Shown here piece after piece: positions 1 through 64,000 of a DNA stretch of 64,000 nt. The position numbers were made by a program, and so were the translations under genes. Each line of letters starts with the position of its first letter. The stretch's first letter is position 1. The DNA is from Salegentibacter tibetensis (GTDB lineage: Bacteria > Bacteroidota > Bacteroidia > Flavobacteriales > Flavobacteriaceae): NCBI RefSeq assembly GCF_020164485.1, contig NZ_JAIQZA010000022.1:1-64000 (forward strand), given 5' to 3'. The notes beneath the pieces are model-generated. The model was not told the DNA's origin. It searched no databases and saw nothing but the letters and a program-made list of their open reading frames with translations.

Positions 1-121
1 ATAGAACTTAAGGGGGAAAGTCTAAGAAAAAAACTGTAATATTGTCATTAACTTATCTTTTTGACCAAAATCCTTAGGGGGGTCAGTATGGCCGGAATGA
101 GGGGTCAGCATCACCGGAATA
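1..121. mobile_element. End of an IS21-like insertion sequence (rest lies left of window)
   Basis: Positions 77-99 and 100-120 are two similar direct repeats of about 22 bp, each built as G-rich/GGTCAG/purine-pyrimidine/CCGGAAT. Such multiple short terminal repeats are typical of the ends of IS21-family (IstA/IstB) elements in Bacteroidota. Coding homology of the adjacent reverse transcriptase stops at about 122-125, exactly where this repeat begins, so the IS end lies near 120-124. No transposase reading frame is visible in the 76 bases to the left, so the genes must lie outside the window. Family assignment rests on terminal-repeat architecture only. Confidence 0.6.
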
Positions 122-1216
122 TCCATAGTGGTTGAGTGTTTCCTTTCTTTGGTCTTCACCCCATCCATTGTTCCTTGATGTAAGCTGTTTTAACCGCTGT
201 TTCATCTTTCGGATACTTGTTGGATGGGCTCGGAGTCTACCTTTTCCGCGACTTCGGTAGAAGGTATGTCCAAGGAATTTGACTTTAGAGACGTGAGAAA
301 CATTTGTTTTCTCTCTATTCACTTTCAAGAATAACTTATCCTCGATAAAAGGAATAATATTCCTTAGCGTTCGCTCCGCACTCCTCCTACTCTTACAGAG
401 TAGGAGACTGTCGTCCGCATAGCGGACGAAGCGGTGCCCCCTTCTTTGGAGCTCCTTGTCCAACTCATTTAACATTACATTGCTCATCAGTGGACTTAGT
501 GGTCCTCCCTGAGGAACCCCCAGCTTTGTTTCTTCAAACTTATTCCCGATCATTACTCCAGCCCTAAGATACTTGTGAATGAGCGAGATTACCCGCCCAT
601 CCTTTATCGTTCTTGACAAGATCTCCACAAGTTTACTCTGGCTTACCTTGTCGAAGAACTCTTGCAGGTCCATATCGACAGCATAGATGTAGCCATCGCT
701 GATATAATCCCTGCATTTCTTAAGTGCCTGATGAGTATTTCTACCGGGTCTAAAGCCGTAGCTGTGGGTAGAGAATTGCTCCTCGTAAATAGGAGAGAGT
801 ACCTGAGTAATAGCTTGTTGGATTACCTTGTCTACCACTGTGGGCAAACCTAGTAAGCGCTTTCGGCCATTCTCTTTGGGTATTGTTACTCGTCGTGCTG
901 GTTTGGGACGATATTTTCCGTCCCTTATGGATTGTAATAGCTCATCTCTGTTTTCTACAAGATAGTCCTGTAAGGAGTCGATTTCCATCTTGTCTACTCC
1001 TCCCTTTCCTTTGTTGCTCCGAACCTTTTTGTAAGCCCGGTTCAGGTTGGAAGGAGACAGGATCTGTTCTAATAATCCATCTTCTAAAGTAGTAACATCA
1101 GTAAGGTTGTTTTCAGTTATCCTCATAAAGGTCTGCCCTGCTGCATAGCTGTCGGGTTCCGCCCTATCCTTTTGCAGCCAGGTATCTTTCGATATTTTCT
1201 GCATTCTTCCCTTCAT
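83..1216 (-). pseudogene. ltrA: Group II intron reverse transcriptase/maturase, C-terminus truncated
   Basis: The 377-residue frame carries the reverse transcriptase domain (about residues 60-325) with RT blocks such as HSYGFRPGRNTHQAL near 151-165, GVPQGGPLSPL near 233-243 and the catalytic YADD at 266-269. The start of the maturase (X) domain follows, but family similarity ends at LNHY (361-364). The last 13 residues are translated IS end sequence. The usual GWxNYF segment, the rest of domain X and any HNH domain are missing. Start could be the ATG at 1216 or at 1204. Intact relatives are normally above 400 residues. Function is probably lost, although polymerase residues are intact. Confidence 0.9.
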
Positions 1217-1661
1217 AAGGTAACAGTCATTGACTTCTTACTTCTTAAGGTTCTGTCCTTCCCCAATTGTGAGACCTGTGCAGTTTATGCACCTCGTTGA
1301 CTTTGGGTACTACGACGTCAGCTGACCTCTCACAGTAAATCTTGTTTCAACCATAAGTTCATACTCTGTTTCACCTATGTCTGTGAGATCTTCCGCGGTA
1401 AGACGCATCACTTTCATTCCATATATCCGCATCATTTACATCCTGATCTCCGTATAGCTTTTGGATTTCGCTTTGTGCTGCAAGCTCATCCAGATCAGAT
1501 ATGACTCATATGATGTTCGTGTTCCTCGGACCGGAAATTTGCTTTAAGCTTCCTTTAGATTCCACCTCGCGATGGACACCCTTGCTCTCAGCTAATGATA
1601 GGTAGCTATAAACCCCCATAACGGACTTGCACCGTTAAGTGATACGCCATGCACGGCGCAC
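121..1661 (-). mobile_element. Group II intron, 5' part with maturase gene, 3' end removed by an IS
   Basis: On the minus strand the intron begins at 1661 with GTGCGCC, matching the group II 5' consensus GUGYG. About 445 nt of structured non-coding sequence follow (1661-1217, RNA domains I to IV), then the maturase ORF. The 5' end lies nine bases beyond the stem of an intrinsic terminator (1671-1690) and its T-run. Insertion behind terminators is the target habit known for group IIC introns. The end of the maturase, domain V and domain VI are absent because the IS21-like end replaces them near 121. The intron should therefore be unable to splice or move. Subclass IIC is inferred from the insertion site, not from a folded structure. 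Confidence 0.8.
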
Positions 1662-1664
1662 AAC

Positions 1665-1690
1665 AAAAAAGGCAGCCATTTTTGGCTGCC
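1665..1690 (-). terminator. Intrinsic terminator serving as intron target site
   Basis: An 8-bp perfect stem (1671-1678 with 1683-1690, loop TTTT) is followed on the minus strand by six T (1670-1665). The group II intron begins at 1661, directly after this T-run. No gene that it would terminate is visible between it and the tRNA, so it was probably the end of a gene now lost or belongs to the mobile region. Confidence 0.8.
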
Positions 1691-1740
1691 TAGTTATATT
1701 ATAATGATTGTTTAATCTTTGATTTTTTTTCTCGAAAAAA

Positions 1741-1762
1741 ATGTTGTCCCTATGTTGTACCC
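1741..1762. repeat. Tandem 11-bp direct repeat, candidate integrase arm site
   Basis: Two adjacent 11-mers, ATGTTGTCCCT (1741-1751) and ATGTTGTACCC (1752-1762), differ at two positions. They lie 50-70 bp beyond the 3' end of tRNA-Asn, on the side where tyrosine-recombinase islands integrate. Short directly repeated arm-type binding sites are known near the attachment sites of such islands. No integrase gene is left in the visible sequence, so this reading is inference. Confidence 0.3.
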
Positions 1763-1763
1763 A

Positions 1764-1800
1764 CCAAAAAAAGAAAGCCACTCAATTTCTTGAATGGCTT
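1764..1800 (-). terminator. Terminator of tRNA-Asn
   Basis: An 11-bp stem with one G-T pair (1775-1785 with 1790-1800, loop TTTC) is followed on the minus strand by a T-rich run at 1774-1764. It begins 13 bases after the 3' end of the tRNA and points in the same direction. Confidence 0.85.
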
Positions 1801-1812
1801 GTCTTTACTCTG

Positions 1813-1886
1813 CTCCCCCTCAAGGACTCGAACCTTGGACCCTCTGATTAACAGTCAGATGCTCTAACCAACTGAGCTAAGGAGGA
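1813..1886 (-). tRNA. tRNA-Asn (anticodon GTT)
   Basis: Read on the minus strand, the 74-nt sequence folds as a cloverleaf. The acceptor arm TCCTCCT pairs with AGGGGGA including one G-T pair. The D-loop contains AGCTCAGTTGGTTAGAGC. The anticodon loop CTGTTAA gives GTT, and the T-arm contains GGTTCGAGTCC. The discriminator base is G and CCA is not encoded. A consensus promoter lies just upstream and a terminator just downstream. Its 3' side borders the mobile region on the left. Confidence 0.97.
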
Positions 1887-1908
1887 GTGTATCGCTCTTT
1901 TGCGGTTG

Positions 1909-1939
1909 CAAATATAAACCAAATTTTAAATCACCGCAA
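1909..1939 (-). promoter_or_regulatory. Bacteroidota-type promoter of tRNA-Asn
   Basis: On the minus strand a -33 TTG (1939-1937) is separated by 20 nt from the -7 box TATATTTG (1916-1909). This fits TTG-N17-23-TAnnTTTG, the primary sigma promoter described for Bacteroides and Flavobacterium. The expected start of transcription is near 1902, about 16 nt before the mature tRNA. Confidence 0.8.
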
Positions 1940-1995
1940 AACAAAAATTGAATTTTTTTCAGGTTTTTTTCGTTTAAAATTCCTTCCTATCCCTA

Positions 1996-3312
1996 TCACT
2001 CAAATAACCAGCGATATATGTCGTTTCCGTTAGCGAATAGCACTAGTGCAATTAAAATAAAGAACCCTATTAATTGGGCGACTTCCATAAATTTTTCATT
2101 AGGTGTGCGGCCGGTAACCATTTCATATAATAAGAAAACTACGTGCCCGCCATCTAAAGCAGGAATTGGCAGTAAATTCATTACGGCAAGAATAATAGAA
2201 ATCAGGGCGGTAGTCCCCCAGAATCCTTTCCAATCCCAGGTATCTGGAAACATTCCTCCTATGGCACCAAAGCCTCCTAATTGCGTTGCTCCTTTTTCTG
2301 TGAAAACATATTTAAATTGATAGATATAATCCTTTAGAGTCCAGTAACCATAATCGAAACCTTCTTTTATACTTTCGGCAAAACCGTATTTCTTTTGTTT
2401 AACCTCAAAATCGCGCATCACGCTAAAACCAAGAATACCATCATCATCTGGGGTAACCAGACTACTTTTAATATCGTCTCCCCGTTTATAGACAATCTCT
2501 ATTTCCTTGTTTTTATTTTCATCGGTAATCGCCCTTATTTCGTGCCAATATCCAATCTTCTGATTATTAACAGAAATAATGCTGTCCCCTTTTTTTAATC
2601 CGGCAAGTGCTGCCGTTTGTTCTGCCAAAACACTATCTACAACCGGTTTTTGTATAGGTATAAACGGTTGCATAATGCCTTTTTCAAACATTTCGCTACC
2701 TATTCCCTCCGGAATTTGCACCGTTTCTTCCTGTCCATTAGGATGTAATACAGTTATTGATTTAACATCACGCATAAATAAATGGCGGTTAATATCAAGG
2801 CTGTTTTCAAATTCCTGACCGTTTACCTGTAATACCCTGTCGCCATCTTCAAAACCAAATTGTTTAAATTCTTCAGCAATAGCAAACCCCTCTGGCATTT
2901 CATCTGGACCAACATAATTGGTTCCCCAAACAAAAATAATCATCATGTAAATTAAAAATCCAAGCACAAGGTTTACCGTTACCCCTCCAAGCATAATAAT
3001 AAGTCGCTGCCAGGCCGGTTTACTTCTAAATTCCCAGGGCTCAGGTGGTTTTGCCATCTGCTCCTTATCCATACTTTCGTCTATCATCCCGGAAATTTTC
3101 ACATAACCGCCCAGAGGCAACCATCCAATTCCGTAGACCGTTCCGCCAATTTTCTTCTTAAAGAGTGCGAATTTCACATCAAAGAAGAGGAAGAATTTTT
3201 CTACCCTGGTTTTAAATATTTTGGCGGGAATAAAATGCCCAAGTTCGTGTAAGACTATAAGTAAAGATAAGCTTAACAGTAACTGTATGGCTTTAACTAT
3301 AAATGGATCCAT
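1996..3312 (-). CDS. rseP: RIP metalloprotease RseP (site-2 protease)
   Basis: An intramembrane zinc protease of 438 residues that in other bacteria cuts anti-sigma factors after a first periplasmic cut. Membrane segment 1 holds the zinc motif HELGH at 22-26. A long periplasmic part contains PDZ-like modules, seen around GFEDGDRVLQVNGQEF and again around GLKKGDSIISVNN. The C-terminal membrane region has the second active-site motif in NLLPIPALDGGH. The longer frame opens at 3342, but that codon lies inside a candidate -7 box (3340-3347), so the ATG at 3312 is preferred. The usual flavobacterial neighbour dxr is not here. Its natural client is not shown by the sequence; the ECF sigma pair at 43 kb is a possibility only. 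Confidence 0.95.
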   Translation of the reverse strand: MDPFIVKAIQLLLSLSLLIVLHELGHFIPAKIFKTRVEKFFLFFDVKFALFKKKIGGTVYGIGWLPLGGYVKISGMIDESMDKEQMAKPPEPWEFRSKPAWQRLIIMLGGVTVNLVLGFLIYMMIIFVWGTNYVGPDEMPEGFAIAEEFKQFGFEDGDRVLQVNGQEFENSLDINRHLFMRDVKSITVLHPNGQEETVQIPEGIGSEMFEKGIMQPFIPIQKPVVDSVLAEQTAALAGLKKGDSIISVNNQKIGYWHEIRAITDENKNKEIEIVYKRGDDIKSSLVTPDDDGILGFSVMRDFEVKQKKYGFAESIKEGFDYGYWTLKDYIYQFKYVFTEKGATQLGGFGAIGGMFPDTWDWKGFWGTTALISIILAVMNLLPIPALDGGHVVFLLYEMVTGRTPNEKFMEVAQLIGFFILIALVLFANGNDIYRWLFE

Positions 3313-3339
3313 GCGTAATGCTTCAAATTTTAAATCGCA

Positions 3340-3347
3340 CAAAAGTA
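3340..3347 (-). promoter_or_regulatory. Candidate -7 box for rseP
   Basis: TACTTTTG on the minus strand fits TAnnTTTG and would start transcription near 3333, about 20 nt before the chosen start codon. No clear -33 TTG is seen at the right distance. Confidence 0.4.
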
Positions 3348-3548
3348 AACTTTTAAAATCTCCTAAAAAAGTTTAAAAGCCCTCCTGTTTTAGTGATCTG
3401 AAATTTTAAGTTTTAAACTGCGACTAATTGATTGCTAGCCCTTAATTTTGCAGTAGATTTTCTTGAGACACTCTTAAGGAAGCATTTTTAAAAAGCTAAA
3501 GATTTTCGACTTAAATCTATATATTTAAAATCTCACTTAGTAAACTAC

Positions 3549-3662
3549 CTTGGGGCAAGCCCCAAGAGACATTATTGGAAAATATATCTTGATTTCGAGG
3601 CAAGCCCGCCTGAATGATTCGGGCAGGCCTCGGAGCATTTAAATCTCGATTATCGAGTAAAT
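3549..3662. repeat. Dispersed palindromic repeat, copy 1
   Basis: The element contains three palindromes: CTTGGGGC-AA-GCCCCAAG (3549-3566), a compound hairpin at 3596-3633, and CTCGAT-T-ATCGAG (3645-3657). The last lies in a 24-nt core (3639-3662) identical to 39803-39826. The hairpin arms differ between copies but stay complementary, which points to selection on structure. The core ends eight bases before the ATG of the SCO1-type gene, so the element forms its 5' leader. The rest of 3313-3670 holds a possible plus-strand -7 box TAATTTTG at 3443-3450. Confidence 0.75.
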
Positions 3663-3670
3663 TTAATAGT

Positions 3671-4345
3671 ATGCGTGATCTTTTTGCCTGGCTCAAGAAA
3701 TTTGCCATTGTACTGTTTATACTATCAGTAATTATTATTTATAGTATTTATACGCTTTTAACTCCGGAAGAGCGCCTGCCTGTTTTTCAGCCCGATATGG
3801 TAAATGCCGAATTGGTAGATTCCACAGTGCAGCATATTCGTAAATACCATACCGTTAAAGATTTTGAGCTTATCAATCAAAATGGCGACACGATCACCCA
3901 GGATTATTATGAGAATAAAATCTATATCGCCGATTTCTTTTTCACTACCTGCCTTACCATTTGCCCTGTAATGACCGATCATATGCTGGAAATTCAAGAG
4001 CAAGTAAAGGATGATCCCGAAGTTTTGTTACTCTCCCATACCGTTTTCCCAAAAACCGATTCGGTGCCTGTTTTAAAAGCTTATGCTGAAGAAAAAGGCG
4101 TAATCGATGAAAAATGGAACCTGGTTACCGGTAATAAAAAACATATTTATGAACTGGCCAGGAAATCTTATCTCGCTTCAAAAAGCAATGGCGATGGAGG
4201 ACCGTATGATATGATTCATACCGAAAATTTCGTGCTTGTAGATAAAGAAAAACGCATCCGCGGATTTTACGATGGCACCGATGCCGAAGCTATTGAAGAT
4301 CTAATGCACGATCTTAAAGTGCTGAAAGCTGAATATAACAGATAA
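3671..4345 (+). CDS. SCO1/SenC-family copper-binding thioredoxin-fold protein
   Basis: Membrane-anchored protein of 224 residues related to Sco1, which delivers copper to the CuA site of cytochrome c oxidase. Residues 11-30 form one transmembrane anchor and the thioredoxin-like domain faces the periplasm. The copper motif CxxxC is C94-C98 in TTCLTICPVM, and the conserved third ligand His lies in YDMIHTENF near residue 185. The reading frame is open further upstream to 3614, but that part is translated repeat sequence. MRDLFAWLKKF is the natural start. No oxidase genes are adjacent, so the partner is inferred from the family. Confidence 0.9.
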   Translation: MRDLFAWLKKFAIVLFILSVIIIYSIYTLLTPEERLPVFQPDMVNAELVDSTVQHIRKYHTVKDFELINQNGDTITQDYYENKIYIADFFFTTCLTICPVMTDHMLEIQEQVKDDPEVLLLSHTVFPKTDSVPVLKAYAEEKGVIDEKWNLVTGNKKHIYELARKSYLASKSNGDGGPYDMIHTENFVLVDKEKRIRGFYDGTDAEAIEDLMHDLKVLKAEYNR

Positions 4346-4457
4346 CTCGGAAGTAATAAAAATTCTCATAAAAGAATCGAAAATTGCAACCCTCAGAAAT
4401 CAGGCCTATCGCCTATCAGTGATTTTAGTGGTGTCTTTTGTCAGGATTTTACTGATT

Positions 4458-4613
4458 CTAACCTTCATCCTTTAAAAGTGATTGTTTAAAATCTTCTACG
4501 TTTATTTCCTCTTCATTTACTCCTTCTTCTATTGCAAATCCCAATGCATATTCTTCCAGTTCCTCCGGTTTTAAAAACCGGGTTTCAATCCCGAGTTTAT
4601 GCGCAAGCTTCAT
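4458..4613 (-). pseudogene. Small antitoxin-like frame lacking its 5' end
   Basis: A 51-codon frame (MKLAHKLGIETRF... ending LLKDEG) remains open upstream to about 4679 in the same frame but finds no start codon before a TAA. The sequence, with a short hydrophobic start, a KLGIE turn and an acidic end like AIEEGVNEEE, resembles the small antitoxins that precede RelE-type toxins in Bacteroidota. No toxin gene follows. I read it as the rest of a decayed pair; a genuine short protein starting at 4613 is possible. The remainder of 4346-4793 holds nothing I recognise. Confidence 0.35.
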
Positions 4614-4793
4614 AAGCAACTTTAAATCTTTTTCGATTCTCCTTGAAATATTACTGATTCCATAATAAGCTTTTAATCTTAATTACAAGATAAGAGTTAT
4701 TTCACATTATTGCTAAGCCTCTTAAGCTATATAATTTGTGATTTTCCGGGACCCTTTAGAAAAAAGCTGTAGAATTTTAAAATGTGCTTGGGA

Positions 4794-5261
4794 TCAATTT
4801 TTAATCGTTTCTGTTACTTTAAACTGAAGCTGATAATCTGAAGCTTTTATTTTTCTGGAAGTTTTAGGATATGGTGAAAGTGCAACTGCATTCAGTGAAA
4901 AATCCCCCTGAAAGAATTTCGTAAGAGAGAGATTTTGCGATTGGGTACTAATAATTTCTTCTCCTACCAGATTTCCGTTTTTAAATATTTCTATCAGAAT
5001 TTTTGCTTCGCCGGCCCTGATGCAGGTTACGTCACTGGGACATCTGGAATCCACCAACACCTCTTTAAACCTAATTGTTTTTCCGCCGAAATTAAAAGAC
5101 TCCCCAACATAGGTTTTACCGTAATGCTCTATATCTTCAATTTCTTCCTGTGCTGAAGCGGGAATTATAAAAAGAAAAAAGGCAGCCATTAACAAAGCTG
5201 ATTTTATTGAAATATAATTTCTACTAATTCGGTTGCTATTGGTTATATATAATTCTTGCAT
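4794..5261 (-). CDS. Secreted protein of unknown function
   Basis: A 155-residue protein with a hydrophobic segment and signal-peptidase site (ALLMAAFFLFIIPASAQ, about 22-38), so exported to the periplasm or beyond. The long N-region makes a later start at Met25 possible. The mature part has only two cysteines, in SRCPSDVTCIRAGEA, probably a disulfide, followed by alternating hydrophobic residues that suggest a small beta-sandwich. I recall similar CPxxxxC small exported proteins in Flavobacteriia but no function. It stands alone, in the same direction as the ZIP gene upstream, separated by 50 bp. Confidence 0.75.
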   Translation of the reverse strand: MQELYITNSNRISRNYISIKSALLMAAFFLFIIPASAQEEIEDIEHYGKTYVGESFNFGGKTIRFKEVLVDSRCPSDVTCIRAGEAKILIEIFKNGNLVGEEIISTQSQNLSLTKFFQGDFSLNAVALSPYPKTSRKIKASDYQLQFKVTETIKN

Positions 5262-5311
5262 AACTCTTTACTACTAAAGACTGTGCCACAACCTAAATGT
5301 TGCAAAAGCTT

Positions 5312-6133
5312 TTATCCTAAACCAACATCCAGCGTCATCATGACCATAAATCCGATGATAAACCCAATAGTAGCAATATCGGTATAATTACCTTTTTGCG
5401 ATTCCGGTACCACTTCTTCTACTACCACAAAGATCATCGCCCCGGCAGCAAAAGAAAGCGCATAAGGTAAAATTGGCTCAAAGGTCATTACTGCCCAGGC
5501 ACCTAATACAGCGGCAAAGGGCTCTACAATTGCGGAAAGCTGGCCATAATTAAAACTTTTCCAACGGTTCATTCCCAGTCCCCGCAAAGGCATGGCAACC
5601 GCAAAACCTTCAGGAAAATTCTGTAATCCAATCCCGATAGCCAGGGCTACTGCACCACCAATAGTTGCGCCTTCCATGCCGGCACCTGCGGCTCCAAAAA
5701 GAACACCAACAGCTAAACCTTCAGGAATATTATGCAAAGTAATGGCCAGGGTAAGTAAGACCGATTTATGCCATGGTGTTTTTATACCTTCCTTTTCACT
5801 CATTTTAAAGTTTACGTGTAAGTGTGGTAATATTTTATCAAGTCCGAAAAGAAAAAGCGCACCCAGGCCAAAACCAATAAGAGGCGGAACCGTTTTTTCA
5901 AAACCTTCTCCCGGGCTCATTTCTATCCCGGGTGCAAGTAAGCTCCAAAAACTGGCAGCCACCATTACCCCACCCGTAAAACCCAGCATTCCGTCAAATA
6001 ATTTCCTATTCATATTCTTGAAAAGAAAAACCAGGGAAGCTCCGGCTGCCGTAAGTAACCAGGTAAAAATCGTGGCTATTAAAGCGGCCGTTACCGGGTC
6101 TAACTGCTCAAAATACGCTATTATATCTTCCAT
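5312..6133 (-). CDS. ZIP-family metal transporter
   Basis: Integral membrane protein of 273 residues with about eight hydrophobic segments. The signature metal-binding helices are present as HNIPEGLAVGVLFG and NFPEGFAVAMPLRG; His/Pro-Glu-Gly in helices 4 and 5 forms the binuclear transport site in the ZIP family. ZIP proteins bring Zn, Fe or Mn into the cytoplasm. The ATG follows the stop codon of the DtxR-type regulator without a gap (TAA-ATG), so both are one transcript and the substrate is likely the metal sensed by that regulator. It is closest in pattern to ZupT/GufA-like members. Confidence 0.92.
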   Translation of the reverse strand: MEDIIAYFEQLDPVTAALIATIFTWLLTAAGASLVFLFKNMNRKLFDGMLGFTGGVMVAASFWSLLAPGIEMSPGEGFEKTVPPLIGFGLGALFLFGLDKILPHLHVNFKMSEKEGIKTPWHKSVLLTLAITLHNIPEGLAVGVLFGAAGAGMEGATIGGAVALAIGIGLQNFPEGFAVAMPLRGLGMNRWKSFNYGQLSAIVEPFAAVLGAWAVMTFEPILPYALSFAAGAMIFVVVEEVVPESQKGNYTDIATIGFIIGFMVMMTLDVGLG

Positions 6134-6793
6134 TTATTGCTGTATTTTTATATAGAGATTATTCGATATTAATTGTGAAATCCTTAGTTGTCGTTCTTCA
6201 ATTAAAATTAGCATTGATCCATCAAAAGCTTCTTTTTCCAGAACTTTAATATCCTTCCCTAGCGAGATATTATTCTTATCTAAAAACCTTAAAAAATCTG
6301 ATGAGCTATCTTTAACTCCTACACAAATTCCCTGTTCGGTCTTTTCTAATTCTGAAAGCAACATTTTATTGGCTACACTAAAGTTCCCCTCAGCATCCGG
6401 TATTGGATCTCCGTGAGGGTCACGCTTGGGAAAACCCAGAAATTTATCTAATTCACGGGTGAGTTTTTCAGATTTTATATGTTCCAGTTGTTCGGCTATA
6501 TCATGCACTTCATCCCAGTTAAAATTGAGTTTTTCTACCAGAAAATATTCCCACAGCCTGTGTTTTCTAATTACCTCTACAGCAGTTTTCCTCCCTAATT
6601 CACTCAGCTTTACTCCCTGGTATTTCTTATAGACTACCAGTTCTTTTTCTGATAGTTTCTTAATCATATCGGTAACCGAGGAAGCCTTGGTATCCATTTC
6701 TTCAGCCAGCGCGTTGGTGCTTACGCCAGCCTGGTACTTTCGTTCTAAATGAAAAATCGCCTTAAGGTAATTCTCTTCTGAAAAACTAAACAT
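6134..6793 (-). CDS. DtxR/MntR-family metal-dependent transcriptional regulator
   Basis: The 219-residue protein has the family order: an N-terminal winged helix (about 5-65), a metal-binding dimerisation domain (about 65-140, with HRLWEYFLVEKL, WDEVHDIAEQLEHI and DPHGDPIPD), and a C-terminal SH3-like/FeoA domain (about 150-215). In DtxR the residue before PHGNPIP is the ligand Cys102; here it is Asp, so Mn or another divalent metal is as likely as Fe. Co-transcribed with the ZIP transporter and divergent from a TonB receptor; a palindrome in the 98-bp gap is a plausible operator controlling both directions. Confidence 0.92.
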   Translation of the reverse strand: MFSFSEENYLKAIFHLERKYQAGVSTNALAEEMDTKASSVTDMIKKLSEKELVVYKKYQGVKLSELGRKTAVEVIRKHRLWEYFLVEKLNFNWDEVHDIAEQLEHIKSEKLTRELDKFLGFPKRDPHGDPIPDAEGNFSVANKMLLSELEKTEQGICVGVKDSSSDFLRFLDKNNISLGKDIKVLEKEAFDGSMLILIEERQLRISQLISNNLYIKIQQ

Positions 6794-6844
6794 TCTCCCA
6801 ATTTATATTTTCCAAAAATACATTTTTAAATTTAAAAACCTATT

Positions 6845-6877
6845 TTTAGACTTATCTAAATATATTTTATAGTTTTG
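6845..6877 (+). promoter_or_regulatory. Candidate DtxR-type operator and -7 box before the TonB receptor
   Basis: TTTAGA-CTTA-TCTAAA (6845-6860) is a perfect 6-bp inverted repeat with a 4-nt spacer, similar to the DtxR/MntR operator core TTAGN-GCTAA. A -7 box TAGTTTTG at 6870-6877 follows, so a bound repressor would cover the promoter. Position between regulator and receptor is seen; binding by the neighbour regulator is inferred. Confidence 0.55.
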
Positions 6878-6891
6878 TCAAAAATACGAAA

Positions 6892-9162
6892 ATGAAACAT
6901 TTAGCAATAGTACTTTTAATAATAACTGCTTTTCCAGGTTTTGCACAAGAGAGCGAACTTTCAGGAAAGATCACTTCTGAAAAAAGCTCGGTTGCTTTTG
7001 CAAATATTTACATCGAAAATTCAAGCCTGGGAACTACAGCTGATGAAAACGGAAATTTTTTACTGAAGAATATTCCCGCAGGAAATCATACTATTAAGGT
7101 TAGTGCTATCGGTTTTAAGAATTTTAGCCTGGAAATTTCTATTGCTGAAGGGCAAACCAAAACCCAAAATATCGAACTCGAAAAATCTCCTGCAGAACTT
7201 GATGAAGTACTTATTGTAGATACCCAGACCGGACTTACCCGGCGCACTCCTTATAATGTCTCCAGCATTAGTATGCAGGGAATCGAAAATAAGGGAAACC
7301 CCAATGGGATGATGGGAAGTTTACGGGAAGTACCGGGGGTATATGGTGCCGAATTTGGTCAGGGTATCGTAAAACCATTTATTCGCGGACTTGGGTTTTC
7401 ACGGGTGGTAACTATTTACCAGGGCAATAAGCTTGAAAACCATCAATGGGGTGCAGATCACGGCCTTGGAATTAATGATCTCGGTATTAAAAAAGTAGAA
7501 GTTATTAAAGGACCTGCTTCAGTTTTATATGGTTCGGGAGCTTTAGGCGGGGTTTTACTCGCCCAGGATGATGAATTTTATAAGAATGCAAACAAAATAT
7601 CAGGAAATATAGGAACTACTTTTAATAGTGTTTCAAACGGTGTCCGCACTTATGCTTCAGTAGGAAAATCCTTTAAAAATGGCATTTTTATAGCCACAGA
7701 TCTCGCTTTTGAAAATCACGCCGACTATAAAAACGGGGGTGACAGGATTATTGGTAATAGTCGGTTTAATACTAAAACGCTTAGACTACACACCGGTATT
7801 AAACGGAAAAATTTTCAGAATAAATTATCATTTTCCTTTAATGATCAAAACCTTGGAATTATTATAGATGAAGAAATGCAGGATTCGCAAAGCCTCGCCA
7901 CTACAAGAAATGACAGGGAAATGCAATTGCCATTTCAGGAAGTAAAAGATTATTTGCTTTCCTATAATCAAACTACCCAGCACGATAATTTTGAAACTTC
8001 ATTACACCTTTCCCATCACTCAAATAATCGCAAGGAAATAGAGGAAGATTTTAACCGGGTAGACCTTGGCCTACAGCAAAATCATACTTTTTATAATGCC
8101 AGAGTAAGCTTACCTAACCGAAAATTAAAACACAGTCTGGGCGTCCAGGGAAGTGTTGTAAATACCCGAAACATTAAAAATTCACAGGAATTCTTAATTC
8201 CAGATGCTGATGTTTTTGAGAGTGGTTTATATTACCTCGCCAGTCTGGATATCGATACATGGTTTTTCCAGGGGGCTTTACGCTATGATTACAGAGATGT
8301 TACTGCTGATGCCAGTTCAGCCGAACTTATTGCCGATGAATTTATCCTTCCCGGAAATCCTGAAAACCGAAAACTCAGCCGGACATTTAACGGCTTTACC
8401 GGTTCGATTGGGGCCACTAAAAAATTCAACGCAAGAAATCAATTAAAACTGAATTTTTCTACCGGTTTCAGGGCACCAGATTTGGCTGAATTGTTCTCCA
8501 ACGGCCCACATCCAGGTACCAGTAGGTTTGAAAAAGGGAACGATCAGTTTGGCCGGGAACAAAGTTTACAGGCCGATGCGAGTTACACCTACCGAAATAA
8601 AAGATTTGAAGGTACTTTTTCAGCATTTGGTAGCCGGGTGAATAACTATATCTACTTTGCTGCCACAAATGAAACTCGGCCGGAAGAAAATCTTGAGGTC
8701 TGGTCTTACCTGCAAACTGACGCCGATTTATATGGTTTTGAATTTGAGTTAAAGCACAGTTGGTTAAACCAGCAAAGACTGGAAACAAAATTTTCCGGAG
8801 CAATTGTAAGGGCTGAAGACAGAGAAAATAACCGAAATATAAGTTTTATTCCGCCAGATAATTTTAACCTGGAAGTGGGTTATTTCGGCTTAAATGATAG
8901 ATCCCTCTATGCTTTTTCAAAACTAAGATTAATACGAGATCAGGATAGAGCCGGACTTAATGAAGAAACTACACCGGGTTACGCTCTAGTTAATTTGGGA
9001 ATCAGTAAGAAATTCAATTTAGGAAACAATCAGCTGGAGACTGGGATTACGGTTTATAACGCATTAAATAAAACTTATGTAGATCATATGTCTATTTTAA
9101 GGGCATTTAATGTGAGCAGCCCAGGCAGAAATTTGATGCTGAATGTAAAATATAATTTCTAA
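6892..9162 (+). CDS. TonB-dependent outer-membrane receptor, metal or chelate uptake
   Basis: A 756-residue protein with signal peptide MKHLAIVLLIITAFPGFA, a carboxypeptidase-regulatory-like beta-sandwich (about 20-105), a plug domain (about 115-230, with GLGFSRVVTIYQGNKLENH and VEVIKGPASVLYGSGALGG) and a 22-strand barrel ending in a terminal Phe (MLNVKYNF). No SusD partner is adjacent, so it is not a polysaccharide-locus receptor. The neighbouring DtxR-type regulator and ZIP importer suggest it brings a divalent metal or metal-chelate across the outer membrane. A histidine/aspartate-rich plug stretch, NHQWGADHGLG, may contribute to metal binding. Exact substrate unknown. Confidence 0.92.
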   Translation: MKHLAIVLLIITAFPGFAQESELSGKITSEKSSVAFANIYIENSSLGTTADENGNFLLKNIPAGNHTIKVSAIGFKNFSLEISIAEGQTKTQNIELEKSPAELDEVLIVDTQTGLTRRTPYNVSSISMQGIENKGNPNGMMGSLREVPGVYGAEFGQGIVKPFIRGLGFSRVVTIYQGNKLENHQWGADHGLGINDLGIKKVEVIKGPASVLYGSGALGGVLLAQDDEFYKNANKISGNIGTTFNSVSNGVRTYASVGKSFKNGIFIATDLAFENHADYKNGGDRIIGNSRFNTKTLRLHTGIKRKNFQNKLSFSFNDQNLGIIIDEEMQDSQSLATTRNDREMQLPFQEVKDYLLSYNQTTQHDNFETSLHLSHHSNNRKEIEEDFNRVDLGLQQNHTFYNARVSLPNRKLKHSLGVQGSVVNTRNIKNSQEFLIPDADVFESGLYYLASLDIDTWFFQGALRYDYRDVTADASSAELIADEFILPGNPENRKLSRTFNGFTGSIGATKKFNARNQLKLNFSTGFRAPDLAELFSNGPHPGTSRFEKGNDQFGREQSLQADASYTYRNKRFEGTFSAFGSRVNNYIYFAATNETRPEENLEVWSYLQTDADLYGFEFELKHSWLNQQRLETKFSGAIVRAEDRENNRNISFIPPDNFNLEVGYFGLNDRSLYAFSKLRLIRDQDRAGLNEETTPGYALVNLGISKKFNLGNNQLETGITVYNALNKTYVDHMSILRAFNVSSPGRNLMLNVKYNF

Positions 9163-9164
9163 AA

Positions 9165-9899
9165 CTAAATTCCGCGCTCTTTTTGAATTTGATCGTAAGC
9201 TTCCTGTACCTTATTGAATTTTTCCTGGGCACCTTTTCGGTAAGCTTCATCCATATGGCCTAATTTATCGGGATGGTATTTTTTCACCATATTCCTGTAG
9301 GCTTTTTTCACTTCAGCGTCAGTAGCAGATTTTTCAATTTCAAGGATTTTATAAGCATTATCGGCAGATTTAAAAAACATCGCCTTCAGGCTTTCAAAAT
9401 CCATTCGGCCAATTCTAAGATAGCCGGCAATTTCCTGAATTATTCTTGCTTCGGCTTCACTAACACGGCCATCGGCTTGCGCAATTCCGAAGAGAAAATG
9501 TATGATTTGTAAACGAGCAGGATACTTGGTCCTGGAAGCTAAATATTGTGAAATACGGGGCGCTGAGATCTCCCGGTCTTTAATCAGTTCGTTAAAAGTT
9601 CTAAAAGTAGCATTGGCTCGTTCTTTTCCATATGCCTGCACAAAATAGGAACGCACATAATCCATTTCAGACTGCGATACCTGTCCATCGGCTTTAATTA
9701 CCAGCGAACATAGTGAGAGCAAATTAAGCTCAAAATCTCCGGGGGAAACCTTTTGTTCCTCCTGCCCGAACATTTGCTTAAAAGCCCCGCCACTACCACG
9801 GGTCCAGTTATCTATTAGAGATCCTATTATAAAACCGAGCAAGGCTCCGGGAAACCGGAAATACATATAGCCAATTACAGCGGCAATCCATTTAAACAT
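9165..9899 (-). CDS. DjlA-like protein: TerB domain plus C-terminal J domain
   Basis: The 244-residue protein begins with a hydrophobic segment (about 1-28, glycine-rich as in DjlA), followed by a TerB-like helical domain (about 55-160) and a J domain (about 178-244) with the HPD tripeptide in VKKYHPDKLGHMDEAYR. J domains stimulate Hsp70 (DnaK) ATPase, and DjlA anchors this at the inner membrane. Its stop lies two bases from the stop of the convergent TonB receptor. No dnaK or dnaJ is nearby. Confidence 0.9.
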   Translation of the reverse strand: MFKWIAAVIGYMYFRFPGALLGFIIGSLIDNWTRGSGGAFKQMFGQEEQKVSPGDFELNLLSLCSLVIKADGQVSQSEMDYVRSYFVQAYGKERANATFRTFNELIKDREISAPRISQYLASRTKYPARLQIIHFLFGIAQADGRVSEAEARIIQEIAGYLRIGRMDFESLKAMFFKSADNAYKILEIEKSATDAEVKKAYRNMVKKYHPDKLGHMDEAYRKGAQEKFNKVQEAYDQIQKERGI

Positions 9900-10109
9900 G
9901 AAGAAAATTTTAAATAAGCGGCAAAGATACTATTTTACTCATTAAATGAGATTTAATTGCCAAAAGGCTTGCGCTGAAATTTTTTAATTTATCGAATTCG
10001 CGACTTGCAGGAATCTTTAACTTCCAAAAAACCTAATCCACCCCTTTTTCATCGATTTAACCTATTCGCACATAATTAATTGGAATATGGGCAGCTGAAG
10101 TTAATTTGG

Positions 10110-10117
10110 TATCTTTG
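10110..10117 (+). promoter_or_regulatory. Candidate -7 box for the bacilliredoxin gene
   Basis: TATCTTTG fits TAnnTTTG and would give a leader of about 30 nt. The only upstream TTG (10080-10082) is 27 nt away, longer than usual. Confidence 0.4.
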
Positions 10118-10153
10118 TAACTTATTAAAGTTTAATACAAAAAAAACAAATAT

Positions 10154-10564
10154 ATGTATCCAGCAGATTTAGTAAAACCTATGCGCGAAGACCTTACCAG
10201 CATTGGTTTTGAAGAATTACACAGTGTAGAAGATGTAGAGGCCGCAATGAAGAAGGAAGGAACTACCCTGGTAGTTGTAAATTCGGTTTGTGGATGTGCA
10301 GCCGCCAATGCAAGACCCGGCGCCAGAATTTCTTTACAGAATGCAAAAAAACCAGATAACCTTGTGACCGTTTTCGCAGGTGTAGACAAAGAAGCTACAG
10401 ATAAGGCCCGTAGTTTAATGGTACCTTTCCCTCCATCTTCGCCTTCTATGGCACTTTTTAAAGATGGTGAGTTAGTACACATGCTAGAGCGTCACCACAT
10501 TGAAGGCCGCCCGGCTGAAATGATTGCTGAAAACCTTATCGGAGCTTATAACGAGTTTTGCTAA
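10154..10564 (+). CDS. BrxA/BrxB-family bacilliredoxin
   Basis: A 136-residue thioredoxin-fold protein of the YphP/YqiW family. The active-site CGC motif is C46-G47-C48 in NSVCGCAAANARPG, and length and C-terminus (AENLIGAYNEFC) match the family. In Bacillus these proteins remove bacillithiol from protein cysteines after oxidative stress; Bacteroidota homologues are widespread, and whether they act on bacillithiol here is inferred. Single-gene unit with its own promoter and a hairpin end. Confidence 0.93.
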   Translation: MYPADLVKPMREDLTSIGFEELHSVEDVEAAMKKEGTTLVVVNSVCGCAAANARPGARISLQNAKKPDNLVTVFAGVDKEATDKARSLMVPFPPSSPSMALFKDGELVHMLERHHIEGRPAEMIAENLIGAYNEFC

Positions 10565-10586
10565 GCAGCAACTAGTATAATTCATT

Positions 10587-10709
10587 AAATGGCTGGTTGA
10601 AGGTTTTTGTAATCGTCATCCTGAACTGGTTTCAGGATCTAGTTTCAAATCAACTTAGAAGCTGAAACAAGTTCAGCTTGACGAAATAAGACCTTTCTAC
10701 CAGCCATTT
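10587..10709. repeat. REP-like element inside a long terminator-type hairpin
   Basis: Outer arms AAATGGCTGGT (10587-10597) and ACCAGCCATTT (10699-10709) enclose a two-hairpin element: CGTCA (10614-10618) closes with TGACG (10679-10683) around ATCCTGAA/TTCAGGAT and AGCTGAA/TTCAGCT. A T-rich tail follows on the plus strand, so it could end the bacilliredoxin transcript. Related copies occur at 13178-13203, near 45053 and at 55574-55702. Confidence 0.7.
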
Positions 10710-10782
10710 TTATTTCCATTTCCCAGATTAGTATTTGCAGGTTTACGGCTTAAATACTTAATTTAGCCGCATAATCTAAGTG

Positions 10783-11514
10783 ATGAAAAAAATACTTTCA
10801 TACCCTTTATCGGTTCTATTTTATTTTTTCTTTTTTATTACCCTGCTGGTTTTTCATCCTATTCAATGGCTTTGTTTAAAACTTGGCGGCTACCAGGCGC
10901 ATAAAAAAAGTGTAGATATCTTTAATTTCTTTTTAATGCGTTGCCTTAATGTTCTGGGAACTCGTTTTACCGTCGAAAATTCTCAGGATATCCCTATAGA
11001 AAAGCCCTGTATTTTTGTGGCCAATCACCAGGGAATGTATGATATCCCCCCAATAATCTGGTATTTACGCAAACACCACCCGAAATTTGTGAGCAAGAAA
11101 GAATTAGGAAAAGGAATCCCGAGTATTTCTTTTAATTTACGACACGGAGGTTCGGTTTTAATAGACCGAAAAAATCCACGAGAATCGCTTCTTAAGATGG
11201 GTAAATTTGCCAAATACCTCAACAATACAAATCGCTCTGCCGTAATTTTTCCTGAAGGAACCCGCAGCAGAACCGGTGCTCCTAAAAAGTTCGCCGCAAG
11301 CGGAATGCAAATGCTTTTTAAAAAAATGCCCGAAGCTTTAATTGTCCCCATAACCATCAACAATTCTTGGAAACTCTTTAAACACGGAAATTTCCCGATG
11401 GAACCCGGCGTACATATTAAACTGAAAGTTCACGAACCAGTTTCCGTAGCTTCAGACGATCCCGAAGGCCTTGTAGCCAAAGTGGAGCGAACTATTATTG
11501 CTGATATAAAATAA
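10783..11514 (+). CDS. plsC: 1-acyl-sn-glycerol-3-phosphate acyltransferase (PlsC family)
   Basis: A membrane-associated acyltransferase of 243 residues that adds the second acyl chain to lysophosphatidic acid in phospholipid synthesis. The N-terminus has a hydrophobic hairpin (about 5-32). Catalytic block I is NHQGMYD (NHx4D), and block III is FPEGTRSR. A GTG lies directly before the ATG at 10783; the ATG is chosen. A second PlsC-like protein is encoded at 46269-47024, so the two may differ in acyl donor or acceptor. Ends in a strong hairpin. Confidence 0.9.
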   Translation: MKKILSYPLSVLFYFFFFITLLVFHPIQWLCLKLGGYQAHKKSVDIFNFFLMRCLNVLGTRFTVENSQDIPIEKPCIFVANHQGMYDIPPIIWYLRKHHPKFVSKKELGKGIPSISFNLRHGGSVLIDRKNPRESLLKMGKFAKYLNNTNRSAVIFPEGTRSRTGAPKKFAASGMQMLFKKMPEALIVPITINNSWKLFKHGNFPMEPGVHIKLKVHEPVSVASDDPEGLVAKVERTIIADIK

Positions 11515-11521
11515 TAACACA

Positions 11522-11554
11522 AAACCTCACAGGTTTTCTAAACCTGTGAGGTTT
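11522..11554. terminator. Perfect 15-bp hairpin after plsC
   Basis: Arms 11522-11536 and 11540-11554 are perfectly complementary (AAACCTCACAGGTTT), with a 3-nt loop and then GATTTT. It ends the plsC transcript. The right arm is ten bases from the ATG of the HD-domain gene. Hairpins with this AACCTCACAGG arm are, as I recall, repeated in many Bacteroidota genomes, so it may be a mobile palindrome as well as a terminator. Confidence 0.75.
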
Positions 11555-11564
11555 GATTTTCAAT

Positions 11565-12218
11565 ATGAATAAATCTCAAATTTTAAAAAACACAGAAGCT
11601 TTTGTAAAACAAACTCTTAGAAATGCGGAGGGTGGTCACGACTGGTTTCACATTCAGCGGGTTTGGAATAATGCAAAGCATATCGCTAAAAGTGAAAATG
11701 CCGATCTATTTATAGTCGAACTTGGGTCGCTACTTCATGATATAGCCGATTCTAAATTTCATAATGGCGACGAAAATGTGGGTCCAAAAATGGCTTCAGA
11801 ATTTCTTCAAAAACAACAGGTTTCAGTTGAAATTATAGATCACGTGGTAAAGATCATAGAAAACGTATCTTTTAAGGGAGGGAATATTCAGCAGGAATTT
11901 AATTCCATAGAGTTGGAAATTGTTCAGGATGCCGACAGGTTAGATGCCCTGGGCGCAATAGGAATTGCCCGCACTTTTAATTACGGTGGGTTTAAAGACC
12001 GTGCACTTTACGATCCTGCCATTGAGCCCGAAATGAATATGAGTAAAGAGGAATACAAAGCTTCCACTGCACCAACAATCAACCATTTTTACGAAAAACT
12101 GCTCTTACTAAAAGACCGGATGAATACCAAAACGGGGCGTGAAATTGCGCAAAAACGCCACAACTTTATGGAGCTTTACCTCGAGCAATTTTATGCAGAG
12201 TGGAATGGGAAAATTTAA
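11565..12218 (+). CDS. HD-domain phosphohydrolase
   Basis: A 217-residue protein with the HD superfamily metal-binding residues: His in GGHDWFHIQRVWN, the His-Asp pair in SLLHDIADSKF, a further His in IDHVVKIIENVSF, and Asp in VQDADRLDALGAIG. The arrangement is that of the YedJ/YpgQ-type group of soluble HD proteins, some of which hydrolyse nucleotides. The frame is open from a TTG at 11553, but the ATG at 11565 gives the natural N-terminus. It converges with mutM, with two bases between stops. Substrate cannot be read from the sequence. Confidence 0.85.
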   Translation: MNKSQILKNTEAFVKQTLRNAEGGHDWFHIQRVWNNAKHIAKSENADLFIVELGSLLHDIADSKFHNGDENVGPKMASEFLQKQQVSVEIIDHVVKIIENVSFKGGNIQQEFNSIELEIVQDADRLDALGAIGIARTFNYGGFKDRALYDPAIEPEMNMSKEEYKASTAPTINHFYEKLLLLKDRMNTKTGREIAQKRHNFMELYLEQFYAEWNGKI

Positions 12219-12220
12219 CC

Positions 12221-13006
12221 TTAGGATTTTTCTTCCTGGCAACTTGGGCAAAAATAAGTGGTTCTTCCAGAAACTTTAATTTGTTCTATCTTACCGTTAT
12301 TTCTTGGACAATCGGCTTCTTTTTCCCGAACCGTAGTGATATAAGTTTTCGGAAGTTTATTCCCTTCTTCCCGCGCCTCTTTAACCACTTCCAAAACTTT
12401 TTCAATTTCTTTGTAAATATTCGCTTTCTCCTTCTCTAAAAGTTTATCAACCTTGGTTGCTGGATGAATTTTAGCCTGAAAAAGCACTTCATCGGCATAC
12501 AAATTTCCAATTCCCGCGATGAGTTTTTGGTTCATAAGTAGCCCTTTTATTGTACCGGCTTTGCCTTCTAATATTTTTATAAACTCCGATTTTTTAAGCA
12601 CCAGGGCATCTACACCCAGGTCATTTTCTTTTTGAAATTCCGCTAAACTTTCGGCTAAATAGAGTTTTCCAAACTTACGCGGACAGGTAAATGATACCCG
12701 GGAATGATCTTCAAAAGTAAGGGTTAGTTGCGCATATTTGGGTATTTCTTCGTGTTGGTAATATTCCAGTTTCCCGGTCATCCCAAAATGAACTACCAAA
12801 ACCCCGTGCTTTTCTAAGTTTAGAAACAAATATTTTCCTAACCGTTCTGTGCCGGTGAATTTATTGTCGTTCAAGGTTTCTTCAAATTCACTTTTATCTG
12901 ACTGGTATATTTTTTTATCGCCGGTTTCTATCTTTACGATTCTCTTATGCAAAATAGTAGCATCGGCATATTTTTTCTGATAAGCAACTTCGGGTAGTTC
13001 AGGCAT
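12221..13006 (-). CDS. mutM: Fpg/Nei-family DNA glycosylase with incomplete zinc finger
   Basis: A 261-residue base-excision repair enzyme that removes oxidised bases and nicks the strand. It starts MPELPEV, so after Met removal Pro2 is the catalytic nucleophile and Glu3 the acid. The H2TH region contains GLLMNQKLIAGIGNLYADEVLF. The C-terminal finger reads CPRNNGKIEQIKVSG...FCPSC, with Cys233, Cys253 and Cys256 but Asn236 where the second zinc Cys normally stands. The finger Arg (248) that contacts DNA is kept. Zinc could be bound by three Cys or lost. Could act as Nei rather than Fpg. Confidence 0.88.
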   Translation of the reverse strand: MPELPEVAYQKKYADATILHKRIVKIETGDKKIYQSDKSEFEETLNDNKFTGTERLGKYLFLNLEKHGVLVVHFGMTGKLEYYQHEEIPKYAQLTLTFEDHSRVSFTCPRKFGKLYLAESLAEFQKENDLGVDALVLKKSEFIKILEGKAGTIKGLLMNQKLIAGIGNLYADEVLFQAKIHPATKVDKLLEKEKANIYKEIEKVLEVVKEAREEGNKLPKTYITTVREKEADCPRNNGKIEQIKVSGRTTYFCPSCQEEKS

Positions 13007-13008
13007 AT

Positions 13009-13076
13009 TTCTCAGTTCTCAGTTCTCGGTTCTGGGTTTTCAGTTCTCGGTTCTTGTCTCTTGTCTCTTGTCTCTT
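13009..13076. repeat. Low-complexity tandem repeat before mutM
   Basis: The tract consists of variants of TCTCAGT/TCTCGGT followed by about three copies of CTTGTCT. On the minus strand it forms the leader of mutM as GAACTGAGAACTGA-type units. A shorter tract of the same unit sits directly before hemB (27622-27656). The remainder of 13007-13211 also holds a partial REP-like hairpin (13178-13203). Confidence 0.7.
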
Positions 13077-13177
13077 TTTCCCTAAAATATTAATGATTAC
13101 AACTCTAAGCTTATAAATTCATCATAAAGTTTAAGATCCAAGGACTCTAATTATTGAACTTACTGCTTTTCATGGTA

Positions 13178-13203
13178 GATGCTGAAACGAAATCAGCATG
13201 ACG
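13178..13203. repeat. Partial copy of the REP-like element
   Basis: ATGCTGA and TCAGCAT arms followed by GACG repeat the right half of the two-hairpin element at 10614-10683 and the pattern at 55574-55702. It lies between mutM and the downstream radical SAM gene. Confidence 0.5.
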
Positions 13204-13211
13204 GCAGTCTT

Positions 13212-14288
13212 TCAAAAAAGCTTCATTTGTCCGTCTTTAAATTGTTCGTGTAGATCGCAGTTCAAAACCGGTCTTTCCTTTCCTTTTAAATATTTTGCTT
13301 TGGCTATTTTAAATTGTTGAGCTACCTGGCTTGCAAATTCGCCTTCGCCTTTCATTCTCGTGCCAAACCGACTATCGTTTAAACTCCAGCCGTGAACGCT
13401 TTCTATTTGATGCAAAACTTTATTGGCCCTGTCTGGCATTGCTTTTTTTATCCAGTCGGTAAAAATTGCGCCAATAGAACCGTTTAGCCTTACAATAGTG
13501 TAACCAACGCCCAAAGCTCCTCTTTCTGAAACTTCCTTAACCAGTGGCATAATTTCGTGGGAATTTATTGAGGGGATTATAGGCGCCATCATCACACTCA
13601 CCGGAATACCCGCTACAGCAAGCTTTTCTATGGTTTCCAGGCGTTTTTTAATACTGGCCGTTCGTGGCTCTAAGATTCTACGAGTTTCTTCTTCAAGAGA
13701 AGTGACCGATAGGTTAACGTGCACCAAATCATCTGCCGCCAGATCTTTTAAAATATCTATATCCCGTTGCACCAAAGCGTTTTTGGTAATTATTCCAACC
13801 GGGTGTTTATACTTCAAAAAGGTCTGAAGCAACTGCCGGGTAATTTTCAGTTTTTTCTCGATAGGCTGGTAACAGTCGGTATTCCCGGAAAGAACAATAG
13901 GCGTCGCTTCCCATTTTTTGCTGCTGATCTTCTTTTCCAGAAGGGCTACCGCATTTCTTTTTACCAAAATTTTCTGTTCAAAATCAAGCCCCGCACTATA
14001 GCCCCAATATTCATGGGAATTGCGCGCATAGCAATAAATACAACCGTGTTCACAACCCTGATAGGGGTTCAAAGAAAATCCCATTCCAACATCCGGACTG
14101 TTGACTTTATTAACTATGGTTTTAGGAAAGGTATCTATTAAAACCGTCTTCGAGTTTTGCACCTCATCGCCTTCAGTCGCGCAATGATTGAGAAAATCAT
14201 CGCGAAATTCATGATCGTACGCATCAAAGCGGTTAGACACATTTAACTGTGCTCCCCTTCCGTAGATAAATTCATTGTTATTGGACAT
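13212..14288 (-). CDS. Radical SAM protein, PA0069/Rv2578c-like family
   Basis: A 358-residue protein with the radical SAM iron-sulfur motif CxxxCxxC in CEHGCIYCYARNSHEYWG (about residues 80-97), preceded by NPYQG. The GNTDCYQPIEKKLKITRQLL segment that follows is characteristic of the family distantly related to spore photoproduct lyase (SplB-like). The N-terminal GRGAQLNVSNRF motif is also typical. Reaction unknown for this subfamily; a DNA or nucleotide substrate has been suggested by similarity only. Single gene, probably not in an operon. Confidence 0.9.
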   Translation of the reverse strand: MSNNNEFIYGRGAQLNVSNRFDAYDHEFRDDFLNHCATEGDEVQNSKTVLIDTFPKTIVNKVNSPDVGMGFSLNPYQGCEHGCIYCYARNSHEYWGYSAGLDFEQKILVKRNAVALLEKKISSKKWEATPIVLSGNTDCYQPIEKKLKITRQLLQTFLKYKHPVGIITKNALVQRDIDILKDLAADDLVHVNLSVTSLEEETRRILEPRTASIKKRLETIEKLAVAGIPVSVMMAPIIPSINSHEIMPLVKEVSERGALGVGYTIVRLNGSIGAIFTDWIKKAMPDRANKVLHQIESVHGWSLNDSRFGTRMKGEGEFASQVAQQFKIAKAKYLKGKERPVLNCDLHEQFKDGQMKLF

Positions 14289-14319
14289 ATTACAAAATTA
14301 TGGAATATATCCTGTTTAG

Positions 14320-14373
14320 TAAACAAAAAATAAGCTTTAACATTCAGAAAATACTTCCTGAAGGTTAAAGCTT
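14320..14373 (-). terminator. Intrinsic terminator after the enoyl-CoA hydratase gene
   Basis: Arms AAGCTTTAAC (14332-14341) and GTTAAAGCTT (14364-14373) form a 10-bp stem extended by TTCAG/CTGAA inside. A minus-strand T-rich run follows (14331-14320). It begins six bases after the stop codon of the gene ending at 14379. Confidence 0.85.
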
Positions 14374-14378
14374 TTATT

Positions 14379-15161
14379 TTAATTTCCGGGGAAATCGGCT
14401 TTGCGTTTATTTAAAAATGCCGAAGTTCCTTCTTCAAAATCTTCAGTTCCAAAGGAGCTTCCAAATTCACTGATTTCAACTTCAAATCCGTTTACACCGT
14501 CTTCGTAATTCGCATTTATAGCTCGAATTGCTGCGCTTATAGCCACCAGGGAATTCTTCATTATTTTACGGGCAATTTTTTCCGTGAATTCTATTAATTC
14601 TTCCGGCTCACAAACGTGATTAACCAGATTGTACTGAAGTGCCTGGTTAGCATCTATCATTCCCGCAGTCATGATCATTTCCATCGCACGGCCTTTTCCT
14701 ACTAGCTGCGGAAGTCTTTGCGTACCTCCATAACCGGGAATTACTCCAAGGGAAGTTTCGGGAAGCCCCATTTTTGCATTATCGCTGGCCACCCTAAAAT
14801 GTGCCGCCATCGCCAATTCGAGTCCGCCGCCTAGCGCGAAACCATTTACTGCGGCGATAACCGGTTTTGGAAAATTGGCCACGTAATCGAATAATTTAGC
14901 CTGGCCTTCAGCTGAAAGTTCGCGACCTTCTTCCGTAGAAAAATCGGCAAATTCACTAATATCGGCACCGGCAACAAAAGCTTTTTCGCCTGTTCCGGTT
15001 AGGATTACCACCTTTACTTCGCGATCTTCTTTTGCCTCAGCAAAAGCCTGGTGTAATTCTTCAATTGTATCGCGGTTTAAGGCGTTTAATTTTTTAGGAC
15101 GGTTGATTATAATTTGTAAAATCCCGTCGTTATTTTCGGTTAAAATATTTTCGAATTCCAT
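14379..15161 (-). CDS. Enoyl-CoA hydratase/isomerase family protein
   Basis: A 260-residue crotonase-fold enzyme. The oxyanion-hole residues lie in AFVAGADISEFADFS and NGFALGGGLELAMAAHFRVAS, and the catalytic Glu region is MGLPETSLGVIPGYGGTQRL. Both glutamates used by hydratases (in GGGLELA and GLPETS) are present, so water addition to 2-enoyl-CoA in beta-oxidation or amino acid degradation is likely. It ends in a canonical terminator. The sensor kinase gene upstream is 27 bp away and may share the transcript. Confidence 0.93.
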   Translation of the reverse strand: MEFENILTENNDGILQIIINRPKKLNALNRDTIEELHQAFAEAKEDREVKVVILTGTGEKAFVAGADISEFADFSTEEGRELSAEGQAKLFDYVANFPKPVIAAVNGFALGGGLELAMAAHFRVASDNAKMGLPETSLGVIPGYGGTQRLPQLVGKGRAMEMIMTAGMIDANQALQYNLVNHVCEPEELIEFTEKIARKIMKNSLVAISAAIRAINANYEDGVNGFEVEISEFGSSFGTEDFEEGTSAFLNKRKADFPGN

Positions 15162-15188
15162 ATCTAAAATTTTTGGTTCGTTATTCTA

Positions 15189-16643
15189 TTATTTTGGAAA
15201 ACGCAGCTTAAACGTAGTCCCTTTTCCTAGCTTAGAAGTAAAGGTAATGCTTCCGTTATAGGTTTCCACAATATTCTTTACCATAGCCAGACCAAGGCCC
15301 ATTCCGCTGGATTTAGTGGTGAATTTAGGCTCGAAAACTTTCGCTATATTATCTTCGGAAATCCCCGCCCCGTTATCTGATATTACCACAAATACATCTG
15401 AAGCTTCTTCGTGGATACTAACCATAATACGTGGATTCTCCTGCCCACCCATCGCCTGAATCGCATTCTTCACCAAATTGGTAATCACTCTAATAAGCTG
15501 CGTGCGGTCAAATTTGGCCAGAATTTCATCTTTTTCACTGGAGAACTGAATGTAATCCTCATTAAAAATATCCAGCGCCAGTTTTACGATTTTCGGAACA
15601 TTTAGCATCTCATTTTGCTGAGCAGGCATTTTTGCAAAATTCGAGAAAGCCTCGGCAATAGAGCTCATCGTGTCTATTTGATTGATAAGCGTGGTAGAAT
15701 ATTCGGCTACTTTCGCTTCAATATCGGGATCGTTTTTATCAAAATTCCGTTCAAAACTTTGCACACTTAAACGCATAGGGGTTAATGGGTTTTTGATCTC
15801 ATGGGCCACCTGTTTTGCCATTTCGCGCCAGGCTTGTTCCCTCTCGCCGGCAGCCAGTTTTACAGCACTTTCTTCCAGCTCATCTATCATACTGTTATAA
15901 GCAGCCACAAGCGTGTAAATTTCTTCGGAAGCGTCGGTAATATCTATCTTTTGGTTCCGTTTATCAAGCCGGGTTTCAGTAATTTTATCTGAAATAATCT
16001 TAAGGGATTTTGTGATATATTTCGACAGAAAATAAGACATTATTATAGCCAGAACAAGCATAAATAAATACACTTCCCCCATCCTTAATAGAAAATTGTT
16101 CAAATCACGGTTTAAAACCGTATCATCCTGAACATACGGGAGATATAAAATGGCAAGGGGTTTAAATTTACCGTCAACAATATAGGAATAGGAAGACTGA
16201 AACTTTTGACCGTTAAGTTCGGTTTTTTCGATATACCGCTTGCTTTCTGAGCGCTCCAGTTTTCTAAGTATATCCCTATCTAACTGATTATCTGTTGTAT
16301 CCCTAAAAAAAGACTGATCTGATTTTACTAAAAGCCGCCCCTGAAAATCATAAATATTGATTTGCATCTCGTGCACCTGGGCCATTTCGTGAATTTTATT
16401 TCGCTCCCTAAAAATGATATCAAGATTTTCTGTGTTTATCAAATAGGTAGTGCTTGCCAGGATAAACTTTATATTTTCCCTAATGGCCTGCTCCTTTCGT
16501 TCCAGGCGTTCGCGGTGGTAGTTTTCGGCTTCCTGTTTGTATTGATATACTGTGATACCAACAATTAAAATTGAAGCCCCCAGCACCAATAAGATCATGG
16601 AGATAAAAATGCGGGTACTTAAAGAAAGTTTTGAAAGCTTCAT
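15189..16643 (-). CDS. Membrane sensor histidine kinase, NtrY-like
   Basis: A 484-residue protein: transmembrane segment about 12-33, periplasmic sensor region (about 34-187), a second membrane segment about 188-210, a HAMP linker, a dimerisation domain with H-box [17 protein letters not shown] (phospho-His near residue 280), and an ATPase domain with N box [10 protein letters not shown] and G boxes DNGAGIS and [10 protein letters not shown]. The [10 protein letters not shown] form is typical of NtrY-type kinases. No response regulator gene is adjacent, so the partner must be elsewhere. Signal sensed unknown. Confidence 0.93.
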
Positions 16644-16682
16644 AAACGATTATTAGCGCAAATTAATCAATTATCACACCAA

Positions 16683-17234
16683 TTAGGCATCGGGGTTTTT
16701 GGTTCTAATTCGCTTATAAATTTTGATACCCAGCATTAATATTGCCGCCAGTAAAAATATTCCTAAAACTCCATAAATCCAGTTAATCGCGTCACGTACA
16801 ATTACTAAAAAAATAACTGAGAAAAGGATTAAGGTAGAACCTTCATTCCATAACCTCATCTGATTAGAAGTCCATTTTACTACATTTTTTTGTAGTTCTT
16901 TAAAAATGAGGTGACATTTAATATGGTAGGCATAAAGCAAAACAACAAAACCCAATTTCACCAACATCCAGTCTTGCGAAAGCCATCCCGGCGCTAAATG
17001 CAGCAACATAAAAGCAAACAAGCTCGCTAAAATAGCCGAAGGCCAGGTAATGATAAACCAAAGCCTTTTAGTCATTAATTTAAACTGCGTAGCGAGAATA
17101 CTTCTATCCGGTTCAGGTTTTTGGGTGGCTTCTATATGGTAAATAAATAAACGTGGGATATAAAAAAGCCCGGCAAACCAGGTGATCACAAAAATAAGGT
17201 GTAAAGCTTTTATGTACTGGTAATATTCTATCAC
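16683..17234 (-). CDS. hemJ: HemJ-like protoporphyrinogen oxidase (CopD/UPF0093 family)
   Basis: A membrane protein of 183 residues with four to five hydrophobic helices. It has the conserved His in YIKALHLIFVITWFAGLFYI and the RLWNEGSTLILF segment. HemJ converts protoporphyrinogen IX to protoporphyrin IX, the step before ferrochelatase. hemH (19191-20225) lies on the same strand and the rest of the pathway is at 22-29 kb; no HemG or HemY is seen, which supports this role. A general CopD-like function is the alternative. The toxin gene ends four bases before its start. Confidence 0.85.
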   Translation of the reverse strand: MIEYYQYIKALHLIFVITWFAGLFYIPRLFIYHIEATQKPEPDRSILATQFKLMTKRLWFIITWPSAILASLFAFMLLHLAPGWLSQDWMLVKLGFVVLLYAYHIKCHLIFKELQKNVVKWTSNQMRLWNEGSTLILFSVIFLVIVRDAINWIYGVLGIFLLAAILMLGIKIYKRIRTKNPDA

Positions 17235-17237
17235 AAA

Positions 17238-17522
17238 TTATGGTTTTTTGGTTGGGTTCTGATGGGTGTTGAAGAAAGCCAGGATTATAATTTCTTGACT
17301 ATCTATTTCAAAAATCACTATATATGGAAAAGTATCAAGAAGAGCATTTCTATAACTGCCTTCCAACGGAAAGATATATGGATCAGATTGAATTCTGTTT
17401 AATGTTTTTTCAATATCATCTAGAAAACGCTTTCCCAAACCAGGCTGCTTGGCTTCATACCAGTCAATCGCATTTTTCAAATCAAATTGGGCTGAAAAGT
17501 TTATTTTCAGTCTAAAACCCAT
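17238..17522 (-). CDS. RelE/ParE-superfamily toxin
   Basis: The reading frame is open from 17615, but MGFRLKINFSAQFDLKNAIDW at 17522 is the family-like start, giving 94 residues. The ParE/RelE pattern is visible: an N-terminal strand, two helices (FDLKNAIDWYEAKQPGLGKRFLDD split over about 10-35), then strands with YIFPLEGSYRNALLDTFPYIV and an aromatic-rich C-terminus. Such toxins cut mRNA on the ribosome or block gyrase; which one is not determined. Its ATG overlaps the end of the antitoxin gene by 11 bases, so the two are translationally coupled. Confidence 0.85.
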   Translation of the reverse strand: MGFRLKINFSAQFDLKNAIDWYEAKQPGLGKRFLDDIEKTLNRIQSDPYIFPLEGSYRNALLDTFPYIVIFEIDSQEIIILAFFNTHQNPTKKP

Positions 17523-17784
17523 ATTTCTTTTCAATTTCCCGCTTTGCCTCTTCCCACGGAATTGCTTTCTCCGTGCCACTTTTATATGCCTCCAAACGGC
17601 GATCCAGTTCTTCAAGTTGTTCTTTAGAAAGCAAGTTTTTATGGCTTTCTACTTCATAATCTTTCTCAGGCTCTTTTACTTCTACTCCTTGCAATAATTC
17701 TCCAATTTGCTTCAGCAAAACGTCATCATTACAGGCAATGATCTTTTGCATCAGTTGTATTTTCAAAGCATTTATATCCATCAT
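17512..17784 (-). CDS. Antitoxin of the RelE/ParE-type pair
   Basis: A 90-residue helical, acidic protein directly upstream of and overlapping the toxin gene. The C-terminal part, LEAYKSGTEKAIPWEEAKREI, is the short toxin-wrapping peptide typical of addiction-module antitoxins of the CHP02574-like kind that pair with ParE/RelE toxins. No separate DNA-binding domain is obvious. Two consecutive ATG codons open the frame. The cassette lies between hemJ and a MATE gene in an otherwise housekeeping region, suggesting insertion. Confidence 0.8.
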   Translation of the reverse strand: MMDINALKIQLMQKIIACNDDVLLKQIGELLQGVEVKEPEKDYEVESHKNLLSKEQLEELDRRLEAYKSGTEKAIPWEEAKREIEKKYGF

Positions 17785-17835
17785 TTTTCAGCTATCTAAC
17801 AAAGATAGGGATTTATGATTTTTTCTTCGGAAGAA

Positions 17836-19191
17836 TTATTGCACGGTTTCAGGCCTAAGTTTTAATCTCATTTCACGATTTAAAAAATAGGCAGTAACAA
17901 GAGTTGAAAGTAAATCGGCAATGGGGAATGATATCCACACCCCAATTTCTCCAAAATAATTCGGTAAAATTAGAATAAGCGGAATAAAAAAGAAACCCTG
18001 TCTTGATAAAGTTAACAGTAAGGCCGGCACCGCTTTTCCCACCGCCTGGAAATAAGCAGCGCCAATAAGCTGAATTGCGACAATGGGTGTCGCGGCAAAA
18101 ACCCAGCGCATCGCCCCAGGAGTTTCGGCAATGATCGTGGGGTTTTTAGTAAAAATGCGAACAATTTCTTCTGAAAAAAACATAATCCCTGCGAAGACCA
18201 GTAAGCCTAATCCGCAGGCGTACAATATAGCGGTATTGATACTTTTGCGAACCCTGTGGTATTTTTCGGCACCATAATTAAATCCGGCAATTGGTAAAAA
18301 ACCCTGCGTAACCCCTAGTACCGGAAATAAGGCAAACATTAGCATTCTTGCGATAATCGCATAAATAGCTACCGCATCTTCCCCGCCCAGATCAAACAAA
18401 ATATTATTCATAAGCAGGTAAATTACACTTACTACTGCCTGCCTGGATAAAGTAACAAAACCAAGGGAACCAATTTCCCTAAGGATAAGTTTATTAAGCC
18501 CGAAATCTGGCAAACTGATTCTCAGCTCAGAATTTTTGGAAAGAAAAAACCAGAAAATATACGCAAAGCAAAAAAGATAAGAAGCTGTGGTAGCCCAAGC
18601 CGCACCCCACATTCCGAGTCCCATTTGGTTGATAAAAACATAATCTAAAAGTAAGTTTCCAACTGAAGGAATAATCATCGCGATCATCGCAAATTTAGGT
18701 TTTCCCTCGGCGCGAATTACTGTGTTCCCCATCATACAAAGCGCCAGGAATGGCACACCGTAAAGGACAATGGTGTAATAAACCTTCGCCGGTTCAAAAA
18801 TATCGCCTTTTCCGCCAAAAGCGGGAATTAGCGAATCCACGAAAAGCAATCCAATAATCACTAAACCGATGGTAAGAGTTAGCGTAAGACTGATTTGATT
18901 TCCGAAAGTTTTAAGGGCTTTTTTTCGGTCATCGGCGCCCAGTGCCCTTGAAATAATTGAAGAACCACCAATCCCAATAGCCATCCCAAGGGCGGCAATA
19001 AAGAATGAAACCGGAAGCACTACATTTATCGCTGCAATAGCTGTAGAGCCAATCCAGTTTCCAACAAAAATGGTGTCGATTAATATATTTAGCGACATTA
19101 CCAAAATTCCTACGGAAGCTGGTGCCGCTTGCTGTACAAGTAATTTACCTATTGGTTTTTCTCCGAGATTTCGAGAATTTACCGAGGCCAT
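17836..19191 (-). CDS. MATE-family multidrug/sodium antiporter
   Basis: A 451-residue protein with twelve hydrophobic segments arranged as two similar halves, as in NorM/DinF. Typical motifs include the N-terminal PIGKLLVQQAAPASVGIL and the AEGKPKFAMIAMIIPSVGN segment after helix 4. Such transporters export cationic compounds in exchange for sodium or protons. Its ATG shares one base with the hemH stop codon (TAATG), so it is co-transcribed with ferrochelatase, and a link to porphyrin export is conceivable but unproven. Confidence 0.93.
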   Translation of the reverse strand: MASVNSRNLGEKPIGKLLVQQAAPASVGILVMSLNILIDTIFVGNWIGSTAIAAINVVLPVSFFIAALGMAIGIGGSSIISRALGADDRKKALKTFGNQISLTLTLTIGLVIIGLLFVDSLIPAFGGKGDIFEPAKVYYTIVLYGVPFLALCMMGNTVIRAEGKPKFAMIAMIIPSVGNLLLDYVFINQMGLGMWGAAWATTASYLFCFAYIFWFFLSKNSELRISLPDFGLNKLILREIGSLGFVTLSRQAVVSVIYLLMNNILFDLGGEDAVAIYAIIARMLMFALFPVLGVTQGFLPIAGFNYGAEKYHRVRKSINTAILYACGLGLLVFAGIMFFSEEIVRIFTKNPTIIAETPGAMRWVFAATPIVAIQLIGAAYFQAVGKAVPALLLTLSRQGFFFIPLILILPNYFGEIGVWISFPIADLLSTLVTAYFLNREMRLKLRPETVQ

Positions 19192-20225
19192 TATGCTTCA
19201 ACCGGCTTTTGGTGTGCCCATTCGTCTACCCAACGGGAAAGCACTTTTACCCAATCGTCACGATCGTTAAGACAGGGAACTACAGTAAATTCTTCGCCTC
19301 CAACTTCGTGAAAAATCTCTTCTCCTTCCATAGCGATTTCTTCTAAAGTCTCCAGGCAATCTGAAACGAAAGCAGGTGTTACAATGGCTAGTTTTTTCAT
19401 TCCCTGTTTTCCAAAACGCTCTATTGTCCTATCGGTATAAGGTTGCAACCAAGGATCAAAACCTAAACGTGATTGAAAGGAAACACTATAAGAATTTTCT
19501 TTTAACTCTAGATATTCGGCAACAAGCCTGGTAGTTTCATAACACTGGTGGCGATAGCAAAATTGATGTGCTGCCGAAGCCGTTTGGCAACAGCTTCCGT
19601 CAATTTTACAATGCGATTTTGTAACATCACTTTTTCTGATATGCCGCTCCGGTACGCCGTGATAAGAAAATAATAAATGCTGAAAATCTTTTCCTTTCAA
19701 TTTTTCTGAAATACTTTCAGCTAAAACCCTAATATAATCAGAGTGATTGTAAAATGGCGGTACGGTGGTAAACTGCATTTTCGGGAAATTTTCTTTCCGA
19801 AGTTCTTCGGCTAAAACCAAAATGGTTTCCGTTGTCGCCATCGCGAATTGGGGATATAATGGAAAAAGCAAAACTTCATCAACTCCTTTATCATGCAATT
19901 CCTGCAGCCCGGATTTTATACTCGGTTCTCCATAACGCATCGCCAAAGCAATTGGCACCGAAGTATTATCATCCATTTTATTCTGAAGACGTTCTGATAA
20001 AACGATAAGCGGAGAACCCTCGTCCCACCATATTTTTTGGTAAGCTTCAGCCGATTTCTTAGGTCGTGTATTTAAAACAATTCCCCTTACTAAAAGTACC
20101 CTGGCCCAATACGGAACGTCAATTACACGTTCGTCCATCAAAAATTCGTCAAGGTATGTTTTTACATCTTTGGGATCGGTGCTTTTTGGAGAACCCAAAT
20201 TAACCAATAGTACGCCTTTGCTCAT
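19191..20225 (-). CDS. hemH: Ferrochelatase
   Basis: The last enzyme of haem synthesis inserts Fe(II) into protoporphyrin IX. The 344-residue protein starts MSKGVLLVNLGSPKSTDPKDV and has the catalytic His in LLFSYHGVPERHI and the distal acidic stretch FVSDCLETLEEI. Additional cysteines in KIDGSCCQTASAAHQFCYRHQCYET may hold an iron-sulfur cluster or zinc, a feature of some bacterial ferrochelatases. Its stop overlaps the start of the MATE gene. A 282-bp gap with hairpin repeats separates it from the ThuA gene. Confidence 0.96.
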   Translation of the reverse strand: MSKGVLLVNLGSPKSTDPKDVKTYLDEFLMDERVIDVPYWARVLLVRGIVLNTRPKKSAEAYQKIWWDEGSPLIVLSERLQNKMDDNTSVPIALAMRYGEPSIKSGLQELHDKGVDEVLLFPLYPQFAMATTETILVLAEELRKENFPKMQFTTVPPFYNHSDYIRVLAESISEKLKGKDFQHLLFSYHGVPERHIRKSDVTKSHCKIDGSCCQTASAAHQFCYRHQCYETTRLVAEYLELKENSYSVSFQSRLGFDPWLQPYTDRTIERFGKQGMKKLAIVTPAFVSDCLETLEEIAMEGEEIFHEVGGEEFTVVPCLNDRDDWVKVLSRWVDEWAHQKPVEA

Positions 20226-20315
20226 AATTTTTTTTTCAACGGTTTATAATTTTAACCCAATTTTGGAATAAAGCAAAGACTTATAATCAAGCCCCTGTGG
20301 GTGCCATTTTTGGGT

Positions 20316-20429
20316 CCAGCAGCATGCTGGTTTCATCTGTTTAAAATTCACCCCCATAGCGGGAATTCATCACAGGCTAGTAATCATCTCCCTATATATT
20401 GCTAACCTTTGTGTCCAGCCTCAAGCTGG
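20316..20429. repeat. Two short hairpin repeats (CCAGC-N5-GCTGG)
   Basis: CCAGC-AGCAT-GCTGG (20316-20330) and CCAGC-CTCAA-GCTGG (20415-20429) are each preceded by GTGT/GGGT and followed by TTTCA. They share flanks and look like two degenerate copies of one palindromic repeat. The gap 20226-20507 contains no other recognisable feature; CTGTGGGTG near 20295 and its partial complement near 20350-20375 may form a longer fold. Confidence 0.5.
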
Positions 20430-20507
20430 TTTCAATTCAAAAATAAGATTATTTGCTACAGGGAATTCCAAATACTTATTGCTGTTTTTTATACACCTAT
20501 AGAGCGC

Positions 20508-21260
20508 CTATTTTTCCTCTCCCAAAGCAAATAAAATAGATTGAAGAATATGCTCCTGGAATAATGGTTCTATATAAGATTCAATAGTATGTCCCAAACC
20601 GGTATAAATTGAAACTCCTCCGTGGCCGGTTTCCCTAAACCAGGCAATAGGATGCTCCTCACCGTTAGTACCGCCTTCGTAAGAATCTTCATCCAAATAA
20701 AGGAGCACCTGCATTTCAGGATTTAAATTTTTGTAGTTATACCATTCGTCGGTTTTGGACCAAACTTCTGGTAAATGAGCAACCGCGGGATGCTCTGGCA
20801 TATTCAATATTACGTCAGCTTGTTGAACTTCGGGATGCCCATCAAAATACCCTCCAACTAATTCTCCATACCAGGGCCATTCGTATTCCGTATCTGCAGC
20901 AGCGTGAATTCCGAAGAAATTACCACCGTTTTCAATATATTTCTCAAAAGCTTCCTGCTCTTCATCGTCCAGTACATTTCCTGTAGTATTTAGAAAAATA
21001 ACCAGATCAAATTCAGCCAGGTTTTCATCGTTAAAATCATCGGCATCCTGAGTAGTGCTTACTTCAAATATATGGTCTTCGCCAAGATCTGAGATAAAAT
21101 CTCTTCCGGTTGGGATAGCCTCATGCCAAAATCCGGCTGTTTTATAAAAAACAAGTACTTCTTTATTTTTTTCGTTTTCATTTTCGGTTTCCTGGGCAAA
21201 GCTGGAATTTAGGCCAAAAAAGAACGAGCAAACAAAAATGCTTACAATTATTCTGAACAT
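20508..21260 (-). CDS. Exported ThuA-domain protein
   Basis: A 250-residue protein with signal peptide (MFRIIVSIFVCSFFFGLNSSFAQ) and a ThuA-like class I glutamine-amidotransferase-like fold: VLVFYKTAGFWHEAIPTG, FLNTTGNVLDDEEQEAF, YIENGGNFFGIHAAADTEY and a GHTIESY end. ThuA-type domains are linked to sugar (trehalose-like) metabolism and are often secreted in Bacteroidota. The gene begins three bases after the AraC-type regulator gene ends, so they form one unit. Substrate unknown. Confidence 0.9.
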   Translation of the reverse strand: MFRIIVSIFVCSFFFGLNSSFAQETENENEKNKEVLVFYKTAGFWHEAIPTGRDFISDLGEDHIFEVSTTQDADDFNDENLAEFDLVIFLNTTGNVLDDEEQEAFEKYIENGGNFFGIHAAADTEYEWPWYGELVGGYFDGHPEVQQADVILNMPEHPAVAHLPEVWSKTDEWYNYKNLNPEMQVLLYLDEDSYEGGTNGEEHPIAWFRETGHGGVSIYTGLGHTIESYIEPLFQEHILQSILFALGEEK

Positions 21261-21263
21261 ATT

Positions 21264-22163
21264 TTAAATATTTGGGGTTAATGACATAATATATTTCTTG
21301 GGAGTAGTACCGAATTTCTTTTTAAAGGCCGCAATAAAATGACTCCCTGTGCTGTAACCCACTTTAAGTCCTACTTCGTTTACATTATAGTCCCCGCTAT
21401 CTAAAAGTTTTCGGGCATATTCCATTTTATAATCAAAAAGAAAGCTGTAAACCGAATCTCCGTAAATTTGCTTAAAACCTTCCTTAAGCTTTTTAAGACT
21501 CAAGCCAATTTCTTCAGATAATTCCTGGAGTGAAGGCGGCTCGGCCATCCGGGAAATCACAATATCCTTGGCTTTTCTTATTTTGATTATATTTTCTTCG
21601 TCACTAAGAAACGGGCATTGTTCGACATTTGGATCTTCGGTCCTGTTAAAATACAAACTTAGCAGCTCGTAAGCTTTCCCTTTAAAATAGAGGTTTTTAA
21701 TACTTTGAGTAAGGTTAAAATTCATCACCTGATTAAGCACTATCGCCATAGAAGGTGAAATTGGTCCATCTTTATAATATTTTTTATCCTTGTTATCGGC
21801 GCTTAAAAAAGTGATATACCCAGCTTCCTGTGAAAAAAGGGAATGGAATTTTTTTATGGATATCACCAGGGAAATTAACCAGGAATTTGGCTCCAAAACC
21901 AGGTTTAACGGAAGATCCTGCTGCGGGTTGTAGAGCAACAAAGAGCTCTCTTCATTAAGCGGAAGCTCGTAATTGTTATTATTGAACAAAAATTTACTAC
22001 TTCCTTTTAAGTTGAAATGAAACTGAATATAACTACTATCTATATCTCGAATAATTTTCTGAATATCAGGGGTTTCGTTTTGAAACTTTAAAAGATAAAA
22101 ACCATCCTCAATTTTCAACTCCTCAGTAAATCCTACAGCGTTATTTTTATCTTCTGAAATCAT
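21264..22163 (-). CDS. AraC-family transcriptional regulator
   Basis: A 299-residue protein: an N-terminal ligand/dimerisation region rich in beta-strand (about 1-150) and a C-terminal AraC double helix-turn-helix (about 198-295) with SLQELSEEIGLSLKKLKEGF and VNEVGLKVGYSTGSHFIAAF. The general layout resembles PchR-type regulators. It is divergent from hemA with 199 bp between, and I recall an AraC gene before hemA in other Flavobacteriaceae, so control of haem synthesis is a reasonable inference. It is also the first gene of a unit with the ThuA protein. Confidence 0.92.
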   Translation of the reverse strand: MISEDKNNAVGFTEELKIEDGFYLLKFQNETPDIQKIIRDIDSSYIQFHFNLKGSSKFLFNNNNYELPLNEESSLLLYNPQQDLPLNLVLEPNSWLISLVISIKKFHSLFSQEAGYITFLSADNKDKKYYKDGPISPSMAIVLNQVMNFNLTQSIKNLYFKGKAYELLSLYFNRTEDPNVEQCPFLSDEENIIKIRKAKDIVISRMAEPPSLQELSEEIGLSLKKLKEGFKQIYGDSVYSFLFDYKMEYARKLLDSGDYNVNEVGLKVGYSTGSHFIAAFKKKFGTTPKKYIMSLTPNI

Positions 22164-22289
22164 TTTTTTAAATTTTATCCTATTTAGAACAGTTCTAAAC
22201 TATTGAAGTCAAACCAACTATCACTACTGCAAAAGTAAGGATTTGCATTTTTTAAAGGTATAAAAAACTTAAAATAACTGAAAGCGATA

Positions 22290-22339
22290 CAAAAAGTACT
22301 TTGAGCGTTACTTTTTGATTTAACATTAGCTTAATTTTG
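22290..22339 (+). promoter_or_regulatory. hemA promoter -7 box and inverted repeat
   Basis: CAAAAAGTA (22290-22298) and TACTTTTTG (22309-22317) form a perfect 9-bp inverted repeat with a 10-nt spacer, centred about 30 bp before a -7 box TAATTTTG (22332-22339). The hemA ATG is at 22363. The site may be an operator for the divergent AraC-type regulator or another haem or iron regulator. Repeat and box are seen; the regulator is inferred. Confidence 0.45.
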
Positions 22340-22362
22340 TCCCGAATACCCTAAATAGGTAC

Positions 22363-23619
22363 ATGGAAGATTATCACATCGCAAGCGGAAAACATTTTTA
22401 CACCATAGGTCTTAGTTACAAAAAGGCTGATGCAGAAATAAGAGGACATTTTAGTTTGGACGAAGAAGCCAAGAACGGCTTACTTCAACAGGCTAAGGCT
22501 AAAGGCATTGATGCCATTCTCGTAACTTCTACATGTAACCGTACCGAAATTTACGGATTCGCACAACACCCATTTCAGCTAATCAAATTACTTTGTGAAC
22601 ACACCCACGGCACTGTAGAAGAGTTTGAAAAAGTGGCTTATGTTCATAAAAACAAACAGGCCATTTCCCATATGTTCAGGGTTGGCACCGGTTTGGATAG
22701 CCAGATTCTTGGTGATTTTGAAATTATTAGTCAGTTAAAAGTTGCGTTTATACGCTCTAAAAAGTTTGGCCTTGTAAACGCATTTTTAGAAAGACTGGCC
22801 AACGCGGTTATCCAGGCGAGCAAGCGAATTAAAAATGAAACCGAAATTTCTTCAGGCGCTACTTCAGTGGCTTTTGCTTCGGTTCAATATATTCTAAACA
22901 ATGTTCCGAATGTTTCCGATAAGAATATCTTGCTTTTCGGAACCGGAAAAATTGGAAGAAACACCTGCGAAAACCTTATAAAACATACAAAGAACGAACA
23001 TATTACCCTTATTAACCGCACCAAAGACAAAGCGGAAAAAATCGCGGGTAAATTTAACCTTATCGTAAAAGATTACGCCGATCTACAGGCTGAAATAAGA
23101 AAAGCCGATATTTTAATTGTCGCTACCGGGGCACAAAATCCCACCATTTCTGAAGAATTAATCTATTCGAACAAAGATCTCCTTGTTTTAGACCTATCTA
23201 TACCAAAGAACGTTTCAGAAGATGTAGCACATTTACTGAATGTAAAACTAGTTCACCTCGATCAGCTTGCGAAAATGACCGACGAGAATTTAGAACGAAG
23301 AAAGCAATTTATTCCTCAGGCCGAATCTATTATCAAAGAGGTGGAAACCGATTTTAATAAATGGCTGGAAACCCGAAAATTCGCGCCTACTATAAAAGCT
23401 TTAAAGAAAAAGCTTAGAAGCATGAAAGATGCTGAACTAGATTTTCAGCGTAGAAAAATATCAGATTTCAACGATGAGCAGGCCGAAATTGTGAGCAACA
23501 GGATTATCCAGAAAATAATGAAGCACTTCGCCAATCATTTAAAAGGAGATTCAGAAACTACAGATGAAAGCCTGGAGTTGATCCAGAAAGTATTTCAGCT
23601 TGAAGAACAGGCCAAATGA
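22363..23619 (+). CDS. hemA: Glutamyl-tRNA reductase
   Basis: First committed enzyme of the C5 tetrapyrrole route: it reduces glutamyl-tRNA to glutamate-1-semialdehyde with NADPH. The 418-residue protein has the catalytic Cys58 in VTSTCNRTEIYG, an NADPH-binding fold with LLFGTGKIGRNTCENL, and a C-terminal dimerisation domain. GLDSQILGDFEI is a further family signature. First gene of the plus-strand hem operon; its stop overlaps the start of hemC. The next enzyme, HemL, is not in the window. Confidence 0.96.
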   Translation: MEDYHIASGKHFYTIGLSYKKADAEIRGHFSLDEEAKNGLLQQAKAKGIDAILVTSTCNRTEIYGFAQHPFQLIKLLCEHTHGTVEEFEKVAYVHKNKQAISHMFRVGTGLDSQILGDFEIISQLKVAFIRSKKFGLVNAFLERLANAVIQASKRIKNETEISSGATSVAFASVQYILNNVPNVSDKNILLFGTGKIGRNTCENLIKHTKNEHITLINRTKDKAEKIAGKFNLIVKDYADLQAEIRKADILIVATGAQNPTISEELIYSNKDLLVLDLSIPKNVSEDVAHLLNVKLVHLDQLAKMTDENLERRKQFIPQAESIIKEVETDFNKWLETRKFAPTIKALKKKLRSMKDAELDFQRRKISDFNDEQAEIVSNRIIQKIMKHFANHLKGDSETTDESLELIQKVFQLEEQAK

Positions 23620-24536
23620 ACAAAGTAATTCGCATTGGCACCAGGGATAGCGAACTCGCACTCTGGCAGGCAAAAACAGTGCAAAACGCGCTGGAAAAAC
23701 TTGGCCACGAAACCAAACTCGTACCCGTAAAATCTACCGGTGACCTTAATTTAGATCAGCCGCTTTACGAAATGGGCATTACCGGGATTTTCACCAAAAC
23801 CCTGGACGTAGCAATGATTAAAGGCGAAGTTGATATCGCCGTACATTCTATGAAAGATGTTCCCACGGCACTTCCACAAGGAATTGTTGAAGCTGCGGTG
23901 TTGAAACGTGCCAACACCAAAGATATCCTTATTCATAAAGGCCTCGATTTCCTGGAAAGCGATGGCACCATTGCCACCGGCAGTTTACGCCGCAAAGCGC
24001 AATGGCTTAACAAATATCCTACTCACAAGGTGGTGGATTTGCGTGGAAACGTAAACACCCGAATGAAAAAATTAGACGATCACAACTGGAACGGAGCTAT
24101 TTTCGCTGCTGCGGGACTGGAGCGTATCGCATTAAAGCCAGATAATTTTATAGACCTAAACTGGATGATTCCTGCCCCTGCCCAAGGCGCAATGCTTGTG
24201 GTAGCGATGCAAGAGGACGAATTTACCCGAAAAGCACTCGCGCTATTAAATCATAAGGAATCTAAAATAACCGTACATATTGAACGTGAATTTTTAAAGG
24301 TTTTAGAAGGCGGGTGTACCGCGCCAATTGGAGCTTTAGCTACAATTGACAAAAATCTGGTTTATTTTAAAGGCGCACTTTTTAGTTTGGACGGAAAAGA
24401 AAAAATTGGTGTTGAAAAAACAGTTTCCTTAGATGAAATTGAGAATTTTGGAAGACGCTGTGCTGAAGAGATTCTAAACAATGGCGGATCAAAATTGATG
24501 CAGCAAATTAAGGCTGAAATTAACTCCGAAGGCTGA
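23616..24536 (+). CDS. hemC: Porphobilinogen deaminase (hydroxymethylbilane synthase)
   Basis: Joins four porphobilinogen molecules into hydroxymethylbilane. The 306-residue protein starts with RIGTRDSELALWQA and has DIAVHSMKDVPT, the substrate-binding GSLRRKAQW and DLRGNVNTRMKKL, and the Cys that carries the dipyrromethane cofactor in LEGGCTAPIGA. All catalytic elements are present. The ATG overlaps the hemA stop by four bases (ATGA), and hemD follows after 22 bp. Confidence 0.96.
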   Translation: MNKVIRIGTRDSELALWQAKTVQNALEKLGHETKLVPVKSTGDLNLDQPLYEMGITGIFTKTLDVAMIKGEVDIAVHSMKDVPTALPQGIVEAAVLKRANTKDILIHKGLDFLESDGTIATGSLRRKAQWLNKYPTHKVVDLRGNVNTRMKKLDDHNWNGAIFAAAGLERIALKPDNFIDLNWMIPAPAQGAMLVVAMQEDEFTRKALALLNHKESKITVHIEREFLKVLEGGCTAPIGALATIDKNLVYFKGALFSLDGKEKIGVEKTVSLDEIENFGRRCAEEILNNGGSKLMQQIKAEINSEG

Positions 24537-24558
24537 TTTTCATTTAAAAACTCCAAAA

Positions 24559-25206
24559 ATGAAAAGCATTCTTTCCACTAAAAAATTCAGTAATTCTCAG
24601 AAACAATTGTTTCTAAATTCGGGCTTGAGTTTGGTGGAATATGATGCAATTAACACTGAAGCTACCGATTTCGAACTTCCTTCAGAAAAGATAAAAAACG
24701 CTATTTTCACCAGTAAAAATTCAGTAAAGGCAGTTTTGGGAAAAGTGGAGGTTGAACACTGCTTCTGCGTAGGCAAAAAAACCGCGGACTTACTAAGTGA
24801 AAACGGATTTCATATTCAGGAAATCACTGATTACGGCAAAGATTTGGGAGAAATAATAGTTCAGAAATATCCTGAAGAAAGCTTTATTTTTTTCTGCGGA
24901 AATAAAAGAAGGGATGAGATTCCAGAGATCCTGCAAGGAAATAAAATCGATTTTAAAGAAATTGAAGTTTATAAAACAAGTTTAAATCCGAAGCCATTTT
25001 CCCAGGAATTTGACGGGATTTTATTTTTTAGTCCGAGTGCAGTACAAAGTTTTACTGCTGAAAATCAACTAAAAGATGTAACGGCATTTTGCATAGGAAA
25101 AACAACTGCGACGGAAGCCAAAAAACATACAAACAACATAATAATCGCCACCAAACCTTCTATTGAAAATGTGATTGTGCAGGTGGTGAAATATTTTAAA
25201 AAATGA
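24559..25206 (+). CDS. hemD: Uroporphyrinogen-III synthase
   Basis: Closes hydroxymethylbilane to uroporphyrinogen III with inversion of ring D. The 215-residue protein is divergent, as HemD usually is, but shows [16 protein letters not shown] near 50-65, [16 protein letters not shown] near 75-90, [15 protein letters not shown] and [11 protein letters not shown]. Position between hemC and hemE supports the call. Its stop overlaps the hemE start by four bases. Confidence 0.9.
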
Positions 25207-26231
25207 TAAAAAACGATCTATTTCTAAAAGCTTTAAAAGGAGAAACAGTAGAACGCCCGCCGGTTTGGATGATGCGCCAGGCAGGCCGCTACCTTCCCGA
25301 TTTTATGAAGCTTAAAGAAAAATACGACTTTTTCACCCGTTGTAGAACTCCAGAGCTCGCTACAGAAATCACCGTTATGCCAATCAACCAGGTAGGTACC
25401 GATGCTGCTATTCTTTTTAGCGATATTTTGGTAATTCCACAGGCGATGAACATTGAAGTGGAAATGAAACCCGGGCTCGGGCCATGGTTGCCGAACCCAA
25501 TACGCACAGCAAAAGATGTAGATGACGTGATTGTTCCCGATATCGAGGAAACCTTAGGCTATGTGATGGATGCCATTAAAATGACCAAACAGGAATTGAA
25601 CAATGAAGTTCCGCTAATTGGTTTTGCAGGTTCCCCGTGGACAATTTTATGCTATGCCGTACAGGGCCAGGGTTCCAAAAATTTTGATAAAGCGAAGAAA
25701 TTCTGTTTTATCAATCCTGTTGCTGCCCACCAATTATTACAGAAAATAACCGACACCACCATCGCTTACCTAAAAGCCAAAGTTGCAGCCGGGGTAGATG
25801 CGGTGCAAATTTTTGATTCCTGGGGCGGAATGCTGAGCCCGGTAGATTATCAGGAGTTTTCCTGGAAATACATTCAGCAGATAATTGATGCTTTAAAAGA
25901 TGAAATCCCTGTGATCGCCTTTGGAAAAGGTTGCTGGTTTGCCCTTCACGAAATGGCAAATTCCGGAGCTTCAGCTCTGGGAGTAGACTGGACCCTAAGT
26001 GCAAGAAACGCGCGTTATTTAAGTGGCGGAAGAATTACGCTGCAAGGTAATTTTGATCCCGCAAGGTTATATTCCCCACCATCCGAGATCAAGAAAATGG
26101 TAACCCAAATGATTAATGAGTTTGGAAAAGACCAGTATATCGTAAACCTTGGACACGGCATTTTGCCCGATATTCCGGTAGAAAATGCCAAAGCTTTTGT
26201 AGATGCGGTAAAGGAATATAAAGTCCAATAA
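25203..26231 (+). CDS. hemE: Uroporphyrinogen decarboxylase
   Basis: Removes four carboxyl groups from uroporphyrinogen III to give coproporphyrinogen III. The 342-residue protein has the N-terminal substrate loop [16 protein letters not shown], the DILVIPQAM strand with the catalytic Asp, [12 protein letters not shown], and the C-terminal [13 protein letters not shown]. Stop TAA at 26229-26231 shares its last base with the next start codon. Confidence 0.97.
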
Positions 26232-26716
26232 TGGCAGTCTGGGCGCGGATTAAAAATATGAAATTTAAGGAGCTGTTTTCGGTTTCTAAAGTTTTTATAA
26301 GAAAACCGCGCTATATTTTTCCAACATACAAGGCGACAATTCAAACTATAAAAATTTGTGACGAGCTTTACAAAAAAGAACATCACAACAACGGAAAAGA
26401 AAATGCCTTTAGGCACGCCCTCTGGAATTATTTAATCTGCAAAAAGTGTTATCATATTTCAGGTTCAGTGGAAGTCGTTAGAAATTGGAGCGATCACATC
26501 ACCGGTTTGCACGAAAAGCTTTCGCCCAATGAAAAACTGGCAAAAGCGATGGACTTACATAACAACCGCATTGGGCAGCAGGTTTTTAAGGAAGATGATA
26601 ATTCAACCGAAGAAATCATAGCACTGATTCAGCAAAAAATGGAGCAGGCAGTAAAGCTTTCCGAAGAAAAATTCCCGGAAGGTATTCAGAACAAACTCGT
26701 TTATATTGAAGATTGA
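26231..26716 (+). CDS. Conserved protein of unknown function in the hem operon
   Basis: A 161-residue soluble protein, basic at the N-terminus, with conserved-looking polar motifs KENAFRHALWN, NWSDHITGLHEKL and MDLHNNRIGQQVF; several His, Asn and Asp residues could form a metal or catalytic site. I believe it matches the DUF6973-type family often found in Flavobacteriia, without known function. Start may be the ATG at 26231 overlapping the hemE stop, or that at 26258. Its place between hemE and hemF with overlapping ends implies co-translation with the haem enzymes. Confidence 0.8.
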   Translation: MAVWARIKNMKFKELFSVSKVFIRKPRYIFPTYKATIQTIKICDELYKKEHHNNGKENAFRHALWNYLICKKCYHISGSVEVVRNWSDHITGLHEKLSPNEKLAKAMDLHNNRIGQQVFKEDDNSTEEIIALIQQKMEQAVKLSEEKFPEGIQNKLVYIED

Positions 26717-26718
26717 AA

Positions 26719-27621
26719 ATGAGAGAGCAATTTTATAAATACATTGAAGATTTACAGGATAGCATCTGTGCAAAACTGGAGGAGATAGACGGCACTGCTA
26801 AGTTTCAGCAAGACCTTTGGGAACGTGAAGAAGGCGGTGGTGGTAGAACACGGGTTATAGAAAACGGGGCTGTTTTCGAAAAAGGTGGCGTAAATATTTC
26901 GGCAGTTCACGGCCCCCTTGCCCCGGCTATGCAAGAATATTTTAAAGTTGGCGATGTAGACTTCTTCGCCTGCGGACTCAGTTTGGTGATCCATCCTAAA
27001 AATCCCATGGTGCCGACGGTACACGCCAACTGGCGCTATTTTGAAATGTATGATAAAAACGGAAACGTTTTAGACCAGTGGTTTGGCGGCGGACAGGACC
27101 TTACACCTTACTATTTATTTGAAGAAGATGCCAAACATTTTCACCAGGTTTCAAAAGCAGCCTGTGATAAGCATTCTTCTAAATTCTATCCGGAATACAA
27201 GAAAAAATGTGATGAGTATTTCTGGAATTCACACCGCAATGAAGCCCGAGGAATCGGTGGATTGTTCTTTGATTATTTAAAAGCTTCCGAAGAAAAAAGT
27301 ATAGACGACTGGTATGATTTCGTAACCGAAGTTGGCAATAGTTTCCTTGAAGCTTATGTGCCAATTGTAGAGAAACGTAAGAACCTGCAATATTCTGAAG
27401 CAAATCGAACCTGGCAGGAAATAAGACGCGGTAGATATGTTGAATTCAATTTAGTACACGATAAAGGCACGCTTTTCGGGTTAAAAACCAATGGAAGGAT
27501 TGAAAGCATTTTAATGAGTTTGCCCCCACACGTGCAATGGGTTTACGACCACCGCCCCGAACCCGGAAGCGAGGAAGAAAGATTATTAAAGGTTTTGGAA
27601 AAACCACGAAATTGGGTTTAA
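26719..27621 (+). CDS. hemF: Oxygen-dependent coproporphyrinogen III oxidase
   Basis: Converts coproporphyrinogen III to protoporphyrinogen IX using O2. The 300-residue protein has EEGGGGRTRVIENG, FACGLSLVIHPKNPMVPTVH, WFGGGQDLTPYYLFEED, RGIGGLFFDYL and EFNLVHDKGTLFGLKT, all family hallmarks. Choice of HemF over the anaerobic HemN fits an aerobe. The frame opens at a TTG (26713), but the ATG at 26719 is used here; it lies just after the previous stop. Confidence 0.96.
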   Translation: MREQFYKYIEDLQDSICAKLEEIDGTAKFQQDLWEREEGGGGRTRVIENGAVFEKGGVNISAVHGPLAPAMQEYFKVGDVDFFACGLSLVIHPKNPMVPTVHANWRYFEMYDKNGNVLDQWFGGGQDLTPYYLFEEDAKHFHQVSKAACDKHSSKFYPEYKKKCDEYFWNSHRNEARGIGGLFFDYLKASEEKSIDDWYDFVTEVGNSFLEAYVPIVEKRKNLQYSEANRTWQEIRRGRYVEFNLVHDKGTLFGLKTNGRIESILMSLPPHVQWVYDHRPEPGSEEERLLKVLEKPRNWV

Positions 27622-27658
27622 CTGAAAACTGATTTACTGAGAACCGAAAACTGAGATT

Positions 27659-28648
27659 ATGTACCCATTAAGAAGAAATAGAAGATTAAGAACCAGCGAA
27701 GCAATGCGCAGCCTTGTGCGGGAGAACGCAATAACCCCAAACGATTTTATCGCACCGCTGTTTGTGGTTGAGGGAAAGAATAAAAAGGAAGAAATCGCAT
27801 CTATGCCGAATTATTTTCGGTTTAGCCTGGATCTGCTTGAGAAGGAAGTTAAAGAACTGTGGAATTTAGGCATCAAATCGGTGTTGTTATTTGTAAAAGT
27901 TCCCGACAACCTAAAAGACAATGCCGGGACTGAGGCTTTAAATAACGACGGACTTATGCCGCGTGCTATTAGGACCGTAAAAAATGCAGTTCCCGAAATG
28001 CTGGTCATGACCGATGTTGCCCTGGATCCTTATTCGGCTTATGGGCACGATGGAGTTATTGCTCACGGAAAAATAATAAACGACGATACTACCGCAATTT
28101 TAGCTGAAATGGGATTATCTCACGCCAAAGCCGGTGCCGATATCCTTGCTCCTAGCGATATGATGGACGGCCGTATTTTTGAAATGCGCGGCCTGCTGGA
28201 AGACGAAGGTTTCCACGATACCGGGATTATGAGCTATAGCGCAAAATACGCTTCGGCTTTTTACGGTCCGTTTCGGGATGCTTTGGATTCTGCCCCGGTA
28301 GATGCCGAAAATATCCCGAAGGATAAAAAAACTTACCAGATGGATCCCGCAAACCGGGAAGAGGCGGTTAAAGAAACCCTTATGGATATAGAGGAAGGCG
28401 CCGATATCGTGATGGTAAAACCGGGATTGTGCTATCTGGATATTGTTCGTGATATTCGAAATGCGGTAAATATTCCCGTAGCCGTTTACCAGGTTAGTGG
28501 CGAATATGCGATGATTAAAGCTGCGGCAGAAAAAGGTTGGCTGGATCACGATGCCGTGGTTTTAGAACAATTAACCGCCATTAAGCGCGCCGGTGCTTCA
28601 ATGATTGCCAGCTATTTTGCAAAAGATGCAGTGAAATTAATTTCCTGA
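27659..28648 (+). CDS. hemB: Delta-aminolevulinic acid dehydratase (porphobilinogen synthase), Mg-type
   Basis: Condenses two 5-aminolevulinate molecules into porphobilinogen. The 329-residue protein has Schiff-base lysines in YSAKYASAFYGPFRDA and IVMVKPGLCYLDIV. At the metal site it reads VMTDVALDPYSAYGHDG, where zinc-dependent enzymes have three Cys; the Asp/Ala pattern is that of Mg-dependent, zinc-free enzymes. Last gene of the operon, separated from hemF by a 37-bp gap made of the same GAACTGA-like units seen before mutM. Confidence 0.96.
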   Translation: MYPLRRNRRLRTSEAMRSLVRENAITPNDFIAPLFVVEGKNKKEEIASMPNYFRFSLDLLEKEVKELWNLGIKSVLLFVKVPDNLKDNAGTEALNNDGLMPRAIRTVKNAVPEMLVMTDVALDPYSAYGHDGVIAHGKIINDDTTAILAEMGLSHAKAGADILAPSDMMDGRIFEMRGLLEDEGFHDTGIMSYSAKYASAFYGPFRDALDSAPVDAENIPKDKKTYQMDPANREEAVKETLMDIEEGADIVMVKPGLCYLDIVRDIRNAVNIPVAVYQVSGEYAMIKAAAEKGWLDHDAVVLEQLTAIKRAGASMIASYFAKDAVKLIS

Positions 28649-28785
28649 TTTTATAACTAAAATTTATCATTTTCGAATCTGATTTTTAGCTAATTTTGCT
28701 CGTTGGATGGGATCTAAAATATTAACCGAAAGTTTATTTTTCTCAACCAAATGCCTGGTGGATTTAACCCTGGCCAGTTGATTTT

Positions 28786-29133
28786 ATGCAAAACCGAAGT
28801 TTTAATATTATAAGCTTATTGTTGGTGCTGCTCCTAAGCATTACCAGCAATACTGTTTTTGCTTTTTCAACCACGGTTGTAAATCTCGATTCCCGAAACT
28901 ACGATTACCTGCAAGCCGAACAGAACCAGCAGGCGGTTATTTTTTCTGAAATTATCTCTTCAGAAAATATTATTTCAGAAGAAAATTTTCCAAATTCTTC
29001 AGGCAATTTGTGTTCTTCATTTTCTTCAAAAAAGAAACTTCTCATTTCGGTTGAAAAAAATGCGTTTTTCAACGCTTTAGATCAAAGACAGTTAATACTT
29101 CAACAAATCTTTCCTTTCCATTTTTTCTGGTGA
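28786..29133 (+). CDS. Small exported protein of unknown function
   Basis: A 115-residue frame with a clear signal peptide (FNIISLLLVLLLSITSNTVFAF) and a Ser/Glu/Asn-rich mature part ending in aromatic residues (PFHFFW). No domain is recognised. A -7 box TAATTTTG at 28691-28698 lies upstream. The sequence between (28699-28785) contains a 24-codon frame that I do not count as a gene. Could be a genuine small exported protein or a poorly conserved frame. Confidence 0.5.
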   Translation: MQNRSFNIISLLLVLLLSITSNTVFAFSTTVVNLDSRNYDYLQAEQNQQAVIFSEIISSENIISEENFPNSSGNLCSSFSSKKKLLISVEKNAFFNALDQRQLILQQIFPFHFFW

Positions 29134-29233
29134 AATAAATGCTTTCCGAAGAAAAATATCAATTTCTTCAAAGAAATACTTTGTCTGAACCTCTTCAGAC
29201 ATAATTAAAAATTTCACCTAAATACTATAAAAA

Positions 29234-29707
29234 ATGGATACTGCATCTACGCTAATTGGCCTTGGGCTGTTAGCCTTGTTCGTGCTGCCGATATTACTAC
29301 TTATCTGGCAACAAAACACTAATGAAAAAAACCGACTTAAAACCTTAAAGGAAATAGGTTCAAAAAATAATTTAGATACCGATACGGTTGAGGTTTCAGC
29401 AACCCTTTTCCTGGGACTGGACAGTAAATCGAAGAAACTGCTGGTAATAGAACCCAACAATAATATGCAACATCGGGTTTTGGACCTTTTAGAAATTAAA
29501 AACACTAAAGTGAGCACCTTGCAACTTGCTGAAAACAGGAATTATATTAGAAGAATTAGTTTGGACCTTTCTGGAAACTCTCAGGACAAGAAACTCTCTG
29601 AAATCATATTTTATGATGAAGACGATAACGAGAACAATAACGCTTCTGAAAGATTAATTGCAGCCAACAGATGGAACCAGATAATCACTGAAAAACTATC
29701 GGCTTAA
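29234..29707 (+). CDS. Small single-pass membrane protein of unknown function
   Basis: A 157-residue protein with one N-terminal membrane helix (about 7-26, LIGLGLLALFVLPILLLIW) and a cytoplasmic domain with alternating beta and alpha segments (VEVSATLFLGLDSKSKKLLVIE, RNYIRRISLDLSG). I do not recognise the family. It is followed by a strong terminator, so it probably ends a unit that begins with the exported protein at 28786. Confidence 0.7.
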   Translation: MDTASTLIGLGLLALFVLPILLLIWQQNTNEKNRLKTLKEIGSKNNLDTDTVEVSATLFLGLDSKSKKLLVIEPNNNMQHRVLDLLEIKNTKVSTLQLAENRNYIRRISLDLSGNSQDKKLSEIIFYDEDDNENNNASERLIAANRWNQIITEKLSA

Positions 29708-29730
29708 ACATTAATAATTAATTCCTATAC

Positions 29731-29765
29731 AGCCCCGGTTTTAATATGCCGGGGCTGATTTTTTA
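29731..29765 (+). terminator. Intrinsic terminator
   Basis: An 8-bp GC-rich stem, AGCCCCGG (29731-29738) with CCGGGGCT (29749-29756), is followed by GATTTTTTAT. It lies 24 bases after the stop codon of the gene ending at 29707. Confidence 0.9.
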
Positions 29766-29838
29766 TGTTTTACCATTTCTTTACACTTGTTTGCAGTAAT
29801 TATCTTTAAATTAGTAACTCAAACAACTAAACACCAAC

Positions 29839-30966
29839 ATGGGAATACTCATTTTATATGCTACCCTTTCAATTTTTTTCTCTTTTATGTGTTCTATTCT
29901 GGAAGCAGCTTTATTAAGTGTTACTCCATCCTACATCAAAATAAAAAATAAGGAGGGCAAAGCATATGCCACCACTTTGGCAAACTTTAAACAAGATATA
30001 GACAAACCGTTAATTGCTATTTTAACTGTAAATACTGTTGCCCATACCGTTGGTGCGATTTTAGTAGGTGTACAGGCTGAAAAAATCTGGGGCGATGGAG
30101 GAAATGCTGTAGGTATAGTTTCAGCGGTAATGACCCTGGCAATCTTAATTTTATCAGAAATAATACCAAAAACCATAGGCGCCACTTACTGGCAACAGCT
30201 GGGAAATTTCACAGCAAAAACCCTTAAAATAATGATCTTTCCACTGAAGTATACCGGTATACTTTGGCTTATGATGCTTACTACCAAATTAATAGGCAAA
30301 TCGGCACACGTATCTTCTATGAATAGAGAAGAGTTCGCCGCAATTACCGATGCTGCTGAAGAAGAAGGCGTTTTTGACGAAAGTGAGACTACGGTTATTA
30401 AAAACCTTTTGGTGTTCAAATCGGTTAAGGCGAAAGACGTGATGACCCCTTATTCTGTTGCTATTATTGAAAGTGAAGATACCAGTATCGAAGAATTTCA
30501 CCGAACCCATAAAAACCTTAAATTTTCCAGAATTCCGGTTTATAAGGATAAAACCAATAATGTAACCGGTTTTATTTTGAAGGATGATGTGTTAGAGGAA
30601 ATGATAGACCAAAAAGGTTCTGAACCTTTAAGTGCTTTAAAAAGGGATATTTTTATGAGTGCGGAAGACACGCCAATCCCTGAACTTTTTGAGAATTTTG
30701 TTCAAAAAAGGGGGCATATTTCCATAATTGTGGATGAATACGGAAACACCGTTGGTCTGGTCACTATGGAAGATATCATTGAAACCCTGCTAGGCCTTGA
30801 AATTATGGACGAGAGCGACAGTATTGAAGATATGCAGATGCTTGCCCGCCAAAACTGGGAAAAGCGCGCAAAACGTCTTGGATTAATTCAAAGGAAAGAT
30901 AATGGAGAACATGAAGAACCAAAATCAGATATTTCTGAAAACTCCACTGGGAATAGCCAAAATTAA
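29839..30966 (+). CDS. CNNM/CBS-pair membrane protein (HlyC/CorC family)
   Basis: A 375-residue protein: an N-terminal CNNM (DUF21) membrane domain with four helices (about 1-155, with SEIIPKTIGATYW), then a CBS pair (about 195-320, with VKAKDVMTPYSVAII, LKFSRIPVYKDKTNNVTGFI and GNTVGLVTMEDIIETLLG). Such proteins are linked to Mg or Co efflux; the family was earlier called hemolysin-like. The usual C-terminal CorC_HlyC domain is absent and replaced by a short tail. Its 3' end overlaps the next gene by 65 bases in another frame. Confidence 0.92.
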   Translation: MGILILYATLSIFFSFMCSILEAALLSVTPSYIKIKNKEGKAYATTLANFKQDIDKPLIAILTVNTVAHTVGAILVGVQAEKIWGDGGNAVGIVSAVMTLAILILSEIIPKTIGATYWQQLGNFTAKTLKIMIFPLKYTGILWLMMLTTKLIGKSAHVSSMNREEFAAITDAAEEEGVFDESETTVIKNLLVFKSVKAKDVMTPYSVAIIESEDTSIEEFHRTHKNLKFSRIPVYKDKTNNVTGFILKDDVLEEMIDQKGSEPLSALKRDIFMSAEDTPIPELFENFVQKRGHISIIVDEYGNTVGLVTMEDIIETLLGLEIMDESDSIEDMQMLARQNWEKRAKRLGLIQRKDNGEHEEPKSDISENSTGNSQN

Positions 30967-31393
30967 CGGCAATGAAAATGGGGTTTCGTCCATTCAGATT
31001 CTGGATGAAGAGGTTCCTACTTCAAAAGAGATACCTGATTTTCTTCAATCGGCAGCACAACAGTTGGACGCTTATTTTAAAGGAAATCTACAGGTATTCG
31101 ATTTAACTCTGAATCCAGAGGGAACCGCTTTTCAGCAAAAAGTGTGGAAAGCTTTAAGTGAAATTCCATATGGTAAAACCTGCAGCTATCTTGAACTTTC
31201 CCGGAAACTGGGTGATGAAAAGGCGATTAGAGCCGTAGCATCTGCCAACGGGAAAAATCCGCTTTGGGTGGTAATTCCCTGTCACCGCGTAATTGGCAGC
31301 GATGGCTCTTTAACCGGTTATGCCGGCGGACTTCAACGAAAACAATGGCTTTTAAATCACGAGAATAATACGTCACAACTTTCAATGTTCTAA
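30902..31393 (+). CDS. ogt: Methylated-DNA-protein cysteine methyltransferase
   Basis: A suicide repair protein of 163 residues that transfers alkyl groups from O6 of guanine to its own cysteine. The acceptor is in NPLWVVIPCHRVIGSDGSLTGYAGG. The DNA-binding helix-turn-helix is GTAFQQKVWKALSEIPYGKT. Starts at 30902 or 30911 are both possible, and both lie inside the end of the CNNM/CBS gene, so the pair is translated from one message. Confidence 0.95.
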   Translation: MENMKNQNQIFLKTPLGIAKINGNENGVSSIQILDEEVPTSKEIPDFLQSAAQQLDAYFKGNLQVFDLTLNPEGTAFQQKVWKALSEIPYGKTCSYLELSRKLGDEKAIRAVASANGKNPLWVVIPCHRVIGSDGSLTGYAGGLQRKQWLLNHENNTSQLSMF

Positions 31394-31405
31394 AACTTCT
31401 GCTTT

Positions 31406-32560
31406 ATGATTAGATTTTTAAAAATTTCTGGAACTGTAATTTTTGTACTTCTAATCGCTGTTATTATTCTTATTATTTTGGATTTTGGTTATATTTTCCG
31501 CGGAATGCAGGCCACTTATTTTCAAGGCCAGAAAACAGCTTACATAGACGATTATCCCCACTTTGAAAACCGACTTATTGAAGCCGGCACTGAAGCTGAT
31601 ACCTGGCCAGAACATTCTAATTACAACTCTGTAACTCCAACCGAAAACCTTGCTGAATTAAATGAAGAACTGGAAACTGCTGCTTTTCTAATTATAAAAA
31701 ATGATAGTATTTGGTTTGAGGAGTATTACCAGGAATACGGCCCCGAATCTAAAACTAATTCATTTTCTATGGCCAAAAGCATTGTTTCGGCCCTTCTAGG
31801 AAAAGCAATTTATGATGGTCATATAAAAAGTTTAGACCAACCGGTTTCTGATTTCTTTCCGCAGTTTAATTCTGAATTAAAAGTCGGCGATTTGTCTTCT
31901 ATGGCTTCGGGCTTAAACTGGAACGAGAATTATTACAACCCGTTTGGGATGACGGCGAGGGCTTATTTTACCGAAAATATAAGGGATTTGGTCTTGCGGC
32001 TAAAAGTAACGAGGACCCCCGGAGAAAGTTTTAAATATCTAAGCGGGAATACCATTCTACTTGGAATGGTAATAGAAAAGGCCACCGGAGAAAATCTTTC
32101 AGATTATTTAAGCGAAAGTTTCTGGATACCGCTGGGAATGCAACAAGATGCGCTCTGGCAATTGGACAGCGAGGAAAGCGGAATGGAAAAAGCCTATTGT
32201 TGTATCGCTTCCAATGCCCGCGATTTTGCACGTTTTGGTAAACTTTACAAAAACAAAGGAAAGTGGAATGGAAAACAAATTCTGGATCAAGAATTTGTAG
32301 CACGGTCTACAGAGCCCCGCTTTGAGGATAGTCCGCAGTATGGTTATGGGTTTTGGTTGAGTGATTATAAGGAAAAGAATATTTTTTATATGCGTGGCAT
32401 TCGCGGGCAGTATGTGATCGTAGTTCCAGAAGACGACCTCATTATCGTAAGATTGGGGGAAAACCTGATTAAAAAAGAAGAAGACGAAGAACACGCTCCG
32501 GATTTCTATAAGTATATTGATGAGACTTATAAAATGTTAAACGATGCTGCAAACGATTAA
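31406..32560 (+). CDS. Serine hydrolase, beta-lactamase/class C fold
   Basis: A 384-residue protein with an N-terminal membrane helix (about 8-30), then a penicillin-binding/transpeptidase-like domain. The nucleophile motif SxxK is SMAK in TNSFSMAKSIVSALLGKAI, the tyrosine motif lies in FKYLSGNTILLGMVIEKATG, and ARFGKLYKNKGKWNGKQIL is typical of the class C/EstB group. It probably faces the periplasm and acts as an esterase, peptidase or D-Ala-D-Ala enzyme. Its end overlaps the PolB-like exonuclease gene by 17 bases. Confidence 0.9.
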   Translation: MIRFLKISGTVIFVLLIAVIILIILDFGYIFRGMQATYFQGQKTAYIDDYPHFENRLIEAGTEADTWPEHSNYNSVTPTENLAELNEELETAAFLIIKNDSIWFEEYYQEYGPESKTNSFSMAKSIVSALLGKAIYDGHIKSLDQPVSDFFPQFNSELKVGDLSSMASGLNWNENYYNPFGMTARAYFTENIRDLVLRLKVTRTPGESFKYLSGNTILLGMVIEKATGENLSDYLSESFWIPLGMQQDALWQLDSEESGMEKAYCCIASNARDFARFGKLYKNKGKWNGKQILDQEFVARSTEPRFEDSPQYGYGFWLSDYKEKNIFYMRGIRGQYVIVVPEDDLIIVRLGENLIKKEEDEEHAPDFYKYIDETYKMLNDAAND

Positions 32561-33257
32561 GCTGGAAAACATACTTTTTCTTGATATAGAAACAGTACCC
32601 GAATTTGAAGATTTCAACAAACTCTCTGAAGACAAAAAGTTGCTCTGGCAAGAAAAAACCCAATACCAGCGCAAAGATGATTTTACCCCGCAGGAGTTTT
32701 ACGATCGGGCCGGAATTTGGGCGGAATTTGGTAAGATCGTATGTATTTCGGTAGGCTTCTTCAGTTTTAAAAATGGGGATAGAACTTTTAGAGTAACTAC
32801 TTTCAAGGATGAAGAAAGAACCCTGCTTCAGCAGTTTTCTGAATTATTAAATGAGCACTTTGCAAAACCTCAGCATTTACTATGTGCACATAACGGTAAA
32901 GAATTCGACTTTCCATTTATCGCGCGCAGGATGTTAATTCATAACCTGGCGCTGCCCTTAAAACTCAATCTATTTGGAAAGAAGCCCTGGGAAGTACCGC
33001 ACCTGGATACTCTGGAATTATGGAAATTTGGGGATTATAAACATTTTACTTCCCTAAAATTACTCACCAATGTTTTGAAAATTCCATCGCCAAAAGATGA
33101 TATCTCGGGTAGCGATGTAAGAAACGTTTTTTACAATGAGAAAGACCTGGATCGTATAGTTAGCTACTGCGAAAAAGATGTTCTCGCTATAGCACAGGTT
33201 ATTCTTAGACTTCGCCAGGAAGAACTTTTAGAAGCTTCCGAGGTAATTAGCGTTTAA
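32544..33257 (+). CDS. PolB-like 3'-5' exonuclease (DEDD superfamily)
   Basis: A 237-residue protein with the three exonuclease motifs: Exo I in ILFLDIETVPEF, Exo II in LLCAHNGKEFDFPFIARRM, and Exo III in ivSYCEKDVLAIAQVI with the Tyr of the DEDDy subgroup. This is the stand-alone predicted exonuclease related to the proofreading domain of family B polymerases. No polymerase domain is attached. Overlaps the preceding hydrolase gene; role in repair or RNA processing is open. Confidence 0.9.
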   Translation: MLQTIKLENILFLDIETVPEFEDFNKLSEDKKLLWQEKTQYQRKDDFTPQEFYDRAGIWAEFGKIVCISVGFFSFKNGDRTFRVTTFKDEERTLLQQFSELLNEHFAKPQHLLCAHNGKEFDFPFIARRMLIHNLALPLKLNLFGKKPWEVPHLDTLELWKFGDYKHFTSLKLLTNVLKIPSPKDDISGSDVRNVFYNEKDLDRIVSYCEKDVLAIAQVILRLRQEELLEASEVISV

Positions 33258-33374
33258 TGTGATTTTTTTGCGGTATGAGGTTTATCATATTCAATGGTAT
33301 TTTAACCTAAGCTAAAGAATTACCCATAAAATATTCATTAACTTTAGGTATTCAACCAATAAAACTCAAAATTT

Positions 33375-33734
33375 ATGTATTTGTATATTGAAATGTGGAA
33401 CGTAACCGGAAAATGGATAGATCTCTCTAAAGAAAAGAGGCGAGAGCTCATGGAAAATATGCAGGATAGAATAACCGGTTTAAAAGATAACGGTGTGGAG
33501 AATCTTGGCTGGGCTTTAAATGATGAACACACTCATTACCGAAGCCAGTATCGCTATGTTACCGTATGGAAAATGCCTTCTTTAGATAATGTAGAAACAT
33601 TGGAAGAAAACTTAAAGAAAGTGGGCTGGTACGATTATTTCTCCCAAGCCAATACACGGGGAGAGATTATTTCCCAAAAAGAAGCTATAGATTTCTTGGT
33701 AAATCTGGAGGCGGAATCCACTTCTTTGACTTAA
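33375..33734 (+). CDS. Small conserved protein, DUF6616-like
   Basis: A 119-residue soluble protein with alternating strands and helices and conserved Trp/Tyr residues (MYLYIEMWNVTGKWIDLS, YRYVTVWKMPSLDNVETLE, VGWYDYFSQANTRGE). The pattern suggests a dimeric alpha-beta barrel (ferredoxin-like), as in monooxygenase-like or EthD-type proteins. I recall it as DUF6616, with no known activity. It stands alone between a 117-bp gap and a shared terminator. Confidence 0.75.
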   Translation: MYLYIEMWNVTGKWIDLSKEKRRELMENMQDRITGLKDNGVENLGWALNDEHTHYRSQYRYVTVWKMPSLDNVETLEENLKKVGWYDYFSQANTRGEIISQKEAIDFLVNLEAESTSLT

Positions 33735-33757
33735 AATTTAACTAGAAACAGAATTAT

Positions 33758-33790
33758 ATACCGGCAGTGATTTAAAAACACTGCCGGTAT
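33758..33790. terminator. Terminator between convergent genes
   Basis: A perfect 12-bp stem, ATACCGGCAGTG (33758-33769) with CACTGCCGGTAT (33779-33790), is followed on the plus strand by TATTTTAT. It separates the DUF6616-like gene from scoB and may serve both. Confidence 0.85.
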
Positions 33791-33794
33791 TATT

Positions 33795-34448
33795 TTATAA
33801 TTTCATCTCAGGGACATCGCCTTCTACAAGCAATTTTCCTTCTGTAGCCTTTTCAATTTCTTCTACACTAACCCCGGGAGCTCTTTCTAAAAGTTTAAAC
33901 CCATCTTTAGTAACTTCGATAACAGCAAGATTGGTTACAATCTTTGTTACGCAGGCAACTCCGGTTAAAGGTAATGAGCATTTTTTAAGCAGTTTGGAAT
34001 CCCCGGATTTATTGGTATGCATCATCGCCACGATTATATTTTCGGCACTGGCCACAAGGTCCATAGCACCACCCATACCTTTCACCATTTTACCCGGAAT
34101 TTTCCAGTTGGCAATATCACCGTTTTCGGCGACTTCCATCGCACCTAAAATAGTTAGATCTACGTGCTGCCCCCGGATCATCCCAAAACTCATCGCTGAA
34201 TCAAAAAAACTCGCACCGGGTAGTGCGGTTATGGTTTGTTTCCCTGCGTTGATGAGATCGGCGTCTTCTTCACCTTCAAAAGGAAATGGTCCCATTCCCA
34301 GGATTCCATTTTCACTCTGAAACTCAACTTCTATATCGTCACGAACAAAATTAGCTACAAGGGTGGGAATCCCAATTCCCAGATTCACATAATACCCGTC
34401 TTTCACCTCTTTTGCAATGCGTTTTGCTATTCCTTCTTTGTCTAACAT
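33795..34448 (-). CDS. scoB: 3-oxoacid CoA-transferase subunit B
   Basis: A 217-residue beta subunit of a heterodimeric family I CoA transferase, moving CoA from succinyl-CoA to acetoacetate or a similar acid in ketone-body and short-chain acid use. The catalytic Glu46 lies in EFQSENGILGMGPFP and the substrate loop in VNLGIGIPTLVANF. The partner subunit gene is at 34879-35580, separated by a four-helix-bundle gene rather than directly adjacent as in most genomes. Confidence 0.95.
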   Translation of the reverse strand: MLDKEGIAKRIAKEVKDGYYVNLGIGIPTLVANFVRDDIEVEFQSENGILGMGPFPFEGEEDADLINAGKQTITALPGASFFDSAMSFGMIRGQHVDLTILGAMEVAENGDIANWKIPGKMVKGMGGAMDLVASAENIIVAMMHTNKSGDSKLLKKCSLPLTGVACVTKIVTNLAVIEVTKDGFKLLERAPGVSVEEIEKATEGKLLVEGDVPEMKL

Positions 34449-34494
34449 AATTCAATTTGAAAATTTGATAAATCGTTGATTTGAAAATAGTCTC

Positions 34495-34848
34495 CTATCT
34501 TTTCTTAGCCGAACTTATAATTTTGGATGTTATTCTTACTATAGATGTTAATTCTAAAAAAAGTTGTTCGTCTGGATTTGGAAAATGCTCTGAAGCCTTG
34601 CAAAGTTTTAACCAATAAGTTGTTTCATCTGCTTCTTTGGCTGAAATTTTAAATTTATGGAAAAAGTCGGCATTACTCTCTGCATTCTGGGCTTCCCAAA
34701 CATTAGCCCCAATTGAAGTGCCACTTTTAAAAAGTTGAGAACACATTTCGTATTTATGCTTTGACCTTAATTCTTCTGAATAATCGATAATCTTCAGCGC
34801 AAAATCAAAAGTTTTTCCTACAATAATATTTTCTTTGTCGTTTCTCAT
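34495..34848 (-). CDS. Four-helix-bundle protein (23S rRNA intervening-sequence type)
   Basis: A 117-residue all-helical protein with the S23/four helix bundle signatures FALKIIDYSEEL, QLFKSGTSIGANVWEAQNAES, ADFFHKFKISAKEADETTYWLKL and LTSIVRITSKIISSAKK. The family was first found inside rRNA intervening sequences and is common as stand-alone genes in Bacteroidota; function not established. Here it sits between the two CoA-transferase genes, an insertion that separates subunits expected to be made in equal amounts. Confidence 0.9.
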   Translation of the reverse strand: MRNDKENIIVGKTFDFALKIIDYSEELRSKHKYEMCSQLFKSGTSIGANVWEAQNAESNADFFHKFKISAKEADETTYWLKLCKASEHFPNPDEQLFLELTSIVRITSKIISSAKKR

Positions 34849-34878
34849 AAACTTTCAAATTAAAATATTCTCAAATTT

Positions 34879-35580
34879 TCAAATTCGTTTTTGAACCGTT
34901 CTCTTTTCAATTCGTTTTTCGTAATTCTTTCCTTCAAAAATACGTTGTACAAAAATGCCTGGAATATGAATTTGATTGGGATCTAATTCTCCCGGTTCTA
35001 CCAGTTCTTCGACCTCAACAACAGTTATCTTTGCAGCTCCACACATTAGAGGATTAAAATTACGGGCAGTTCCTTTAAAAATAAGGTTTCCAGCTTTATC
35101 GCCTTTCCAGGCTTTTACGAAAGCAAAATCGGCTTTAAAGGCTTTTTCCAATACGTACATTTTCCCATCAAATTCGCGCGTTTCTTTAAACTGGGCAACC
35201 TCGGTACCGTAACCGGCAGGAGTATACATTGCAGGAAATCCCTGCTGCGCTGCCTGGCAACGAGCAGCTAGTGTTCCCTGCGGGATAAGTTCTACCTCCA
35301 GCTCTTCGCTAAGCATTTGCCGCTCAAACTCGTCGTTTTCCCCTACATAGGAGGAAACCATTTTATCTATTTGTTTTTTTTGAAGTAAAAGTCCGAGGCC
35401 AAAGTCGTCTACCCCGGCATTATTGGAAATACAGGTAAGACCTTTTACATTTAGACGCACAAGTTCTGAAATGGCGTTTTCGGGAATCCCGCTAAGGCCA
35501 AAGCCACCCAGCATAAACGTCATACCATCTTCTACGCCCTGCAAAGCATCCTTTACATTGGCTACAGTTTTTCTAATCAT
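34879..35580 (-). CDS. scoA: 3-oxoacid CoA-transferase subunit A
   Basis: A 233-residue alpha subunit of the CoA transferase. Family features are the N-terminal [19 protein letters not shown] glycine loop, [18 protein letters not shown], and the substrate-binding [20 protein letters not shown]. It pairs with ScoB encoded downstream. The catalytic glutamate is in the B subunit. First gene of the three-gene unit. Confidence 0.95.
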
Positions 35581-35688
35581 CGGTATTTAAATTTTACCGA
35601 AAAATACGAAAATAAAAATGCTGCTACAATGCTTTTAGGCTGGTAGATTATATTTTTCTAAAAAATAATGGTAGAATTTTGCTAAATC

Positions 35689-38001
35689 TTAAAAATCAAG
35701 TTCATCTGGAAGGCTATCGTTTTGAGATTGATTCTCCCGATTATACCGATCACAATTTATTTCAATAGACAGGTTATCGGGTTTTGGAAACGCATCTTTC
35801 GAAACATCTAATTCTTCATCTGCATAAAGATCTTTCATATACATTCCCCAAATTGGCAGCGCCATAGTAGCACCCTGACCATAAGTCAAGTTTGGAAAAT
35901 GCACTGCCCGATCTTCGGCACCAACCCAAACGCCGGTTACGAGATTAGGGACCATTCCCATAAACCAACCATCACTTTGGTTTTGTGTAGTTCCGGTTTT
36001 ACCGGCAATAGGATTTTTGAAATCGTATGGATAACCCGTTACTCCTCGTTTGTAATGATCAAATTCTTTAGCATAAGTTCCACGTAAGCGAACCCCGGAG
36101 CCATTTTGAGTAACACCTTCTAAAAGGTTTACCGTAACATAAGCTGCTTCTTTACTTAGTACATCCCGGGTTTGCGGTACATGCTGATAAAGGACGGTTC
36201 CGTTTTTATCTTCTATTCTATTTACGATAACCGGCTTTACATAAACCCCTTCATTTACAAAAGTGCTGTAAGCCGAAACCATTTCAAAAAGACTCATATC
36301 TTCAGTTCCCAGGGCAATTGCGGGCCCATTAGAAAAGTTTTCAGTATCTACCCCCAGCTTTTTTACTAAGTCTAAAACCGGTCCCGGTCCTGTTTTGTCA
36401 ATTAACCTGGCTGTTACAGTATTCACCGATTGCGCCAGTGCATTTTTCAAACTTATCATTCCCTCATATTCCCCATCACTATTTGCCGGGGACCAATCTT
36501 TGACATTGCCGTATTTACCTTCTTCAATAGTAAATCTATTTTTAGGCATAATATCACAGGGAGAAAGTTTTAACTGATCTATTGCTGTAGCGTATACAAA
36601 AGGCTTAAATGTAGAACCCACCTGACGTTTTCCCTGTTTTACGTGATCGTATTTAAAATGCTTAAAGTTGGTACCCCCAACCCAGGCCCTAACTTCTCCT
36701 GTTTGAGGAGTCATAGACATTAAACCGGCCTGCAAAAATCCTTTGTAGTAAAAGATAGAGTCTTTAGGCGTCATAATGGTATCTTTTATACCATCCCAGG
36801 AAAAAACACGCATCCTGGTTTCCTTGTCGAAAGATGCCAGGATATCTTCTTCAGATTTTCCCTGATCTGTCATTTCTTTCCATCTTACCGATCGGCGCAT
36901 TGCGCTTCTCACTATCCCATCAACCTGTCCCTGGTCTATATCTCTAAACGGGGCGGTTTTATTATTTTTATTTTGCCTGTCAAATTCCTTCTGAAGATGG
37001 GAAATATGTTTTTCCACGGCAGTTTCAGCATATTGCTGCATTTTAGAATCTATGCTGGTATAAATTTTTAATCCGTCACGGTAAAGGCTATACTCAGTTC
37101 CATCTGGCTTTGGATTTTTCTCTATCCAGTCTCTCATAAACCCTTGCAGATAAACTCGAAAGTATGTCGCCATCCCTTCATCGTGGCCTTCCGGAGAAAA
37201 ATCAAGATCTAGCGGTAATTTCTGAAGTGAATCTTTTTCCTGCTCAGACAGATAACCATTTTTCTGCATTTGCACAAAAACCTGATTTCGACGTTGTTTT
37301 ACCATTTCCGGGCGGCGCACCGGATTATATAAAGCGGCATTTTTCAGCATTGCTACCAAAACTGCAGATTCTTCTATATTAAGGTTTTTAGCTTCTTTTC
37401 CGAAGTAAATCTTTGAAGCCGAACGAATTCCAACAGCCTGATACACAAAATCATATTTGTTGAAATACATAGTAATAATTTCTTCTTTCGTATACTGTCG
37501 TTCCAGTTTTATGGCGATATTCCACTCCTTTACTTTCTGCAAAATCCTGGCAAAAGGATTATTAGAAACATCATCAGTAAACAAAAGTTTAGAAAGCTGC
37601 TGTGTTATAGTACTTGCACCACCACGAGTTCCCAGGTAAAACGCCGCTCTAAGTGTTCCTTTTGCATCTATCCCGGCATGTTTATAAAACCGCTCATCTT
37701 CAGTAGCTACAAGGGCTTTAACGAGGTGGTCGGGAAGATCATCATATTTTATAGGCGTACGGTTTTCACTGTAATATTTTCCCAAGGTTTCCCCATCTGA
37801 AGAGAAAATTTCGGTAGCGAGGTTGGTCTCAGGATTTTCAAGCTGTTCAAAATCGGGCATTTTACCAAAAGCCCCCCAGCCTGCCATTAAGAAAATTAAA
37901 ACCACAGCTAATAATCCAATCCCAAAAGCTGTCCAAAATCCAATAATATAGGGGCTTTTAGAGGTTTTGGTCTTTTGCTGCTTCTTTTTTGTTCCGGCCA
38001 T
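35689..38001 (-). CDS. Penicillin-binding protein 1A-type transglycosylase/transpeptidase
   Basis: A bifunctional peptidoglycan synthase of 770 residues. A short cytoplasmic tail and membrane helix (about 19-42) precede the GT51 domain, with catalytic Glu in ATEDERFYKHAGID (about 99-112) and GASTITQQLSKLLF. The transpeptidase domain has SxxK as STFK in KRQVGSTFKPFVYA, SVN in ALAQSVNTVTARL, and KTG in PIAGKTGTTQNQSDGWFMG. All active residues are present. GldH and RicT follow upstream on the same strand; I recall this linkage as conserved in Flavobacteriia. Confidence 0.95.
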   Translation of the reverse strand: MAGTKKKQQKTKTSKSPYIIGFWTAFGIGLLAVVLIFLMAGWGAFGKMPDFEQLENPETNLATEIFSSDGETLGKYYSENRTPIKYDDLPDHLVKALVATEDERFYKHAGIDAKGTLRAAFYLGTRGGASTITQQLSKLLFTDDVSNNPFARILQKVKEWNIAIKLERQYTKEEIITMYFNKYDFVYQAVGIRSASKIYFGKEAKNLNIEESAVLVAMLKNAALYNPVRRPEMVKQRRNQVFVQMQKNGYLSEQEKDSLQKLPLDLDFSPEGHDEGMATYFRVYLQGFMRDWIEKNPKPDGTEYSLYRDGLKIYTSIDSKMQQYAETAVEKHISHLQKEFDRQNKNNKTAPFRDIDQGQVDGIVRSAMRRSVRWKEMTDQGKSEEDILASFDKETRMRVFSWDGIKDTIMTPKDSIFYYKGFLQAGLMSMTPQTGEVRAWVGGTNFKHFKYDHVKQGKRQVGSTFKPFVYATAIDQLKLSPCDIMPKNRFTIEEGKYGNVKDWSPANSDGEYEGMISLKNALAQSVNTVTARLIDKTGPGPVLDLVKKLGVDTENFSNGPAIALGTEDMSLFEMVSAYSTFVNEGVYVKPVIVNRIEDKNGTVLYQHVPQTRDVLSKEAAYVTVNLLEGVTQNGSGVRLRGTYAKEFDHYKRGVTGYPYDFKNPIAGKTGTTQNQSDGWFMGMVPNLVTGVWVGAEDRAVHFPNLTYGQGATMALPIWGMYMKDLYADEELDVSKDAFPKPDNLSIEINCDRYNRENQSQNDSLPDELDF

Positions 38002-38014
38002 TTTAATTTAAATA

Positions 38015-38506
38015 TTATTGCAGGTCCTTTTCTATCCTGAAACCTACGTGGGTAATTCCTTCTAAATTTTCTATTCCTTCCACCTCGTCGTTTTTGCGCA
38101 TTGCCTGTTTAATGGCAATTCTATATTCGCCGGGTTCAGTAAAACTCACATTTTCTTTATACCAGAGTTTACTTTCCTTTACATCACCAAAACCCGTACC
38201 AAGCCATTTGCCATCGGGTGCTGCCATTTCATATTCCAGGGTATCGGTTATCACTTTCCCTTGCGGAAATCGCATTTCGGTAATTAAAAACAGGTTCCTG
38301 TAATTATAATCTTTGTTATTCCTAATATTTATAAACAGGTTATAATTTTGCAAAGAATCCAAATCTCCCAGTTTAAAAACCAAAGTAGAATCTTTTTCCC
38401 AGCCCCCTGTTATTGGTTTATATTCATCATAAACCCGCTTTTTATCACAGGAAGTCAGTAAGGCAAAAGCACCAATAAAAATTAAAAAGACACCAGCTTT
38501 ACGCAT
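38015..38506 (-). CDS. gldH: Gliding-motility lipoprotein GldH
   Basis: A 163-residue lipoprotein needed for gliding in Flavobacterium johnsoniae. The N-terminus MRKAGVFLIFIGAFALLTSC is a lipoprotein signal with lipobox LTSC. The mature part has EYKPITGGWEKDSTLVF and SLQNYNLFINIRNNKDYNY, typical of GldH. The frame extends upstream to 38581, but the ATG at 38506 overlaps the ricT stop by eight bases and gives a proper signal sequence. Other gld genes are elsewhere. Confidence 0.92.
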   Translation of the reverse strand: MRKAGVFLIFIGAFALLTSCDKKRVYDEYKPITGGWEKDSTLVFKLGDLDSLQNYNLFINIRNNKDYNYRNLFLITEMRFPQGKVITDTLEYEMAAPDGKWLGTGFGDVKESKLWYKENVSFTEPGEYRIAIKQAMRKNDEVEGIENLEGITHVGFRIEKDLQ

Positions 38507-39659
38507 TATTCGAAGGTTTTCCTTTACGTTTTCTTCGTTTTTTTGACTTGTGTTTTTTATGCTGGCCTTTGGGCTTATCAAAACGTGTTAAACTATCCTG
38601 CCCAACCACATTGTTGAAATCCCGTTTTTCTTCCAACTGAATTTGCACCTCAAACTCCTCAAGGCTAGCAACATCTTCTTTCTTACGATTTGAAGCTATA
38701 ATCTTATTCGCTTGCTCTGCTGTTAATTGATGCCAGTTCATCCACTCCCCCTCATAGGCATACCAAAGTACACCTTTAAAAATGTCAATTTTTTGGCAAA
38801 CGGCAGTTCCCTTTTTGGTAAAAAGTTTGGTGTCGGTTCGCGGAAAAGTCTTTAAGGCTTCCAGATAAGAATCGAGCTCATAGTTAAGACAGCATTTTAA
38901 CTTTCCACATTGTCCAGCTAACTTTTGCGGATTTAAAGATAATTGCTGATATCTCGCTGCAGAAGTACTTACGGATCTAAAATCTGTAAGCCAGGTAGAA
39001 CAACATAGTTCACGACCGCAAGAGCCAATTCCGCCAAGGCGGGCTGCTTCCTGACGCAAACCAATTTGCCGCATTTCTATTCGGGTATTAAATTCCCTCG
39101 CAAATTCCTTGATTAACTGACGAAAATCTACACGATCATCGGCCGTATAATAAAACGTAGCTTTTGAAGCATCTCCCTGAAATTCAATATCGCTAATCTT
39201 CATACTTAGATTAAGCCTAATTGCGATCTCTCTGGCTCTTTTCTTTATTGCTTCTTCCCTATTTCGAACTTCCTCCCAAACGTCAATATCTTTTTGAGTG
39301 GCTTTTCGGTATATTTTAAGTACTTCCTCGCTATCGGGTTTAACTTTTTTCTTTTTCATTTGTACTCTTACCAGTTCCCCGGTAAGACTCACCATACCTA
39401 CATCGTGACCGGGAGAAGCTTCAACAGCCACTGCATCGCCCATACTGAGGCTTAGGTTTTCTTCATTTTTGAAAAAGTGTTTTCTTCCGTTTTTAAAACG
39501 AACTTCTACGTAATTGAAAGGTTCTATCCCGTTAGGCATAGACATATTTGCAAGCCAATCGAATACAGAAAGTTTATTGCAGGAATCTGTACCACAGGTC
39601 CCGTTGTTTTTGCATCCTTTAGGCGTTCCGTCTTTGGTTGAGCAACTGCTACAAGCCAT
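38499..39659 (-). CDS. ricT: PSP1-domain protein, RicT/YaaT-like
   Basis: A 386-residue protein with a Cys-rich N-terminus (MACSSCSTKDGTPKGCKNNG, six Cys within 30 residues), a PSP1 domain (about 100-190) and a second cluster with CGRELCCSTWL and CGKLKCCLNYE. In Bacillus RicT is part of a Ric complex that carries iron-sulfur clusters and guides RNase Y cleavage. The C-terminus is Lys/Arg-rich (KKHKSKKRRKRKGK), likely RNA-binding. Overlaps gldH, so the two are co-translated. Confidence 0.92.
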   Translation of the reverse strand: MACSSCSTKDGTPKGCKNNGTCGTDSCNKLSVFDWLANMSMPNGIEPFNYVEVRFKNGRKHFFKNEENLSLSMGDAVAVEASPGHDVGMVSLTGELVRVQMKKKKVKPDSEEVLKIYRKATQKDIDVWEEVRNREEAIKKRAREIAIRLNLSMKISDIEFQGDASKATFYYTADDRVDFRQLIKEFAREFNTRIEMRQIGLRQEAARLGGIGSCGRELCCSTWLTDFRSVSTSAARYQQLSLNPQKLAGQCGKLKCCLNYELDSYLEALKTFPRTDTKLFTKKGTAVCQKIDIFKGVLWYAYEGEWMNWHQLTAEQANKIIASNRKKEDVASLEEFEVQIQLEEKRDFNNVVGQDSLTRFDKPKGQHKKHKSKKRRKRKGKPSNNA

Positions 39660-39734
39660 AAATATTTATATGTTGTAAGTCTTGCAAATTGCTTTGCAGA
39701 CTTTTAGGTTTATATTGAGTTTCTAATCAAGAAC

Positions 39735-39826
39735 CTCGGGGTAATCCCGAGAGTTATGATACAAAAATTTATTAATTAGAACAGAGGCAAGCCTCCGAAC
39801 AATTAAATCTCGATTATCGAGTAAAT
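39735..39826. repeat. Dispersed palindromic repeat, copy 2
   Basis: It repeats the order of copy 1 (3549-3662): a first hairpin CTCGGG/CCCGAG (39735-39751), GAGGC-AA-GCCTC (39784-39795) and CTCGAT-T-ATCGAG (39809-39821), ending in the same 24-nt core (39803-39826). The copy lacks the 20-odd-base extension of the middle hairpin. It lies between ricT and trhO; otherwise the gap 39660-39866 is empty. Confidence 0.75.
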
Positions 39827-39866
39827 ATACCAATATTAATTGGCACTCCCTTTTTAGAACGCTGTG

Positions 39867-40898
39867 TTAACTTTTATATTTTAAAACCTCAGAACGTCCT
39901 TTTTTAAATATTTTATTGCTGTTTCCTTTTCCTTTTCGCAAGGCTTTTTGCTCTTCGTAAGGTAAAGCAGCAATCTCCATACAATCTTTAGAACAGCAAT
40001 TATTCATTTTTTCTGCACATTCCTCACACTGAATAAAAAGCAAATGACAGGCTTCGTTAGCGCAATTCACATGCTTATCGCAAGGTTTACCACATTGGTG
40101 ACAATGCGCGATCACTTCTTCTGAAATCTGCTCGGAACGACGATGATCAAAAACGAAGTTCTTTCCTATAAATTTATTTTCCAGTTCCTGTTTTTCAACC
40201 TGTCGGGCATATTCAATAATACCGCCTTCCAACTGATATACATTTTTAAAACCTTTATGCTTATAATAAGCACTGGCCTTTTCGCAACGAATTCCACCGG
40301 TGCAGTACATTACCAAATTTTTATCTTCTTTATAATCTTTAAGATCGTCTTCTATAATTGGCAAGGAATCCCTAAACGTATCCACGTCTGGAGTAATCGC
40401 ACCCTGAAAATGACCAATTTCACTTTCATAATGGTTACGCATATCTACCAAAACGGTATTAGGGTCACTAATAAGTTCGTTGAACTTTATCGCATCTACA
40501 TGCACCCCTTTATTGGTAACATCAAAAGTACTGTCATTAAGTCCGTCGGCAACGATTTTTTTACGCACTTTCACCTTCAGCTTTAAAAAGGCCTTAGCGT
40601 CATGTTCTATGGCAATATTCAGCCTAACGCCCTCAAGAAAATAAATATTATCTATAAATTCTTTAAATTCTTCAAATCGTTTGGCCGGAACCGAGAGTTG
40701 GGCATTGATCCCTTCGTGGGCAACGTAGATGCGACCAAGAACATCCATTTGGTCCCAGGCGATAAAAAGGTGATTTCTGAATAAGTGTGGATTGCCAATT
40801 TTGGCATAGGCATAAAAAGAGAGCGTTAAACGGTCTTCTCCCGCTTCGTCTATAAGTGCTTCCCTCTCTTTAGCGCTTAATTTATTGTACAGTTGCAT
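39867..40898 (-). CDS. trhO: tRNA uridine(34) hydroxylase TrhO (rhodanese family)
   Basis: A 343-residue protein of the YceA/TrhO family, which hydroxylates U34 of certain tRNAs on the way to cmo5U/mo5U. It has an N-terminal acylphosphatase-like part (about 25-100) and a rhodanese domain (about 130-235) with the active Cys in VMYCTGGIRCEKASAY. A C-terminal Cys-rich tail follows (CHQCGKPCDKHVNCAN and CCSKDC). The tail with eight or more Cys could bind metal and is typical of the longer family form. Confidence 0.94.
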   Translation of the reverse strand: MQLYNKLSAKEREALIDEAGEDRLTLSFYAYAKIGNPHLFRNHLFIAWDQMDVLGRIYVAHEGINAQLSVPAKRFEEFKEFIDNIYFLEGVRLNIAIEHDAKAFLKLKVKVRKKIVADGLNDSTFDVTNKGVHVDAIKFNELISDPNTVLVDMRNHYESEIGHFQGAITPDVDTFRDSLPIIEDDLKDYKEDKNLVMYCTGGIRCEKASAYYKHKGFKNVYQLEGGIIEYARQVEKQELENKFIGKNFVFDHRRSEQISEEVIAHCHQCGKPCDKHVNCANEACHLLFIQCEECAEKMNNCCSKDCMEIAALPYEEQKALRKGKGNSNKIFKKGRSEVLKYKS

Positions 40899-40960
40899 GC
40901 TATACCAATGTTAAGGTTAAAGAAAAATTTTTGCAAAGATACGTTTAAATTCCAAGGAAG

Positions 40961-41270
40961 AAAAAATGCCCTGAAAAGTCTATTCCCAGGGCATTTTTTG
41001 TGTGGCTAATTCGGTTTGTAATCTTTTTTACTTTGTTTCATAAATTAGATTTTTAAATTCTAGCCACCATCTACCCGGCAATTAACATTCAGCAAAATAA
41101 TTACTGAAGTGCTACAACCGGGCATAAACAGACTTTTTCTCAAAAATCTCATAGGCAGGGTTAATTTTTAAAATTTCTGTTTAAATAACTACCAGGGAGC
41201 AAGCTCTCAAGGCATTAGATTGAGAAATTCAAAACACTTCAAAACAAGCGTAATCGTATTCTAAATCTCT
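40961..41270 (-). ncRNA. Candidate structured non-coding RNA upstream of recA
   Basis: The 467-bp gap between divergent trhO and recA has no ORF. On the minus strand a -7 box TACTTTTG (41281-41274) would start an RNA near 41267. Four successive stems follow: AAACAGA/TCTGTTT (41126-41132 with 41176-41182), CCCGG/CCGGG (41074-41078 with 41118-41122) enclosing TTCAG/CTGAA, GTGGCTA/TAGCCAC (41002-41008 with 41061-41067), and a terminator AAAATGCCCTG/CAGGGCATTTT (40961-40999) with a T-run. The length of about 300 nt and closing terminator argue for an independent RNA. The 6S-Flavo family is one possibility; I cannot test it. Confidence 0.5.
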
Positions 41271-41365
41271 CTTCAAAAGTAAATATACAAAAGCCGCGCA
41301 TATAAAATTGTGATGCAGGAAAACTTATAGTAATTTAGCAACTCTCTAAATAGATTATTCAAATT

Positions 41366-42382
41366 ATGAGCAACGATAAAGAAAAAGAAGCAAAATTAAA
41401 AGCCTTAAAGCTTACCCTGGATAAAATGGATAAAACCTACGGAAAGGGTACCGTAATGAAAATGAGCGACCAGGCCATATCTGATGTAGATGCAATTTCT
41501 ACCGGTTCCTTAGGTTTAGATTTGGCGATGGGCGTTGGAGGCTATCCAAGAGGTAGGGTTATTGAAATCTATGGACCAGAATCTTCGGGTAAAACAACTT
41601 TAACTTTACACGCAATAGCCGAAGCCCAGCAGAAAGGAGGTATTGCTGCCTTTATTGATGCAGAACACGCTTTTGATCGTACTTATGCAGAAAATCTAGG
41701 TATAGATATTGAAAACCTTATTATCTCACAACCGGATAACGGAGAACAGGCTCTGGAGATCACCGATAACCTGATACGTTCGGGAGCTATAGATATTATC
41801 GTGATAGATTCGGTTGCGGCTCTTACTCCAAAGAGTGAGATTGAAGGAGAGATGGGAGATTCAAAAATGGGGTTACACGCCCGTTTAATGTCTCAGGCCC
41901 TTAGAAAACTCACATCTTCTATTAGTAAAACCAACTGTACCGTAATCTTTATTAACCAGCTTAGGGAAAAGATTGGGGTGATGTTTGGAAACCCAGAAAC
42001 TACAACCGGTGGTAACGCACTTAAGTTTTATGCTTCGGTTCGTTTAGATATTAGACGTTCTACGCAAATAAAAGACAGCAACAGCAATGTTATGGGTAAT
42101 AAAACCCGTGTGAAAGTGGTAAAAAATAAAGTAGCACCACCATTTAAAATGGCTGAATTCGACATTATGTATGGCGAAGGAATTTCTAAAATTGGTGAAA
42201 TAATAGATATAGGTGTAGACTATGAGATCGTGAAGAAAAGCGGCTCCTGGTTTAGCTACGAAGACACTAAACTAGGTCAGGGTCGTGACGCGGTAAAAAT
42301 ACTTCTAAAAGATAATCCCGATTTAATGGAAGAACTTGAAGAAAAAATCAAGAACGCTATTAAAGTTGCTAAAGAAGCTTAA
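41366..42382 (+). CDS. recA: Recombinase RecA
   Basis: A 338-residue recombinase for homologous repair and SOS induction. It has Walker [12 protein letters not shown], Walker B-like [20 protein letters not shown], loop L1 with [14 protein letters not shown] and loop L2 with [22 protein letters not shown]. All core residues are in place; the acidic C-terminal tail is short. No LexA box can be claimed. A terminator follows at 42445-42470. Confidence 0.98.
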
Positions 42383-42444
42383 AATCAAGCATTTGGTCAC
42401 GATAGTTTAATAGTATTTTCAAATTAAGATAATGTCAAAGTCTT

Positions 42445-42470
42445 AAAAATCCCTTAAAAAAGGGATTTTT
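42445..42470 (+). terminator. Intrinsic terminator after recA
   Basis: AAATCCCTT pairs with AAGGGATTT around a short A-loop and runs into TTTT. It lies about 65 bases after the recA stop codon. Confidence 0.8.
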
Positions 42471-42540
42471 TTGATTCTGGACGCAACCATTTCTATAAAG
42501 TTGCATCTATGAAGTAGATAACCCTAATAATATATCTGAA

Positions 42541-43020
42541 ATGAAAAGAATTGCCATATTAATAGTACTGGCCCTAAGCCTGTCCAGCTGTAGTAATGAT
42601 GATGATGGCCCTAATGTAAATTATGACTTCGCAAAAATAACCAATGCAGACCTCCCCGGTTTTTTTGAAGTTGGCGAAAGTTATGATCTGGAAATAAGTT
42701 ACGAGTTGCCCAACGCCTGTCACAGTTTCATCACCTTTGATTTCGATGAATACACCGATGAAGAAAATGACTCTACCTATGTTATAGAAATTTATGCGGT
42801 AACTTCTTATGATGCCAATCTAACAGAATGTACAGAGGAAGGAAGTTTAAATGAGTCTAAAACTATTAGAGATCTGCGAATTACCAGTGAAAATTACAAC
42901 AATTACCAATTTAAGCTCCTTACAGGTTTTGATGAGGATGAAGAAGCAGAATTTTTAATCGTTGATGTTCCGGTGGGAGAACCGGAGCCGGAAACACCAG
43001 AAGAGAATACTAACGAATAA
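42541..43020 (+). CDS. Lipoprotein, probably surface-exposed, in the sigma-factor operon
   Basis: A 159-residue lipoprotein with signal MKRIAILIVLALSLSSC. The acidic stretch directly after the lipid-bearing cysteine (SNDDDG) resembles the lipoprotein export signal that sends Bacteroidota lipoproteins to the cell surface. The mature part is very acidic and beta-rich, has two further Cys (in ELPNACHSF and NLTECTEEG, maybe a disulfide), and ends in a Pro/Glu tail. No family recognised. The ECF sigma gene starts 11 bases downstream. Confidence 0.8.
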   Translation: MKRIAILIVLALSLSSCSNDDDGPNVNYDFAKITNADLPGFFEVGESYDLEISYELPNACHSFITFDFDEYTDEENDSTYVIEIYAVTSYDANLTECTEEGSLNESKTIRDLRITSENYNNYQFKLLTGFDEDEEAEFLIVDVPVGEPEPETPEENTNE

Positions 43021-43031
43021 CAACTAAGTTA

Positions 43032-43574
43032 GTGAGTTTAGAAGAACTCATACATCAGTGTAAAAAGCAGGATATTAGGGCACAGGAAAAGCTTTACCGT
43101 TTATACTCCGGTAAACTTTTTGGCCTGTGCCTTAAATATTCCAATAACTACCAGCAGGCTGAAGACAACCTGCAGGATGGTTTCATCACTATTTTCAAGA
43201 AAATAAATCAATATGAAGATAAAGGTTCTTTTGAGGGCTGGATGAAGCGAATTGTAATTAACACAACCCTACAAAAGCACCGAAAGGAAAAATATTTTGA
43301 AATCATTAATGAAAATCTTTTAGAAGATCCCGAGATTGAAATCGATGATGAAGAAATTACTACTGATTTTCTATTAAAAAGCATTCAGGATTTACCGGAA
43401 CGCTACCGGCAAATTTTTAACCTCTATGCCCTGGACGGATTTTCACATAAAGAAATCGCAGAAATGCTGAATATAAGTGTGGGAAGTTCAAAATCTAATC
43501 TGGCTCGAGCCAGGCAGATTTTAAAAAGCAAAATAGAAAATTACCTCAACGATAATAAGGTGCAATCGTTATGA
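43032..43574 (+). CDS. ECF-type RNA polymerase sigma factor
   Basis: A 180-residue sigma-70 family protein with region 2 (about 18-85: RLYSGKLFGLCLKYS, AEDNLQDGFITIFKKI, SFEGWMKRIVINTTL) and region 4 (about 120-170: LPERYRQIFNLYALDGFSHK, ISVGSSKSNLARARQIL), and no region 1 or 3. Start is GTG; an in-frame stop lies just upstream and no ATG is available. Its stop overlaps the ATG of the next gene by four bases, the usual layout of a sigma/anti-sigma pair. Confidence 0.93.
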   Translation: MSLEELIHQCKKQDIRAQEKLYRLYSGKLFGLCLKYSNNYQQAEDNLQDGFITIFKKINQYEDKGSFEGWMKRIVINTTLQKHRKEKYFEIINENLLEDPEIEIDDEEITTDFLLKSIQDLPERYRQIFNLYALDGFSHKEIAEMLNISVGSSKSNLARARQILKSKIENYLNDNKVQSL

Positions 43575-45037
43575 AAGAAAGAAAGAACATAGACCGGCTA
43601 TACCAGGAAAAGTTCAGGGACTTTGCCCCCGAACCAAGTCCTGAGTTATGGAATAATATTGCCGGGAAATTGCAGGAGAAAGATAGAAAAAAACCTTTTA
43701 TAATTCCACTATGGATGAAGCTTAGCGGTGTTGCAGCTGTTTTAGCTTTAATACTGGGCGGCTATTTTTTCAGCCAGAATAATTTCACCGAAACACAAGT
43801 AGTTTTTGAATTAGAAGAAACTGCTAAACCTCAAATAAATTTACCAGAAATCAATAAAAACGAACAGTTTATAAATGCTTCAGAAATATTGGAAAATGTT
43901 AATGAAGCTACTTATTTAACTTCTGAAGGTGCCAAAACCTCATCAGCTAATAACAATTCGGCTATAGCTTCAGAAAACACAAATGCTCAAGCCAAAAAAA
44001 CTTCAGTTAATTCAGCTAAAACAGAAGATACAGCAGACCAAATCACAGAAAATTCAGACCAACAAAATTCGGCGATAGCGGAAGAAAATCATCCAGATTC
44101 CGAAGAAGGAATAATTCAGAATCAGGATTTCATCAATCCAAATTCAAAAAACGAACACAATCCTGAAGCGATCGCAGAAAATAAGCTGGATAGTATTGAA
44201 AAAGAAAAACAACTTTCAATTAAGGATAGCCTGGAAGTAGCAGGACAATTAGCCCAAATTGAAGAAGAAAAAAATCTGGAATTAGACGAAGAATTAATTG
44301 CTGAAGCTGCTAAAAAGAGACTTCGTTTAAGCACTTTCGCAGCTCCCGTCTTTTATGATAATATTGGTAAAGGAAATGCCATAGACCCCCAATTTGCGGG
44401 TAATACTACCAGCTCACAGGTTAGTATGGCTTATGGCATGAACCTGGCTTATTCAATTTCAGAAAAAATCAAGATAAGAAGCGGGGTTTCTAAGGTAGCG
44501 ATGAGCTATAACGTGGAAGATATTGTATTTACTGCCTCCATAAATCCCAGCTCTATAAGTTCCATAAATTACGAATCAGATAGAAATAATGTTCAATTGG
44601 AAAATGCGGCGCCAAGCGGCCTTCCCGGCAATACCGACAGTAGTAATAATACTTTCTCATCTATCAATAATATGGCGTTACCGGGCGAGATCAACCAGCA
44701 ATTTGGTTTTATTGAGGTTCCACTGGAAATAGAATACAGTCTCATAGACAGCAAAATAGGTCTTAATCTAATTGCAGGCGGAAGTAGTATGTTTTTAGAT
44801 GAAAATAGTATCCAGGTAAATACCAATAACCAAAATACGAGAATTGGGGAAGCAAATAATATCAATAAAGTGAGTTTTAGCACGAATGTTGGTGTAGGAC
44901 TGGATTATAAAATTACCGATAGTTTTATGCTGAATTTAGAACCTATTTTTAAATATCAGCTGGATACTTTTAGTGATGCACCCGGTGTACGCCCGTTTTA
45001 CTTCGGAATATATTCTGGAGTAAGCTTTAGATTTTAA
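43571..45037 (+). CDS. Anti-sigma-like membrane protein with C-terminal beta-barrel domain
   Basis: A 488-residue protein coupled to the sigma gene. Residues 1-46 are cytoplasmic and charged (RLYQEKFRDFAPEPSPELW, an anti-sigma-like start). One membrane helix covers about 48-67 (LWMKLSGVAAVLALILGGYF). A long Ser/Asn/Glu/Lys-rich linker (about 80-240) could cross the periplasm. The C-terminal part (about 245-488) has alternating amphipathic strands and ends in GIYSGVSFRF with terminal Phe, as outer-membrane beta-barrels do. The order suggests one chain linking the cytoplasm to the outer membrane. Anti-sigma function is inferred from gene order and N-terminus. Confidence 0.75.
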   Translation: MKERKNIDRLYQEKFRDFAPEPSPELWNNIAGKLQEKDRKKPFIIPLWMKLSGVAAVLALILGGYFFSQNNFTETQVVFELEETAKPQINLPEINKNEQFINASEILENVNEATYLTSEGAKTSSANNNSAIASENTNAQAKKTSVNSAKTEDTADQITENSDQQNSAIAEENHPDSEEGIIQNQDFINPNSKNEHNPEAIAENKLDSIEKEKQLSIKDSLEVAGQLAQIEEEKNLELDEELIAEAAKKRLRLSTFAAPVFYDNIGKGNAIDPQFAGNTTSSQVSMAYGMNLAYSISEKIKIRSGVSKVAMSYNVEDIVFTASINPSSISSINYESDRNNVQLENAAPSGLPGNTDSSNNTFSSINNMALPGEINQQFGFIEVPLEIEYSLIDSKIGLNLIAGGSSMFLDENSIQVNTNNQNTRIGEANNINKVSFSTNVGVGLDYKITDSFMLNLEPIFKYQLDTFSDAPGVRPFYFGIYSGVSFRF

Positions 45038-45239
45038 ACTGATTCAAGAAAATCGTCACCCTAAACTGGTTTTAGAGCTTGCTCCGAAATTTATTCGGTG
45101 GTCTAAATTGAGCTTAAAAATTATATGTTGAGCTGAAGCTATTCCGATAGTTTTCAGGACAAAGGTCACGTATAGGCGTAGTTTGAGTTTAGAGGAATTC
45201 ACTATCCGATCACCACAAAGTTTATCACGGTCATATACC
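45038..45239. other. Intergenic gap with degenerate REP-like repeat
   Basis: The 202-bp gap between convergent genes contains CGTCACCCTAAACTGG near 45054, a decayed form of the CGTCATCCTGAACTGG unit at 10614. It also holds GAGCTGAAGC/CAGG remnants near 45130-45165. No terminator with a T-run is visible. Confidence 0.4.
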
Positions 45240-46208
45240 TCACTCTTTTATCATCCTCCTTTTTCTTATTTGCAACAAGATTTGTGACACCAATGCTAAA
45301 ATTGGCAATTCAATTAAAGGTCCAATTACTAAGGCCAATGCTACAAGTGGGTCATTAGGAAATGCTGTTATGGCAATAGCCAGGGATATAGGAGAATTTC
45401 TTGCTAAAGTTGTCAAGTTTAAACTTGCTGAATCTTCATAATTGAATTTTAATAAGGAGCTCATAAATCGACTAATAAAGAAATTTCCGATAAAGAAGAT
45501 TAGCAACGGAATAAATAAGATTAAAACGACTTCAAGGTTATTTGTTAAATAATCTCCCTGTGATGCAAACATTGCCATAATTGCTAAGCCTAAAAAAATA
45601 ACCTGGCTCCTTTCAAAAAATGGCGAAAACTTATTATTGATAAACCTTGAGTTTTTTAATTGTTTTGAGACATATCTTGTGGCTTGCGCTAAAACGAAAG
45701 GAACTAGCAAGACCAAAATTATACTTTCAAATAAGATAGTTGAATCAACCGATCCTGTCTTACCGAAAAATAGAAGCAAATAAATCGGTAAAAGGATTAT
45801 TTGCAAAATCAGGTTTAGTGGAAGAATGGATGCACTTAACGATGTATTACCTTTGGCTGTTCCTGTAAAAATCAAATACCAATCTGTACAGGGCGTTACC
45901 ATCAGCATTACAAATCCAATCCAAAGGCTTGGTTCGTTTTGAAGCCATAAGCGGCCCAGGCCGTAAGCAAATAATGGAGTCCAAATGAAATTGATTCCAA
46001 TATTTGCCGAGAAAAATTTTAGATTAGAAAAACTTTTAAGCAAGTTCTTAATTGGGATATTAAGGAAAATCCCGAAAAGCATTATCATCAAAAAAGGAAC
46101 TATAAGATATTCGGCGTAATTTCCAATTGACGAATTTTGTCCGATGAGAATTCCGAGAAGAACAGCAAGACCGATTATTAAGGTTTGATATTTGTTAATG
46201 GAATTCAT
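45240..46208 (-). CDS. Bile acid:sodium symporter superfamily transporter, Acr3-like
   Basis: A 322-residue protein with about ten hydrophobic helices. The segment MLMVTPCTDWYLIFTGTAKG resembles the Acr3 helix that contains the essential Cys of arsenite efflux pumps, and LNLTTLARNSPISLAIAITA is the second discontinuous helix. Arsenite export is plausible, but no arsR, arsC or other ars gene is adjacent, so another anion or organic substrate cannot be excluded. Stands alone. Confidence 0.85.
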   Translation of the reverse strand: MNSINKYQTLIIGLAVLLGILIGQNSSIGNYAEYLIVPFLMIMLFGIFLNIPIKNLLKSFSNLKFFSANIGINFIWTPLFAYGLGRLWLQNEPSLWIGFVMLMVTPCTDWYLIFTGTAKGNTSLSASILPLNLILQIILLPIYLLLFFGKTGSVDSTILFESIILVLLVPFVLAQATRYVSKQLKNSRFINNKFSPFFERSQVIFLGLAIMAMFASQGDYLTNNLEVVLILFIPLLIFFIGNFFISRFMSSLLKFNYEDSASLNLTTLARNSPISLAIAITAFPNDPLVALALVIGPLIELPILALVSQILLQIRKRRMIKE

Positions 46209-46268
46209 TAAATTTTGTTACAGTTTCCGCTCTCCTGTAAGATATACAACAAAGGAAAACAAGACTTT

Positions 46269-47024
46269 TCAAACAGCCTCCTTTTTCTCAACATCTTTGG
46301 AAAGCTCTTCAAAAATAACCTGCCGGGTTTGGTTTCTTAAATCCCTTCTATCCCCAGGCTGCATGCCTTCTGTACTAATAAATTCGTGAATTTTCACCCG
46401 AAGTTTCCCAGGTCCACCTGAGATAAATTTATAGGAAAACCGCTTTTTATTATCGTAAAAAGTAATAGGTACAATAGGAATTTGGTGTGCTATTGCCAAT
46501 CTAAATGCACCATCTTTAAAAGTATCTAATACAAGTGATCTATCTTCTGGAACTCCACCTTCAGGAAAAATACAAATACTTTCGCCCATATCTAATCTTC
46601 TACGGGCTTCAATTACCACATCCTGCTTACTTTTGTTGCTATTTCGGTCTACGGTTATGTTTGTTTTCCGGTAGAAAAAACCGAAAACAGGAATCTTAGC
46701 CAGTTCTCTTTTCCCTACAAATATAAATGGTTGCTTAATGATGACAAGCATCATCATAATGTCTATCATAGAAGTGTGGTTGGCCACCAACATATAATTT
46801 TGTTTTGGGTCAAGTTGCTGCATCCTTTTAATTTCAGGATAAAAACCCATTCCGTATAAAATACATTTTGCCCAAATTCGGGCACAAACATAATATTTAG
46901 GATAAAGTCTTTCAGCGGAAGAAAACACGACAAGCACCGGAAACATTATTAAAATTGGTATTACAAGAAGAATATAAAACCAGATTCGCCATAAAACAGT
47001 AAGTATTGTGCGTAGGATGCTCAT
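46269..47024 (-). CDS. Second PlsC-like lysophospholipid acyltransferase
   Basis: A 251-residue acyltransferase. The N-terminal membrane helices (about 4-45) precede NHTSMIDIMMM (NHx4D motif) and the phosphate-binding FPEGGVPEDRSL, plus GKRELAKIPVFGFFYRK. The frame is open upstream to 47144, but the first 40 codons overlap the trpS promoter, so MSILRTILTVLWRIWF at 47024 is chosen. Divergent from trpS with 75 bp between. It differs from the paralogue at 10783 in length and motif III. Confidence 0.9.
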   Translation of the reverse strand: MSILRTILTVLWRIWFYILLVIPILIMFPVLVVFSSAERLYPKYYVCARIWAKCILYGMGFYPEIKRMQQLDPKQNYMLVANHTSMIDIMMMLVIIKQPFIFVGKRELAKIPVFGFFYRKTNITVDRNSNKSKQDVVIEARRRLDMGESICIFPEGGVPEDRSLVLDTFKDGAFRLAIAHQIPIVPITFYDNKKRFSYKFISGGPGKLRVKIHEFISTEGMQPGDRRDLRNQTRQVIFEELSKDVEKKEAV

Positions 47025-47071
47025 AGAAACCAAAAGTACTAAATTGAACCGAGGGAATTCCGCAAAAAAAG

Positions 47072-47079
47072 TACCTTTG
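47072..47079 (+). promoter_or_regulatory. Candidate -7 box for trpS
   Basis: TACCTTTG fits TAnnTTTG and lies 20 nt before the trpS ATG at 47100. A TTG at 47044-47046 is 25 nt upstream, slightly longer than the usual spacing. Confidence 0.45.
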
Positions 47080-47099
47080 CACAAAAACCGAAAAAGCAG

Positions 47100-48068
47100 A
47101 TGTCCAGAATTCTTACAGGAGTACAAAGCACAGGAACTCCACACTTAGGAAATTTATTGGGAGCGATTTTGCCGGCCATAGAAATGGCCAACAAACCCGA
47201 TAATGATTCTTTTATTTTTATTGCCGATATGCATTCGCTAACCCAAATAAAAGATGCCGAAACCTTAAGAAATAACACCTATTCTGTGGCCGCAACCTGG
47301 CTGGCCTGTGGGATTGATATAGAAAAGACGGTTTTTTACCGACAAAGTGATATCCCGCAAACCGCTGAGCTTTCGTGGTATTTGAGCTGCTTTTTTCCTT
47401 ATCAGCGTTTAACCCTGGCGCATTCTTTTAAAGACAAATCAGATCATCTAGAGGATGTGAATGCAGGACTTTTCACTTACCCAATGTTAATGGCGGCAGA
47501 TATTTTACTTTATGATGCTGAAATCGTGCCGGTGGGAAAAGACCAGCTTCAGCATTTGGAAATCACCCGTGATGTAGCATCCCGTTTTCATTCAAAAATG
47601 GGCGAAGCTTTTGTAATTCCCGAAGCTAAAGTTCAGGAAAATACCATGTATGTTCCGGGAACCGATGGTGCTAAAATGAGCAAATCTAAAGGCAATACCA
47701 TAAATCTATTTGTGACCGATAAAAAACTTCGGAAACAAATTATGGCTATTGAAACCGACAGTACGCCTTTGGAAGAACCTAAAAATCCCGACACCTGTAA
47801 TGTTTTTGCACTATTCAAATTAGTAGCTTCTGAAGCACAAATAGCAGAAATGCGCAAGAACTATGAAGCCGGCGGATTTGGTTACGGGCACGCTAAACAA
47901 GCTTTATATGAAGTACTTCTGGAGCAGTTTGAAACTCCCAGAAAAAAGTATGACTATTATATGAACAACCTGGCAGAATTAGACAAAGCCCTTGAAGTTG
48001 GCGCTGAAAAAGCAAGAAATGTAGCCAATGAGGTTATTAATAGAGTAAGAAAAAAAGTAGGTTACTAG
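47100..48068 (+). CDS. trpS: Tryptophan--tRNA ligase
   Basis: A class I aminoacyl-tRNA synthetase of 322 residues that charges tRNA-Trp. The HIGH-type motif is TGTPHLGNLLGAI, and the KMSKS motif is intact in AKMSKSKGNTINLF. IADMHSLTQI and MAADILLYDAEIVPVGKDQ are further family signatures. No Trp attenuator or T-box is visible upstream. Its stop codon overlaps that of the convergent dprA by two bases. Confidence 0.97.
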   Translation: MSRILTGVQSTGTPHLGNLLGAILPAIEMANKPDNDSFIFIADMHSLTQIKDAETLRNNTYSVAATWLACGIDIEKTVFYRQSDIPQTAELSWYLSCFFPYQRLTLAHSFKDKSDHLEDVNAGLFTYPMLMAADILLYDAEIVPVGKDQLQHLEITRDVASRFHSKMGEAFVIPEAKVQENTMYVPGTDGAKMSKSKGNTINLFVTDKKLRKQIMAIETDSTPLEEPKNPDTCNVFALFKLVASEAQIAEMRKNYEAGGFGYGHAKQALYEVLLEQFETPRKKYDYYMNNLAELDKALEVGAEKARNVANEVINRVRKKVGY

Positions 48069-49165
48069 ATCAATTCAAATAATTTTCCGGGTAATGGGCG
48101 CACAACGCCTTTTAATTCCATATTAATTAAAATACCCGCAGTTTTATAGGAGGGAAAGTTACAGTTTAGCGCAATGCTGTCTAACTGGGCTTTCCCTTCC
48201 CCTTTTAAAAAGTGGAATATATTATTTTCGTCCTCATCAAGATCTACAAATAATTGTTTTTGTACCGGTTTGGTTTTTTCTTCGGTTTGCCAGTTTAAGA
48301 GGTAAACCAGATCTGCCGCAGAATTCATTAAATGTGCATTTTGAGTTTTAATTAAATTATTGCAGCCTTTACTCAATTTATCTGACGGTCTTCCCGGCAC
48401 AGCAAAAACCTCCCGGTTATAAGAATTCGCAATATCAGCAGTAACCAGAGAACCGCCTTTTTCAGCACTTTCTATTACCACGGTTGCTTCGCTTAAGCCC
48501 GCGATAATTCGGTTTCGCTTCAAAAAATTATTCCGTTCAAAAGGATCTTTGCTCCAGAAGTCGGTAAAAAAGCCTCCGTTTTCTTCAACTGAAGTTACAT
48601 ATTTATGATGCACTTTCGGATAAATCTGATCGAATCCATGCGCGAGACAACCAATGGTTTGTAAGTTATTAGCAACCGCAGCTTTTTGTGCGGTAATATC
48701 TACTCCATAGGCAAAACCCGAAACTATAACCGGATTCAACGGACTCAATTCTTCAATAAACTGCTCGCAAAATGCAAGGCCATTTTGGGTGATCTTCCTG
48801 GTGCCCACCACACTTATAATTTTTTGATTATTAAGGTTGATATTTCCTCTTTGGAATAATACAATTGGGCCGTCAATACAATGCTTTAGCTTATCGGGGT
48901 AATCATCGTTCTCAAAATACAAAATCTTGATGTTATTCTTCTCAATAAATTTTAGCTCCTCTTCTGCAGCTTTTAGGTGTGAAGAATCAAAGAAATCGCG
49001 TAACCGGTGAGCACCAATTCCATCGATTTTAAGTAAATTTCGCTTCTTTTGTTGTAGTACATTTTTTGCCGATCCAAAATGCCTGATTAATTTTTTCGCA
49101 AGTATATCTCCCAAATTTGGAATGTGTTGCAAGGCTAAGATATACTGTAACTCTTCAGAAGACAT
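48065..49165 (-). CDS. dprA: DNA-processing protein DprA
   Basis: Loads RecA onto incoming single-stranded DNA during natural transformation. The 366-residue protein has an N-terminal helix-hairpin-helix/SAM-like region (ALQHIPNLGDILAKKL and KIDGIGAHRLRDF), then the Rossmann-type core (VVGTRKITQNGLAFCEQF, VSGFAYGVDITAQKAA, NRIIAGLSEATVVIESAEKG, REVFAVPGRPSDKLSKGC) and a C-terminal winged helix (about 305-366). Whether this strain is competent cannot be judged; no com genes are in the window. Confidence 0.96.
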   Translation of the reverse strand: MSSEELQYILALQHIPNLGDILAKKLIRHFGSAKNVLQQKKRNLLKIDGIGAHRLRDFFDSSHLKAAEEELKFIEKNNIKILYFENDDYPDKLKHCIDGPIVLFQRGNINLNNQKIISVVGTRKITQNGLAFCEQFIEELSPLNPVIVSGFAYGVDITAQKAAVANNLQTIGCLAHGFDQIYPKVHHKYVTSVEENGGFFTDFWSKDPFERNNFLKRNRIIAGLSEATVVIESAEKGGSLVTADIANSYNREVFAVPGRPSDKLSKGCNNLIKTQNAHLMNSAADLVYLLNWQTEEKTKPVQKQLFVDLDEDENNIFHFLKGEGKAQLDSIALNCNFPSYKTAGILINMELKGVVRPLPGKLFELI

Positions 49166-49263
49166 AATTCGAATTTGATTAAAATTACAGAAAAAAAGGT
49201 TTGTTAATAAAATTTCTTTGGGTAACTTTAGAAAGATTAAAATAACCCCTTATTTTTGCGGCA

Positions 49264-50193
49264 ATGAAGATAGCTAACTACATCCAGGATTTACTTTATC
49301 GTTACGAATGCGTAATATTACCCGGATTTGGGGCATTTCTTTCCCAAAAAGAACCGGCCTATATAGACAAAGAAACCCAAATTTTTCATCCGCCAAAAAA
49401 GCTTGTTTCCTTTAATTCACAGCTGAAAAAGAACGATGGGCTTTTGGCAAACTATATTGCTGCGGCACAAAAAGTTTCTTACACCACTGCGGTAAATATG
49501 ATTGCCGACTTTGTAGAAAAACTGGAAGTATCCTTTAAAGAAGATGGTAAAGTTGAACTGGAGAACATTGGCCGACTATTTTATGCGGAAGAAAAACTTC
49601 AGTTTGAGCCATTTGGCCATGTAAATTACCTAACCGATTCTTTTGGACTGGATAGTTTTAAAACTTCAGCAATTAGCCGCGAAACTTATAAAAAACAAGT
49701 TGAAGAGCTTGAAGAAAAAGCTCCTATACTTTTTACTCCGGAAAGAAGAAAATCACCTGTCTATCTTAAGTATGCAGCTATAGGACTTATCGCATTAGGA
49801 ATTTCTGGTTTTGCAGGACTAAATATTTACAGCAGCCAGGTTTCCAAACATAATATTGCCGAGCAACAAGAGGCACAGGAACAGCTCCAGGCTCAAATTC
49901 AACAGGCAACTTTTATTATCGATAATCCGCTACCGGCCGTTACTTTTAATGTAGCCAAACAAACCGGAAATTACCATATTGTAGCCGGCGCATTTCGTGT
50001 AGAAGAAAACGCGAAAACGAAGGTTGCTGAACTTAGAAAAGAAGGTTTTAAAGCACATCTTCTAGGCGAGAACAGATATGGCTTACACCAGGTTGTTTAC
50101 GCCAGTCATGAGAAAAGACGTGATGCAATAAATATGCTACGCGAAGTAAAATCTTCTAATGAAGCTGCGTGGTTATTGGTACAGGAACTTTAA
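49264..50193 (+). CDS. HU-CCDC81/SPOR-domain membrane protein
   Basis: A 309-residue protein with two HU-CCDC81 domains at the N-terminus (about 1-135: YECVILPGFGAFLS and KVELENIGRLFYAEE), a membrane helix (about 172-190), a Gln-rich coil (EQQEAQEQLQAQIQQ), and a C-terminal SPOR domain (about 238-309, YHIVAGAFRVEENAKTKV). SPOR binds denuded septal peptidoglycan, so it likely works at the division site. I recall this architecture as typical of Bacteroidota. Its -7 box TATTTTTG (49252-49259) lies only four bases before the ATG. Confidence 0.92.
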   Translation: MKIANYIQDLLYRYECVILPGFGAFLSQKEPAYIDKETQIFHPPKKLVSFNSQLKKNDGLLANYIAAAQKVSYTTAVNMIADFVEKLEVSFKEDGKVELENIGRLFYAEEKLQFEPFGHVNYLTDSFGLDSFKTSAISRETYKKQVEELEEKAPILFTPERRKSPVYLKYAAIGLIALGISGFAGLNIYSSQVSKHNIAEQQEAQEQLQAQIQQATFIIDNPLPAVTFNVAKQTGNYHIVAGAFRVEENAKTKVAELRKEGFKAHLLGENRYGLHQVVYASHEKRRDAINMLREVKSSNEAAWLLVQEL

Positions 50194-50250
50194 TAGTTCT
50201 TTAGGCCTTAAATTGCGCAAAGCTCCCTATTTTTGCCCAAAATTGGCGAA

Positions 50251-50763
50251 ATGCAGGCAAAACACCCAGAAGAATCCAGAACTACTTTAACCGATTTGGT
50301 TTTACCCAGTGAAACCAATCCACTCAATAATTTATTTGGGGGAGAATTACTCGCCCGAATGGATCGTGCTGCCAGCATTGCCGCCAGAAGACACAGCCGC
50401 AGGATTGTGGTTACTGCCTCGGTAAATCACGTAGCTTTTAATAAAGCCATTCCCTTAGGAAGTGTAGTTACCGTAGAAGCCGCAGTTTCCCGTGCTTTTA
50501 AATCTTCTATGGAAATTTTTATCGATGTTTGGGTGGAAGACCGTGAGAGTGGAAACCGAACCAAAGCAAATGAAGCTATTTATACTTTTGTAGCCGTAGA
50601 TGAAACCGGTGCTCCTGTTACGGTACCACCCTTAGAACCCGAAACAGCGCTGGAAGAAGAACGTTATGAGGCTGCCTTGAGAAGAAAACAACTTAGCCTT
50701 GTACTTGCCGGTAAAATGAAACCAAACGAAGCCACAGAGCTTAAAGCTCTGTTTAAAGACTAG
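50251..50763 (+). CDS. Acyl-CoA thioesterase (hotdog fold, YciA/BACH-like)
   Basis: A 170-residue hotdog-fold enzyme that hydrolyses acyl-CoA esters. The signature is NPLNNLFGGELLARMDRAASIAARRHS with the catalytic Asp in ARMD, and SVNHVAFNKAIPLGSVVTVE. The frame opens from a TTG at 50233, but that codon overlaps a -7 box TATTTTTG (50228-50235), so the ATG at 50251 is preferred. Its end overlaps the convergent barrel-protein gene by four bases. Confidence 0.92.
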   Translation: MQAKHPEESRTTLTDLVLPSETNPLNNLFGGELLARMDRAASIAARRHSRRIVVTASVNHVAFNKAIPLGSVVTVEAAVSRAFKSSMEIFIDVWVEDRESGNRTKANEAIYTFVAVDETGAPVTVPPLEPETALEEERYEAALRRKQLSLVLAGKMKPNEATELKALFKD

Positions 50764-51398
50764 CCATTTGGGTTTTGTAAATGAAGTCTTACTCCAAAGC
50801 TAATCAGCAATAAGCTGTGTTTGTTAAAATAATCGTCTAGAACCTGTGGAGTTTTTATCTCCATTCTATCCCATCTCAACGTCGCTTTTAAGTAAATCGC
50901 TGCGGTTCTATCAATTCTGTATCCTAATGCACTTTCTAACATTAAACTGTTACCCTCTTCAGTAAAACGAGAATCCGGGGCTCGATTTATATTCTGGAAC
51001 ACACCAAAACCTGCCACATTATGTAAATTCCATTCCTTATTAAATGCATGGTAATATCCGAGATGCAATCCCTGGTAATGTGAAGTGATTCTATTTATGG
51101 AACCGGTATGACCACTATAGTTTTCCCTGGAATTTCCTCTGGTTACATTATACTCCCCGCCAAGGGTTAAAAAGGGCATTACAAACCAGTTTACATCCAG
51201 TCCAAACCCAGATTTGGAAAAATTTTCCCAGCTAGAATTATTTAAACTGTAACCTCTAAAAAATTCTCCTTCAAAAAATACGGTTTCAGGATCTGTGGCT
51301 ACATATTGATTTCTGTGGGGCTCCGGAATACTATCTTGTGCATTCAATAAAAGCGGAAAAAAGATGGCGAAAAACAAAAGCTTAGTAACCGAATTCAT
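50760..51398 (-). CDS. Exported outer-membrane beta-barrel-like protein
   Basis: A 212-residue protein with signal peptide MNSVTKLLFFAIFFPLLLNAQ. The mature part shows alternating strands rich in Gly and aromatic residues (FGLDVNWFVMPFLTLGGEYN, LHLGYYHAFNKEWNLHNVAG, LLLISFGVRLHLQ), typical of an eight-stranded outer-membrane barrel. Function unknown. Its start overlaps the 3' end of the broken lipoprotein gene by 17 bases, so it was probably co-expressed with it. Confidence 0.75.
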   Translation of the reverse strand: MNSVTKLLFFAIFFPLLLNAQDSIPEPHRNQYVATDPETVFFEGEFFRGYSLNNSSWENFSKSGFGLDVNWFVMPFLTLGGEYNVTRGNSRENYSGHTGSINRITSHYQGLHLGYYHAFNKEWNLHNVAGFGVFQNINRAPDSRFTEEGNSLMLESALGYRIDRTAAIYLKATLRWDRMEIKTPQVLDDYFNKHSLLLISFGVRLHLQNPNG

Positions 51399-52086
51399 AG
51401 ACTGGATTTTCAGAAGTTATTTCAACATTTATAGTGTCGAAAACCGCTTCAACATTGAATTTATAAGCAAACTGAATAGTACTGTTTGCTAAAGTTCTAA
51501 AATGAAAATTTATACCATCTTGATCAGGTAACATTCGACTGGATTGTTCAATTTCAGTCTGAAAAATCTGCGGGAATTCTAAAAATGAATTTGCATGTAA
51601 CATCCTATATTCTTCCGGATTTGGATAAGTGAGCTTATAATATAGGGTATCGTTACTTTCTGAAGAGTTATTTACTTTCAACTCAAATTCCTGAGTTTTT
51701 GGTAGTTTTATATTAACCAGTTCAAAAGAATTTTCCCGCGAGCCAATAGAATCTAAAAAGTGAATGCTGGCATATTCTTCCCGGTAATCCTCGTGGTTAG
51801 GATGGTTTATACTTATCCCATAAAAACTATTACCAGTATCTAAACTAACAAATGAAAACTCCCCGGAAGCATTAGTAAAACCTTCCCCTAAAATCTCTCG
51901 TTACCTGATATTCAAAATAAAGTATTCTGAACCTGATGCGGTCATACTGATTTTTTCTAAAGGAATATTCTCTGTGGTAAGAATATTTCCCGAAATCATC
52001 ATCCTTTTGTTACCAACCACTCCAACATTATGATCGAAACAACCCGTTAAAAAAATAAAACTTAAAAGGAGTAAAAGTTTTTTCAT
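51382..52086 (-). pseudogene. Lipoprotein gene interrupted by one in-frame stop
   Basis: The frame starts MKKLLLLLSFIFLTGC (lipobox LTGC) and reads ISGNILTTENIPLEK, like a carboxypeptidase-regulatory beta-sandwich. After 61 codons comes TAA (51901-51903). The same frame then continues without a shift for another 172 codons: REILGEGFTNASGEFSF, matching the next strand of the same domain type, through HPNHEDYREEYASIHFLD, to the stop at 51382. A frame with only one stop in 235 codons points to a recent nonsense mutation, a sequencing error or, less likely, readthrough. The downstream barrel gene overlaps it by 17 bases. Confidence 0.75.
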
Positions 52087-52147
52087 ACACTATATAAACA
52101 GTTCTCTTTGTAAGATGCAACAAACAATAAATGGTTGCTTGAGAATT

Positions 52148-53371
52148 CTACATTTCCAGGATCCAATCTGCCGGATCCATTTTTTGCATGTTCTTATAGA
52201 TCAGAAAATGCAGGGTAGTTTTTCCTGAAGTTCGGCTGGTAGCAACTGAACCAAGCTCCTGCCCTGTATTTACCACATCGCCCCTCTTTACAAAAACATT
52301 TTCGAGGTTATCGTAAATGGTAATGTAGTCTCCGTGCCTTACCATTACGGCTTTATTAGCTCCTTTTAGAACCTGAACTTCACTTACTGTTCCATTAAAA
52401 ACAGCCCGGGCTTTTCCGCCGGGATCGGTATCAATATTTACCCCGTTATTATTAATAGAAATAGTTTTTACTATTGGGTGTGGTTGTGTTCCAAAGCGGG
52501 AAGTAACCACGCCAGATCTTACTGGCCAGGGCAATCGGCCCTTGTTTTTCACAAAATCGGCTGCAAGGGCTTTCGCTTCGGGGGTTAATTCATAAACATC
52601 CCTTTCAGCAGAACCGCTTTCTTCATTGGATTTTACAATAGACTCACGAATCATTTTCTCAATTTGTGCGTCAATTTTATTGATTTCCTGTTGTTTTTGC
52701 CTTATTTGAGCAGCGAATTCCCCTTCCTTACTTCTAATATTCTGCATTAAATCCTGCTGTGCCTTTTTGTTCTTCTCCAATTGAGCGCGGGTTTGCCTGT
52801 TCTCGACAATAAGCGCTTCCTTGGTTTCTTTTTGATCGGCTAAACTGGCATTAAGCTGCTGTAGTTCTTCTGCACGTGCCTTAATTTCATCTCCCTGTTG
52901 CTTTCTGTAGTTTGTGTATTGCTTCATATATTGCAAGCGTTTATAGGCCTGCAAAAAGTTTTCAGAAGATAACAAAAACATTATTCTACTTTGGGTAGAT
53001 TTACTTTTGTAAGATTTCTCTATCATCGCGGCATAATCTTCCTTAAGCTGTTCCAATTCTGTTCTAAGCCGGGAAATTTTATTGGTGTTGGCGTTAATTT
53101 GATTGGTTAAAAGATTCGCCTGTTGGTTGGTTACTTTTATTAAATTTTCTGTGTTCCTTATTTGCTGATCCAGATCTTCTACCTGACTTAAAACCGAACG
53201 TTCTTTTTGCTTGTTACTGCTTCTTAACTCATTAATACGAGTGATTTCGTTTCTAAGTTCTATCCTTTTTTTCTCCAGGGTTTCACGAGTTGTTTGAGCT
53301 AACAAATTCCCCGCAGAAAACAGTAAAAAAACGATGCAAAATAAAATTTCAGAAAATTTCTTAAGTTTCAT
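52148..53371 (-). CDS. EnvC-like murein hydrolase activator (coiled coil plus degenerate LytM)
   Basis: A 407-residue exported protein with signal peptide (about 1-25), long coiled coil (about 28-250, e.g. RIELRNEITRINELRSSNKQ) and a C-terminal M23/LytM-like domain (about 285-407). The metal site looks broken: the FGTQPHP segment is followed by NNGVNIDTDPG where active enzymes have HxGxD, and YDNL stands where YAHL is usual, although TLHFLI is kept. This fits EnvC-type proteins, which activate amidases at the septum instead of cutting peptidoglycan. Shares one base with the DUF4292 gene. Confidence 0.9.
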   Translation of the reverse strand: MKLKKFSEILFCIVFLLFSAGNLLAQTTRETLEKKRIELRNEITRINELRSSNKQKERSVLSQVEDLDQQIRNTENLIKVTNQQANLLTNQINANTNKISRLRTELEQLKEDYAAMIEKSYKSKSTQSRIMFLLSSENFLQAYKRLQYMKQYTNYRKQQGDEIKARAEELQQLNASLADQKETKEALIVENRQTRAQLEKNKKAQQDLMQNIRSKEGEFAAQIRQKQQEINKIDAQIEKMIRESIVKSNEESGSAERDVYELTPEAKALAADFVKNKGRLPWPVRSGVVTSRFGTQPHPIVKTISINNNGVNIDTDPGGKARAVFNGTVSEVQVLKGANKAVMVRHGDYITIYDNLENVFVKRGDVVNTGQELGSVATSRTSGKTTLHFLIYKNMQKMDPADWILEM

Positions 53372-54141
53372 TATAAAATAATTTCTTCATAACCTGACGG
53401 AATATCGAACGGGAAACTCAATTCTCCCTGGTCAAATTCGAGTGAACGGTAGGTGAGCTCTATTCTTGTGCTGCTTCCGGCCTCGTTGGCAATAATTCTT
53501 ATTTCTTCCGGAAAAATTTTCCCATTTATTTGCTGGTAATCTGAATACGTTACCGTTACACTTTTATTCTCGCCGACTTGCGCGAGTTGCTGAGCAGAGG
53601 CTTTGAAGTTTCCAGGATCAAGCAAAAACATTTTCTTGATTAATCCTTCTACTGAAGGCATAAATTGAAATCCCCTGGCGGTTTGGGAAAATTGAAATTC
53701 TTCTTCCCTCAGGTCATAGATAGCCTGACCTATTAGCAAATTCTGAAGTTTCTGAAAGTCTAAAGGCGTGCCCAATAAATCACTTAACAATCTGAAATCA
53801 CCATCAAAATAGGTTTGGCTCACTTTTTCATAATAACTCACCCGGGAAGGTGTGATATAAGCTTTTGCTATCGGAAATCCTAAAACCGAAGCGCTCATCC
53901 AGATAGCTTTATCCTTTTCCATTCTAAAGCTTAAATTCACAGATTGTGTACGTTCTTCGCTCTGGTAAACCGTTCTTAATTTCCCGCTAAGGGTTTTAAA
54001 ATCGGTTTCAGAATTATAATGATTTTCTATAATGTTTGCGGCTTCAGCATTTTTAGTAGCGATTCCTTTTATTCCTTTCCGGCTTCCGCAGGAAACAACA
54101 AAAAGGCTCAATAATACTAATCCTAAAATTTTTCTATACAT
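53371..54141 (-). CDS. DUF4292 lipoprotein
   Basis: A 256-residue protein with lipoprotein signal MYRKILGLVLLSLFVVSC. The mature part, with TLSGKLRTVYQSEERTQSVN, FRMEKDKAIWMSASVLGFPI and LLSDLLGTPLDFQKLQNLL, fits the DUF4292 family, whose fold resembles LolA/LolB-like lipoprotein-binding half-barrels; function is not established. It is flanked tightly by a TPR gene (adjacent stop and start) and the EnvC-like gene (1-base overlap), an order I recall from other Flavobacteriia. Confidence 0.9.
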   Translation of the reverse strand: MYRKILGLVLLSLFVVSCGSRKGIKGIATKNAEAANIIENHYNSETDFKTLSGKLRTVYQSEERTQSVNLSFRMEKDKAIWMSASVLGFPIAKAYITPSRVSYYEKVSQTYFDGDFRLLSDLLGTPLDFQKLQNLLIGQAIYDLREEEFQFSQTARGFQFMPSVEGLIKKMFLLDPGNFKASAQQLAQVGENKSVTVTYSDYQQINGKIFPEEIRIIANEAGSSTRIELTYRSLEFDQGELSFPFDIPSGYEEIIL

Positions 54142-55518
54142 CTATTCAATTTCTTTAATTAATGCTTCGGCTTTATTCGAAAATTCAGCCGATTTATCTT
54201 TTTCCCCCAATGCTCCATGTGCCCTGCTTAATTGAGTATAAAAGTCTACTTCCATCCTGGGATTATCAATTAAATAATCCAGGCCAAATGTAAGTGTTTC
54301 TATAGCATCACGATATTCTTCTAATTGGTTTAATGCAATTCCCTGCAATAAAAATAAAGCAGGTTGCGCGGGAAACACCTCTAACATTTCCTTACTCAAA
54401 TCCCGGGCCTCTTTATACTTTTCTAACTCTAATTGAAGTAAAATAGTATTTTTCACTAATTGAAAATCTTCAGGGCTCTCTGCTAAACCGGCTTCAAAAA
54501 AAGTAAGGGCCTCTTCTATTTGACCGCGATTCATATAATATTGTCCCAACTGCCCGTAGAGTTTTGGAGCGTTCTCTCGTTCGCTAAGCATTTTGCTTAC
54601 CTGCATTAAATCCTTTTCATATTCTGGATTATTATCTACAAACAGCAGAAAATCATTAAGCACCTTAAATTTAGATTCTGGATCTATCTCTTCGCTTTCA
54701 AAAACAATTTTCATTGAATTTACTGCATCTTCAGGTTCCTCCCGCTCCAGATGGAATTTATAAAGGGCCAGGTGTACCAGGGTAGAACCGGGATTTGTAG
54801 CCAATAATTCCTGTGCGGTATTGTAAGCTTCTTCATTTTCGCCCTGATCACTGTAGATATAGATCAGGTTTAGATAATTTTGCTCATTTTCGGGGTTATT
54901 GCTTATGCTTTCTTCAAGGTTTTCTATTTGTGCAGCGGTGTCCCCGGTACGGGCAAAAATTTGCCGGCGCAATTTGTTTCGATAAGTGCTTGGGCCCTCT
55001 TGCTGATCCAGTTCACCTATAATTTCCAGTGCCTCCTCGTATTGTTGATTGAGCAGATAAATATTCGCAAGCTTTTCTTTATAATCCCCGTCAAAACCCT
55101 GTAATTTTAGCAAGGTTGCTATAGCTGCATTATATTGCTGGGCGCGGGTGTAGCTTTTATAAAGCTCATTCAAAACATCTTCCCTTTCCGGCGCGAGTTC
55201 ATGCGCTTTCTCCAAACTGGTTATTGCCTCGTCATATTTTTTTAATTCATTATAATTTCTAGCCATTTCAAAATACACCACCGGGTTTTCAGGTTCCAGT
55301 TTCTGGCAATTATCTAAAGCTAATAAGGCTTTTTCATAATTCTCGATACCTTTTTGTTTCAGGGCTTCAAAGAATTGCTCCTGAAATTCGTCGGTAACGT
55401 TCCCAAGATCGTCCTGATTTACTTCCTCAAGCACAACTTCCTTCTCCTGGGCATAACTTCCCTGAAAAATGAATAAAGCTCCTGAAAGGACAGCAGTAAT
55501 GAAGAAGTTTTTTTTCAT
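54142..55518 (-). CDS. Exported tetratricopeptide-repeat protein
   Basis: A 458-residue protein with signal peptide (MKKNFFITAVLSGALFIFQGSYAQ) and about ten TPR units, e.g. PVVYFEMARNYNELKKYDEA, KLYGQLGQYYMNRGQIEEAL and ALFLLQGIALNQLEEYRDAI. TPR solenoids mediate protein contacts, here in the periplasm. Its stop is directly followed by the DUF4292 start, so the three genes TPR, DUF4292 and EnvC-like are one unit, likely an envelope or lipoprotein-handling complex. Confidence 0.9.
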   Translation of the reverse strand: MKKNFFITAVLSGALFIFQGSYAQEKEVVLEEVNQDDLGNVTDEFQEQFFEALKQKGIENYEKALLALDNCQKLEPENPVVYFEMARNYNELKKYDEAITSLEKAHELAPEREDVLNELYKSYTRAQQYNAAIATLLKLQGFDGDYKEKLANIYLLNQQYEEALEIIGELDQQEGPSTYRNKLRRQIFARTGDTAAQIENLEESISNNPENEQNYLNLIYIYSDQGENEEAYNTAQELLATNPGSTLVHLALYKFHLEREEPEDAVNSMKIVFESEEIDPESKFKVLNDFLLFVDNNPEYEKDLMQVSKMLSERENAPKLYGQLGQYYMNRGQIEEALTFFEAGLAESPEDFQLVKNTILLQLELEKYKEARDLSKEMLEVFPAQPALFLLQGIALNQLEEYRDAIETLTFGLDYLIDNPRMEVDFYTQLSRAHGALGEKDKSAEFSNKAEALIKEIE

Positions 55519-55573
55519 AATTAAATTTTCAGGACAAGATTGAAATAAAGAGGCTGTTTGAAAAGCCTGGTTT

Positions 55574-55702
55574 CGTCAAGCTGAACCTGCCCGTCCGTCC
55601 GTTCAGGCGGGTTCATTTCAGCTTCTAACATCTTTGTAACTATCAAGATTTTAGATCCCCGATAAAAATCGCGGCAGGCTCTGAAATAAATTCAGGATGA
55701 CG
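55574..55702. repeat. REP-like two-hairpin element
   Basis: CGTCA (55574-55578) and TGACG (55698-55702) close an element with AGCTGAA/TTCAGC hairpins, a GAACCTGCCCG/CAGGCGGGTTC hairpin (about 55583-55611) and a CTGAA/TTCAG hairpin (55681-55695). It is the same family as 10614-10683, inverted and longer. The gap 55519-55738 holds nothing else. Confidence 0.65.
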
Positions 55703-55738
55703 ATTTTAAAAACTTTTCATACACCCTCTTAAATAAGC

Positions 55739-56755
55739 TTATTCTAAGGTTGAATAATCGCCGATACTAATCTCTGTAAATTCGCCATTAAATTTCGCAA
55801 AATTCCCGATCATAGCGTTATCCAGTTTTGCATTTTTTACTTCAGCAAAAGTCTGGATCAGGCTGTTTTTTACTTCAGAACCAATAATTTTTGTCCCGTC
55901 TCCTATTGAAACATTAGGCCCTATTTTGGCATTTAACAGTTCTACATTTTCGCCAATATAACAAGGCTCGGTAATTTCAGAATTAGTGATTTTCACAGAA
56001 TCTGAAATCAGCTTTTCGCCATCCTGATGAAGAAAGTTCAGCATTCTGCCGTTGGTTTCTACGGTTACATCTTTGTTTCCGCAATCCATCCATTCGTCTA
56101 CAGTTCCGGTTTTAAAAACCCTGTCTTCAGCCATCATTTTCTTGATACCATCGTTGATCTGGTATTCTCCGCCGTGCATTAGGTTTTCTTCCAATACTTC
56201 TTCCAGTTTCCCTTTTAGAACCGCGATATCTTTAAAATAGTAAATTCCAATAACGGCCTGATCACTTACAAATTTCTTAGGTTTTTCAACCAGTTCTATA
56301 ATCTCATCTTTCTCGTTAAGGTTTACCACTCCAAAAGCTTCGGGATTATCTACTTTTTTAGTCCAGATTACGCCATCTGCGTCTTTATCCAGTTTAAAGT
56401 CGGCTTTTATCAAGGTGTCAGCATAAGCAACAACTGCAGGACCAGAAAGGGATTCTTTGGCACTCATAATAGCGTGACCGGTTCCCAGGGGTTGATCCTG
56501 ACGGTAAATTGAAGCTTTTGCATTAAGGCTTTTGGCCAAATCTTTTAAGCTTTCTACCACGTCATCTCCAAAAAATGCCGGATCGCCAAGAATAAAAGCG
56601 ATTTCTTCTATAGGTTGATTAAGAACTTTTGCGATATCTTCTACCAACCGATGTACGATTGGTTTTCCCGCTACGGGTATTAAAGGCTTTGGTATGGTTA
56701 AGGTATGAGGACGAAGTCGTGAACCACGACCCGCCATAGGTACTATAATCTTCAT
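55739..56755 (-). CDS. Sugar-phosphate nucleotidyltransferase
   Basis: A 338-residue enzyme with the nucleotidyltransferase signature GRGSRLRPHTLTIPKPLIPV at the N-terminus and substrate residues in GTGHAIMSAKES and EAFGVVNLNEKDEIIELVEKP. The C-terminus (about 250-338) has imperfect hexapeptide repeats (IGENVELLNAKIGPNVSIGD), a left-handed beta-helix. It forms NDP-sugars (such as dTDP- or UDP-glucose) for cell-envelope polysaccharide, consistent with the flippase gene in the same group. Nucleotide preference cannot be read from sequence. Confidence 0.9.
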   Translation of the reverse strand: MKIIVPMAGRGSRLRPHTLTIPKPLIPVAGKPIVHRLVEDIAKVLNQPIEEIAFILGDPAFFGDDVVESLKDLAKSLNAKASIYRQDQPLGTGHAIMSAKESLSGPAVVAYADTLIKADFKLDKDADGVIWTKKVDNPEAFGVVNLNEKDEIIELVEKPKKFVSDQAVIGIYYFKDIAVLKGKLEEVLEENLMHGGEYQINDGIKKMMAEDRVFKTGTVDEWMDCGNKDVTVETNGRMLNFLHQDGEKLISDSVKITNSEITEPCYIGENVELLNAKIGPNVSIGDGTKIIGSEVKNSLIQTFAEVKNAKLDNAMIGNFAKFNGEFTEISIGDYSTLE

Positions 56756-56844
56756 TTATTTAGTTTTTTTGATCTTCAATTCTTGAAAATCGCTATTCAT
56801 ATTAATCTTCCGCACAACCGGTAATAACCGGTTAAATTATATTC

Positions 56845-57279
56845 TTATTTATTTCCGGTACTTCCAAATCCGCCGGCACCTCGAGTGGTTTCCTCTAGCA
56901 CTTCCACTTCTTTCCAGGAAATATGTTCGTGTTTGGCAATGACCATTTGGGCAACACGTTCGCCGTTTTCTATAGTGAATTCTTCGTTAGATAGATTCAC
57001 TAATATCACTCCAATTTCTCCACGGTAATCGGCATCAATAGTGCCGGGCGCGTTTAATACGGTGACTCCTTTTTTGGCAGCAAGACCACTTCTTGGTCTT
57101 ACCTGGGCTTCGTACCCTACCGGAAGCTCAATAAAAAGTCCTGTTTTTACAATTGTACGCTCCAATGGTTTTAACGTAACTGCTTCAGAAATATTGGCGC
57201 GAAGGTCCATTCCTGCCGAAGCTTCCGTTTCGTAATGCGGCACTTTGTGTGCCGATTTATTGATGATCTTTACCTGCAT
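56845..57279 (-). CDS. dut: dUTP diphosphatase
   Basis: A 144-residue trimeric dUTPase that removes dUTP and supplies dUMP. All five motifs are visible: [58 protein letters not shown] and GAGGFGSTG at the C-terminus. The start codon lies two bases after the flippase stop, so the genes are co-transcribed. Confidence 0.96.
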
Positions 57280-57281
57280 AA

Positions 57282-58733
57282 TTAAGATTGTAAAATTTTG
57301 ATAAGTTGTTTTCTTTCAGAAACATATACCGTTCCAAGAAAAATTATTAATAAGCTTATGCCCACGAAATAATTTCCGCGGAAAACATAAAATGAAAATA
57401 CCGAAAATAAGACGGACAGCACTAGATAGCCGCCTATTTTTTTAAGGTTATACGGAATGGGATAATATTTTCTTCCATAGAAATAAGAAAGCAGCATCAT
57501 CACCCCGTAAGCCACTAAAGTTGCGATCGCAGAACCGGTATAACTAATAAATGGAATGAGTAAAATATTGAGCGCCAGGGTAAATAAAGCGCCAACTACT
57601 GAAATATATCCCCCAAACCGGGTACGGTCGGTGATTTTATACCAAACCGAAAGGTTGTGGTAAATTCCCAGGAACAGGTTTGCCAACAAGATAAGCGGCA
57701 CAATATGCATCGCTTCCCAATAGGAGCTGTTCTGAATTAAAAGTTCTTTTAAAAGATCTATAAAAACGATTACCGCCACAAGGATGAAACTTCCAAAAAC
57801 CACAAAATACTTGGTGATTATCGCATAGGTTTCCTGGGCATTTTTTGCATCGGCGTGACTAAAGAAAAAAGGCTCTATCCCTAATCTAAAGGCCGTTGCA
57901 AAAAGCGTCATAAACAAAGCTAATTTGTAGCAGGCGGCATAAGCACCAATTTCCTCTCTTGCTATATCCTGCGGAAGCAGATAATCCAGCATTATCCTGT
58001 CAAAAACTTCATTTACTGAGAAAGCAAGCCCTGCGATTAAGACCGGAAACGCATAAGACATCATGGATTTCCAAAGTTTGCTATTAAAGCTGAAATCAAT
58101 TTTAAAATAGAAAGGTAGCATCATTAACAGGGTAACCGCACTTGCCACCAGGTTGGAAATAAAGATATAACTGATCTTAAAATCTGGCACATAAATACTC
58201 TGGAAAACTGAATTTTCTCCGGCCAGATCCGCTAAAAACAGTAAAAAGAAGATGTTAAGCCCCAGATTTATGCAAACATTTATAATTTTAATTACAGCAA
58301 AACGCATAGGTTTTTCAGCTGCCCGTAACCAGGTGAACGGGATAATCACCAGCGCGTCCAAAAATAGAATCCAAATGACGAGTTGAATATATTTAACCGG
58401 AATATTCGCCATTTCAGCAATAAAATCCTGCACTAAAAATGCCCCGGCGAAAAACACTAAAGAAGTAGTAACAATAGACCAGCCGGAAGTACTTAGAACC
58501 TCCTTGCTGTTATTCATTTTATTGTAAAACCTGAAAAAGGCCGTTTCCATCCCGTAAGCGAGGATGACATTAAAAAACACAAAATAGGCGAAGATTATTG
58601 AAACTTCGCCGTATTCTTCTTTAGGTAAAACGTGGGTATAAAGCGGTATTAATAAAACATTCAGCATACGCGGCAACACCGTGGCCAGGCCATAGACAAA
58701 TGTTTGCTGAAAGAGTTTCTTAAAGGTACTCAA
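57282..58733 (-). CDS. Polysaccharide flippase (MOP superfamily, Wzx-like)
   Basis: A 483-residue membrane protein with about fourteen hydrophobic helices. The N-terminus [25 protein letters not shown] and the [11 protein letters not shown] segment in the middle are typical of oligosaccharide flippases that move lipid-linked sugars across the inner membrane. Next to dut and a sugar nucleotidyltransferase, a set I recall as conserved near the atp operon of Flavobacteriia. Substrate unknown. Confidence 0.9.
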
Positions 58734-58754
58734 CAGGAGGGGAAATTAAATTTT

Positions 58755-59195
58755 TTAGTTTTGCTCTTCTATTCCTGTTAGCTTGTAATATTTGGTTTTG
58801 TCGTTTTGTGAAAACACCAGGATCGCTTCATTGTCTTCAATGTCGAACGGCATTTTCTCAGCTTTCTGTGGAACCCTGTTTTTGTTTTCTTCAGCAGGAT
58901 CAGAACTCATTACATCCATTCCATTCGTGCTGAAATTAGCCATAAAAAGATTGGTTTGTTCACTGTCCTGAACCAGGGGAGATTTCATTCCTCTAAAATA
59001 AACACTTTCCAAATTCACACGATTATCCTGGATAGCCGCAACAGGAATGTGAAGATCTAAGCCATTTTCACCCTGTGTATAATAAATATCCTGAAATTGA
59101 GCGGGAGCGCGTTCCTGCAATTCTTTATTGCTACCACAACCGGTAATAAGACTTAAAGCGAATATACTGCTGAATAAAAAAAGTAATTTTTTCAT
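58755..59195 (-). CDS. Small lipoprotein of unknown function
   Basis: A 146-residue lipoprotein starting MKKLLFLFSSIFALSLITGC (lipobox LITGC). The longer frame from 59237 lacks a proper signal, so the ATG at 59195 is chosen. The mature part is polar with few strong motifs (DIYYTQGENGLDLHIPVAAI, YFRGMKSPLVQDSEQTN); not recognised. Sits between the flippase gene and the atp terminator, 21 bp upstream of the flippase. Confidence 0.8.
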   Translation of the reverse strand: MKKLLFLFSSIFALSLITGCGSNKELQERAPAQFQDIYYTQGENGLDLHIPVAAIQDNRVNLESVYFRGMKSPLVQDSEQTNLFMANFSTNGMDVMSSDPAEENKNRVPQKAEKMPFDIEDNEAILVFSQNDKTKYYKLTGIEEQN

Positions 59196-59244
59196 AATAG
59201 AAAGTTTGTTGTTTAAAAGTACAAAAACAAAACGCATACCAAAT

Positions 59245-59274
59245 AAAAAACCCGTAGTTAACTTACGGGTTTTT
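59245..59274 (-). terminator. Terminator of the atp operon
   Basis: AAACCCGTA (59248-59256) pairs with TACGGGTTT (59264-59272), loop GTTAACT. On the minus strand the stem is followed by a T-rich run at 59250-59241. It lies about 40 bases past the atpG stop. Confidence 0.9.
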
Positions 59275-59309
59275 AGAACGGAATTACTCCCGGAATATTA
59301 TTTAATGCC

Positions 59310-60170
59310 TTATCCATTTAGTGCTTCAGCACCACCAACAATCTCGAGGATTTCGTTGGTAATAGAAGCCTGTCTTGCCTTGTTGTAAGACAATTTAAGA
59401 TCGTCTCTAAGCTCCTTGGCATTATCTGTTGCCTTGTGCATCGCCGTCATACGTGCGCCGTGCTCTGAAGCAAACGAGTCCCGAAGGGCTTTAAACAATT
59501 GCATTTTTAAAGACTTAGGAATAAGTTCTTTTACAATCTCGATTTTTGAGGGTTCGAAAAGGTAATCTAATTGCTTTTCTCCATCGGTATCAAATTGTTC
59601 AATAGGCAAAAATTGCTCGTGCTGTACAACTTGAGTAGCCGCATTCTTAAACTGATTGTATACCAAAACGATCTTATCGTATTTCTCATCTAAGAACAAC
59701 TGCATTAATTCCTCAGCAATCTCTGAAACGTTTTCAAAAGAAAGGTCTTCAAAGATTTCATTATTGTTCTTATAAATCTCGTGGTCTTTCTTAAGCACAT
59801 CGTTGGCTTTTTTACCAAGTGTATAGAGCGCCAGGTTTTTAGACTCGTAATCGTTTTTGGCTTTATATCTAACGCCTTTTACAATATTGGTATTAAAAGC
59901 ACCTGCAAGCCCTTTATTAGATGAAATAGCAACTACCAACACGTTTTTAATTTCGCGTTCTTTGGCATATTTGCTGCTGGCATCGTCATCCAGGGTAGCA
60001 CTTAAATCCTGTAACAGCTGAGTTAATTTTTCAGAATACGGCCTCATTTGCGTAATCGCATCCTGAGCCCTGCTCAACTTTGCCGCCGACACCATTTTCA
60101 TGGCGCTGGTGATCTGCATCGTTGAAGATACCGAAGTAATCCTGCTACGTAATTCTTTTAAGTTTGCCAT
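59310..60170 (-). CDS. atpG: ATP synthase gamma subunit
   Basis: The central rotor shaft of F1. The 286-residue protein has the N-terminal coiled helix MANLKELRSRITSVSSTMQITSAMKMVSAAKL and the conserved C-terminal coil SYNKARQASITNEILEIVGG, with the Rossmann-like middle domain (NVLVVAISSNKGLAGAFN). Last gene of the operon and separated from atpA by 81 bp that are almost wholly a perfect inverted repeat. atpD and atpC are not here; in Bacteroidota they are commonly in another locus. Confidence 0.97.
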   Translation of the reverse strand: MANLKELRSRITSVSSTMQITSAMKMVSAAKLSRAQDAITQMRPYSEKLTQLLQDLSATLDDDASSKYAKEREIKNVLVVAISSNKGLAGAFNTNIVKGVRYKAKNDYESKNLALYTLGKKANDVLKKDHEIYKNNNEIFEDLSFENVSEIAEELMQLFLDEKYDKIVLVYNQFKNAATQVVQHEQFLPIEQFDTDGEKQLDYLFEPSKIEIVKELIPKSLKMQLFKALRDSFASEHGARMTAMHKATDNAKELRDDLKLSYNKARQASITNEILEIVGGAEALNG

Positions 60171-60183
60171 AAGTTTCTTTATG

Positions 60184-60244
60184 TCATTCCCTCGAAGGAG
60201 GGAATCTTTAAAATTCTATGAGATTCCCTCCTTCGAGGGAATGA
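60184..60244. repeat. Perfect 24-bp inverted repeat between atpA and atpG
   Basis: The arm at 60184-60207 is an exact reverse complement of 60221-60244, with a 13-nt loop. Each arm also holds an inner palindrome around TCCCTCGAAGGAGGGA. It fills the gap between the atpA stop (60252) and the atpG start (60170). Without a T-run on the minus strand it is not a normal terminator; it may act in mRNA stability, as seen for REP hairpins. Confidence 0.9.
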
Positions 60245-60251
60245 TAACATA

Positions 60252-61832
60252 CTACTTTTTGTACTTCTCTGAAATTTCTTTAGCTACCTGGGTTAGGGTG
60301 TCTGTAATCTCGTCGGTTAATTTACCCGCTTTAAGACCATCTAAAACATCCCTGTGCTTAGTATCAAGAAACTCCAAATAATCTCTTTCGAATTCTTTTA
60401 CTTTATCTACAGGAACATCTCTTAACAAGTTTTTAGAACCTGCATAGATAATCGCAACCTGATCTTCTACCGGGTAAGGATCGTTTTCGGCCTGCTTAAG
60501 GATTTCCACGTTACGTTTACCTTTTTGAATAACTCTTAAAGTTGTAGGGTCAAGATCTGAACCGAACTTAGCAAATGCTTCCAGTTCACGATACTGTGCC
60601 TGGTCTAATTTTAAAGTACCGGCAACTTTCTTCATCGACTTAATTTGTGCCGAACCACCTACACGAGATACAGAAATACCAACATCAATCGCAGGACGAA
60701 CCCCCGAGTTAAATAAATCTGAAGTTAAGAAGATCTGCCCATCAGTAATCGAAATTACGTTGGTTGGGATATAAGCTGAAACGTCTCCTGCCTGTGTTTC
60801 AATAATTGGAAGTGCGGTTAAAGAACCTCCTCCTTTTATTTTTCCTTTAAGGGAATCAGGTAGATCGTTCATACTTTGTGCAATATCGTCATCATTAATA
60901 ACCTTTGCTGCACGCTCTAATAATCTTGAGTGTAAGAAGAAAACATCCCCAGGATAAGCTTCACGTCCCGGTGGGCGACGTAAAAGCAAAGATACCTCAC
61001 GGTAAGCAACGGCTTGTTTTGAAAGATCATCGTAGATAATCAAAGCCGGGCGACCTGTATCCCTAAAATATTCACCAATAGCTGCACCTGCAAAAGGAGC
61101 ATAAACCTGCATAGGAGCAGGATCTGATGCGTTTGCGGCAACAATGGTAGTATAAGCTAAAGCACCTTTATCTTCAAGTACTTTGGCAATTCCTGCAACG
61201 GTTGAAGCCTTTTGCCCAATCGCTACATATATACAATGTACAGGTTCCCCTGCATCATAAAATTCTTTTTGATTAAGAATGGTGTCAATACAAACGGTAG
61301 TTTTACCTGTTTGACGGTCACCAATCACAAGCTCACGCTGTCCCCTACCTACAGGTACCATCGCATCAATAGATTTGATCCCTGTTTGCATAGGTTCACT
61401 TACTGGCTGACGGTAAATTACACCGGGCGCTTTACGCTCTAATGGCATCTGAAAGGTTTCCCCTTCAATATCACCTTTACCATCTATAGGCTGTCCTAAA
61501 GTATCTACTACACGACCTACAATTCCTTCCCCAACATTGATGGAAGCAATTCTTTCAGTTCTTTTTACTACAGATCCTTCTCTAACATCTTTAGAAGGTC
61601 CTAATAAAACGATACCAACATTGTCTTGTTCAAGGTTTAGCACCATTCCTTCAAGGCCGCTGTCAAACTGAACCAATTCTCCGTATTGCGCGTTGGCTAA
61701 ACCGTAAACGTTGGCGATACCATCACCAACAGTAAGCACAGTTCCCACCTCGTCTAAAGAGGCTCCGCTTTCAAAACCTGATAATTGTTTCTTTAATATT
61801 GCTGATACTTCAGCAGGATTTACTTCTGCCAT
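60252..61832 (-). CDS. atpA: ATP synthase alpha subunit
   Basis: A non-catalytic nucleotide-binding F1 subunit of 526 residues. Walker A is GDRQTGKT, the alpha-subunit signature [17 protein letters not shown] is present, and the N-terminal barrel has [20 protein letters not shown]. The arginine finger region SVSRVG is intact. The start is [17 protein letters not shown]. 130 bp separate it from atpH, a wider gap than the other atp junctions. Confidence 0.98.
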
Positions 61833-61962
61833 AATTATTTAAGATAAAATGCCACTATAGTCTCGTGACTGTTTTTATTAAATTTTTCAAAGCCCATTAT
61901 GGGCATTTTTTAAACAAGACCAAAAACCTTTCAGTAAAAAAACAGGTCTATGGCCGGTAATT
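61833..61962. other. 130-bp gap inside the atp operon with a small hairpin
   Basis: The gap between atpH and atpA contains GCCCAT-T-ATGGGC (61892-61904), followed on the plus strand by a T6 run, so it looks like a terminator for plus-strand transcription although no plus-strand gene precedes it. On the minus strand it would be an internal stem in the operon mRNA. No ORF is seen. Confidence 0.6.
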
Positions 61963-62517
61963 TTATATAGACGAAATATAAGAGTTAGTTTTCAACTCTC
62001 TTTTTAATCTATTGAGGTTTCGGGATACACTGGCGTCATACTGCAAATCGCCTACCCTTAAAATAAAACCTCCTATAATATCTTTATTGATAACATTTTT
62101 AATCTTAGCCCCGGCTCCGGTTAATTCTTTCACCTTAGCTAAAATCTTTTCTTCCAGCTCTGCATTTAACGGAACAGCCGAAGTCACAATAGCCTCCTGA
62201 GAACGGTTCATCTCATTATATCGAACTATATAATTTCTTGCTACAAGATCAAGAATATTGATTCTTCCGTTTTCAATAAGCACATCAAAACTGCCCTGGG
62301 TAATTTCGCCTGCATCTTTAAAAATTTCCTTTAAACTGGCTTTTTTAACCGATGAATTAACAACCGGACTTTTAAGCATATCGGCAAGATCTGCGCTCTT
62401 TGCAATAGTCTGAAAAATTTGCTGCATATCTGTAAAAACAGTATCTGCTGCATTTTTCTCTTTTGCCAGGTCTAAGATCGCTTTGGCGTAACGTTGTGCT
62501 GCCCTGTTTCCTTTCAT
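61963..62517 (-). CDS. atpH: ATP synthase delta subunit
   Basis: A peripheral stalk subunit of 184 residues that links F1 to the b subunits. It begins MKGNRAAQRYAKAILDLA and has the C-terminal IIGGFILRVGDLQYDASVSR segment typical of the family. Starts six bases after the atpF stop. Confidence 0.96.
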   Translation of the reverse strand: MKGNRAAQRYAKAILDLAKEKNAADTVFTDMQQIFQTIAKSADLADMLKSPVVNSSVKKASLKEIFKDAGEITQGSFDVLIENGRINILDLVARNYIVRYNEMNRSQEAIVTSAVPLNAELEEKILAKVKELTGAGAKIKNVINKDIIGGFILRVGDLQYDASVSRNLNRLKRELKTNSYISSI

Positions 62518-62523
62518 TATATC

Positions 62524-63018
62524 TTAATTTAAGGTAGCGTCGTTCAACATCTTGTCTATCATTTGATGTTGTTTTTCCTCGGTAGACAATTCTTTTCCAA
62601 TTACTTTTTCAGCAATTTCAATAGAAAGTGTAGCTACCTGATTTTTGATATCGGCCATCGCTGCACGTTTTTCCATTTCAATGCTTTCTTTAGCCTTCGC
62701 TACAATAGTATCTGCCTTTTTTTGAGCTTCGCCTTCGGCTTCAGAAATCATCTTCTCCTTCAACTGGCGAGCTTCTTTGAGAATTTCATCTCTTTCGGCA
62801 CGGGCCTGTTGCAATAACTTTTCGTTATCTGCTTTAAGATTTTGCATTTCTTTACGCGCATCTTCAGCAGAAGCAAGAGCCTCGTTAATAGATTCTTCAC
62901 GGGTTCTTACCGCACCAAGAATTGGCTTCCAGGCGAATTTGGCAAGAATAAGCATCAGTACTAAAAATACGATGGTCTGCCAAAAAATTAGACCAACTTC
63001 CGGAGTAATTAAATCCAT
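62524..63018 (-). CDS. atpF: ATP synthase b subunit
   Basis: A 164-residue peripheral stalk protein with an N-terminal membrane helix (about 8-28, VGLIFWQTIVFLVLMLILAK) and a long charged coiled coil (about 30-150). One b gene only is present, so the stalk is probably a homodimer. A terminator-like hairpin precedes the gene. Confidence 0.96.
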   Translation of the reverse strand: MDLITPEVGLIFWQTIVFLVLMLILAKFAWKPILGAVRTREESINEALASAEDARKEMQNLKADNEKLLQQARAERDEILKEARQLKEKMISEAEGEAQKKADTIVAKAKESIEMEKRAAMADIKNQVATLSIEIAEKVIGKELSTEEKQHQMIDKMLNDATLN

Positions 63019-63050
63019 AATTCTTTATTTATATAATACCTGTTAAAATC

Positions 63051-63092
63051 ATTTTTTAAAAAGCCCATTCGCAACCAACCGTTACGAATGGG
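63051..63092 (-). terminator. Terminator-like hairpin between atpE and atpF
   Basis: CCCATTCG (63064-63071) pairs with CGAATGGG (63085-63092). On the minus strand the stem is flanked by AAAA before and CTTTTT after. It lies just downstream of atpE inside the operon, suited to partial termination or mRNA processing that would favour the multi-copy c subunit. Confidence 0.65.
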
Positions 63093-63106
63093 TTTTAGAA
63101 ATCTTC

Positions 63107-63331
63107 TTAGGTGGTCAAAACACCTAATAAAGCAGCTACAACCCCAAAAAGGGCAACACCCTCTACAAGTGCAGCAGCAATAATCATTGCAGTCTGGATT
63201 TTCCCAGAAGCTTCTGGTTGACGGGCAATAGCATCCATTGCTGCACCACCAATTTTACCAACTCCAATAGCGGCTCCAACAACTGCTAATCCAGCTCCTA
63301 AAGCTGCAAGACCTACGTGTAATAATTCCAT
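63107..63331 (-). CDS. atpE: ATP synthase c subunit
   Basis: The proton-carrying ring subunit: 74 residues, two hydrophobic helices with a polar loop ARQPEASGK. The ion-binding carboxylate is Glu57 in AALVEGVALFGVV. The sequence around it lacks the extra Ser/Thr and Gln of sodium-type rings, so protons are the likely coupling ion. The c ring holds several copies per enzyme, and a hairpin after this gene may raise its relative expression. Confidence 0.96.
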   Translation of the reverse strand: MELLHVGLAALGAGLAVVGAAIGVGKIGGAAMDAIARQPEASGKIQTAMIIAAALVEGVALFGVVAALLGVLTT

Positions 63332-63354
63332 AGTATAAAAATTAAAAATTAAAA

Positions 63355-64000
63355 TTAATGATGTTCATGTTCCGCAACTGCCATTCCGATAAACAGGGCA
63401 GACAGCATTGTAAAAATAAACGCTTGAAGGAATGCTACCAGCAATTCCAGTATTGTAATGAAAAGGGCAAAAGGAACCGAGATTCCGGCAACTCCAGCAC
63501 TTTCCAGTATAAATATCAATCCAATTAAACTCAATATAATAATGTGGCCCGCAGTAATGTTCGCAAATAAACGAATCATAAGTGCTACCGGCTTAATAAT
63601 TAGACCAAGCACCTCAACTACAGCCAAAATAGGTTTTACGAATGTAGGTATTCCAGGCATCCATAAAGTATGCTGCCAAAAATCTTTGTTTCCGTTAATC
63701 AATATTAAAGCAAGGGTAAAAAGACCTAAAGAAACGGTTACCGCTATATTTCCTGTTACGTTAGCTGCGCCCGGCAATAAACCCAAAAGGTTGGTAATCC
63801 AGATAAAGAAGAATACTGTTAATAAAAACGGCATAAACTTCATATATTCCTTTTCACCAATTTGAGGCCTTGCGATCTCATCGCGTACAAAAAGCACTAA
63901 TGTCTCCAGAATATTATTGAAGCCTGCAGGAGCATTCTTGTTCTTTTTATGATGCCCGGCTAAACCAAAGAAGAAAATCAACATTAAAATAACCGTTAGA
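63355..64000 (-). CDS. atpB: ATP synthase a subunit, N-terminus beyond the window
   Basis: The visible 3' part encodes 215 residues of the proton-channel subunit. The essential Arg lies in LIIKPVALMIRLFANITAGH, and the C-terminal ILELLVAFLQAFIFTMLSALFIG is the last channel helix. The frame stays open through the right edge (LTVILMLIFFFGLAG), so the apparent ATG at 63984 is internal. Flavobacterial AtpB has a long N-terminal extension that must lie beyond 64000. Confidence 0.95.
   Translation of the reverse strand, partial: LTVILMLIFFFGLAGHHKKNKNAPAGFNNILETLVLFVRDEIARPQIGEKEYMKFMPFLLTVFFFIWITNLLGLLPGAANVTGNIAVTVSLGLFTLALILINGNKDFWQHTLWMPGIPTFVKPILAVVEVLGLIIKPVALMIRLFANITAGHIIILSLIGLIFILESAGVAGISVPFALFITILELLVAFLQAFIFTMLSALFIGMAVAEHEHH

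Follow-up and report, generated by a model that had tools for sequence, protein, structure and literature searches.

A flavobacterial ECF sigma factor operon with a candidate dual membrane-spanning anti-sigma factor and a promoter element shared with lipoprotein genes

Results

Organization and conservation of the operon

The window, a stretch of 64,000 nucleotides from Salegentibacter tibetensis, carries on its plus strand a three-gene operon at positions 42541-45037. The first gene (42541..43020) encodes a lipoprotein of 159 aa with the lipid cysteine at residue 17, where the translated ORF reads LSSC followed by SNDDDG; its fold is a seven-strand sandwich, and Cys60 and Cys97 are invariant. 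The second gene (43032..43574, GTG start) encodes an ECF sigma factor of 180 aa, in which Sigma70_r2 and Sigma70_r4_2 exceed the Pfam cut-offs. The third (43571..45037) overlaps the sigma gene by 4 nt and encodes a 488-aa protein, which the ORF, its conservation, AlphaFold2 and Foldseek mark as a candidate Dma-type dual membrane-spanning anti-sigma factor. All three ORFs had been claimed in the initial annotation of this DNA, and they are present where it placed them. Upstream, at 42482..42508 on the plus strand, lies the operon promoter, CGCAACC-N15-CATCT, the sole match of the element pattern in the window.

At E<=0.001 the 488-residue protein has matches in 38 of 60 genomes (its own included), and in 35 of these the match reaches E<=1e-20. 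Scanning named genomes yielded at least 563 confirmed relatives, of which the best 80 were retained for locus reading. Among these 80, the sigma gene adjoins the barrel-protein gene in every locus, counting one (L084) in which the sigma ORF is split. The three-gene order, sought in relatives as the initial annotation had suggested, is complete in 73 of the best 80 loci; the other seven lack the lipoprotein gene yet keep the promoter, the sigma gene and the barrel-protein gene. Since the arrangement is conserved across relatives, it is not due to chance.

Predicted structure of the 488-residue protein

The barrel-protein alignment comprised 76 rows (75 loci plus the window, five of the best 80 loci being omitted), and the AlphaFold2 model built from these 76 sequences had a mean pLDDT of 68 and a pTM of 0.51. 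The N-terminal part (residues 1-46; 43571..43708, plus strand) was predicted to form two helices, 4-15 and 24-39, and contains the invariant residues Pro22 and Trp27. It is followed by a membrane helix (residues 48-67; 43712..43771, plus strand) that is kept across the 76 sequences. Because basic residues precede this helix and none directly follow it, the N-terminus would lie inside. Residues 1-46 are presumably the cytoplasmic, sigma-binding end. The model is modest for both blocks (pLDDT 50-77). A sequence search of the PDB with the N-terminal profile gave no convincing relative, the best match being a ribosomal protein (E=0.0077). Across the phylum, this profile found matches at E<=0.01 in 79 of 296 genomes, that of S. 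tibetensis among them; the figure is not a count of Dma proteins, as the weak matches often fall in ORFs too short for a barrel.

The C-terminal domain (residues 251-488; 44321..45034, plus strand) was predicted to be an outer-membrane beta-barrel, with strands spanning residues 251 to 487 and pLDDT mostly >90 except in a long loop at approximately 321-370. Foldseek placed OmpA, OmpW, Ail, NspA and OprF-type barrels at the top of its PDB matches (E down to 1.2e-8). Several strands show alternating hydropathy in the alignment, and Phe is the final residue in all 76 rows. The Pfam family OMP_b-brl_2 matched the window protein alone at E=3e-4, which is under the Pfam cut-off, and matched 57 of 76 family members at E<=0.01. 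The membrane helix, the low-complexity linker and the barrel-like, Phe-terminated C-terminus proposed in the initial annotation are thus all recovered, the helix at modest pLDDT, and the model of the protein alone has barrel topology with no soluble C-terminal domain.

Between the helix and the barrel lies a disordered tether (residues 68-247; 43772..44311, plus strand), which ends in a predicted helix at 220-246 and has pLDDT<50 over residues 69-216. In the 76 sequences its length ranges from 124 to 230 aa (median 188), and its identity to the window protein is 18%, vs 44-50% in the other parts. The tether is preserved in length, not in letters. Such a poorly conserved and probably disordered segment could be cut constitutively, so that the barrel and the anti-sigma part separate and are never in both membranes at once; the intact protein is itself a prediction. 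However, the bounded tether length and a barrel on the same chain in every one of the 76 rows argue against constitutive cleavage, as does a sigma-barrel fusion, P0001, in which the membrane helix at 179 and the second barrel strand near 410 preserve a spacing similar to that of the window protein. We consider constitutive cleavage unlikely, though with a real chance of being correct.

A promoter element with an exact spacer precedes the operon and many lipoprotein genes

The pattern CGCAACCN{14,18}CATCT has a single match in the window, against an expectation of 0.02. The element GCAACC-N15-YATC, which was discovered from the sequence upstream of the operon itself, occurred with one spacer length in all 69 upstream regions (the window and 68 loci), compared with 0.02 of 69 in a resampled control. 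It was also present in 11 of the 12 remaining loci, so that 80 of 81 operons (the window and the best 80 of at least 563 relatives' loci) have the exact N15 spacer; the sole exception is locus L079, in which the element is absent. Given this conservation, a regulon can be traced through many genomes by sequence.

In 15 genomes of the genus, 109 sites were found, against 6 for the reversed pattern. Of 140 promoter sites in total, 28 were omitted from reading. At 83 of the 101 intergenic sites read in Salegentibacter and relatives, a lipoprotein gene lies directly downstream, compared with a background of 11 lipoprotein genes in 459; ten sites had no downstream ORF by the rule used, and eight precede other genes. 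By an alternative rule, two of the 101 (L235 and L245) would be in an ORF. The genes behind the element represent about 32 lipoprotein families. Most of the encoded lipoproteins have an acidic N-terminus resembling known surface-export signals, and many of them are probably located at the cell surface. In the S. tibetensis genome, five sites were found with spacers of 14-18, and one in the reversed control. Two of the five had a different spacing and were discarded, L213 lying inside an ORF and L216 not before a lipoprotein gene.

Among 37 genomes, the element was present in 22 of 23 with the barrel protein (E<=1e-20), the exception being genome G039, and in 2 of 14 without it. The sigma factor of this operon is the putative reader of the element. 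It might be supposed that one or more other ECF sigma factors read it and that its link to the operon is cross-regulation, given nine ECF sigma matches in S. tibetensis itself (E<=1e-5) and a paralogous operon, L171, with the same -35. But L171 differs in its -10 and spacer, and both the exact spacer before nearly every operon and the tracking of the barrel protein by the element speak against this reading, which appears rather improbable.

The lipoprotein looks like an output

The initial annotation had cast the lipoprotein as an outer sensor, which would signal from the surface through the barrel protein. Its presence in the operon in 73 of the best 80 loci would suit such a role, as would the acidic residues after the lipid cysteine, which fit surface export as described in the available literature text. 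The sensor role was not borne out. Because the promoter is shared with many unrelated lipoprotein genes and seven of the 80 loci dispense with the lipoprotein, it behaves as a target gene; it looks like a regulon output rather than an outer sensor, and we regard the sensor role as decidedly improbable. The proposal that one polypeptide links the surface to the sigma factor stands in part: the predicted barrel-to-cytoplasm architecture favors it, and the part given to the lipoprotein is not supported.

NigD identity was considered and rejected by sequence, as the NF051862 match (E=0.016) covers residues 5-37 only and scores 15 bits where the cut-off requires 60. In the lipoprotein alignment (63 loci plus the window, 64 sequences; five of 68 omitted), NF051862 matched 11 of 64, with a best E of 0.011, and the profile-profile match with NigD is confined to the signal peptide. 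A Foldseek search of structures with the lipoprotein fold returned no match at E<=0.001. With VIA-align, the top four of 999 chains are all Bacteroidales proteins, at Z 5.3-6.7 (under 8), and two of them, 3qwn and 3k6o, are NigD by sequence; the NigD structures 3k0y, 4j8q and 4pqx are not among the 50 matches listed. A NigD fold is only suggested by these model comparisons.

Relatives in NigD-carrying genomes

Eight genomes were NigD-positive, and five of these, presumed Bacteroidales, were analysed further. The flavobacterial barrel matched the barrel anti-sigma candidates of the five genomes in profile-profile comparison (E=1e-13), and in all five the best match of the flavobacterial sigma profile was the barrel-linked sigma factor. 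In the sigma tree, the flavobacterial and barrel-linked sigma factors split (96/95) from 15 other ECF sigma factors of these genomes; the former may belong to the ECF21 group. Their side of the split also includes four S. tibetensis paralogues that have no barrel partner (L171, L177, L183 and L189), so it is not confined to barrel-linked sigma factors. Among the 17 NigD loci read, the barrel pair is adjacent in five, one (L153) has a sigma gene and, after it, a gene for a short partner of 182 aa that lacks a barrel, and 11 have no neighbouring sigma gene. Two NigD loci, L195 and L196, have a gene order identical to that of the window operon. The stretches examined in the presumed Bacteroidales showed no copy of the element in front of nigD or sigma genes; at L166 there is a sequence that resembles it more loosely.

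In one genus, presumably of the Bacteroidaceae, the sigma factor is fused to the helix, tether and barrel in a single chain.

Discussion

In FecA-FecR-FecI, a signal passes from an outer-membrane barrel to an inner-membrane anti-sigma factor and an ECF sigma factor; there the barrel and the anti-sigma factor are two proteins, whereas the window protein is one chain.

Close parallels are known from gut bacteria. According to the available text of Pardue 2026 (PMC13088901), Dma1/Das1 and Dma2/Das2 of Bacteroides thetaiotaomicron likewise have an anti-sigma end, one helix, a disordered tether, a barrel and an adjacent ECF sigma factor; a dma1 mutation lifts das1 repression, and the effect of dma2 requires das2. 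That text does not mention proteolysis or BamA, sigma terms are absent from PMC12578637 on the BAM complex, and PMC12045153 mentions Pardue 2024 by citation only. The window operon, compared here by architecture and not by sequence, differs from these in being flavobacterial and in its first gene; the strict promoter, which many lipoprotein genes share, is a flavobacterial feature, and vesiculation is not known for the flavobacterial operon. EcfO-Reo of B. fragilis and Phocaeicola vulgatus (PMC9308784, PMC13114119) likewise has lipoproteins in its regulon: in the available accounts, EcfO is said to drive nigD lipoprotein genes, the P. vulgatus anti-sigma factor to reach from the cytoplasm to the surface, and the genes for the NigD lipoprotein, the sigma factor and the barrel anti-sigma factor carry consecutive locus tags, 03762, 03761 and 03760. 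The flavobacterial lipoprotein, by contrast, is not NigD by sequence, and its promoter element was unseen before the nigD genes examined. The Dma/Reo trigger and the role of NigD are termed unknown or merely proposed in the available parts of these accounts. Since the architecture has been published for Dma and EcfO-Reo, the window operon is a flavobacterial case of a known architecture; kinship with the named Dma, Das, Reo and EcfO is suggested by architecture and by the relatives from NigD-carrying genomes.

IutY of Pseudomonas putida, as described in the available text of PMC9249621, likewise holds a sigma factor at the membrane until Prc and RseP free it and may serve as a template for the sigma-barrel fusions; unlike the window protein, it has a periplasmic anti-sigma domain and a separate outer-membrane receptor, with no barrel in cis. 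By analogy with IutY, RseP is a plausible protease for the 488-residue protein, as the initial annotation had also proposed. At 1996-3342 on the minus strand, approximately 40 kb from the operon, there is an ORF whose motifs look RseP-like by eye, and nothing connects the two.

It seems probable, at about three chances in four, that the operon is a flavobacterial surface-to-cytoplasm switch of the Dma/EcfO-Reo type that drives lipoprotein genes via GCAACC-N15-YATC. Its architecture and gene order were established by computation, as were the promoter element and the lipoprotein genes that it precedes; we infer as follows how the sigma factor is bound, how the protein resides in both membranes, what the trigger is and that the chain is cut. 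The inner membrane would hold the protein by its helix, with the 46 cytoplasmic residues retaining the sigma factor, while the tether of approximately 180 residues would bridge the periplasm to a barrel inserted in the outer membrane. Misfolding or disturbance of the barrel may then lead to cutting of the chain or a change of state that releases the sigma factor, which would read the element, restart its own operon and turn on the lipoprotein genes, the first gene of the operon being one such output. The sigma-barrel fusions make proteolytic release the simplest testable mechanism. That the C-terminal domain is instead a soluble beta domain in the periplasm, like that of an ordinary anti-sigma factor, is very improbable: the sub-threshold OMP_b-brl_2 match of the window protein alone would allow it, but the high-confidence barrel, its outer-membrane-protein matches, the strand hydropathy and the terminal Phe all speak against it.

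The strictly conserved promoter element, the lipoprotein genes behind it and the sigma-barrel fusion are new here, by computation only. No description of a flavobacterial lipoprotein regulon or of the fusion was found in the titles and abstracts searched, subscription papers being mostly outside, which is weak evidence of novelty.

With hundreds of related loci in the barrel-protein family, the regulon becomes testable in flavobacteria, and the lipoprotein gene of the operon is reinterpreted as an output in place of a sensor. More tentatively, and at somewhat less than even odds, the barrel-tethered anti-sigma factor of the Flavobacteriaceae may gauge barrel assembly or lipoprotein export and reset the surface lipoproteins through a promoter of exact spacing, and the fused sigma factor of the presumed Bacteroidaceae, anchored in both membranes, would have to be cut loose.

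The operon and the predicted structure of the barrel protein

Re-reading of the window confirmed the coordinates that the initial annotation gave for three ORFs on the forward strand, namely a lipoprotein gene (42541-43020), an ECF sigma gene (43032-43574) whose product is an ordinary ECF sigma factor by Pfam, and a gene for a 488-residue protein (43571-45037). A structure model of the 488-residue protein, built with 75 relatives, predicted N-terminal helices at residues 4-15 and 24-39 and a membrane helix at 48-67, all with modest confidence, followed by a disordered stretch (69-216), a further helix (220-246) and a barrel at 251-487. The barrel was predicted with high confidence, which bears out the barrel-like C-terminus first proposed from the sequence. 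Its best structural matches in the PDB were the small outer-membrane barrels OmpA, OmpW, Ail and NspA, and the C-terminal residue was Phe in 76/76 aligned rows. By the positive-inside rule, the basic side of a membrane helix stays cytoplasmic. Since basic residues precede the helix of the barrel protein and none closely follow it, the N-terminus should face the cytoplasm.

The distance from helix to barrel was 124-230 residues (median, 188) in the 76 aligned proteins, and identity to the window protein was 18% in this tether versus 44-50% in the N-terminus, helix and barrel. From the helix to the second barrel strand, 151-209 residues were counted in eight relatives from NigD-carrying genomes and about 218 in the window protein. 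The tether seems to have kept its length and not its letters, as expected of a spacer that crosses the periplasm.

Conservation of the operon

The barrel protein had a match at E<=0.001 in 38 of 60 genomes, its own included, and at E<=1e-20 in 35. A scan of named genomes gave at least 563 confirmed relatives, of which the best 80 loci, mostly Flavobacteriaceae by title, were used. The gene trio, proposed from the window as a unit, was complete in 73 of these 80 best-matching loci: 68 by a strict rule, and five more (L040, L072, L079, L084 and L090) after the 12 misses had been read. Seven loci (L058, L062, L075, L092, L103, L107 and L109) had no lipoprotein ORF ahead of the sigma gene. The sigma gene adjoined the barrel protein gene in 80/80 loci, its ORF being split in L084, and recA lay upstream in at least 73 (70 by rule and three on reading). 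Elsewhere in the window, an ORF at 83-1216 on the reverse strand resembles, as judged by eye, a group II intron-type reverse transcriptase.

The operon lipoprotein was modelled (pLDDT 89) as a seven-strand sandwich behind a signal peptide and lipid Cys. Cys60 and Cys97 are invariant and perhaps form a disulfide. The protein fell below every Pfam and NCBIfam cut-off, the matches among 64 relatives were scattered, and its assignment to NigD by sequence was rejected. Its top four structural matches were Bacteroidales proteins, two of them NigD, and these scores (Z 5.3-6.7) only hint at kinship.

A putative promoter element at the operon and across genomes

GCAACC, 15 bases and YATC(T/C) were found ahead of the first gene in 69/69 sequences (the window and 68 loci), with an invariant spacer, compared with 0.02 of 69 under first-order resampling. 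Eleven of the 12 remaining loci also had the element, seven of them shortly before the sigma gene, and L079 was without it, giving 80 of 81 operons. A strict form of the element occurs once in the window, at 42482-42508, where it reads CGCAACC-N15-CATCT. In a paralogous sigma/anti-sigma operon of the same genome that lacks a barrel (L171, contig C111), the -35 is identical (GCAACC), but the -10 reads CGTCT and the spacer is 16 bases long. G019, G020, G021 and G022 carry a second copy of the element, separated from that of the operon by about 1.1-1.2 kb (for example, G022:C17:80730 and 81869). It faces the opposite direction, so it seems to sit on the far side of recA, and the flanks read (L236, L237 and L242) yielded no target ORF for it.

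A strict-form search of 37 genomes located 140 sites (summed by hand), and the 15 genomes of the genus held 109 sites versus 6 for the reversed pattern. Of the 23 genomes that encode the barrel protein (E<=1e-20), 22 had sites, the exception being G039; of the 14 others, two did: G008 (61% complete, four sites) and G049 (one, inside an ORF). In the S. tibetensis genome, the exact spacing was seen at three sites: that of the operon, one ahead of a lipoprotein with a YfbK/VWA domain (L212) and one ahead of a lipoprotein with LVIVD repeats (L215).

We read 112 of the 140 sites, leaving out 12 of the operon's own in congeners and 16 in other genera. Eleven lay within open frames, six of them also preceding a lipoprotein-like ORF. 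The 101 called intergenic, which include L235 and L245 although another rule had flagged both inside an ORF, stood before a rule-called lipoprotein gene in 83 cases, another gene in 8 and none in 10. The same rule called 3/62 window genes and 8/397 flanking genes lipoproteins (Fisher p about 3e-68; about 1e-28 with each of 32 families taken once), and the operon's own lipoprotein accounted for four of the 83. The start codon followed the -10 at a median of 24 nt. At least two acidic residues fell within six after the Cys in 69/83 lipoproteins (a raw count), as in the Bacteroidetes lipoprotein export signals described in PMC5080379. The pattern and position of the element point to a putative regulon.

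Relation to known barrel anti-sigma systems

PMC13088901 describes Dma proteins as four-part proteins that adjoin ECF21 sigma genes and occur only in Bacteroidota; by this description, the window barrel protein has the same four parts. An anti-sigma of P. vulgatus is predicted to cross the periplasm and end in a C-terminal barrel (PMC9308784) and is said in PMC13114119 to span all five compartments, with three nigD lipoprotein genes driven by EcfO.

The NigD profile matched 8/295 genomes of the class, presumably Bacteroidales since they carry NigD. Among the 17 NigD loci read, two (L195 and L196) had the lipoprotein-sigma-barrel protein order of the window, three (L197-L199) had NigD divergent from the sigma-barrel pair, one (L153) had a sigma gene and a short partner without a barrel, and 11 had no sigma gene beside NigD. 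The flavobacterial sigma profile found a barrel-linked sigma as best match in 5/5 genomes with pairs; in G548, the top match came from a different barrel pair (L166), with the NigD-linked sigma in second place. At L172 and L173, a sigma, a barrel anti-sigma and a small downstream lipoprotein recall the three-gene Dma2 operon described in PMC13088901.

In a tree of 55 sigmas, drawn from only part of the sigma-profile matches and with long branches flagged, barrel-linked and fused sigmas split from 15 other ECFs of the NigD-pair genomes (support 96/95). Four own-genome paralogues without a barrel partner grouped on the barrel-linked side, and the fused sigmas fell within the barrel-linked group.

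These fusions come from genus g273 (family f25, presumably Bacteroidaceae), where single ORFs, such as L175:1489-3189 on the forward strand and L200-L209, encode sigma regions 2 and 4 fused to a membrane helix, a tether and an outer-membrane barrel. No more than a few residues separate the helix from region 4, and one fused protein (P0001) had all three Pfam domains above cut-off. A hand count found one or more open frames of 509-644 aa with matches to both ends in 21/60 genomes of g273. The helix directly followed region 4 in all 10 full-length fusions read (L200-L209), and a separate anti-sigma domain was absent from all of them and from L175.

A proposed mechanism

The operon most likely works as follows. 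An anti-sigma end joined to the barrel in a single polypeptide would let the cytoplasm sense the condition of the outer membrane. The simplest trigger would be failed or disturbed insertion of the barrel, upon which the chain would be cleaved, as in IutY, which is freed by Prc and RseP (PMC9249621), and the sigma factor released. The output would be a mostly surface-type lipoprotein set and the operon itself.
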